Positions 1 through 33,514 of a DNA stretch of 33,514 bases are shown piece after piece; the stretch's first letter is position 1, and the number at the start of each line of letters is the position of its first letter. The stretch spans positions 1 to 33,514 of the forward strand of contig WAKM01000009.1 of NCBI GenBank assembly GCA_015523335.1. The letters are read 5' to 3'. The notes beneath the pieces are model-generated. The model was not told the origin of the DNA, ran no database searches, and saw nothing but the letters and a program-made list of their open reading frames with translations. The stretch is from Archaeoglobaceae archaeon. Lineage in GTDB: Archaea; Halobacteriota; Archaeoglobi; Archaeoglobales; Archaeoglobaceae. The position numbers and the translations under genes were made by a program.

Positions 1-365
1 CCGTAGTATATTATCCCGCTCTCTCCCTCTTCGCCGTATTTTCTGAAGACAGCCTTCACTCTCATCCCGATTTTGACCTCCTCAGGCTTGCATACCAGTT
101 GAGAAGTAATCACAGGTCCCTCATCGAGCTGAATCAAAGCTACGACGTATGGCTTCATCATTTTAAAGTTCTCCGGAGCATCGTGGACTACGGAGTAGCT
201 GATGACTTTCCCTTTCCCGCTAAGCTGAACCTCCTTTATCCTGCTCTTCCTCCTGCATTTCGGGCATAGGTTGCGTGGCGGGTAGTAATAAGTCCCGCAG
301 TTCTCGCAATATGTTCCGACAAGATTATACCTATACTTTATCTTCCTCCAAAACCTCGGAAGCAT
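1..365 (-). CDS. DUF35 OB-fold/Zn-ribbon protein, partial (3' end off window)
   Basis: Reading the minus strand from the ATG at 363-365 gives about 121 residues, still open at the window edge. The N-terminal half has a rubredoxin-like zinc ribbon with two CxxC pairs (TYCENCGTYY and NLCPKCRRK), followed by an OB-fold region (GKGKVISYSVVHDAP, YVVALIQLDEGP). This is the DUF35 family. The start lies 4 bp after the thiolase stop, and a GGTGATGGG ribosome binding site overlaps that stop, so it is the third enzyme gene of the operon. In methanogens, DUF35 proteins bridge thiolase and HMG-CoA synthase and channel acetoacetyl-CoA; the same role is inferred here from gene order. Only the extreme C-terminus is missing if the usual length of about 130 residues holds. 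Confidence 0.88.
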   Translation of the reverse strand, partial: MLPRFWRKIKYRYNLVGTYCENCGTYYYPPRNLCPKCRRKSRIKEVQLSGKGKVISYSVVHDAPENFKMMKPYVVALIQLDEGPVITSQLVCKPEEVKIGMRVKAVFRKYGEEGESGIIYY

Positions 366-369
366 CCCA

Positions 370-1530
370 TCACCTCTCGAAGATCGTAACTACGGCAGTT
401 GCTCCGGTTCCGCCGATGTTCAAAGCCAAACCCCTTTCGGCATCAACCTGCCTCTTTCCCGCATCCCCCCTAAGCTGAAGAACTATCTCCACAGCCTGCC
501 TTATTCCCGTAGCTCCTATGGCATGCCCGCAAGCCTTCAAACCGCCTGAAGGATTAACCGGAATTTCCCCGTCGAGCTCCGTAACTCCTTCCCTTATCAG
601 CTCAGCTCCCCTTCCCTTCTCAACGAATCCCAGATCTTCGTATGCGATTATCTCCGCTATTGTGAAAGAATCGTGGACTTCCGCAACATCTATATCCTTA
701 GGCTCTATACCGGCCTGCTTGTAAGCCTGCTTCGAAGCGTAAACAACGGCGTCCATCGTCGTTATATCCCTTCTGCTGTGCAGAGCTATGTAATCGCTCG
801 CCTGACAGCATGCTGAGATATAAACGGGAGTATCTGTGTATTTCCTAGCAACCTCCTCGCTTGCCAATATAACAACCGAAGCTCCGTCCGAAATCGGAGC
901 ACAATCGAACAATCGCAAAGGTTCCGCTACGTAAGGTGAATTCAGAGCGACTTCGAGCGAAATCTCCCTTCTGAATTGTGCCTTCGGATTCAGCGTTGCG
1001 TTCCTGTGATTCTTAACGCTGACCTTGGCGAGATCTTCCGGTCTCGTTCCGAACTTCTCCATGTGCAGTCTTGCGATCATAGCAAACAGAGCCGGCAGGT
1101 TTGCACCGCAGAATACTTCCCATTCCCTATCCGCTGAAGAGGACAGGATATCCATAGCCATCTCTGCACCCACATCTGTCACCTTCTCAGCACCGGCCGC
1201 GATGACTATATCGTGCATGCCGGAAGCTACAGCCATGTATGCTTGCCTTAAAGCCAAGCCTCCGCTTGCGTCTCCGGCTTCGACCCTCGTTGAAGGGATG
1301 TGCAACTCAGCTAAACCGGCGTAATCTGCAATCAATGCAGATATATGCTCCTGGGCAAGATACCTTCCGCCGCTCATGTTCCCAACGTATATCGCATCGA
1401 TTTCCCTGCCTTCCAATCCCGCATCTTCCAACGCTTCGATCCCGGCTGAGAGGACGATATCCCTAAAACTCATGTCCCAAAGCTCCCCGAATTTCGAGCA
1501 TCCAACGCCGATAACCGCAACCCTCATCAT
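370..1530 (-). CDS. Archaeal thiolase (acetyl-CoA C-acetyltransferase) of the mevalonate pathway
   Basis: A 386-residue member of the archaeal SCP2-type thiolase family. It condenses two acetyl-CoA into acetoacetyl-CoA at the start of isoprenoid lipid synthesis. Family landmarks are VGNMSGG near residue 50, VHDSFTIAE (His286) and the CGHAIGATG loop (Cys334, His336). Odd: the segment that normally carries the nucleophilic Cys (usually EAACASG) reads EAGDASG, putting Asp at residue 87. The GAC codon is clear in the DNA. Cys334 could be the remaining reactive thiol. The gene follows HMG-CoA synthase by 4 bp with a GGGTGATAAC ribosome binding site, and DUF35 follows by 4 bp, the conserved thiolase/HMGCS/DUF35 module. 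Two adjacent ATG codons are possible starts; the upstream one is used. The family is secure, the exact activity less so because of Asp87. Confidence 0.88.
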
Positions 1531-1534
1531 GTTA

Positions 1535-2572
1535 TCACCCGAACTTTATCTTCCTCCTAAGCTTAACGTAGAGCCCGTAATCTATGAACTCTCCACTCAT
1601 AACCTTATCCCAGACCTTCGGCGTTCTTTCGAAGTTCTCGATTTCATCGGTAACGATCAATGAAAAGGCATCGCTTCCGGCTCCAGAGCCAAATGAAACG
1701 AGTAAAATCCTATCTCCCGGTTTGGCTTCATCCAAGACCGCACAAAGCCCGAGCATGGATGATCCGGAATACGTGTTTCCGATGTGCGAAACCAGCAGTC
1801 CTTGCTTTATCTGTTCCGTGCCGAATCCCAACATCTTCGCCACCCTAACCGGAAACTTCCCGTTAGGCTGATGGAAGACCGCATAACTGAAATCAGACGG
1901 CTTCAAGCCCAGTTCCTCCATGAGTCCCTTAGCGGCTGAAGTTATATGCCTGAAGTAAGCTGGTATTCCGGTAAACCTACCACCGTGGCTTGGGTAGGGC
2001 TGTCCCTCCCTTCTCCAGAAATCCGGAGTATCTGAAGTGAAGGAATACGTTCCCTCTATTTCCGCTATCACGCCGTCTTTTCCTATTACAACTGCGGCTC
2101 CGCCGGCTGCTGCTGAGTATTCCAACGCATCCCCTGGTCTGCTTTGACTCGTATCCGCTCCTATAGCCAAGCCGTATTTGATCATCCCAGCCTTAACGAG
2201 CCCCATGCATATCTGAATTCCAGCGGTTCCAGCCTTGCAAGCGAATTCCAAGTCGGCGGCGAAGTATTCGTTACCGACTCCAAGCGCTTCGCCGACTATT
2301 GTAGCCGTAGGTTTCACAGCATAAGGATGTGATTCGCTTCCGACGTAGACTGCTCCTATCTCCTTTGGATCGATCTTAGCCCTCTTAACAGCTTCCCTCC
2401 CGGCTTCAACTGCAATCGTTGCGGTATCTTCGTCGAAATCAGGAACGGATTTCTGCAGAATTCCCAATCCGTTCTTTATCGTCTCCGCATTTTCCCCCCA
2501 TATCCTTGCTATTTCCTCTACCCTGATCCTGTATTTCGGAATGTATGTTCCGTAAGAGACAATACCGACCAT
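1535..2572 (-). CDS. Hydroxymethylglutaryl-CoA synthase
   Basis: A 345-residue archaeal HMG-CoA synthase, which condenses acetyl-CoA with acetoacetyl-CoA to HMG-CoA. The expected catalytic residues are visible: Glu80 in [12 protein letters not shown], the acylated Cys112 in [11 protein letters not shown] and His234 in [10 protein letters not shown]. The length is typical of the short archaeal form. The ATG at 2572 is preceded by GAGGTGATC, and the upstream regulator stops 9 bp away, so the genes are probably co-transcribed. Order is regulator, HMGCS, thiolase, DUF35. The product feeds HMG-CoA reductase, which is not in this window. Confidence 0.95.
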
Positions 2573-2581
2573 GGGATCACC

Positions 2582-3277
2582 TCATATATTTCTCAGAGCC
2601 TTGATCATGTCATCGAGCGGCATCTGAGTTGCTATGAGTGGAATCCTCTCGATTTCAGCGAGTTTAACGGCTATTCCATCAACATTCTCAGCGTTTATGC
2701 CATGAAGAACTACCACAGCCGGCTTCAGATTGGCAACTCTAACGGCAACCATCGGCGATCTGCCCGTCGATACTTTGGTGAATATCAAAGCCCTTTCGGT
2801 TGTGAAACCGTATAGTCTGTAGAAGTCGTAGGCGTTTAGGGAGAGTATTGCCTTGATGCTGTCCACGATCGTATAACCGCTGATGAGCTTGTCAAAATCG
2901 GTGAGCATGACACCATCAACGACTTTCGCAAGCTCATTTACACTGATCAACTCATCGAACTCCCTCATGTCTATTATGACGTCAAGCTTAAACCCACTCA
3001 GAATGTCTCTATACTTGGATACGGTTTTGAAACCTCTCTCCTTGTCGATTTCGAGCATAGCTTCGATTATCCTTCTGATGAAGTTTACACCCGGCGATTT
3101 CCTCCTATCGCTTTCGTAGTCGCTGATAACGGAAGGAGAAACTCCAAGCTTTTGAGCCAACTCCTTTTGGGAAATTTCGAATATCTGCCTCCACTTTTTG
3201 ATAGTTTTTCCGGGGGTGTCTGAAAAAACGATATCTCCGGAGATCTTGTCAGCTAACGCTTTGATGATTGAGTCCAT
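2582..3277 (-). CDS. HTH-type transcriptional regulator of the HMG-CoA synthase operon (COG1709-like)
   Basis: A 231-residue protein beginning MDSIIKALAD. Residues 30-75 form an XRE-like helix-turn-helix (WRQIFEISQKELAQKLGVSP, VISDYESDRRKSPG). The remaining 150 residues are an alpha/beta region with VVDGVMLTD and VVVLHGINAENVDG segments, somewhat like a DRTGG or CBS-type ligand domain; that comparison is an inference. The open frame runs further upstream to 3430, but the ATG at 3277 is preferred because a TATA box (ATTTATAAAT, 3299-3308) is centred 26 nt before it and the longer N-terminus is low-complexity promoter DNA. The mRNA would therefore be leaderless. Its position as first gene of the mevalonate-entry operon suggests local or autogenous control. 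Confidence 0.82.
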   Translation of the reverse strand: MDSIIKALADKISGDIVFSDTPGKTIKKWRQIFEISQKELAQKLGVSPSVISDYESDRRKSPGVNFIRRIIEAMLEIDKERGFKTVSKYRDILSGFKLDVIIDMREFDELISVNELAKVVDGVMLTDFDKLISGYTIVDSIKAILSLNAYDFYRLYGFTTERALIFTKVSTGRSPMVAVRVANLKPAVVVLHGINAENVDGIAVKLAEIERIPLIATQMPLDDMIKALRNI

Positions 3278-3298
3278 AATCGTCCACTTACACGAACA

Positions 3299-3308
3299 AT
3301 TTATAAAT
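3299..3308 (-). promoter_or_regulatory. TATA box for the regulator-HMGCS-thiolase-DUF35 operon
   Basis: The palindromic ATTTATAAAT is centred about 26 nt upstream of the ATG at 3277. This is the normal TATA-to-start spacing in archaea, so transcription would begin at or next to the start codon. Confidence 0.6.
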
Positions 3309-3390
3309 CTATCGAATGTGTCTTCGACAATTGACTTTTCAATAGGCGATGGTCCAAGGATAAAACCTTTTATAAATAAAAAATTAAAGT

Positions 3391-3582
3391 TTACTCGCAA
3401 ACGTCGACAGTTATAGCGCCGTTCGGACAAGTTTCAACACAAGAACAGCATTCCTGACAATCCTCAGGTCTGACGGGATGTGATTTTCCGTCTTCACCGA
3501 TCTCGTAAACTTCTGCTGGACAAACACCGACGCATTCCCCACAACCGTCACACTTGTCGGGATCTACCTTAATCTCTACCAT
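3391..3582 (-). CDS. Ferredoxin, 2[4Fe-4S], dsr-linked
   Basis: A 63-residue acidic protein with two complete cluster motifs: CDGCGECVGVCP near residues 11-22 and CQECCSCVETCP near 42-53, each CxxCxxCxxxCP. It is a small cytoplasmic electron carrier. It follows dsrD on the same strand after about 90 bp but has its own TATA-like ATTTAAATAC (3614-3623) and an AAAGGGGTGATAAT ribosome binding site before the ATG at 3582. A ferredoxin downstream of dsrABD is also known in Archaeoglobus fulgidus. Electron delivery to or from the sulfite reduction branch is an inference. The second motif has an extra adjacent Cys (ECCSC). Confidence 0.92.
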   Translation of the reverse strand: MVEIKVDPDKCDGCGECVGVCPAEVYEIGEDGKSHPVRPEDCQECCSCVETCPNGAITVDVCE

Positions 3583-3613
3583 ATTATCACCCCTTTGACG
3601 CTATAGCCAGCAT

Positions 3614-3623
3614 GTATTTAAAT
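3614..3623 (-). promoter_or_regulatory. TATA-like element for the ferredoxin gene
   Basis: On the minus strand this reads ATTTAAATAC, about 36 nt upstream of the ATG at 3582. Transcription would start near 3594, giving a short leader of about ten bases that contains the GGGGTGAT ribosome binding site. It lies just downstream of the dsrD terminator candidate, consistent with separate transcription. Confidence 0.45.
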
Positions 3624-3653
3624 TTTTTTGTTTTTTAATTGAAAATATGGTGT

Positions 3654-3675
3654 AAAAAGTGATAGAAGAGATCAC
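3654..3675 (-). terminator. Hairpin plus T-tract terminator after dsrD
   Basis: On the minus strand GTGAT (3675-3671) and ATCAC (3663-3659) form a 5-bp inverted repeat with a 7-nt loop, followed at once by five T residues (3658-3654). The stem overlaps the dsrD stop codon. The T-tract alone would satisfy archaeal termination; the hairpin is extra support. It would separate dsrABD from the ferredoxin unit. Confidence 0.5.
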
Positions 3676-3911
3676 GTTCCGGATCTCTTCTTCTCCATTT
3701 CCTCAAGCTTATCTTTCGTAGTTACGTAGGTTGTCGAACCCGAAGACCAATATGCAGCCTTCCCTTCGTTTATAAGCTCCTGAACTATCTTATCGAGTTC
3801 CCTCTTCTTAACTCTCAAGACTTTTGCGAGATCCCTAACCTGCCAAGGCTTCTTTGCGAGGTATTCCAAAACCTTCTGTTTCAACTCTTCCTTATTAACT
3901 TCCTCGGTCAT
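3672..3911 (-). CDS. dsrD: DsrD, dissimilatory sulfite reductase-associated winged-helix protein
   Basis: A 79-residue protein with the typical DsrD length and sequence: VLEYLAKKPWQVRDLAKVLR, an RELDKIVQELINEGKAAYW segment and a wing near YWSSGSTTYVT. DsrD is a small winged-helix protein found with dsrAB in sulfate reducers and reported to stimulate DsrAB turnover. It lies 44 bp after dsrB. A GGTGACC ribosome binding site precedes the ATG at 3911, and TATA-like stretches in the gap (3944-3952 and 3924-3934) might provide an internal promoter. Its presence supports a reductive, sulfate-respiring pathway, since oxidative sulfur bacteria usually lack dsrD. Confidence 0.93.
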   Translation of the reverse strand: MTEEVNKEELKQKVLEYLAKKPWQVRDLAKVLRVKKRELDKIVQELINEGKAAYWSSGSTTYVTTKDKLEEMEKKRSGT

Positions 3912-3955
3912 TTTGGGTCACCAATATAAAAATTTGAAAAAGGTGTATATACGCT

Positions 3956-5086
3956 TTACCATCTAAATGCAGCCGATGTTCTGTATGATGCGTAGATGTA
4001 TGGCGTTCTCTTGTAGTCGTCGATGAGCTTCTCCGTGAATTCCAAGCCCGTCAGCTCGAAGAATCTCTCCCAACCAATTCTGTGAATCCACTCGGCAATT
4101 CTCTCGTATTTCTCAGCATGCGTTGCCCAAGTTTCGAGGATCTTCTTAACAGTCTGAACTACCTCAGGCCATCTCGGCGGGTTGTTCGGCAACCATGGAA
4201 CTACGACCTTCGAGAGTTGCGGCGGGTATCTTGCGTCGGAGATCTTACCGGCAACCAAGACAGCGACACCGTCGTTTTCTGGGTCGAAGATCGGCATTCC
4301 TGGACACATCGTGTAACAGTTACCGCAATACATGCACTTGTCCTTGTCCAAGATTACAGTCTTCCTCTTCATGTCCGGCTTCAGAGCTCCGGTTGGGCAT
4401 GCGGCTACAGTTGACGGAATCTCGCACGTCCTTCTAACAGCGTCGTCGTCGATCTTGGGTATCTTTCTGTGGACACCGACCATTGAGATGTCCGATGCGT
4501 GAACGGCTCCACACATGTTCGCACAGCAAGCAAGTGAGATTCTACAGAGGGCTGGGAGCTTGTGGTCCGTGAAGTAGTCATACAATTCGTCCATAACCGA
4601 CTTGACTATACCCGAAGCATCCGTAGCCGGGGTGTGGCAGTGAACCCAACCCTGAGTGTGAACGATGTTCGACAATCCGTATTCTCCTTTCGTAGCATCC
4701 CAAGTTCCACCGCACGGGAATCCCAACTTCTCCTGAACCTCCTGAATTAGAGGCTCGATCTTGTCCGGATCGGTTAGGAAGAACTCAACGTTGTGCCTGC
4801 TCGTGAACCTGAGGTAACCGTCGGAATACTTATCGGCGATGTCGCAGATGTCTCTAACAGTGTAGACGCTGAGCAATCTCGGTGAACCGAACCTTACGAC
4901 GTATAGGACATCTCCAGATTCCGCGACCCTCTTAATGACACCCGGTCTAACTACCTCGTGATATTTCCACTTTCCGTAATTCTTCTTAATTATCGGATGG
5001 AGCATTATCTCGTAGTGCGGTGGACCGAAATCCGTTTTTATCTCAACGGTCTCTTCCGGTTCTTTCTCAACTTCCTGCGCAACCAC
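3956..5086 (-). CDS. dsrB: Dissimilatory sulfite reductase, beta subunit
   Basis: A 376-residue DsrB, partner of DsrA in the cytoplasmic alpha2beta2 siroheme enzyme that reduces sulfite in sulfate respiration. Visible are [10 protein letters not shown] and [20 protein letters not shown] at the N-terminus, the siroheme/[4Fe-4S] region [15 protein letters not shown], and an inserted ferredoxin domain with CPTGALKPD and [19 protein letters not shown] at 5095 is in frame, but the GTG at 5086 is preferred: GGGGGTG sits 6 nt before it, and the 5095 codon lies inside that ribosome binding site. The start is 15 bp after the dsrA stop. The N-terminus is somewhat acidic ([12 protein letters not shown]) and seems longer than the A. 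fulgidus subunit as recalled. Confidence 0.97.
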
Positions 5087-5101
5087 ACAAAACACCCCCT
5101 A

Positions 5102-6346
5102 TTACTGATTCAACTCTCTCCAGAATATGAACGGGTTGTTTCTCGGAGCGTAAACCATCCTAACATCCGCCTTCTGGTTTATGACCTTCAGGAACTCGTC
5201 CATACCCTTTCTCCAGATGAGCTCTCCGACTCTCTCTCTGAACTTACCTTCCTCGTCCCACCACTCCCAGATTGCTTCAAGAACCTCACAGCACTTCTCG
5301 ATCAACTCGTTCTCCGGTATGAATGGAATCGCAACCCAGCCGATGATGGCTCCATCGACGAACGGAGCCTTACCGCCGATTAGGATCGTAGCACCCCTCT
5401 CCTTACCCGGCTTCAAAGCTTTCGGCATTACGTTTATGCAGTGCATGCATCTTATGCACTCCCTGTTGTCGATCTTCAACTCCTTACCGTCCCAGCTTAT
5501 TGCGCCAGTCGGGCACTTCTTTACAACCTGCTTTTCAATGTCGATTACCTTCGCATACTCTTTAACTGCTTCCTGATCGATCTGGATCTCGTCCTTCCAA
5601 GTTCCGATGATGGCGAAGTCAGATCTCGCCTTAGCGGCAACACAGTCGTTCGGACATCCGGAGCACTTGATCTTGAACTTGTATGGCCACATCGGTCTGT
5701 GGAGCTCGTTCTGATACCTCATCGTGAACTCGTAGCAGGCTTTCAACGTGTCGTAGCACGCGAATTCACACAACGCCGGACCCATGCAGGCTGATGGCGT
5801 TCTCAAGTCAGAACCGGAACCACCAATGTCGAACGGAGCCGGCGATCCGTAGAGCTTGTCGAGGTAAGCCAAAGCGTTAGCCATCGGCTGGAGATACTCA
5901 GTTCTCGTTCCAAGCAGAATTATGTCTCCGGTGGAACCGTGGAAGTTCGTCAAACCGGAACCCCACTTCTCCCAAGCATCGCAAATGGCTCTCAACGCTT
6001 TAGTTTGATAGAACCAGCCGGAGGGCATGTTAATTCTCATGGTGTGGAAGTGCCAGACTTCCGGAACTTTATCTTCGAGGTCGCAGTATCTACCGATAAC
6101 TCCACCACCGTATCCGACGACGGCTACGATACCACCGTGCTTCCAGTGTGTCCTCTTCTCCTTATATGCGAGTTCGAGAACCTTCAAAAGACCCTTAGCG
6201 GCACCGGGTAGCTTAATCTTTTTACCGGCTTTCATAGCCTTTTCCTGCTCAATCGCGGCTCTCTTAATCTCCTTTACAAAAGAGGGCCATGGGCCCTTTT
6301 CTAACTCGTCAAGCAAAGGAGTTTCGGGCAACTCGACATCAGTCAT
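5102..6346 (-). CDS. dsrA: Dissimilatory sulfite reductase, alpha subunit
   Basis: A 414-residue DsrA, close to the usual length. The siroheme-coupled [4Fe-4S] ligands are present as Cys187-x5-Cys193 (CMGPALC) and Cys231-x3-Cys235 (CPNDC). A ferredoxin-like insert has Cys278 in KKCPTGAIS and Cys297, Cys300 and Cys303 in [13 protein letters not shown]; Met follows where many ferredoxins have Cys, as expected for DsrA. First gene of dsrABD. The ATG at 6346 has a GGGAGGTGA ribosome binding site, and a strong TATA element lies at 6391-6400. Divergent to the SUMT gene, whose product leads to the siroheme of this enzyme. Confidence 0.98.
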
Positions 6347-6390
6347 CTATTCACCTCCCAATTAATCGTATAACTATCTTCATAAGACCA

Positions 6391-6400
6391 TATATAAGAT
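6391..6400 (-). promoter_or_regulatory. TATA box for dsrABD
   Basis: On the minus strand ATCTTATATA, preceded by the purine-rich TTCGAAA as a possible BRE. It predicts a start near 6369 and a leader of about 23 nt that contains the GGAGGTGA ribosome binding site. It lies in the 152-bp divergent region shared with cobA. No equally clear TATA was found for the plus-strand gene; AAAAAAGTTTTAG (about 6448-6461) is a weak candidate. Confidence 0.6.
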
Positions 6401-6498
6401 TTTCGAAATTGACTTTGATAAAATTAGCTTTAATTACAATCTAAAAAACAAAAAAGTTTTAGGTTGGCTTGAGGCTGTGATTAAGTAAAGGTGGTTGA

Positions 6499-7248
6499 AT
6501 GGTCGGTAAGGTTTACATCGTCGGAGCCGGACCGGGGGATCCGGAACTTCTCACGATTAAGGCTTTGAAGGCGATAGAGGAAGCTGACGTCATATTATAC
6601 GACAGACTCGTCGGAGATGAGATTGTCGAGATGCTGAAGAGATTGGGGAAGGAACTGGTATATGTAGGGAAGAACTGCGGTGAGAGGGGTGAGTATAGGC
6701 AGAAAGAAATTAACGAGCTTTTAAAGAAGCTTGCAGAGGAGGGAAAAGTCGTCGTCAGGCTTAAGGGTGGAGACCCCTTCGTATTTGGGAGAGGCGGAGT
6801 GGAGGCGGAGTTTCTGGCGAGTCACGGTATACCTTTCGAAGTTATACCCGGCGTTAGTTCGGTAAACTCTGTTCCAGCTTCCGCCGGAATTCCCCTCACA
6901 CATCCTAAGCTTTCTTCTTCGATACTCATTGTAACCGGGAAAGACGGTGTGGAAAACTGGTGCGAATCGATTTTAAACGGAACGCTCGTAATTCTTATGG
7001 GAAGAAATAATATAAAAGAAATTTGTAATAATTTAATTAAAGCCGGTAGAGGCCCGGATACGCCGATTGCGGTTATAGAGAACGGGACTTTGAAAAATCA
7101 GAGGGTATTTTTCGGCACACTGAAAAATATAGCCGATATTATTGAAGGAGAGAATTTGAACGGTCCAGCTCTTATCGTCGTTGGGGAAGTCGTGAAAGTT
7201 GCGAAGAAGATCAACGCTACAAATCCCAAAATCTTCTCGTCCTTATAA
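6499..7248 (+). CDS. cobA: Uroporphyrinogen-III C-methyltransferase (SUMT)
   Basis: A 249-residue single-domain SUMT that uses two SAM to convert uroporphyrinogen III to precorrin-2, the branch point to siroheme, cobamides and archaeal heme. Motifs are VYIVGAGPGDPELLTIKA (residues 5-22), VILYDRLV, RLKGGDPFVFGRGG (about 88-101), and VIPGVSSVNSVPASAGIPLTH. There is no fused precorrin-2 dehydrogenase domain or HemD. An AAAGGTGG ribosome binding site precedes the ATG. The gene is divergent from dsrA, an arrangement also seen in A. fulgidus, in keeping with the siroheme demand of DsrAB. The last 32 bp overlap the 3' end of the convergent helicase gene. Confidence 0.95.
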   Translation: MVGKVYIVGAGPGDPELLTIKALKAIEEADVILYDRLVGDEIVEMLKRLGKELVYVGKNCGERGEYRQKEINELLKKLAEEGKVVVRLKGGDPFVFGRGGVEAEFLASHGIPFEVIPGVSSVNSVPASAGIPLTHPKLSSSILIVTGKDGVENWCESILNGTLVILMGRNNIKEICNNLIKAGRGPDTPIAVIENGTLKNQRVFFGTLKNIADIIEGENLNGPALIVVGEVVKVAKKINATNPKIFSSL

Positions 7249-9904
7249 ATCTCCTTTCAGCTTCAAGTAATTCCGCGAAGAAATCCTTCTCACTTCTGAA
7301 AGGCTTTGCGAGAATTTTTGATGCGGTATCTGCTCCTACGCCGTATGTATTTAAAGCGTATACTGCTTTCTTTCCGTAGCACATGACAAGATTCGCGATC
7401 CTGAACAACTCTTTCTTACTGAACTCTTCAAGCTTTCTTTTGGCATTAACGCATGCTACCATCTTGGACTTGCATCTTACGCACTCCAAGCTCTCGATCA
7501 GCTTAACCTTCATCTTAACAGTGCATCCGCAGTTGAGACAGTGCAGAATGCACTCCTCTTCCTCGATCCTCCTCCTAAATACGTCCAATATCGCTTTAGT
7601 CGGCTTCGAAGGTATAAGAAGATCTGTAAGCTGATTCCTCGTAGCATTAGAAATCGGACTAAGTTCGGAGTAAACGGAAATCTGTATTTCGCCGGCTTTA
7701 ACCTTCTGCAAGATCTCTTTTGTCCTTCCAACATCCATCTTTTCGAAGAGTATCTCTCTGAGCGCTTCTCTGTATATGGGCGTTCCTCTGAGTTTAAGAA
7801 CGAGCTTCTTTAGATTTATTTTCGTTGGGTCTGCGGATTTACTCAGGTAGCCGAACTTCCTCGCACAATGAACTATCTTCCACTGCATGAGTTTAGTTTC
7901 GATCAGAGCCCTTTCCGCGAGATACTCAACTGCATTCGGTTCAATGGATTTGAGTATCTCCGCAACCTCCTCCGCTTTCGCTGGTGTCAGCTTAATCCTG
8001 TAGGGATCCACCTCGACACCTACGCTACTTCCCCTTCTCGCAGATAGAAGCAAAGCTAAGATTCTTGCAAGAGTTTCGTTGACCCTATGCCCGAAACAGC
8101 AGTTAAGAACGACCAAATCATTTCCCTCAACAGTAATCCTGCAGTCCGTTGGGACGGCAAAACCCCTTAATATCTGCTCCCTTATAATCGAAATAACCTC
8201 TCTGCATGCTTCATCGTTGGTTTTAAACTTTCCCTTAAGAATTTCGACGATTTCCTCTTCTTCAACTCCAGAAACTATAAGTCCGGCTATCCAACCCCTA
8301 ACCCTTCCAACCTCTTGAGCAACTTCAAACGGAACGGGAATCTCCTCACCAACCCAAGAAGGAATAACGCCCTCCTTCCTAACGGGCTCAACCCTAACGG
8401 CATCGTTGATTGCCACTATCTTCCAGAGCTCGCCCTTCATGGCGAAGACTTTTCCTTCGAAAGATGAGACGAAGCTCTCGTCTAAGTATCCTACGGTTCT
8501 TCCAGAAGTTATATCGATAACCTTGAATTTTCTTTCATCCGGAATTATCGATATGTTTTCGTAGAAGTATCGCCTCGTCTTCCTTGTGGGCTTTATCATT
8601 TCGCCATCGAATGAAATAACTCGATCCTCAGCCAAAAAGCTGCAAACTTCAACGAACTCCTCGAATTTCAGATTTCTGAACGGATAAGCCCTCGATACTA
8701 TTTCGTAGCACTTTTCAGCATCGATTTGACCGTATTCCAATGCGATCGCACAGATTTGATTTGCCAATACATCCCAGCTTAACTCGTGCATTCTCGTCTC
8801 TTCTATTTCGCCTTCCCCAGCCCTCCTAACTATAACCCAAGATTCGAGTATGTCGTCGAAGTTCCCGGCAATCACGAAACCCCTCGAGGTTTCATCCGCC
8901 CTATGCCCGCTCCTTCCAACCCTCTGAACGAGCCTGCTCACCTCCCTCGGACTGTTGAACTGAATTACAACATCGACATGCCCTATGTCAATTCCGAGCT
9001 CCATCGACGATGTGCAGATGAGGGCTTTGAGCTCACCCTTACTGAACCTCTCTTCGGCCTCTATCCTCGCTGTCCTTGAGAGAGAACCGTGATGAACCTC
9101 GGCATCTAAAATCCGCTTGAGTTTTAACCCCAAAGCTTCAGCCGTTTGCCTTGTATTTACAAAAATTAGCGCTGATTTGTGAGATTCAACTATCTCCCTT
9201 ATAGCTTCGAGCTCCTTTGCAAATTCCTCGTTGACCCCAAGCTTTTCCGCCAAGTCTGTTTCCTTCTCAGGCTTAATTACGTAAAATTCGTATGCTTTCT
9301 TACTCTTCCAAATTAGAACCTCAGAAATTCCGAGGAATCTTGCCACCTCCTCAGCGTTCTTGACGGTTGCGGATAACCCGACTATCTGGAAATTCGTAAG
9401 CTCCTTAAGTCTTTCCAGAGCAACCGCTAACTGAACTCCCCTTTCAGATTCCGCAAGCTCGTGAACCTCATCTATCACAACGAACCGAACGTTCCTCAAA
9501 TACCCCCTCAACCTTCTTCCCAAGAACAAAATTTGGAAGGTTTCGGGGGTTGTGATGAGAATCTGAGGAGGCTTTAAAGACTGCTTCCGCCTCTCGATCT
9601 CAGCTGTGTCTCCGTGCCTAACAGCGATGCTTAAATCCAACTTTCTTGCAAGCGTGTGGAATCTCCTAAGCATATCCCTATTCAAAGCTCTTAAAGGAGT
9701 TATGTAGATCAAAGCTATACCCTCATATTTATTTTTCAATATTTTATTTAGAATTGGAATGATTGCACATTCAGTCTTACCGCTTCCGGTTGGAGCAACT
9801 ATCAGCAGATCTCTACCTTCGGCTACCTTAGGAATCGCAACCCTCTGAAGATCGTTCAAACTTTTGATCCCTATCTCTTTAAGGGCTTCGACGAGTTTTC
9901 GCAT
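7217..9904 (-). CDS. Lhr-type superfamily 2 ATP-dependent helicase
   Basis: An 895-residue SF2 helicase. Walker A is APTGSGKTE (Lys43), then TPLRALNRD, TTPETFQILF, motif II DEVHELAES (about residue 146) and motif III GLSATV. RecA2 motifs are ALIFVNTRQTAEAL, CTSSMELGIDIGHVDVVIQF and QRVGRSGHR. The signature agrees with the Lhr-core family, implicated in DNA repair and recombination or RNA metabolism. A four-Cys zinc element (CLNCGC and CVRCKSKMVAC) lies about 100 residues from the C-terminus, followed by a helical tail. The ATG at 9904 is preferred over an in-frame TTG at 9922 because the TATA box at 9926-9935 lies 26 nt before it, making the mRNA leaderless. The 3' end overlaps cobA by 32 bp. 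Confidence 0.9.
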   Translation of the reverse strand: MRKLVEALKEIGIKSLNDLQRVAIPKVAEGRDLLIVAPTGSGKTECAIIPILNKILKNKYEGIALIYITPLRALNRDMLRRFHTLARKLDLSIAVRHGDTAEIERRKQSLKPPQILITTPETFQILFLGRRLRGYLRNVRFVVIDEVHELAESERGVQLAVALERLKELTNFQIVGLSATVKNAEEVARFLGISEVLIWKSKKAYEFYVIKPEKETDLAEKLGVNEEFAKELEAIREIVESHKSALIFVNTRQTAEALGLKLKRILDAEVHHGSLSRTARIEAEERFSKGELKALICTSSMELGIDIGHVDVVIQFNSPREVSRLVQRVGRSGHRADETSRGFVIAGNFDDILESWVIVRRAGEGEIEETRMHELSWDVLANQICAIALEYGQIDAEKCYEIVSRAYPFRNLKFEEFVEVCSFLAEDRVISFDGEMIKPTRKTRRYFYENISIIPDERKFKVIDITSGRTVGYLDESFVSSFEGKVFAMKGELWKIVAINDAVRVEPVRKEGVIPSWVGEEIPVPFEVAQEVGRVRGWIAGLIVSGVEEEEIVEILKGKFKTNDEACREVISIIREQILRGFAVPTDCRITVEGNDLVVLNCCFGHRVNETLARILALLLSARRGSSVGVEVDPYRIKLTPAKAEEVAEILKSIEPNAVEYLAERALIETKLMQWKIVHCARKFGYLSKSADPTKINLKKLVLKLRGTPIYREALREILFEKMDVGRTKEILQKVKAGEIQISVYSELSPISNATRNQLTDLLIPSKPTKAILDVFRRRIEEEECILHCLNCGCTVKMKVKLIESLECVRCKSKMVACVNAKRKLEEFSKKELFRIANLVMCYGKKAVYALNTYGVGADTASKILAKPFRSEKDFFAELLEAERRFIRTRRFWDL

Positions 9905-9925
9905 TCCGATAAAATTAAGCAAATG

Positions 9926-9935
9926 GATATTTAAG
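9926..9935. promoter_or_regulatory. Single TATA element shared by divergent helicase and ABC ATPase genes
   Basis: GATATTTAAG on the plus strand, CTTAAATATC on the minus. Its centre (9930.5) is 26.5 nt from the helicase ATG at 9904 and 25.5 nt from the ABC ATG at 9956. The whole intergenic gap is only 51 bp and no other TATA-like sequence is placed correctly for either gene. Confidence 0.5.
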
Positions 9936-9955
9936 GCTTTAACCGAACATCAATC

Positions 9956-11149
9956 ATGCGTCTCATACTTAAGCACGTAAGCTCGGGCTACATCGAAGAA
10001 GTTCTTAAGGATATAAGCTTCGAAGCCGAAGCCGGAGATTTCATCGGTATTATAGGCCCTAACGGAAGCGGGAAGACGACTCTCCTTAGAACGATCGCGA
10101 AGATTCTGATGCCAAAAAGGGGTGTGATCTATGTAGACGGAAAAAACGTCGCTGAAATGAGTGTCAGAGAACTCGCCAAGATTATAGCGGTGGTTCCGCA
10201 AAATTTTCAGACAAACTTCGATTTTAAGGTTGAAGATGTCGTTTTAATGGGAAGAACTCCGCATTTGGGCAGATTCGAGCTTGAAAGTGAGAGGGACTTC
10301 GAGATAACATTAAAAGCTATGAGGACTGTCGGCTGTGAATCTTTGATCGGGCGAAGCATTGGAGAGCTTAGCGGCGGGGAGTTGCAGAAGGTTATCATCG
10401 CAAGAGCCTTGGCTCAGGAACCGAAGATACTGCTTTTGGATGAGCCCACGGCCCATCTGGACATAAACCATCAAATCGAAATAATGAATCTGCTGAGGAA
10501 ATTGGCAGATAGCGGAGTTTTAGTTATAGCCGTAATTCACGACGTCAATTTGGCTTTACAGTTCTGCTCGAAGCTTATTTTGATGAAGGATGGTAAAATA
10601 GTTGCGATTGGTAAGCCGGAAGAGGTTGTGGAAGCGATAAGGGATGTCTTCGATATCGACGTAATCGTCAGAAAGAATCCGATTACCGGGAAGTTCTACG
10701 TTCTTCCGGTGAAGCTTGAGAAAGTAGGAAATTCGAAAATTCATATTATCTGCGGAGGAGGAAGCGGAGCGAAGCTTATGCTCAAGCTTGAAAGAGGCTC
10801 CGTAGGGGTTCTAAACATTCTTGATACGGATTGGGAGGTTGCCAACAGCTTAGGCTTTGAGATAATTAGTGAAGCCCCTTTTTCCCCGATAAGCGATGAA
10901 GCCCATGAGAGAAATCTCAAGCTGATAGAAAAAGCTGAGACAGTGATTTTAGCAGACATCCCGTTTGGCTACGGAAACCTGAAGAACTTAGAAGCTGCAC
11001 TATATGCTTCGGATCTTGGAAAGCTGATCGTAATCGATAGAACTCCGATTGAGAAAAGGGATTTCACGAACGGCAGAGCTAAGGAACTTTATTGCAGGCT
11101 TAAGGGTAAATTTGTAAAAAATGAAGATGAGGCTATTTCATCGCTTTGA
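9956..11149 (+). CDS. ABC transporter ATPase, FepC/BtuD-like, with C-terminal extension
   Basis: A 397-residue protein. Residues 1-255 are a full ABC ATPase of the iron-chelate/cobalamin importer class: Walker A GPNGSGKTT (Lys40), Q-loop VVPQNF, signature ELSGGELQ (139-143), Walker B ILLLDEPTAH (158-163), and switch His195 in VIHDVNLA. Residues 262-397 form an extra alpha/beta domain with a Gly-rich IICGGGSGAKLM turn, VLNILDTDWEVANSLGFEII, and AETVILADIPFGYGNLKNLE. It may bind a nucleotide or cofactor; I do not recognise its function. Unusually, no permease or binding-protein gene is adjacent, so the substrate (ferric complex, heme or cobamide) is undecided. Starts leaderless from the shared TATA at 9926-9935. 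Its 3' end overlaps convergent proC by 12 bp. Confidence 0.85.
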   Translation: MRLILKHVSSGYIEEVLKDISFEAEAGDFIGIIGPNGSGKTTLLRTIAKILMPKRGVIYVDGKNVAEMSVRELAKIIAVVPQNFQTNFDFKVEDVVLMGRTPHLGRFELESERDFEITLKAMRTVGCESLIGRSIGELSGGELQKVIIARALAQEPKILLLDEPTAHLDINHQIEIMNLLRKLADSGVLVIAVIHDVNLALQFCSKLILMKDGKIVAIGKPEEVVEAIRDVFDIDVIVRKNPITGKFYVLPVKLEKVGNSKIHIICGGGSGAKLMLKLERGSVGVLNILDTDWEVANSLGFEIISEAPFSPISDEAHERNLKLIEKAETVILADIPFGYGNLKNLEAALYASDLGKLIVIDRTPIEKRDFTNGRAKELYCRLKGKFVKNEDEAISSL

Positions 11150-11890
11150 CTTTGCCGAAGATATCATGGCATCGACTATTCCGAAATCTATTCTGTGCTC
11201 CATAAGCTTGCATAAGCCCTCTATGGTAGTTCCCGCCGGAGTTGCGACCTTCTCTATTATAACCTCGGGCTCCTCAAGATCCAGAAGCTCGGAAGCTCCT
11301 TTGAAAAGCCCGACAGTCATCTTTCTCGCAAGTTCCTTGCTCAAGCCCAATTTTAAACCGGCGTAAACGAACGACTGAAAGATCTTAGCCATGAAAGCTA
11401 CGGCACTCGAATATGCCGTTATGGCATCCAGAAGATCCTCATCGTCAACCTTCACGACATCTCCCATGCATTCGAGCATAAGCTCTAGCTCGAACTCCTC
11501 TTCGGGAGTTAGATCCCTCGTATAGTATGCGGTTATCGAGCTTCCGACTTCAGCCGATATGCTCGTCATGGCTCTAACTACCTTACAGCCAACAATCTCC
11601 TTGATTTCATCAATTTTAACTCCGGCAACGAAGCTGACCAAAATTTTACCATTTAAATTATCTTTAAGTTCGGATAAAACGTTGAAAACGTCCTTAGGCT
11701 TAACCGCAATAAAAACGACATCGGAATCATCGACGGCACGAACGTTATCGGAATGAACTTTACAACCAACATCTTCCAAAAACCTAATCTTTTCAACGTT
11801 CCTCCTCGTCACAACAACCCTATGTCTTTTCGCTAAAGCCTTAGCAACCGCACAGCCTAAGTTACCACCCCCTATAACCGCTACATCCAT
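11138..11890 (-). CDS. proC: Pyrroline-5-carboxylate reductase family protein
   Basis: A 250-residue ProC-fold oxidoreductase: N-terminal Rossmann motif VAVIGGGNLGCAVAKAL, VVFIAVKPKDVFNVL (the conserved AVKP segment), LVSFVAGVKIDEI, VVRAMTSISAEVGSS, and a C-terminal helical dimerisation domain with VATPAGTTIEGL. ProC reduces pyrroline-5-carboxylate to proline with NAD(P)H. It is a little shorter than bacterial ProC (about 270). It lies 12 bp downstream of hemD and is probably co-transcribed with it. The motif MTSISAEVGSS replaces the usual RxMPNTPxxxG, so substrate preference may differ; a proline-unrelated imine or F420-type reductase is the alternative. Confidence 0.75.
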   Translation of the reverse strand: MDVAVIGGGNLGCAVAKALAKRHRVVVTRRNVEKIRFLEDVGCKVHSDNVRAVDDSDVVFIAVKPKDVFNVLSELKDNLNGKILVSFVAGVKIDEIKEIVGCKVVRAMTSISAEVGSSITAYYTRDLTPEEEFELELMLECMGDVVKVDDEDLLDAITAYSSAVAFMAKIFQSFVYAGLKLGLSKELARKMTVGLFKGASELLDLEEPEVIIEKVATPAGTTIEGLCKLMEHRIDFGIVDAMISSAKSKR

Positions 11891-11902
11891 GTCAACATTT
11901 TA

Positions 11903-12637
11903 TCACTTGGGTTTTTGATACTTTCCTTGATGCGAAGGTTCGTTTAAAGTCTTTAATAGTTCGATGATTCCATCGAACGAATACTCATCGGGCATCAAGG
12001 AAGGAATACCGTATCTTTTGAGAGTCCTCCTCGTCGGAGGGCCGATCGCAATAACGATCTTGCTCTTGAGTTTTTCAAGCACATAATTAAGCTTTCCGAT
12101 CTTCTCGGCGAGCTCAAAGAAGCTCTTAGCCATCATACTGCTAGAAAAGACTATTGCGTCGAAGTCCATGACCTCGATTAGCCTTTTCTGTTCATCTCCG
12201 TGCTCAAATTCTATCCTGTATAGAACTATCTCCTCGACATTCGGCAGCTTCAGCAGAATCGGATCTCCCCTATCACTCCTAGTGATCGCAACCCTCTTAT
12301 CCTTCAATTCGTCCTTAAACTCTTCGTAGAGCGTTTTTGAATCGAACTTCGACGGAATCTTAGGGCAAATTCCGGCCGATTTTAGTATTTCGGCAGTCTT
12401 CTTGCCTATCGCAATGACGTTATCGTGTTTGAATCCGTGTTTGATCAATAGCCTTGCGGAAGTTTGGCTCGTAACTATCACCGCATCGAATTCCTTCAAA
12501 TCCTTTATTTTGGCGATACCTTCATCGTTCGGAACTATTTTAAGGAACGGAACCGCTAAGACCTCAAAACCCTCCCTTCTTAACCTATCTGAAACTTCGG
12601 CGAGGTAATCCTTCGGCCTTAAGATAGCAACCTTCAC
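11903..12637 (-). CDS. hemD: Uroporphyrinogen-III synthase
   Basis: A 244-residue HemD, which closes hydroxymethylbilane to uroporphyrinogen III with ring-D inversion. HemD is poorly conserved, but the two-lobed pattern is clear: VAILRPKDYLAEVSDRLRREG, VPFLKIVP, AVIVTSQTSARLLI, VIAIGKKTAEILKSAG, then VVFSSSMMAKSF-type and IVIAIGPPTRRTLKRYG in the second lobe. The start is a GTG at 12637 (MKVAILRP); the TATA GATTAAAAAC (12657-12666) is centred 24-26 nt before it, suggesting a leaderless GTG start. Divergent from an RNase Z-like gene, followed by proC. Supplies the substrate of SUMT (6499-7248). Confidence 0.88.
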   Translation of the reverse strand: MKVAILRPKDYLAEVSDRLRREGFEVLAVPFLKIVPNDEGIAKIKDLKEFDAVIVTSQTSARLLIKHGFKHDNVIAIGKKTAEILKSAGICPKIPSKFDSKTLYEEFKDELKDKRVAITRSDRGDPILLKLPNVEEIVLYRIEFEHGDEQKRLIEVMDFDAIVFSSSMMAKSFFELAEKIGKLNYVLEKLKSKIVIAIGPPTRRTLKRYGIPSLMPDEYSFDGIIELLKTLNEPSHQGKYQKPK

Positions 12638-12656
12638 GCTTCAAGCTCGTTACATC

Positions 12657-12666
12657 GTTTTTAATC
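12657..12666 (-). promoter_or_regulatory. TATA box for hemD-proC
   Basis: GATTAAAAAC on the minus strand, centred about 24-26 nt upstream of the GTG start at 12637. Predicts a leaderless transcript. Confidence 0.5.
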
Positions 12667-12675
12667 GTTTGCGTT

Positions 12676-12685
12676 AACATAAATA
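12676..12685 (+). promoter_or_regulatory. TATA box for the RNase Z-like gene
   Basis: AACATAAATA, centred 27 nt upstream of the ATG at 12708. The two divergent TATA boxes of this 70-bp region are about 10 bp apart, so the initiation complexes may compete. Confidence 0.5.
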
Positions 12686-12707
12686 GCTCAGCCGATGAGT
12701 CAAGCAT

Positions 12708-13421
12708 ATGAAGGTTACGTTCTTGGGCACCGGAACATGCGTAGATACTTCAAGGGCCCAAAGTTGCATTCTGATTGAAGGAAAGAAAACGAAGATATTG
12801 GTCGACATCGGCGTCGGAGCTTTCACGAGATTGAGGAATTTCAACGAAATCAACGCTGTTCTCATAACGCACAACCATCTCGACCACAACGGCGATTTGC
12901 TTGCACTTCTAAAGGCAAGATGGCTAACCAGAGGAGATGAACTGCTTATATTCGGTCCAATTGGAACTAAAGCGTTCTTGGAGTCTCTGTTCGAAGCTTA
13001 CGCGTATCTTAGGAGAAAGCCGAAGTTTAAGGTTTTTGAAGATCCAGAATTTGAGATCGGGGAGTTTAGAGTTAAAACCATCCCAACTAAACACTCGATC
13101 GTCAGTTGGGCTTACGTTATCGAGTCTAATGGCAGAAAGATCGTAGTAAGCGGGGATACGAGTCCGCTCAAGGAATTAATGGAGATCGAATGCGATGCGC
13201 TTATCCACGAGATGTCCCTGCCGTCGGGAATGTCGAGAGATCATACGACTCCGGAAAACTTTGCCGAGGTTCTTCCGTTCTGCAGAGCCAACGTTATTTA
13301 TCTGACGCATATGTATCCCCAAGCCTACGAGGTAAGAGATAGAATACTTGAACGTCTTAGAAGCGTTAGAGAAGACATTAAATTCGTGATTGCCGAAGAT
13401 GGAATGAGCTTTGAGATTTAG
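12708..13421 (+). CDS. Metallo-beta-lactamase fold hydrolase, RNase Z-like
   Basis: A 237-residue MBL-fold protein. The metal motif HNHLDHNGD (His55, His57, Asp59, His60) follows VLITH. Other ligands fit TIPTKHSIVSWAYVI, SGDTSPLKE and VIYLTHMYP. The length and the FLGTGTCVDTSRAQSC start resemble the RNase Z/ElaC branch, which processes tRNA 3' ends, but the flexible exosite arm of true RNase Z is not evident. It may instead be a phosphodiesterase-type hydrolase of another role. Monocistronic, with a leaderless start from the TATA at 12676-12685. Confidence 0.75.
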   Translation: MKVTFLGTGTCVDTSRAQSCILIEGKKTKILVDIGVGAFTRLRNFNEINAVLITHNHLDHNGDLLALLKARWLTRGDELLIFGPIGTKAFLESLFEAYAYLRRKPKFKVFEDPEFEIGEFRVKTIPTKHSIVSWAYVIESNGRKIVVSGDTSPLKELMEIECDALIHEMSLPSGMSRDHTTPENFAEVLPFCRANVIYLTHMYPQAYEVRDRILERLRSVREDIKFVIAEDGMSFEI

Positions 13422-13434
13422 CAGGCACGCAAAG

Positions 13435-13444
13435 TCTTATAATT
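13435..13444 (+). promoter_or_regulatory. TATA box of the decayed ATPase gene
   Basis: TCTTATAATT, centred 26 nt before the ATG at 13466. The promoter looks intact although the reading frame is broken. Confidence 0.5.
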
Positions 13445-13465
13445 TTTGAAGCATCAGATGAAATT

Positions 13466-14507
13466 ATGAGATTCATCGTAAAAAACTTCGGTCCGATTAA
13501 ACATGCCGATGTTACCTTAGGCAATTTCACGGTATTTATTGGCCCGGGAGGGACAGGAAAAATCGTATTTGGCTTATCTGATCAGGATGCTCCAAAGGAT
13601 GGAGCCCGATTGGGGAATTTTAGCGGATAATATCTATCCTCTTCATGGTAAGTGATGTTAAGGAGCTAATACATAACGGTGCAGATTCCTGCGAAATCAA
13701 GATATGCAACGATGAATCATCGAAATGCGTAGAGATTAGGATCGATGATGGCGTGAAAATTAGAGGTCTCGACAAGCTCATAGAAGAAAACGATTATCTT
13801 AGAGTTTGATAATAAGTTGAAGAATAAGCTAACGCTAAAATATAAGAATAAAATAGTTTATGAAGAATATATCTCTCCAAATATTGATATTGGAGAAGTA
13901 TCTGGGATGGTTTTCGATTTCGTTACGATGGCAATTCCATATATAATGGCCACATATTTGGACGATTTTCTTACATCAAGAGCAAGCTTTATCCTTACGG
14001 ACAGCAAGTCTGGATTTCTCAGATTCGCTCCAAGTCTGATCAGATACGCCCTGCTTGAAGCTAGAAGAAAGGATGAATTTCCAATCGGATTTCCGGATAT
14101 TCACATGCTTTCAAAGCTTGTAATAAAATGAGAAAATAGCTAAAATTGCTGATTTTTTAGAGGAGGCTATCGGCGGTGCAGTTCACATTGAAACAGAGGG
14201 ATTGGTATTCTCGGAGATGTTCTTTAAAAAAAGCGACTTAGTCGTTCCTATACTCAGATCCCATTCCGGCGTGAGGGAGTTGGCACCTCTAATCGTTTAT
14301 TTAAGATACGTGATAGAGGATGAAGGAGCATTTATAGTGATGGAAGAGCCGGGGACTCATCTTCATCCATACATGCAAAGTGTCGTAACGAGAGCTTTAG
14401 CCATGCTCAGCAAATATGCTAACGTTTTGATAACAACTCACAGTCCGATAATCTTGGATGAGCTCGATAAAAAGATATACAGATGTGATAAAGACCCAAT
14501 AGGCTAA
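13466..14507 (+). pseudogene. Frameshifted AAA/SMC-like ATPase (AAA_21/OLD-type)
   Basis: An ATPase broken into five frame segments. It starts MRFIVKNFGPIKHADV with Walker A GPGGTGK, then shifts at an A5 run (13558-13562). Dropping one A restores GKSYLAYLIRMLQRMEPDW. Further shifts lie near 13644, 13801 and in the A4 run at 14125-14128. Removing one base at each joins all parts into one frame of 1038 nt (345 residues). The last segment holds HSGVRELAPLIVYLR (signature-like), Walker B FIVMEEPGTHLHP and the switch LITTHSPIILDEL. This is the stand-alone predicted-ATPase family, some of which belong to defence or overcoming-lysogenisation-like systems. No toxin or nuclease partner is next to it. 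All four lesions are single-base insertions, two in A runs, so sequencing error must be excluded; otherwise it is recent decay. Confidence 0.85.
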
Positions 14508-14541
14508 TTTTTAATTGTAATACTTGCCTAAAAATCAAACT

Positions 14542-15402
14542 ATGAAAATCAGGCCCATAGCTTTCGATTCATTCGGAGCGAGAAGCATGTGCACCGTTAT
14601 CGAAACGAAGGATCTTAAGATAGTTATCGATCCAAGCGTTGCGTTAGGACCGAAGAGATACGGGCTACCTCCGCATGAAATAGAGATTAAGCGGAAAGAG
14701 GAACTTTGGCAAAAGATAAAGTCTGAAACGTTAAAAGCTGATGTCGTAATTGTAACACACTACCACTACGACCATCACAACCCGAACGAGCCGGAGATAT
14801 TGGCTGGCAAAACAGTGCTATTAAAACATCCGAAAAGTGCGATAAACAAAAGCCAAATGGGAAGGTCAGCATATTTCCTTCAGAGATTGAACGAGCTAAA
14901 GAACCCGCCGAAAATAGAGTTCGCCGATTCAAGGACATTCGAGTTCGGAGAAATTCAAATCACGTTCTCTAAACCGGTTTTCCACGGAAAGGATAACAGA
15001 CTGGGCTACGTGCTCGAGGTCTGCGTAGATGACGGGAAAAATCGGTTCGTCTACACTTCAGACGTCGAAGGAGCGATTCATGACGATCAGATAGCCTTCA
15101 TAATCGAATCCGATCCGGATTTGGTTTTCATAGATGGACCGATGACTTATCAACCCCGCATATTCGGAAGTAAGCTCCTTGAGAAGTCAATTGAAAGCAT
15201 TTCGAGGTTAATCGAAAGAACGAGGGTTAAGGAGATAGTTCTGGATCATCACCTGACGAGGGATCTGAAGTGGAGGACTAAAATCGATCCGATCTTCAAA
15301 AAAGCCGAGGAACACGGAGTTAAGGTTAAATCCGCAGCCGAATTCGGAGGCTTGAAGGAGGAGTTGCTCGAAGCTAAGAGGAAGGAGCTTTACTGTCACT
15401 GA
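14542..15402 (+). CDS. UPF0282 family metallo-hydrolase (MBL fold)
   Basis: A 286-residue archaeal MBL-fold protein of the UPF0282 family. It begins MKIRPIAFDSFGARSM with IDPSVALGPKRYGLPPH, and the metal motif is THYHYDHHNP. Further likely ligands occur in FHGKDNRLGYVLEV, YTSDVEGA, IDGPMTY and LDHHLTRD. The family is archaeal and its function is unknown; a hydrolytic role is inferred only from the fold. An in-frame TTG at 14524 exists, but the ATG at 14542 fits the family N-terminus, and a TATA-like TTTAATTGTA (14510-14519) is centred 27 nt before it. It lies just downstream of the pseudogene and is transcribed separately. Confidence 0.85.
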   Translation: MKIRPIAFDSFGARSMCTVIETKDLKIVIDPSVALGPKRYGLPPHEIEIKRKEELWQKIKSETLKADVVIVTHYHYDHHNPNEPEILAGKTVLLKHPKSAINKSQMGRSAYFLQRLNELKNPPKIEFADSRTFEFGEIQITFSKPVFHGKDNRLGYVLEVCVDDGKNRFVYTSDVEGAIHDDQIAFIIESDPDLVFIDGPMTYQPRIFGSKLLEKSIESISRLIERTRVKEIVLDHHLTRDLKWRTKIDPIFKKAEEHGVKVKSAAEFGGLKEELLEAKRKELYCH

Positions 15403-15405
15403 AAA

Positions 15406-15415
15406 GTATATATTG
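15406..15415 (+). promoter_or_regulatory. TATA box for the thioredoxin-HEAT/YkgJ operon
   Basis: GTATATATTG, centred 26 nt before the ATG at 15437. Predicts a leaderless two-gene transcript. Confidence 0.55.
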
Positions 15416-15436
15416 TTGTGGTAGTTAGTTAATTCG

Positions 15437-16396
15437 ATGTTAACGCCTGCCGAGATCGAGAAGATAAAGAGCAAGCTTAGAGATGTCGAAGAAAGGGTTG
15501 AAATTGTAATTGTTCCGGACGACAACTGGAAGGACTTTGAGGATTTCGCCAAGATTTTATCCGAAGCTAACGATAAAATTTCCTACGTTGTTGAAGATAG
15601 AGATGGTCTGATCACAAAGCCGGCAATGATATTGAAGAAGAACGGTCGAGAAAACATAATCTACCATGCCATCCCACTCAGAGAAGAGCTCGAGCCTTTC
15701 CTGAATACCTTGATCATGCTGTCGAAAGGATTTGAACTTGAGGAAGTCAAAGATCTATCGGCTGAAATAATGGTTTTCGTTATGCCCATCTGTCCGCATT
15801 GCGCTAAGGTTGTGGAGACGGTAAACAGCTTTGCGGTGGCGAATCCAAGGATAAGGTCGATCATAATAGATGCGAGCAGATTCACAGATTTAATGCAGAA
15901 GTTCGACATAACCTCAGCACCGACTACAATAATAAACGGTGAGATCAAGCTTACGGGTTACCTATCGAGGAACGAACTGGTAGAATGGCTTAAGAAAGCC
16001 TCTGGAGATTACAAACGCTATTATTTCGTTACCCTCCTCAACGAGAGGAGGCTGGATGAGATAAAATCCATGATCGAAAAGAATCCCGAAGATATCAGAA
16101 TTCTTGCGGAATTATTAGCACATGAGGAGTTTCTCGTTAGATTCGGAGCCATGGTTGTAATCGAGCAGATAGCGAAGGAAAGTCCGGAGGTAATTAAGCT
16201 CGCCAAGGATGTTATCAGAGGACATCTCAAGCATGAGGATTTCAGAATAAGGGAGGATGTAGCCATGCTTCTCGGTAGCATAGGTGACGAAAGCGACGTC
16301 AAGTTCTTGGAAGAGCTTTTGAACGAGGAGAAGGATGAAGTGAAAGATTCGGCGATGGAAGCTATCGAGGAAATCAGAAGCAAGCAGAAGAAATGA
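15437..16396 (+). CDS. Protein disulfide oxidoreductase-like thioredoxin fold fused to HEAT repeats
   Basis: A 319-residue cytoplasmic protein with two parts. Residues 1-190 resemble archaeal protein disulfide oxidoreductases: a first thioredoxin-like unit without CxxC, then a second with the active site MPICPHCAK (Cys119, Cys122) and the cis-Pro loop TSAPTTI (Pro162). Residues 200-315 are helical HEAT or PBS-lyase-like repeats (LLAHEEFLVRFGAMVVIEQI, KHEDFRIREDVAMLLGSIG, EEKDEVKDSAMEAIEEI). The HEAT part is probably a protein-binding scaffold that directs the redox domain to a partner. The 3' end overlaps the YkgJ-family gene by 4 bp (ATGA), so the two are translationally coupled. The substrate is unknown. 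Confidence 0.85.
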   Translation: MLTPAEIEKIKSKLRDVEERVEIVIVPDDNWKDFEDFAKILSEANDKISYVVEDRDGLITKPAMILKKNGRENIIYHAIPLREELEPFLNTLIMLSKGFELEEVKDLSAEIMVFVMPICPHCAKVVETVNSFAVANPRIRSIIIDASRFTDLMQKFDITSAPTTIINGEIKLTGYLSRNELVEWLKKASGDYKRYYFVTLLNERRLDEIKSMIEKNPEDIRILAELLAHEEFLVRFGAMVVIEQIAKESPEVIKLAKDVIRGHLKHEDFRIREDVAMLLGSIGDESDVKFLEELLNEEKDEVKDSAMEAIEEIRSKQKK

Positions 16397-16962
16397 TATT
16401 TGCAGAATTGAGGCTGAAGGACTGTGTAGTTAGGATACCCTTCGTTTGCCAGCAGTGCGGAAAGTGTTGCAGGATTTTGAGCAAGATAGTCTTCGATCCG
16501 GTCGAAAAGAAAATATATATGGAAAATATTGAGGAGATTTCGAAGCACGTTAGCTTGGATGAACTCGTCGAGGAGTTGAGTAGGAAAATCGATGCTAAGC
16601 ATCCGGTTATGCTTCCGTGTCCGTTTCTCAAGGACAACAGATGCACGATACATCCGATAAGACCCAAAAGCTGCAGAATATTTCCCTTAGGCAAGGAACT
16701 CGATCAGGGCATTGGCTGTCTCGGATTGAAGAGACTCATGAAGCTTATTTCAGCTTTCAACGCCGAAAGCTTGGAGTTCAAGTTCGTCGAAGGGGATATC
16801 GAGAAGACGAAGGTAAGTAAAGACGTCTTTGAGAAATTCCTATCGCTAAGTCCGAGTGATGAGGAAATAGAGCTTTTTTTCAAGTTGAACGAGTTAAGAA
16901 CTTCGGAACGTTCTCGTCGTAAGGCGGATATATCACACCTCTCTCTGTTATCAGAGCGGTAA
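16393..16962 (+). CDS. YkgJ-family cysteine-cluster protein (putative metal-binding)
   Basis: A 189-residue YkgJ/UPF0153-type protein. The Cys motif CQQCGKCC (residues 19-26) and PCPFLKDNRCTIHPIRPKSC with RIFP (about 75-98) are the family signature of eight or so conserved Cys, probably binding zinc or an Fe-S cluster. The biochemical role of the family is unsettled. It is coupled to the thioredoxin-HEAT gene by a 4-bp ATGA overlap, so the redox protein may act on its Cys cluster (inference). Its last 83 bp lie antisense over the 3' end of mtnA, and the terminal ~27 residues (rich in Arg, Lys and Ser) come from that overlap, so the C-terminus may be a late extension. Confidence 0.85.
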   Translation: MIFAELRLKDCVVRIPFVCQQCGKCCRILSKIVFDPVEKKIYMENIEEISKHVSLDELVEELSRKIDAKHPVMLPCPFLKDNRCTIHPIRPKSCRIFPLGKELDQGIGCLGLKRLMKLISAFNAESLEFKFVEGDIEKTKVSKDVFEKFLSLSPSDEEIELFFKLNELRTSERSRRKADISHLSLLSER

Positions 16963-17920
16963 CGTATTTGAGAGGTGTCGGATCGAAGGCCGGATTGAAA
17001 ACTTTAACATCCTTCGGAGCGATCAGGGTTTTTCTGCACTTTATGTTGCAGTATATAAGCTCATCCCTGCTTCTCTCCTCTATGATAACTTCGTCCATCG
17101 TTCTTTGCCAGTCGAAGGTCGTTATCGGGGCGGCAACGTAAAACGGAACGTCGTGCTCCTTCGCAACTACCGCAACAGTGTATGTTCCTATCTTGTTGAA
17201 AACGGCATCCCTAACGATTCTATCCGCTCCGACGATGACCTTGTCAACCATCCCTCTCTGCATCACTATCCCGACCATGTTGTCCGTGATCAGAGTAACG
17301 TCGATTCCATCCTTCATGAGTTCCCAGCACGTTAGCCTCGAACCCTGATTGAGCGGACGCGTCTCGCAAGCTATCACTTTAATCCGCTTTCCCTCCTCAA
17401 CAGCGCTCCTTATAACCCCCAAAGCCGTCCCCCAGTCGACGGTTGCAAGTCTTCCGGTGTTGCAATATGTGAGCACGGTATCTCCATCTTCGAGCAACTT
17501 CGCTCCGTGCTTACCCATGAGCTTGTTTCTTCGAACATCCTCTTCGGCGATCTTCTCAGCCTCCTCAAGCGCAAACTTTCTAATTTCATCAACATCGTTA
17601 CCGCTCAAAGCCCTTTTCAGCACCCTATCAATTCCGTAAAATAGATTTATGGCAGTCGGGCGGGTGGAGGCTAAAAGTTTAGCTCTCTTCTTTATATGCT
17701 CCTTCATTTCACTCACATCTTCAAAATCTCGCTCGAAACACGCCAAAGCGATTCCGTAGCCGCCGGCGGCTTCCAAGGCTGGAGCTCCCCTCACAGCTAA
17801 TCTCTTTATCGCATCTGCCAACTGCTCGACACTTCTGCACTCTATTATTGTGAACTCATCCGGCAAACGCGTCTGATCGATCAGCTTTACCGCGTTGTCC
17901 TCCCAAAATATCGTTCTCAT
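16880..17920 (-). CDS. mtnA: S-methyl-5-thioribose-1-phosphate isomerase (eIF2B-like family)
   Basis: A 346-residue member of the aIF2B/MtnA/ribose-1,5-bisphosphate isomerase superfamily. Features are LAVRGAPALEAAGGYGIAL near residue 45, VLTYCNTGRLATVDWGTALG with the catalytic Cys, the GADRI acid motif, NKIGTYTVA and FYVAAPITTFD. RGAPA plus NKIGTY favours MtnA (methionine salvage) over ribose-1,5-bisphosphate isomerase. The N-terminus is short but intact. TATA ATATATATTT (17942-17951) is centred 26 nt before the ATG, giving a leaderless mRNA. Convergent with the YkgJ gene, with an 83-bp overlap. An AMP/ribose-bisphosphate pathway role remains possible. Confidence 0.85.
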   Translation of the reverse strand: MRTIFWEDNAVKLIDQTRLPDEFTIIECRSVEQLADAIKRLAVRGAPALEAAGGYGIALACFERDFEDVSEMKEHIKKRAKLLASTRPTAINLFYGIDRVLKRALSGNDVDEIRKFALEEAEKIAEEDVRRNKLMGKHGAKLLEDGDTVLTYCNTGRLATVDWGTALGVIRSAVEEGKRIKVIACETRPLNQGSRLTCWELMKDGIDVTLITDNMVGIVMQRGMVDKVIVGADRIVRDAVFNKIGTYTVAVVAKEHDVPFYVAAPITTFDWQRTMDEVIIEERSRDELIYCNIKCRKTLIAPKDVKVFNPAFDPTPLKYVTALITERGVIYPPYDENVPKFLTRST

Positions 17921-17941
17921 GCTGAAAGGTTAGCTCGCACA

Positions 17942-17951
17942 ATATATATTT
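17942..17951 (-). promoter_or_regulatory. TATA box for mtnA
   Basis: Minus-strand AAATATATAT, centred 26 nt before the ATG at 17920. The divergent polC gene has its own weaker element, AATTATATCA (17958-17967), about 31 nt before its ATG. Confidence 0.5.
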
Positions 17952-17993
17952 TAGCCAATTATATCACCATCAGCAACAATAACGTTTAACTTC

Positions 17994-20900
17994 ATGCATG
18001 CAGATACGTCACCGATGCAGTTAAAGCTGACCGACTTCGCTCGGCTTTTTGAAGAGAGTAATGAGGTAGATAAGAGATGTCAGATTCTGCTTGAGGAAAT
18101 GAAAGCTTATCACGATCATCTTTTGAAAGAACTGAACAGAATATACGAGATAGCCAAGAAAGCGAGGGCTAAGGGGTTGGATCCATCAACTGAGGTGGAA
18201 ATTCCCGTTGCAAGAAACATGGCTGAAAGAGTGGAACAGCTGATGAAGATCGAGGGACTGGCTAAAAGGATAATCGAGCTCGAGAAGGAGGGATCGAGCA
18301 GGGAAGAGATATGCTTTAAGATCGCTGAAGAGATAGTTAAGGGGAAGTTCGGGGAATTCGATAGGCTGACTGCGATAGACAAGGCTATCAGGACTGCGGT
18401 TGCGATTCTTACCGAAGGAGTAGTTGCCGCTCCAATCGAAGGTATAGCTAAGGTCAAAATCGATAAAAACCACGACGGAACGGAGTTTCTCAAGATCTAC
18501 TACGCTGGACCAATAAGAAGCGCTGGCGGAACGGCTCAAGTAATATCTGTGCTTGTTGGAGATTACATCAGGCGTCTTGTTGGCTTAAACCGCTATATTC
18601 CAACTGAGGAAGAGATCCTAAGGTACTGCGAGGAAATTCCGCTCTACAAGAAGGTTGCGAATCTTCAGTATCTGCCGAGCGACGCCGAAATTAAGCTGAT
18701 AGTTTCGAACTGCCCGGTTTGCATCGATGGAGAGCCGACGGAAGACGTCGAAGTTTCGGGTTACAGAAATCTGCCGAGGGTTGAGACCAACAGGGTGAGA
18801 GGAGGTATGTGTCTCGTCATTGCCGAAGGTATAGCTCTTAAGGCTCCGAAGCTCAAGAAGATGGTAGAAAAGCTCGGAATAGACGGCTGGGAATGGCTTG
18901 ATAAGTTGATAAACAAGGAATTCGAGGAAGAACCGAAGGCTGAGGAGGTTGAGAAATATACGAGCGGTCTTTACGGTGAGACCAAAAGTAAGTCTGAGGA
19001 GAACGAAGATGAATTCAAATCGGAGGAGGAAGAGCTGGAGATCGCGGAAAAGCTGGATAAAGACAAGGATGAGGAGCTTGAAGCCCAGATAAAGCCGAAG
19101 GACAAATATCTATCGGACATAGTCGCCGGAAGACCGGTTTTCAGCCATCCTTCCCGCAAAGGAGGTTTCAGGTTGCGTTACGGGAGGGCGAGGAATTCGG
19201 GATTCGCCACCGTCGGCATAAACCCGGCTACGATGATAATAGCCGATGGATTCATCGCAATAGGAACCCAGCTTAAAGTAGAAAGACCGGGAAAGGCCGG
19301 AGGAGTCGTGCCGGTTACAAGCATAGAAGGGCCAACTGTTAGGCTGAAGAATGGGGATGTAGTAAAGGTAAACACCGTGCAGGAAGCCCTGGCTTTGAAG
19401 GATCGGGTCGAGAGGATCTTGGATATGGGTGAGATTTTGATAAACTTCGGAGACTTCTTGGAGAACAACCACCCTCTGATGCCCTCATCTTACGTTTACG
19501 AATGGTGGATTCAGGAAGTCGAGGATAAAATTCCGAGGGGGGATTACAGAAAGATAGACGAAGATACGGCTTTGAAGCTGTGCGACGAATACGGTGTTCC
19601 GTTGCATCCCGATCACACCTACCTTTGGCACGATATAACCGTTGAAGACTACTTCTACTTCAGAAGTTACATAGCGGAGCACGGTAAGATTGAAGGAAGA
19701 GGTAAGCGTTGCTTGGTTATCGATTACGATGAAAGGGCAAAGAAGATTCTGGAAGATCTGCTCGTGGAGCACAAGGTTAGAGAAGGGAAGATCGTCCTTG
19801 ATAAATGGAAGGTTCTCGTTAGATGCCTCGGCTTAACGTATGAACTGAAACCCGTAAGGGTGGAAGTAGGCGATGAAAGGGATGTTCTAAGCATAGTGAG
19901 AAAACTTTCAGGATTGGATGTAAGAGCGAAAGCTCCTACTCGAATAGGTGCGAGAATGGGGAGGCCGGAGAAATCGAAGGAGAGGAGGATGAGTCCACCG
20001 CCCCATATCCTCTTCCCAATAGGCTTGGCCGGCGGAAACCAGAGAAACATAAAGGCGGCGATAAACTACACGGAATCGTATAATTCTACGAAGGGGGAGG
20101 TTACTGTTGAGATTGCATTGAGAAGATGCAAGGAATGCGGAAAAGAAACATTCTGGCTCAAATGCGACTGCGGCGGAATTACGGAGCAACTATACTACTG
20201 CCCGAGATGCAAGATCAAAATCGGTAGCGAGATATGTCCGAAGTGCAAAGGGGAAGCGAAGGGATACGTAAAGAGGAAGATAAACGTAAGGGAGCTCTAC
20301 GAAAAGGCTCTTAAGAATCTGGGCGAGTGGGACAGTTTCGAAACGATAAAGGGTGTAATAGGATTGACTTCGAAGATAAAGATGCCCGAGAGACTTGAGA
20401 AGGGAATTTTAAGGGCTAAGCACGGAGTATTCGTGTTCAAGGATGGAACGATCCGATACGACATGACCGATCTTCCGATTACACATTTCAAGCCGAAGGA
20501 GATCAACGTTAGCGTCGAGAAACTCAGGGAATTGGGATACACCGTTGACTGGCAAGGGAACGAGCTGAAGAGTGAAGATCAGATAGTGGAGCTTAAACCT
20601 CAGGATGTTATACTTTCGAAGGACTGTGCGGAGTATTTGGTGAAGGTTGCGAAGTTCATAGACGATCTGCTGGTAAAGTTCTACGATTTGGAGCCTTTCT
20701 ACAACGTAGAGAAGCCGGAAGATTTGATCGGTCACTTGGTAATCGGCTTAGCTCCCCACACATCTGCCGGCGTTTTGGGAAGGATAATAGGCTTCACAGA
20801 TGTCTTAGCCGGCTACGCCCATCCTTATTTCCATGCAGCAAAGAGAAGAAACTGCGACGGCGATGAGGACTGTGTTATGCTTCTTTTGGACGGATTGCTG

Positions 20901-21608
20901 AACTTCTCCCGTTATTATCTGCCCGACAAAAGAGGAGGACAGATGGACGCTCCCCTTGTTCTTACAGCGATAATCGACCCGAAAGAAGTAGATAGCGAGG
21001 TTCACAACATGGACATCGTCGAAAGCTATCCGCTCGAATTCTATAAAGCCACATTGCGCTACGCAGATCCGAAGGAGCTCGTAGGAGTTATAGAGAGAGT
21101 TGAGGACAGGCTCGAAAGCGATCTCAGATACTGCTGTCTCGGCTTCACACATGATACCGAAAGCATAGCTTTAGGCGTTAAGGAAAGCGCCTATAAGTCG
21201 CTAAAAACCATGAAGGATAAAGTAACGGCACAGATGAGCCTTGCTGAGAGAATAATAGCCGTTGACGAGCACGATGTAGCTGAGAGGGTTCTGAAATGCC
21301 ACTTCTTGCCGGATATAATCGGAAATCTGAGGGCATTCTCGAGACAGGAGTTCAGATGCGTAAACTGCAATGCGAAGTATAGGAGGTTGCCTTTAACGGG
21401 GAAATGCTTGAAGTGCGGAGGAAAGTTAACGCTGACCGTTCACAACAGCTCCATAACGAAATACTTGAATCTTTCGAAGTATCTATGCAAAAGATACAAC
21501 GTATCGAATTACACAAAGCAGAGGTTGATGCTTATAGATTTGGAGATCAGATCGCTTTTCGAGAGCGATACGAGAAAGCAGATAAAGATAAGCGATTTCT
21601 TCGGCTAA
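17994..21608 (+). CDS. polC: DNA polymerase D (family D), large subunit DP2
   Basis: A 1204-residue catalytic subunit of PolD, the replicative polymerase of most archaea outside the crenarchaeal lineage. The active-site loop RRNCDGDED carries Asp955 and Asp957. Other conserved segments are YYAGPIRSAGGTAQVISVLV, FSHPSRKGGFRLRYGRARNSG and GARMGRPEKSKERRM. A zinc cluster is formed by CKECGKETFWLKCDCGG with YYCPRC and ICPKC, and a second by CVNCNAKY with GKCLKCGG near the C-terminus. An acidic linker spans about residues 310-370. The protein ends with a PIP box (QIKISDFF, QxxIxxFF) for PCNA. No intein interrupts the active-site region. The small subunit DP1 is not in the window. ATG at 17994 is used; M8 is an alternative. 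Confidence 0.97.
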   Translation: MHADTSPMQLKLTDFARLFEESNEVDKRCQILLEEMKAYHDHLLKELNRIYEIAKKARAKGLDPSTEVEIPVARNMAERVEQLMKIEGLAKRIIELEKEGSSREEICFKIAEEIVKGKFGEFDRLTAIDKAIRTAVAILTEGVVAAPIEGIAKVKIDKNHDGTEFLKIYYAGPIRSAGGTAQVISVLVGDYIRRLVGLNRYIPTEEEILRYCEEIPLYKKVANLQYLPSDAEIKLIVSNCPVCIDGEPTEDVEVSGYRNLPRVETNRVRGGMCLVIAEGIALKAPKLKKMVEKLGIDGWEWLDKLINKEFEEEPKAEEVEKYTSGLYGETKSKSEENEDEFKSEEEELEIAEKLDKDKDEELEAQIKPKDKYLSDIVAGRPVFSHPSRKGGFRLRYGRARNSGFATVGINPATMIIADGFIAIGTQLKVERPGKAGGVVPVTSIEGPTVRLKNGDVVKVNTVQEALALKDRVERILDMGEILINFGDFLENNHPLMPSSYVYEWWIQEVEDKIPRGDYRKIDEDTALKLCDEYGVPLHPDHTYLWHDITVEDYFYFRSYIAEHGKIEGRGKRCLVIDYDERAKKILEDLLVEHKVREGKIVLDKWKVLVRCLGLTYELKPVRVEVGDERDVLSIVRKLSGLDVRAKAPTRIGARMGRPEKSKERRMSPPPHILFPIGLAGGNQRNIKAAINYTESYNSTKGEVTVEIALRRCKECGKETFWLKCDCGGITEQLYYCPRCKIKIGSEICPKCKGEAKGYVKRKINVRELYEKALKNLGEWDSFETIKGVIGLTSKIKMPERLEKGILRAKHGVFVFKDGTIRYDMTDLPITHFKPKEINVSVEKLRELGYTVDWQGNELKSEDQIVELKPQDVILSKDCAEYLVKVAKFIDDLLVKFYDLEPFYNVEKPEDLIGHLVIGLAPHTSAGVLGRIIGFTDVLAGYAHPYFHAAKRRNCDGDEDCVMLLLDGLLNFSRYYLPDKRGGQMDAPLVLTAIIDPKEVDSEVHNMDIVESYPLEFYKATLRYADPKELVGVIERVEDRLESDLRYCCLGFTHDTESIALGVKESAYKSLKTMKDKVTAQMSLAERIIAVDEHDVAERVLKCHFLPDIIGNLRAFSRQEFRCVNCNAKYRRLPLTGKCLKCGGKLTLTVHNSSITKYLNLSKYLCKRYNVSNYTKQRLMLIDLEIRSLFESDTRKQIKISDFFG

Positions 21609-21663
21609 TTATTTGAGGGTTGCTGTGGTCGTGGAATGGTTGGTAGCGATGCGACACGGTTAT

Positions 21664-21673
21664 CTATATTTAT
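21664..21673 (+). promoter_or_regulatory. TATA-like element upstream of the C/D sRNA candidate
   Basis: CTATATTTAT, centred 25-27 nt before the first bases of the C box region. Supports independent transcription of the RNA rather than processing from the polC mRNA. Confidence 0.45.
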
Positions 21674-21689
21674 CCGAAAAACAGATGTA

Positions 21690-21756
21690 GTGTGGATGAT
21701 GATTACGACCTGCGCCGAGGTTTTCCGATGAGGAAATGCACCACCCCTGATCATCC
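21690..21756 (+). ncRNA. Candidate box C/D sRNA (2'-O-methylation guide)
   Basis: Between polC and the kinase gene all four boxes occur in order: C box ATGATGA (21696-21702), D' CCGA (21715-21718, one mismatch from CTGA), C' CGATGAG (21726-21732), D box CTGA (21747-21750). The spacing is about 12 nt C-to-D' and 14 nt C'-to-D, typical of archaea. The guide before D (ATGCACCACC, 21736-21745) is an exact complement of GGUGGUGCAU, which I recall from the archaeal 16S rRNA stretch corresponding to about nucleotide 1060 of E. coli. By the N-plus-five rule it would methylate the G paired with position 21742. The guide before D' (ACGACCTGCG) has no target I recognise. A short stem pairs G94/U93 with C52/A53 (offsets in 21600/21700). 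A TATA lies 26 nt upstream. The RNA abuts the stop codon of the opposite-strand kinase gene. Confidence 0.7.
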
Positions 21757-22302
21757 GAATATCGCCTTTTTCAGATTTAGGTAGCTTTTGAAGCTGTAGT
21801 AACGTTTGTATTCCTTCAGCAATTCGATAGGCGGTTTGCTTATCTCCGCTTTTTCCATTATCTGCTTCGAACATAGGTATGTTACGAATTGTGTAACGTT
21901 GCTCGGATTTGGTGAATCGAAAGATCTTTCGAAGTCTATGAAATAGACCTTTCCGTCCCTAATTAAAATGTGCTTGCCCGGATGGTTCATCTCCTCCTTC
22001 TGGATTCTCATCCTATCCAATCGGTAGCAGATGTCCAAGCATCTATGCAAGATTTTTCTGAGCTCTTCGCCACCACCTTCTTTAACGAAGTCTCTAATGA
22101 GAATGCCGTCGATAAACTCCATCTCTATCGTTAGCTCGGAAGGTTCGAAATCGTATAGTCTTGGAACGAATTTCTGAGATTGAAGAACGGTCAGATACCT
22201 GACCTCCTTCCAGAAGTTGTATCTGAACTGAGGCTTGAAAACCTTTATGGCTTTTCCGTTCTCAACGTAAACCTTGGAATGCTTTCCCTTCAACGTAAGC
22301 AT
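21751..22302 (-). CDS. Small RIO-like predicted Ser/Thr protein kinase (COG2112-like)
   Basis: A 183-residue minimal kinase. The ATP-anchoring Lys is in KAIKVFKPQF, a Glu-rich helix follows (FWKEVRYLTVL), then hinge LTIEMEFIDGILIRDF. The catalytic loop is HPGKHILIRDGK and the metal-binding Asp is in VYFIDFERS (DFE in place of DFG). The layout is like Bud32/RIO atypical kinases but lacks their extra domains; it matches the archaeal predicted kinase family COG2112. The substrate is unknown. Its ATG is 3 bp after the stop of the upstream unknown gene, so the two are co-transcribed. Its stop codon touches the D box of the sRNA candidate on the other strand. Confidence 0.8.
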   Translation of the reverse strand: MLTLKGKHSKVYVENGKAIKVFKPQFRYNFWKEVRYLTVLQSQKFVPRLYDFEPSELTIEMEFIDGILIRDFVKEGGGEELRKILHRCLDICYRLDRMRIQKEEMNHPGKHILIRDGKVYFIDFERSFDSPNPSNVTQFVTYLCSKQIMEKAEISKPPIELLKEYKRYYSFKSYLNLKKAIFG

Positions 22303-22305
22303 ATT

Positions 22306-23043
22306 CTAAATATGATCGACTGTGCATATAGTATTTCTGCGAAGTTCCAGATCCAATTTGAGGAGTTCGTATACGTTTTCGACCTCTCTGACCTTTCTGT
22401 ATAGATTACCCTCAGCGTCGTAGTTTACGGATAATGCGGATATGTAGCCCGAGGCAACCCTAACGAATCCCAAGTCTTCAGGCTTAAGAACTCTGCACAG
22501 CGGACATTCCCTCTCCAAGTAGAACCCGCCCAAGGCTATAAGCTTCAAAGCTCTGCTTAGGGATTCCGGAGAGGTAAGGGAACCGACCTTAGGTTCTTTC
22601 GGCAACGGAACCTTTACGAAGTAAACAGAGCATCCCCTTTCGACTTCTTTCGGAACGAATCTGGTCGCATCTTCCGCATAGTATGTTAGCTCGATTATGT
22701 CGTCGCAGAATTCGAATCTGATGACGTGCTTTCCTCCGAAACCGAGTTTTCCGATCCTTCGCTCCTCAACTATTCCTCCACCGATTCCTTCGATATTCGA
22801 TCTTATTTCGGCAAGCGTTGTTTCGGGCAAATGCGAATCGACGAAAACGAGCTTATTTCCCAGTATTACGGCATGCTGAATGTCTCCTCCAGAACCGGCA
22901 TATAAAACGGGAAGGTTGAGATTGGCTTTACCTACTTCCCCGGCTATCTTGAGCATGAAGTCCAGTTCATCCGGCTCTAAGATATCACTTAGGGCTTTTA
23001 CCCTTGAGATCATCGATGTCGGTCGCAAATCATTGTCGTTCAT
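22306..23043 (-). CDS. Unknown protein, Rossmann/methyltransferase-like with a CxxC motif
   Basis: A 245-residue protein not firmly recognised. The segment VLYAGSGGDIQHAVIL followed by KLVFVDSH looks like motif I and motif II of a class I SAM-dependent methyltransferase. GKLGFGGKHVIRFEF and CDDIIELTYYAEDATRF could be later core strands. A CPLC pair near residue 195 and a 50-residue C-terminal part follow. The ATG at 23043 is chosen over an in-frame GTG at 23052. It is co-transcribed with the kinase gene (3-bp gap) and preceded on the same strand by tRNA-Ser, 33 bp upstream. Function unknown; a nucleic-acid or protein methyltransferase paired with a kinase is only a hypothesis. Confidence 0.75.
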   Translation of the reverse strand: MNDNDLRPTSMISRVKALSDILEPDELDFMLKIAGEVGKANLNLPVLYAGSGGDIQHAVILGNKLVFVDSHLPETTLAEIRSNIEGIGGGIVEERRIGKLGFGGKHVIRFEFCDDIIELTYYAEDATRFVPKEVERGCSVYFVKVPLPKEPKVGSLTSPESLSRALKLIALGGFYLERECPLCRVLKPEDLGFVRVASGYISALSVNYDAEGNLYRKVREVENVYELLKLDLELRRNTICTVDHI

Positions 23044-23075
23044 ATCTATCACTGCAATTTAAAAACATAGCAAAA

Positions 23076-23157
23076 CGCCGGGGCTGGGATTCGAACCCAG
23101 GAGCCCTTGCGGGCACCGGCTCTCAAGGCCGGCGCAGTACCACTCTGCAACCCCGGC
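23076..23157 (-). tRNA. tRNA-Ser(UGA)
   Basis: A complete cloverleaf on the minus strand. Acceptor GCCGGGG pairs with CCCCGGC with discriminator G. The D arm is GCAG/CTGC. The anticodon stem CCGGC/GCCGG encloses loop CTTGAGA, giving anticodon UGA. A long variable arm (GCCC-GCAA-GGGC) marks a class II tRNA and fits serine. The T arm is CTGGG-TTCGAAT-CCCAG. CCA is not encoded. No intron is present. A TATA-like CTTTTAAAAA (23181-23190) is centred 28 nt before the 5' end. Confidence 0.96.
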
Positions 23158-23180
23158 TCGAAGGATTATAGATCAAAACG

Positions 23181-23190
23181 TTTTTAAAAG
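23181..23190 (-). promoter_or_regulatory. TATA box for tRNA-Ser
   Basis: CTTTTAAAAA on the minus strand, centred 28 nt upstream of the mature tRNA 5' end. Confidence 0.5.
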
Positions 23191-23263
23191 CTTTTGCGTC
23201 GAATAAATCCATAAACATAATATAATATTATACAACAAAACGGTCGGCGGGGAAAATCCTAAA

Positions 23264-23273
23264 TCTTATAAAG
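23264..23273 (+). promoter_or_regulatory. TATA box for hemA-hemB
   Basis: TCTTATAAAG, about 35 nt before the ATG at 23304, predicting a start near 23295 and a very short leader with GAGGTGG. A further AT-rich stretch (TATAATATTATAC, 23221-23233) could support an upstream start. Confidence 0.45.
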
Positions 23274-23303
23274 TCCACAGCTAAGCTTGGAAGAGGTGGA
23301 ACG

Positions 23304-24608
23304 ATGGAAATAGCGAGTTTAGTGGTTTCTCATAAAAAAGCTTCTATTAAAGAAATTGAAAGAGCTTGGCACGGTAATTGTGGATTACTCATCAAACGAA
23401 TTTTGTCTTATCCCAATATTAAAGAGTGTGCCCTCCTTTTTACCTGCAACAGAGTCGAGGTTTACGTGGTCGGCAGGAATACGGAGGATATGCTGAGGGA
23501 ATTCGCAAGCGAAATGGGAGTATCTCAGAGGATACTTGATATCTACAAGGGAGACAAATGCCTTGAGCATCTTTTGAGAGTCGCCTCCGGCTTGGAATCG
23601 ATGATCGTCGGCGAGGATCAGATACTTGGACAGGTTAGGGATTTCTATCACATAAGCAAGAAATTCGGTGGTATAGGCGAAGTTTTGGACGTGGTCTTCA
23701 GAAAGGCCATTCACGTCGGAACGAAGGTTAGGAAGCTCACCAAGATAAATAAAGGCTCGGTTTCGATAGGCTCCGCTGCTGTGGAGCTTGCAGAGAAGAC
23801 CTTCGGCTTGAAGGATAAAAAGGTTCTCATCGTCGGAGCCGGAGAGATGGGGACTTCCGTAGCAAGAGCTTTGTCGGGCAAAGCTGAAGTCTACATAGCG
23901 AACAGAACTTTCGAGAGGGGAAAGAGGTTAGCCGAGGAGATAGGGGGAAAAGCAGTCAGATTCGATGAGCTTGAAAGATGGATAGCCGAATGCGATGTAG
24001 TTTTCTCCGCAACCTCGGCTCCGAACTACGTAATCACAAGGGATACGATCGAAAGGATAATGAAAGATAGAGACAGACCTCTTTTAATCGTAGACATCGC
24101 TCTTCCGAGGGATGTTGAGGAAAGCGTAGCGGATGTCGAAGGCGTAACGCTATACACGATCGACGATCTGAGAATGGTTGCCGAGGAAAATCTGAAGAGA
24201 AGACTTAAGGAAGCTGAAAAAGCGGAGGAGATCATAAAGGAAGAGCTCGAGCATCTCAAATCGTTACTCAAGGATCTGAGGGCTAAGAAGGCTATAAGTT
24301 TGATGTATTTGGCGGCTGAGGAGGTTAAGGATGAGGAGATAAGAGAGTTATACAACAAGCTTTCCGCAAAGTTCGGTGTTGATGAGAGTGCCATTCCGAT
24401 AATCGAAGATTTCGTCAGATCTTTTGTCAAGAAGTTCTTGAGGAAGCCTACCGTAAGGCTTAGGGAAGCCGCGAGAAACGGCAGGATTGATGTCATCGAA
24501 GCCGTCGAATTCCTTTTCGGAGGTGATGATTATGGAGTTTCCGAAGTTAAGGCTGAGAAGGTTGAGGAAAGATCACCTGAGACCGCTGTTCAGAGAAACG
24601 AAGCTTGA
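23304..24608 (+). CDS. hemA: Glutamyl-tRNA reductase
   Basis: A 434-residue HemA, which reduces glutamyl-tRNA(Glu) to glutamate-1-semialdehyde with NADPH, the first step of tetrapyrrole synthesis. The nucleophile is Cys48 in [11 protein letters not shown]. The binding motif [16 protein letters not shown] and the NADPH motif [17 protein letters not shown] are present, and a long spinal helix ([20 protein letters not shown]) leads to the C-terminal dimer domain. The ribosome binding site is AGAGGTGG before the ATG. The natural end of the family sequence would be near EFLFGG, but here the frame runs a further 27 residues (to QRNEA) across the start of hemB, a 77-bp overlap. Confidence 0.96.
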
Positions 24609-25512
24609 TCTAAACGATCTCATAATGCCGATATTCGTGGATGAGAACATCTCCAAGCCAAAGGAGATAGGCTCGATGCCCGGTTACTACCGAATTCCCG
24701 TTGAAAGCGTTGCCGAAGAAGTAGGAAAGGCTATGGAATTGGGTTTAAGGGCATTCATACTCTTCGGAATTCCCTCGTATAAGGATGAAACCGGTTCCTC
24801 CGCTTTCGTAAGCAACGGAGTCGTTCAGAGGGCTGTGAGGGCTATCAAGCATGAGTATCCGGATGCGGTAATCGTTACCGACGTCTGCCTCTGCGAATAC
24901 ACAACGCACGGACACTGTGGTGTTGTTAGGGATGGGAAGATACTGAACGATGAAACGCTACCGATATTGGGTAAGATCGCAGTAAGCCATGCTGAAGCCG
25001 GAGCGGATATCGTAGCTCCTTCCGGCATGATGGACGGAATGGTGAAGGCAATAAGGAGCGCTCTCGATGCCGAAGGTTACGACGATGTAGCCATCATGAG
25101 CTACTCAGCCAAATACGCTTCGAGCTTCTACGGACCCTTCAGAGAGGCTGCAGAGAGTGGATACAAGTTCGGAGATAGGAGAAGTTATCAGATGGACATT
25201 CACAACGGCGATGAAGCTCTGAGGGAAGTCGAGCTCGATCTGAAGGAAGGTGCGGATATAGTGATGGTCAAGCCGGCCTTAGCATATCTCGACATAATTA
25301 GGAGGGTTAAGGAGAAATTCGGAGTGCCTACTGCGGCCTATAACGTTAGCGGGGAATACAGCATGGTAAAAGCCGCAACCATGAACGGCTGGTTGGACGA
25401 AAAATCGATAGTTTACGAGATTTTGATTTCGATAAAGAGAGCTGGAGCCGATCTGATAATAACGTATCATGCGAAGGATTTTGCGAAATGGTTTAACGAA
25501 GGATCGCTTTAA
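24532..25512 (+). CDS. hemB: Porphobilinogen synthase (delta-aminolevulinate dehydratase)
   Basis: A 326-residue HemB, which condenses two 5-aminolevulinate to porphobilinogen. Zinc ligands are Cys119, Cys121 and Cys129 in [13 protein letters not shown], so the enzyme is Zn-dependent. The Schiff-base lysines are Lys194 ([13 protein letters not shown]) and Lys247 ([10 protein letters not shown]). The ATG at 24532 is chosen over upstream in-frame codons because GGAGGTGAT ends 4 nt before it and [16 protein letters not shown] matches the family start. It begins inside hemA (77-bp overlap), which suggests translational coupling. The 3' end overlaps convergent marC by 20 bp. Confidence 0.97.
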
Positions 25513-26125
25513 GCTTTCCTGTCAAACCTGCAAACACGAATTCTACGCCTATTGCGGCTAAGAATATAGCCATAAGCCTCGCTATTATGTCCGAACCGCT
25601 TTTTCCAAGCACCTTTATTATGAATTCGCTGTATATGTGCGTCAGTCTGACGATAACGTAAACGGCAACTATCGCTAAAACGAGGAGCATCCTCGAAAGG
25701 ACATCCATTGCTTCGGAATTCAGGACTATCGCCGCCGTTATCGCTCCTGGACCCGTGTATAGCGGAAGAGCTATCGGAAAGACCGCCAAGGAATCCACAT
25801 CCACGTGCTCAAGTCCCCTCCTCGCGTAGGCTTCCTTTCCCCTGCTACCCGTTAGGATGTCCAAAGCTACTGCGAACAGCAGTATTCCACCGGCTATTCT
25901 GAGACTGTCTATGGAGACGTGAAATATGCTAAGCAGAAGGTCGCCCGTTAGGGCTATCACGATCAGCAAGCCCGCCGCTATAATCGTGGACTTCTTCGAA
26001 ACCCTTTCCCTTTCCTCGTGTGTTAACTTCTCTGTTAAAGCGATAAACATGGGTATGTTGCCGGGAGGGTCTACTATAACGAATATGGTGGTGAAAGCCG
26101 TTATGAAGTAGCTTAGGTAGTCCAT
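25493..26125 (-). CDS. MarC-family integral membrane protein
   Basis: A 210-residue membrane protein with about six hydrophobic segments (for example [91 protein letters not shown]). The [17 protein letters not shown] and [19 protein letters not shown] motifs mark the MarC/UPF0056 family. Its function is unknown; the original link to multiple antibiotic resistance was not upheld. Its start lies 13 bp inside the methionine synthase gene, so the two are co-transcribed. Confidence 0.92.
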
Positions 26126-27063
26126 AGATCCAACGCCCTCCTAACGTTTTTCAACAGAGCAACGGCGGATTCTTGCGATGGAAAGCTGAACAGACCGCAA
26201 TCCGGACCTACGTATGCGATCAGATCTCCGAATTTTTCGTATGCCCTTTCTATTCTGCTTTTTATGACTTCCGGACTTTCTATTTCGTTGATAGCCTTTA
26301 CGATAAGTTCCTCGTTTTCCCAAGCGTTTACGTTATGCTTCTGATTGAACTCCGCAATTATTCCGTCTATATCGCTCCTCGCAATCCCCACTCTGAGCTT
26401 TTTGTCATGTGATTCCAAATCTTGGGGATCTACGAAATCCAGAGCCGACGGATCCTTAGCGGATTCTATGCCGATCACATCTATCGTATCGATGTCGAGT
26501 ATCCTTTCGTAAAAAACGGGAGCATGCAGATGGATCTGAACATCGACATCGAAATCCAAAGGCTCGAAAGCAATCCTTAGCTGATCGTCCGTGGGTTGCA
26601 GATCCGGATTCAATCCCAAGCTCGGTTCATCTATGCTGACGCATTCGACGTTCGGATACTTCAAAGCATTCTCAACGAACCTCGCAACGGATTTGGCGAG
26701 ATTCTCAAGAACGTCGTCGAAAATTACCGTCCCGAGTTCCTTAACGTAAAGCTCGAAAGGCCCAGTTACACAGACTCTAACTGCGTCAGCACCGATCTTT
26801 TCAACGTATTCGAGCTCGATTATCTTGGCTTCGCTCTTCATTACGAGGTATCCGTCCTCCTGATAATTCCTAATGATGCGCATGAACTGTTCCACCATAT
26901 CCTGAAATTGGGGGTAATTCGGGCACTCAACGCCGGCGTTGATCTTCATCAAAAAAGCCCGTTGAACCATCTCCTCGTATTCCTTGGTGTAAAGGTTCTT
27001 ACTGACCCAATCCCTTGTTATCCCTTTCGGCAGTGGGAAGCTACCTATGTCGTCGAAGATCAT
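26113..27063 (-). CDS. Core MetE-type methionine synthase (archaeal)
   Basis: A 316-residue protein equal to the C-terminal catalytic barrel of cobalamin-independent methionine synthase, without the N-terminal folate half. It starts FDDIGSFPLPKG. Predicted zinc ligands are His178 and His180 (IHLHAP), Glu200 (IGIES) and Cys289 (VGPDCGLFSFP). MetE enzymes usually have HxC at the first pair, so Cys is replaced by His180 here. Archaeal core MetE proteins take methyl groups from methyl-corrinoid proteins rather than methyl-folate, and that is the likely reaction; the donor is not known for this one. A TATA (minus CCTTTATTCA, 27084-27093) lies 25 nt before the ATG, giving a leaderless mRNA. Overlaps marC by 13 bp. 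Confidence 0.8.
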   Translation of the reverse strand: MIFDDIGSFPLPKGITRDWVSKNLYTKEYEEMVQRAFLMKINAGVECPNYPQFQDMVEQFMRIIRNYQEDGYLVMKSEAKIIELEYVEKIGADAVRVCVTGPFELYVKELGTVIFDDVLENLAKSVARFVENALKYPNVECVSIDEPSLGLNPDLQPTDDQLRIAFEPLDFDVDVQIHLHAPVFYERILDIDTIDVIGIESAKDPSALDFVDPQDLESHDKKLRVGIARSDIDGIIAEFNQKHNVNAWENEELIVKAINEIESPEVIKSRIERAYEKFGDLIAYVGPDCGLFSFPSQESAVALLKNVRRALDLWTT

Positions 27064-27083
27064 TGGACGAATTGACAGCCCTT

Positions 27084-27093
27084 TGAATAAAGG
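27084..27093 (-). promoter_or_regulatory. TATA box for the methionine synthase-marC operon
   Basis: Minus strand CCTTTATTCA, centred 25 nt before the ATG at 27063. Predicts a leaderless transcript. Confidence 0.5.
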
Positions 27094-27107
27094 TTTATCG
27101 ATCGCAA

Positions 27108-27117
27108 CTTATTTAAG
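27108..27117 (+). promoter_or_regulatory. TATA box for rps15
   Basis: CTTATTTAAG, predicting a start near 27139 and a leader of about 12 nt that begins within the GGGGAGGTGATG ribosome binding site. Confidence 0.45.
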
Positions 27118-27150
27118 TGGGTGCAAAGACCTTGTGGGGAGGTGATGCTC

Positions 27151-27612
27151 ATGGCGAGAATGCATGCGAGGAGGAGGGGTAGATCAGGATCAAAGAAGGT
27201 GTATAGGGATCATCCTCCGGAATGGGTTGAGATGAAGCCCGAAGAGGTTGAGAAGCTCGTGGTTGAGCTATATAAGGAAGGTTACGAGCCGAGCATGATC
27301 GGAATGATTCTGAGGGATCGCTACGGCATCCCTTCGGTTAGGCAGGTTACGGGAAAGAAGCTCGTGAGAATTTTGAAGGAGCACGGAATAGACATAGGTT
27401 TACCCGAAGATCTGAAAGCACTCATTAAGAAGGCTATAAGGTTAAGAAAGCACTTGGAAGTCCATAAGAAGGACAAGCACAACATGAGAGGTCTGCAGTT
27501 GATCGAAGCAAAGATCTGGAGACTCTCGAACTACTACAAGGAGAAGGGTGTTTTGCCGGCTGACTGGAAATACGATCCGAAGAAGCTTGAGATCGAACTG
27601 TTCAAATCTTAA
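27151..27612 (+). CDS. rps15: 30S ribosomal protein S15 (eukaryotic S13/uS15 type)
   Basis: A 153-residue archaeal/eukaryotic-type uS15. The N-terminal extension is [20 protein letters not shown] with PPEW, followed by [18 protein letters not shown] and the rRNA-binding core [20 protein letters not shown] plus [12 protein letters not shown]. The ATG at 27151 is chosen because GGGGAGGTGAT ends a few nt before it and the family start is MARMHxRRRG; an upstream frame opening at 27121 is spurious. Divergent from the methionine synthase gene. Confidence 0.97.
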
Positions 27613-27634
27613 TTATAATTGAAGATACAAAAAA

Positions 27635-27644
27635 GTTTTAAATT
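27635..27644 (+). promoter_or_regulatory. TATA box for the wHTH-btpA operon
   Basis: GTTTTAAATT, centred 24-25 nt before the ATG at 27664, implying a leaderless mRNA. Confidence 0.5.
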
Positions 27645-27663
27645 TTTCTTGCTAACATTTGAC

Positions 27664-27975
27664 ATGGTTTTGAGGAAGTTGAAACAAGAGGCGGAAGTAG
27701 CGCTCAGGCACTTGGAGATTCTCGACCTCGTCGAAAGAAATCAGCCGATCGGAATATTCAAGCTTGCGGAGATGATCAAACTACCGAAGCACAAAGTAAG
27801 ATACTCTTTAAGAGTTTTGGAGCAATCTGGAATAATAGAACCGACTCAACACGGTGCTATGGTCAGAGAGGACGTCGGTGAGGTCTTTGTGAAGTTGAAG
27901 GAGGAGATTAGGAATATCAAAGATATCGTTGAAAGAATTGAGAAAAAGATAGACGAACTATGCTCCCGATTGTAG
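27664..27975 (+). CDS. Small winged-helix transcriptional regulator-like protein
   Basis: A 103-residue protein. Residues 13-70 form a winged helix-turn-helix (LRHLEILDLVERNQPIGIFK, LAEMIKLPKHKVRYSLRVLE, SGIIEPTQHGAMV), followed by a coiled-coil tail (VFVKLKEEIRNIKDIVERIEKK). The family is a small archaeal predicted regulator. The ATG at 27664 is preferred to one at 27619 because the TATA at 27635-27644 is centred 24-25 nt before it. It overlaps the BtpA-family gene by 16 bp. The tail probably makes it dimeric. DNA target unknown; its own operon is the obvious candidate. Confidence 0.82.
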   Translation: MVLRKLKQEAEVALRHLEILDLVERNQPIGIFKLAEMIKLPKHKVRYSLRVLEQSGIIEPTQHGAMVREDVGEVFVKLKEEIRNIKDIVERIEKKIDELCSRL

Positions 27976-28718
27976 GTGTTGTTCATTTAAAACCCCTTCC
28001 CGGCTCTCCGAACTATTCGTCGTTCGATTACGTTTTGGAATCGGCTTTGGAAGATGCGAAGGCTTTGGCTGAAGGTGGAGTAGATGCGATAATCGTCGAA
28101 AACTTCGGAGATAAGCCTTTTTTGAAAAATGTGGGTTGTGAAGTGGTTGCATGCATGAGCGTTGTGGCTTGGGAGATTAAAAAAGAGACCGGCTTGCCTT
28201 TGGGTATAAACGTGCTCAGAAACGATCCCATTTCAGCCCTTGCGATTGCAAAAGCGGTTAAAGCGGACTTCGTTAGGGTCAATCAACTTTTCTATGCTTC
28301 CCTTTCCCCAGAAGGATGGCTCGAAGGAACGGCTGGGGAGGTGCTTAGGTATAAGAGAGCCATAGACTGCAACGCCATGATATTTGCGGACATCTTAGTC
28401 AAGCATGCCCACCACTTCACTGATTTGGAGGAATACGTTGAAAATGCGGAAAGGTGTTTGGTCGACGCTTTAATAGTCACCGGCAAAGCGACGGGTGAGG
28501 AAGTAAGCTTGAGTGAGCTTAAAGCAGTCAGAAGGCTGGCAAAAATGCCCGTGCTCGTGGGAAGCGGTGTAACGCCCGAAAATCTTCCAAAATTCGCGAA
28601 ATACTGCGACGGATTTATAGTGGGGACTTATTTTAAGAAGCGCGGCAGAATCGATGTCGAGAGGGTTAGGAGGCTCGTGAAGGTTAGGGAGCTCATAAGT
28701 AGAGGAAGTTCACTATGA
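27960..28718 (+). CDS. BtpA-family TIM-barrel protein
   Basis: A 252-residue BtpA/SgcQ-like protein: VGVVHLKPLPGSPNY, GVDAIIVENFGDKPF, CMSVVAWEIKKETGLPLGINVLRND, RVNQLFYASLSPEGWLEG, and MPVLVGSGVTPENLPKFAKY with FIVGTYFKKRGRID. The pattern of strands fits a phosphate-binding TIM barrel. Cyanobacterial BtpA affects photosystem I stability, but archaeal members must have another role, possibly as a sugar-phosphate or nucleoside enzyme. The start lies in the 16-bp overlap with the wHTH gene. Its 3' end overlaps the convergent glutaminase gene by 26 bp. Confidence 0.85.
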   Translation: MLPIVGVVHLKPLPGSPNYSSFDYVLESALEDAKALAEGGVDAIIVENFGDKPFLKNVGCEVVACMSVVAWEIKKETGLPLGINVLRNDPISALAIAKAVKADFVRVNQLFYASLSPEGWLEGTAGEVLRYKRAIDCNAMIFADILVKHAHHFTDLEEYVENAERCLVDALIVTGKATGEEVSLSELKAVRRLAKMPVLVGSGVTPENLPKFAKYCDGFIVGTYFKKRGRIDVERVRRLVKVRELISRGSSL

Positions 28719-29229
28719 TTTCCCTATTGAGGACTTCTGGATGGAAAGAAACGCCGTAGAAATCCCTGTCTTTTACTTTAAACATGCAAATCTCCTCATC
28801 CTGCATCGCCAAAGGAGTAAGCTTTTCGTTCACACTTCTCAAAGCGTATCTGTGTAGGAAGTATGCTCTCGTTTCTCTTTTAATTAGCGGATTTTCCCTT
28901 ACAATTCTGACTTTGTAAACGCCGATCTTCTTAATTTCTTCCAAGGCGTTCAAGAAAAGCCTTGCAAGTATCTGGTATCCGGCGCATATTCCGAGAACCT
29001 CTCCATCGTAGTCCGTCAAATCCGTGAATTTATCTACGTGGTTTAGGTAATCGAAGTCGCGCAGTGCCGTTCCGCATACTATTATCTTGGAATAATCCTC
29101 GATTTTTATTCTTTCATAGTATCTCCTAACGTGATAGTCGAATCCGCAATCCCTCACGATCTCCGCGATCGGTCTTACGAATTCCTCCTCGCTCAGCGAA
29201 TACTTGCAGGTTGAAATTACCAGTATCAT
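28693..29229 (-). CDS. Class I glutamine amidotransferase (GuaA glutaminase-like), stand-alone
   Basis: A 178-residue stand-alone GATase. The nucleophile elbow is LGICAGYQIL (Cys82) and the His-Glu pair is SFHPE (His163, Glu165), so the catalytic triad is complete. It resembles the glutaminase subunit of archaeal split GMP synthase but is shorter than usual and divergent, without a GuaA ATP-PPase gene next to it. Its 5' end overlaps the PP-loop ATPase gene by 4 bp, with the ATPase upstream, so the two are translationally coupled. Glutaminase plus PP-loop ATPase is the logic of GuaA, suggesting ammonia transfer to the Dph6-like partner. True guaAA is a weaker alternative. Confidence 0.82.
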   Translation of the reverse strand: MILVISTCKYSLSEEEFVRPIAEIVRDCGFDYHVRRYYERIKIEDYSKIIVCGTALRDFDYLNHVDKFTDLTDYDGEVLGICAGYQILARLFLNALEEIKKIGVYKVRIVRENPLIKRETRAYFLHRYALRSVNEKLTPLAMQDEEICMFKVKDRDFYGVSFHPEVLNREIIVNFLYL

Positions 29230-29894
29230 TTCTCCACGAGCTCCGCCCTCTTCACGATCATAGTTGCGTCGTAATCCTTTCCGACGATTTCGGATTCCGA
29301 TATTTTAAGCTTTTTTTTGAACAGCGGCATGTCCAAAACGAGCGTCTCGTATTCCCCGCCTTCCCCGGCTGGATTGATGTAGCCGTGTCTCTCTGCGAAT
29401 TTCCGGACGATATCCTTAGTTAGCTTTTTACCGAGCATCGACTTATCCAAGCCGGCAACCCTAACGAAGATTATCTCGAATCCGAACTCCAGAGCTTCGT
29501 TTAAGATCGAGATCTCGTCTCTGAGCCATAGCGGATTGAAGCACCAAAGCTCCAAATTGTCGCAGATCTTCTGAAACCTCGTGGCTTGGTATGTAGACCT
29601 AATAGCTCCGGTAACCACACCTTCTACACGATAAAACTCCTTGGCTTTTCTAAGCGCATCGTAAAGCGCCTTTAGACTACTTCTCTCATCATCCGAGCAC
29701 GTTTCCATGATCAGAGGTATACCCAGCGATTCCGCTTGAAGCTTTACGAGTTCCGTATTTGGATAATGGAAAATCGTGCTTTCTTCGGATTTGGGACTGA
29801 GCGTTACTAAGCAAGAAACTTCAAACTCCTCGCGAGCCTTCAGAAGTGCCAAGTTTGAATCCTTACCTCCCGAGTATAGAACGCATACCTTCAT
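29226..29894 (-). CDS. Dph6-like diphthine-ammonia ligase (PP-loop ATPase)
   Basis: A 222-residue PP-loop ATP pyrophosphatase. The SGGKDS loop is at residues 8-13, and the Dph6 family signature NPAGEGGEYETLVLD lies near 174-188, with FVRVAGLDKSMLGKKL before it. Dph6 amidates diphthine to diphthamide on archaeal/eukaryotic EF2, using ATP and ammonium. The open frame extends to 30095, but the ATG at 29894 is chosen: it matches the family N-terminus (MKVCVLYSGGKDS) and a TATA (minus TCTTTATCGC, 29915-29924) is centred 25 nt before it. It overlaps the glutaminase gene by 4 bp (29226-29229). Divergent from DNA ligase. Confidence 0.85.
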   Translation of the reverse strand: MKVCVLYSGGKDSNLALLKAREEFEVSCLVTLSPKSEESTIFHYPNTELVKLQAESLGIPLIMETCSDDERSSLKALYDALRKAKEFYRVEGVVTGAIRSTYQATRFQKICDNLELWCFNPLWLRDEISILNEALEFGFEIIFVRVAGLDKSMLGKKLTKDIVRKFAERHGYINPAGEGGEYETLVLDMPLFKKKLKISESEIVGKDYDATMIVKRAELVEK

Positions 29895-29914
29895 CCCACC
29901 ATTTTTAACCTCCA

Positions 29915-29924
29915 GCGATAAAGA
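29915..29924 (-). promoter_or_regulatory. TATA box for the Dph6-like/glutaminase operon
   Basis: Minus strand TCTTTATCGC, centred 25 nt before the ATG at 29894; predicts a leaderless start, although a GGTGGG stretch also precedes the ATG. Confidence 0.4.
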
Positions 29925-29968
29925 CTTTAGCTTGTTCGATCTTGCACCGTCAACTGATGTCGAAAGTT

Positions 29969-29978
29969 GCTTATACAA
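29969..29978 (+). promoter_or_regulatory. TATA box for the DNA ligase gene
   Basis: GCTTATACAA, centred 24-25 nt before the ATG at 29998; leaderless start predicted. Confidence 0.45.
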
Positions 29979-29997
29979 CAACGACGAATAAGTATCG

Positions 29998-31671
29998 ATG
30001 AGCCTAACGTTTCGCGAATTCGCGGAATTCTGCTCGATCTTGGAGAGAATTTCCTCGACTCTCGAAATGACCGCAAGGATAGCTACGTTTATCAAGAAGA
30101 TCGAGGACGATAACGATCTTTACAACGTAATTTTATTCCTGATGGGTCAGGTTTACCCAACTTGGGATGAGAGGGAGCTCGGAGTCGGAGTCGGGCTTAT
30201 ATACGAAGCTCTGAAGGTCGTAAGCGGAGTTGACAGGAGGAAGATCGAGCAACTCGTGAAGGAATACGGTGACCTCGGCTTGGCGGCTGAAAAGCTCATA
30301 AAGGGCAAATCGCAGATGACCCTCTTTGCCGAAGAGCTTACAATCGCTAAAGTTAGGGAGATATTTGATAAGATCGCCTCGCTTGAAGGAGAAGGAAGTC
30401 AGAAGAGGAAGGTTATGCTTTTAGCAGATCTCTACGTTTCAGCAACGCCGATAGAAGCGAGATACCTCACGAGGCTGATACTCGGCGAGATGAGGCTCGG
30501 TGTTGGAGAAGGAATAATCAGAGATGCGATAGCGAGGGCATGGCTTGTGGATGCGGAGCTCGTGGAAAGGGCATACATGATCACGAACGATCTGGGGAGA
30601 GTGGCTGTGGTTGCTAAGAACAAGGGTAAGGAAGGACTCAAGGAGCTTAAGATCGAACTGCACGTGCCGGTTAGGATGATGCTCGCTCAGGTTGCTGAGA
30701 GTATAGAAGAAGCTATCAGAGAGATGAAGAGGGTTGCTGTGGAATGGAAGTTTGATGGCAGTAGAGTTCAGGTTCACTGGGGCAACGGGAAGGTTACGAT
30801 ATACTCGAGGAGACTGGAAAACGTCACGAGAGCTTTGCCAGAGATAGTCGATGCTGTTAAGAAGTGCGTTAAAGAGGGTGTGATTTTGGACGGCGAAGTT
30901 ATAGCCGTTAAAGATGGTAAACCCATGCCTTTTCAGCACGTTCTGAGAAGGTTCAGGAGAAAGCACGAGATTACGAAGGTTATGGGTGAGATCTCTTTGA
31001 TAGTTTACCTCTTCGATATCCTATACGAAGATGGTGAGGTAATAGATCTTCCGCTCGAAGAGAGGAGGAAGATCCTCGAGTCCGTTGTAAAGGAATCCGA
31101 TGTCGTCAAAATTGCGAAGCAGGTTGTTACGAACAAGAAGGAGGAGATCGAAGCGGTATTTAAGGAGGCTTTGGATGCCGGGCACGAGGGAGCTATGCTG
31201 AAGAATCCGAAATCGCCTTACATTCCGGGCAAAAGGGGTAAGCACTGGCTCAAGCTCAAGGAGGTAATGGAGACGCTCGATCTCGTGGTTATAGGCGGTG
31301 AATGGGGGGAGGGAAGGAGGAGTCATTTGATAAGTTCCTTCGAACTCGCTTGCGTTGATCCGGTAACCGGTAAGCTGTTGCCGATCGGAAAGGTCGGAAC
31401 AGGCTTTACGGATGAAGATTTGGAGGAACTTACGAAGCTTTTCAAACCGCTGATAATCTACGAAGACGGGAAGACGATAAAATTCCAGCCAAAGATAGTC
31501 TTTGAAGTAGCTTATCAAGAGATTCAGAAGAGTCCGAAATACGAAAGCGGTTACGCTTTAAGATTTCCGAGGTTTATAAGAATCAGAGACGATAAGAGCC
31601 CAGAAGAGGCGGATACGATAGATAGGGTTGCGAAACTGTATGAGAGCCAATTTAAAAAGAAGGTAGCTTGA
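29998..31671 (+). CDS. lig: ATP-dependent DNA ligase (archaeal LigI-like)
   Basis: A 557-residue archaeal DNA ligase that seals nicks in Okazaki fragment joining and repair. The N-terminal DNA-binding domain (residues 1-220) includes MLLADLYVSATPIEARYLTR and ILGEMRLGVGEGIIRDAIA. The adenylated Lys251 is in EWKFDGSRVQVHW. Later motifs are YSRRLENVT, DGEVIAV, GHEGAMLKNPKSPY and HWLKLK. The OB domain ends KSPKYESGYALRFPRFIRIR. The length is standard. Near the PolD gene in the window but in a separate unit. The nucleotide specificity (ATP alone, or also ADP or NAD) cannot be told from sequence. Confidence 0.97.
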   Translation: MSLTFREFAEFCSILERISSTLEMTARIATFIKKIEDDNDLYNVILFLMGQVYPTWDERELGVGVGLIYEALKVVSGVDRRKIEQLVKEYGDLGLAAEKLIKGKSQMTLFAEELTIAKVREIFDKIASLEGEGSQKRKVMLLADLYVSATPIEARYLTRLILGEMRLGVGEGIIRDAIARAWLVDAELVERAYMITNDLGRVAVVAKNKGKEGLKELKIELHVPVRMMLAQVAESIEEAIREMKRVAVEWKFDGSRVQVHWGNGKVTIYSRRLENVTRALPEIVDAVKKCVKEGVILDGEVIAVKDGKPMPFQHVLRRFRRKHEITKVMGEISLIVYLFDILYEDGEVIDLPLEERRKILESVVKESDVVKIAKQVVTNKKEEIEAVFKEALDAGHEGAMLKNPKSPYIPGKRGKHWLKLKEVMETLDLVVIGGEWGEGRRSHLISSFELACVDPVTGKLLPIGKVGTGFTDEDLEELTKLFKPLIIYEDGKTIKFQPKIVFEVAYQEIQKSPKYESGYALRFPRFIRIRDDKSPEEADTIDRVAKLYESQFKKKVA

Positions 31672-31923
31672 AAATCATTTTCTGTGAGTTTGTATTCCTT
31701 CTCGCAAGTATGATGGGAGAGCGAGGAAGGAGTCAGCGGCAACGTCACGAGCCTTTCCAACAACCTTATCACTTGTGAAACCTCTTGGCGTATGAGAAGT
31801 ATTTTTAAGCGTTGGAGTGTTTAGTAAAATTTTTGGACACATCTATAGAGATCGGCTTTAAGAATTGAGCGATGCTGAAATTCGAACCTACGATTAATAA
31901 AAATTTTGGAAAATTATAAAAAC
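31672..31923. other. Intergenic region with an imperfect hairpin
   Basis: A 252-bp gap between the convergent ligase and glnA genes, long for this window. A 9-bp inverted repeat (31697-31705 with 31721-31730, one bulged G at 31725) encloses a 15-nt loop and can be extended by three weaker pairs to 31694/31733. A minus-strand TATA-like TTAAAAATACTT (31798-31807) lies upstream of GTGATAA (31767-31773) and a CTGA (31733-31736), reminiscent of box C/D elements, but internal spacing is too short for a standard guide. An AT-rich stretch follows near glnA (31895-31923). No credible gene was found; it may hold a small RNA or the two terminators. Confidence 0.5.
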
Positions 31924-33372
31924 TTAGATGTCCAAATACTTCATGAACTCCCAAGGTGTGATGTATAGGCAATACTGGTTCCACTCGTCGGTCTTTATGC
32001 TCATGAAGGCGTCGAAGATGTGGCTTCCAAGAACCTTCTGCAAAACTTCGTCGCTCGCCAAGCATTCGAGGGCATCTCTAAGCGTTGTTGGCAACTCTCC
32101 AACTCCGAACTCCTTCTTCTCTTTCGGTGATAGCTCGTAGACGTCCTTCATCAACGGGTCGCCGGGATCGATCTTCTTCTTGATTCCATCCAAACCAGCG
32201 GCGAGCATCGCTGGAATAGCCAAGTATGGGTTGCAGCTCGGATCCGCTCCTCTGTATTCGACTCTGATTGCGGAGGGCTTCTTGAAGTAAACCGGAACTC
32301 TAACCAATGCTGATCTGTTTCTCGGGCTCCAGCAGATGTAGATCGGAGCCTCGAATCCCGGGACGAGTCTCTTGAATGAGTTAACTGTCGGACAGCAAAG
32401 GGCTGTTAACGCTTTTGCGTGCTCGAGCAATCCGCCGATGTAGTATCTTGCGGTCTGGCTCAAGCCGAACTCGTCATCCGGATCGGCAAAGAGGTTCTTG
32501 CCCTTGAAAGGCTCGCCCTCCCAGAGACTTTGGTGGGTGTGCATTCCGCTCGCGTTGTCCAAGTAAAGCGGCTTGGGCATGAAAGTTGCTATGAGTCCCA
32601 TCATCTTTGCAACGTTCTTGGCGGCGAACTTGTAGAGGTAGAAAGCGTCACCAACCTCGACGACCTGCTTCGGCTTGAAGTCCAACTCTACCTGTCCGGC
32701 TGTAGCAACTTCGTGGTGGTGGTATTCGATCGTGACGCCCAGCTGATCCAAGTAGTGAACGAGGAGGTTTCTGTATTCAACTGTCGTATCTTCCGGCGGA
32801 GGTCTGAAGTAACCTTCTTTCGGTCTGATTATGAAGTTATTACCAGCCATGATCTCCGGGCTTTCCGGCATAACCCTCGGCGGACCCCACGAATCTCCGG
32901 CACCGCCGTTTGGAGAAACCCAAAGATCCCATGCGAGCATCGTAGGATCGATGCTTTCGAAAACGAAGAACTCGATCTCCGGTCCAAAAATCGCTGACTT
33001 TCCTTCTTCCTTGAGTTGCTTCTCAAGTCTCTCCGCAACGTATCCTCTCGGATCGCACTCCGCAAGCTGTTCTCCGCCAGCCTCGTAAACGTTACCGAAC
33101 ATTATGGCGGACTTCTGAATCGGGTCGTCGATCCACGGAATCACTCTCAGAGTGCTCGGGTCCGCCTTCCAGACCATGTCGCTCTGCTCGATGGTCTTAA
33201 AGCCTCTTATGGAAGACCCGTCAAAACCGATTCCCTCGAAGGCGTCGCCCTCGATGAACTCCCTCGCCGGAATCGAGAACGTCATAAGATATCCTCTGAC
33301 ATCCGGAAAAGCGCAGAGGACTTGCTTAACGTTGTTTTCCTCCAAAATCTTCTTCGCCTGCTCAACGTCCAT
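31924..33372 (-). CDS. glnA: Glutamine synthetase, type I
   Basis: A 482-residue GSI that makes glutamine from glutamate, ammonia and ATP. Recognised segments are GIGFDGSSIRGFKTIEQSDM, IFGPEIEFFVF, YHHHEVATAGQVELDFK, DNASGMHTHQSLW, LVPGFEAPIYICWSPRNRSA and VEYRGADPSCNPYLA. A segment corresponding to the E. coli adenylylation loop (KDVYELSPKEKKE) has a Tyr, but adenylylation is not known in these archaea. The ATG at 33372 has an AAGGTGATGGG ribosome binding site. TATA ATTATATAGC (33414-33423) predicts a leader of about 20 nt. It is slightly longer than typical GSI because of an archaeal insert around residues 150-200. Confidence 0.97.
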   Translation of the reverse strand: MDVEQAKKILEENNVKQVLCAFPDVRGYLMTFSIPAREFIEGDAFEGIGFDGSSIRGFKTIEQSDMVWKADPSTLRVIPWIDDPIQKSAIMFGNVYEAGGEQLAECDPRGYVAERLEKQLKEEGKSAIFGPEIEFFVFESIDPTMLAWDLWVSPNGGAGDSWGPPRVMPESPEIMAGNNFIIRPKEGYFRPPPEDTTVEYRNLLVHYLDQLGVTIEYHHHEVATAGQVELDFKPKQVVEVGDAFYLYKFAAKNVAKMMGLIATFMPKPLYLDNASGMHTHQSLWEGEPFKGKNLFADPDDEFGLSQTARYYIGGLLEHAKALTALCCPTVNSFKRLVPGFEAPIYICWSPRNRSALVRVPVYFKKPSAIRVEYRGADPSCNPYLAIPAMLAAGLDGIKKKIDPGDPLMKDVYELSPKEKKEFGVGELPTTLRDALECLASDEVLQKVLGSHIFDAFMSIKTDEWNQYCLYITPWEFMKYLDI

Positions 33373-33413
33373 CCCATCACCTTCTTCAAATTTTTCATAA
33401 CGCTCATATTATC

Positions 33414-33423
33414 GCTATATAAT
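33414..33423 (-). promoter_or_regulatory. TATA box for glnA
   Basis: Minus strand ATTATATAGC; predicted start near 33392, with a leader of about 20 nt carrying the ribosome binding site. The remaining 142 bp to the window edge hold no gene I can see; a plus-strand TTTAAAAATATAAT (about 33458-33471) may belong to a gene beyond the window. Confidence 0.55.
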
Positions 33424-33514
33424 TCTTTCGATGAATTGCCGAAGTTCTGAAGATCCTTTAAAAATATAATACCTGCCCAAAGTTTCTTTAGCCGTTTAAG
33501 ATTGAATCATAAAG

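Follow-up and report, generated by a model that had tools for sequence, protein, structure and literature searches.

Architecture of the locus

The window, i.e. the whole 33,514-nucleotide stretch of Archaeoglobaceae DNA that was analysed, carries two overlapping genes on its (-) strand. The upstream one, dph6 (29226..29894), encodes a 222-residue diphthine-ammonia ligase (Dph6) of the archaeal type, assigned with TIGR03679, PF01902 and its tree position in the clade of glutaminase-paired Dph6s; its ATG start is backed by homologues. The gene that follows (28693..29229) encodes a class-I glutaminase (GATase) subunit of 178 residues, identified with PF00117 and an AlphaFold model, for which we propose a role as ammonia donor for Dph6. 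The end of dph6 and the start of the glutaminase gene share the 4 bp of an ATGA stop/start overlap (29226..29229), an arrangement that suggests translational coupling of the two genes.

Three motifs mark the Dph6 protein: the PP-loop SGGKDS (29856..29873), the signature WCFNPLW at residues 117-123 (29526..29546), which is specific to glutaminase-paired Dph6s, and GEGGEYE at residues 177-183 (29346..29366), whose glutamates are invariant. The glutaminase has the catalytic Cys82 (28984..28986) and His163-Pro-Glu165 (28735..28743) and, near its N terminus, the family motif LSEEEFVRP (29170..29196), in which Glu16 is conserved in 77/77 and Pro20 in 76/77 sequences; all these features lie on the (-) strand. 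A preliminary description of this DNA had claimed a 178-residue GATase with a Cys82/His163/Glu165 triad, overlapping by 4 bp a 222-residue PP-loop ATPase with the Dph6 signature. Both claims hold, with the triad intact and both SGGKDS and GEGGEYE in place.

The 3' end of the glutaminase gene also overlaps, by 26 bp, a convergent gene of the BtpA family (27960-28718). A putative glutamine synthetase gene (31924-33372) is found about 2 kb from the pair, with a DNA ligase gene in between; it is not a common neighbour of the pair in other lineages.

Conservation of the gene pair across archaea

A phylum-wide profile search of 394 Halobacteriota genomes revealed the glutaminase in 72; of these, 60 belong to families other than the Archaeoglobaceae, which are taken to be methanogens. 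In each of the 72 genomes, Dph6 is encoded immediately upstream on the same strand, in one case with a 1.4 kb insert; three sets of inspected loci contributed 12, 18 and 15 of these pairs, and 27 come from comparing the coordinates of the glutaminase and Dph6. The family Archaeoglobaceae is represented by 55 genomes, of which 12 carry an orthologue: in 11 it directly follows Dph6, and in the twelfth, a MAG, a TnpB/IS605-like ORF of about 1.2 kb separates dph6 from the glutaminase gene (L043:3721-4884), which is the insert mentioned above. Strong glutaminase matches (E below 1e-34) also occur in about 70 of 371 genomes of the phylum of the DPANN archaeon AR15. Of the 48 DPANN loci inspected, 45 have a dph6 gene no more than 2.5 kb upstream in the same orientation, and at one of the other three (L117) the contig ends there. 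Named bearers of the pair include Woesearchaeota, Nanoarchaeota, an Aenigmatarchaeota MAG and a Geothermarchaeota genome. Of 77 pairs, 64 retain an overlap of exactly 4 bp.

Chance does not account for pairing on this scale, and the conserved adjacency that the preliminary description had proposed to look for extends across archaeal phyla. A local accident of one MAG can be rejected, since the pair is kept in Archaeoglobaceae, methanogens, DPANN and the Geothermarchaeota genome. Membership in a larger operon can likewise be rejected: neighbourhood comparison revealed no third gene common to Archaeoglobaceae, methanogens and DPANN as a whole, and the genes inserted within DPANN pairs (HicAB-like, GNAT and exonuclease-like ORFs, among others) are mutually unrelated. 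Dph5 is not among the genes inserted between dph6 and the glutaminase gene. Most archaea have a Dph6 without this glutaminase partner, and the partner is therefore not strictly required for the amidation chemistry.

Identity and predicted activity of the glutaminase

The window glutaminase scores 46.5 bits against PF00117 (cut-off 22.8), and in the profile search it reached the cut-off of no functional equivalog model. Its AlphaFold model has a mean pLDDT of 96 and, among solved structures, most resembles the A subunits of archaeal GMP synthases, with a TM-score of about 0.85. With GuaAA as its best match by both profile and fold, the protein might be read as a GuaAA working with a remote GuaAB. 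Its score against the GuaAA model NF001975 is nevertheless only 43.9 bits, for a cut-off of 198, and a true GuaAA (287.7 bits) is encoded elsewhere in the genome, on contig C40. Moreover, the tree places the paired glutaminases in a clade of their own, which does not include the GuaAA, TrpG and HisH proteins from the window's genome. We therefore reject the identification as GuaAA, and a partnership with a remote GuaAB is extremely improbable; the case raised in the preliminary description, that this might be the only guaAA of the genome, does not apply. The two-subunit archaeal GMP synthetase, which has the closest fold, is nonetheless instructive as an analogue: there too, a class-I glutaminase subunit serves a PP-loop ATP pyrophosphatase, although with another partner and with XMP as the substrate.

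Nine class-I GATase domains are encoded in the window's genome. The best matches of most of the others are the carbamoyl-phosphate synthase small subunit, TrpG, GuaAA, CTP synthase, HisH, PdxT and PurQ, and one further domain belongs to an unassigned glutamine amidotransferase.

Among the paired glutaminases, Cys82 is conserved in 77/77, His163 in 74/75 and Glu165 in 75/75 sequences. Judged by these intact catalytic residues, the window glutaminase looks active. Two glutaminase loci depart from the common pattern. In a near-complete genome (G015, L015:1501-2043), the catalytic His is replaced by Tyr (FYPEV) in a gene that is otherwise intact and paired. In a MAG of the same genus as the window's (81% complete; L016 and L047, G036:C96), a frameshift or stop interrupts the glutaminase reading frame near codon 120, which may be an assembly error.

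Identity of the Dph6 and the diphthamide pathway

The window Dph6 scores 225.4 bits against TIGR03679, the archaeal Dph6 equivalog (cut-off 197.3), and PF01902 is the sole domain above its cut-off in the 222 residues. It is the only PF01902 match in a genome that is 99% complete, so the second dph6 that the preliminary description had suggested looking for is absent by this profile. It resembles the classical archaeal Dph6 (TIGR03679; PF0828/PH1257; DUF71/COG2102) over the whole enzyme domain, including the PP-loop, the EGGxxE motif and the EF2-facing residues. Indeed, Y102, Q103, E178, E181 and E183, the counterparts of PF0828 Y103, Q104, E183, E186 and E188, which are modelled as facing EF2, are invariant in the alignment of paired Dph6s. 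The difference is that the window protein belongs to a separate clade with the WCFNPLW signature, whose members always or almost always have a dedicated glutaminase gene behind them, whereas the classical proteins stand alone.

Two other placements were considered for the window Dph6. In the B12-salvage subgroup of DUF71, the motif ENGE(F/Y)H replaces EGG(D/E)xE; the window protein has GEGGEYE, and EGGE is invariant in the paired family. The AsnB-Dph6 fusions have class-II glutaminase and Asn-synthetase domains, neither of which is present in the window protein.

The pathway context was compared across 64 genomes that carry the pair, and Dph2 is present in 61 of them. A search of the window's own assembly (G000) recovered Dph5 but no Dph2. 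The sister genome G037 has its dph2 in a region about 8 kb long to which no DNA of the window's assembly corresponds, and the adjoining flank is on contig C52. The absence of Dph2 is likely to be an assembly or binning gap. The C52 segment (G000:C52:1-8301), beside a tRNA-like sequence, carries DUF1102 and signal-peptidase genes; at the equivalent site, the sister genome (L094) has genes for KaiC, an aminotransferase, a wyosine-type radical SAM protein and Dph2, which are missing from the window's assembly. In six DPANN genomes (G397, G398, G400, G402, G403 and G406), Dph2 appears split, with profile positions of about 1-60 and 62-285 encoded apart; the pieces are near each other in G402, whereas elsewhere they are far apart or located on different contigs.

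These data bear on the substrate of the pair. The glutaminase could feed a Dph6-like enzyme that amidates something other than EF2-diphthine, as part of the DUF71 family no longer acts in making diphthamide (the B12-salvage subgroup discussed in PMC3541065), the paired clade has its own signature, and Dph2 is missing from the window's assembly. We consider this unlikely: TIGR03679 matches each of the 40 paired Dph6s compared with it, with the window protein above the cut-off, the paired protein is usually the sole Dph6 of a genome in which Dph2 co-occurs, and the residues modelled as EF2-facing are unchanged throughout the paired family. Of the two options left by the preliminary description, a glutamine-dependent diphthamide synthetase is thus favoured over an enzyme for another substrate, as judged from the sole PF01902 member passing the archaeal Dph6 cut-off.

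Co-inheritance of the glutaminase with one Dph6 clade

In a 127-row tree of Dph6 proteins, the 77 paired Dph6s lie on one side of a single branch in 100% of 200 bootstrap trees; with shuffled pairing labels, 39 changes would be expected on the same tree. The paired Dph6 of Archaeoglobaceae groups among those of DPANN pairs, and the lone Dph6s of other Archaeoglobaceae are found elsewhere in the tree. Four genera (g3, g48, g53 and g87) include some species with the pair and others whose Dph6 stands alone and belongs to an unrelated branch. In these genera, gain or loss of the glutaminase is therefore also a swap of the Dph6 type.

The signature of the paired clade is most pronounced at C118 and N120, each present in 75/77 paired versus 0/43 lone Dph6s; W117 is less strict (60/77 paired Dph6s). 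In the Dph6 model, residues 117-119 form part of the last strand of the ATPase domain and N120 is at the strand end, so that, by analogy with the general PP-loop fold, WCFNPLW would be located near the active site. One genome (G372) encodes a Dph6 of the paired type, with CFNPLW, that has no glutaminase gene behind it (L175, G372:C21:26724-27389); the next gene looks unrelated. This genome provides a natural test of the need for the glutaminase partner.

The lineage adjoining the paired clade includes the Dph6s that carry GAT-II and Asn-synthetase domains as fusions, although the fork is not firm (support 96/58). This lineage, together with the tree as a whole, bears on a further explanation, in which the glutaminase is a mere operon neighbour that passes no ammonia on and instead regulates Dph6 or hydrolyses some other gamma-glutamyl compound. 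Class-I GATase folds do include gamma-glutamyl hydrolases, and these are also among the fold matches of the glutaminase model. Nevertheless, the pairing persists where unrelated genes have been inserted and where all the rest of the gene order has changed, it tracks one Dph6 clade, and a glutaminase of another class is fused to Dph6 in the neighbouring lineage, which makes a simple neighbour relationship improbable.

A proposed two-subunit diphthamide synthetase

We propose that the pair is probably a diphthamide synthetase of two subunits that depends on glutamine and follows the design of the two-subunit GMP synthetase. The small class-I glutaminase would hydrolyse glutamine with its Cys82-His163-Glu165 triad and pass the ammonia to its partner Dph6, which would activate (adenylate) the carboxylate of EF2 diphthine with ATP and then amidate it. 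The two subunits would form a physical complex with an ammonia tunnel between them, and EF2-diphthine would be their substrate. The proposal is based on the intact catalytic residues, the near-obligate overlapping pairing across phyla, the co-inheritance and the pair-specific Dph6 signature. The archaeal Dph6 score of the genome's sole family member, the Dph2 genes of most pair genomes, the Dph5 of the window's genome, the GMP synthase A-like fold and the fusions of other Dph6s to class-II glutaminase or RidA domains also speak for it. Counted against it are the many archaea whose Dph6 works without this partner, G372, which lacks the glutaminase behind its paired-type Dph6, the replacement of His163 by Tyr in L015, and the lack of a Dph2 in the window's assembly. 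In many archaea, a dedicated glutaminase behind Dph6 thus probably hands over the ammonia.

It is also fairly likely, if somewhat less so than the proposed activity, that this widespread pair spreads horizontally as a unit, displacing the stand-alone, ammonium-using Dph6, and that archaea recruited a glutaminase to Dph6 at least twice, as a class-I enzyme in an operon and as a class-II enzyme in a fusion. One and the same kind of PP-loop enzyme would then have acquired its glutaminase in different ways.

The catalytic parts of the pair are known, and within the open-licence literature we found no published description of their combination or of a glutaminase partner of Dph6. The ammonia source for diphthamide has been suggested to vary, and class-II fusions and RidA domains are named in this context (PMC3541065); the ammonia-source section of that paper does not name a class-I glutaminase. 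No curated NCBI model names the paired glutaminase family, and annotators would gain a name for a family that resembles GuaA. A conserved class-I partner in dozens of archaeal genera would directly answer, for those lineages, the question of the physiological nitrogen donor of diphthamide synthesis, and the pair would offer a ready assay of this donor.

Two related systems have been discussed in terms of ammonia supply. Fungal and plant Dph6s carry C-terminal RidA domains with a suggested role in ammonia generation, which was posed as a question in the 2013 yeast paper (PMC3585130). They resemble the present pair in having an auxiliary part suggested for ammonia supply, but the domain is of the deaminase type and fused, and no glutaminase is involved. 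The AsnB(GAT-II)-Dph6 fusions of Methanosarcinales, for which a role in ammonia supply was proposed (de Crecy-Lagard 2012, PMC3541065), are closer, with a glutaminase genetically tied to Dph6 in the neighbouring lineage of the Dph6 tree. They differ in that a class-II (Ntn) glutaminase and an Asn-synthetase domain are fused to Dph6, whereas here a separate class-I glutaminase is encoded in an operon. Among the genomes sampled here, class-I pairs and class-II fusions never occur in the same family.
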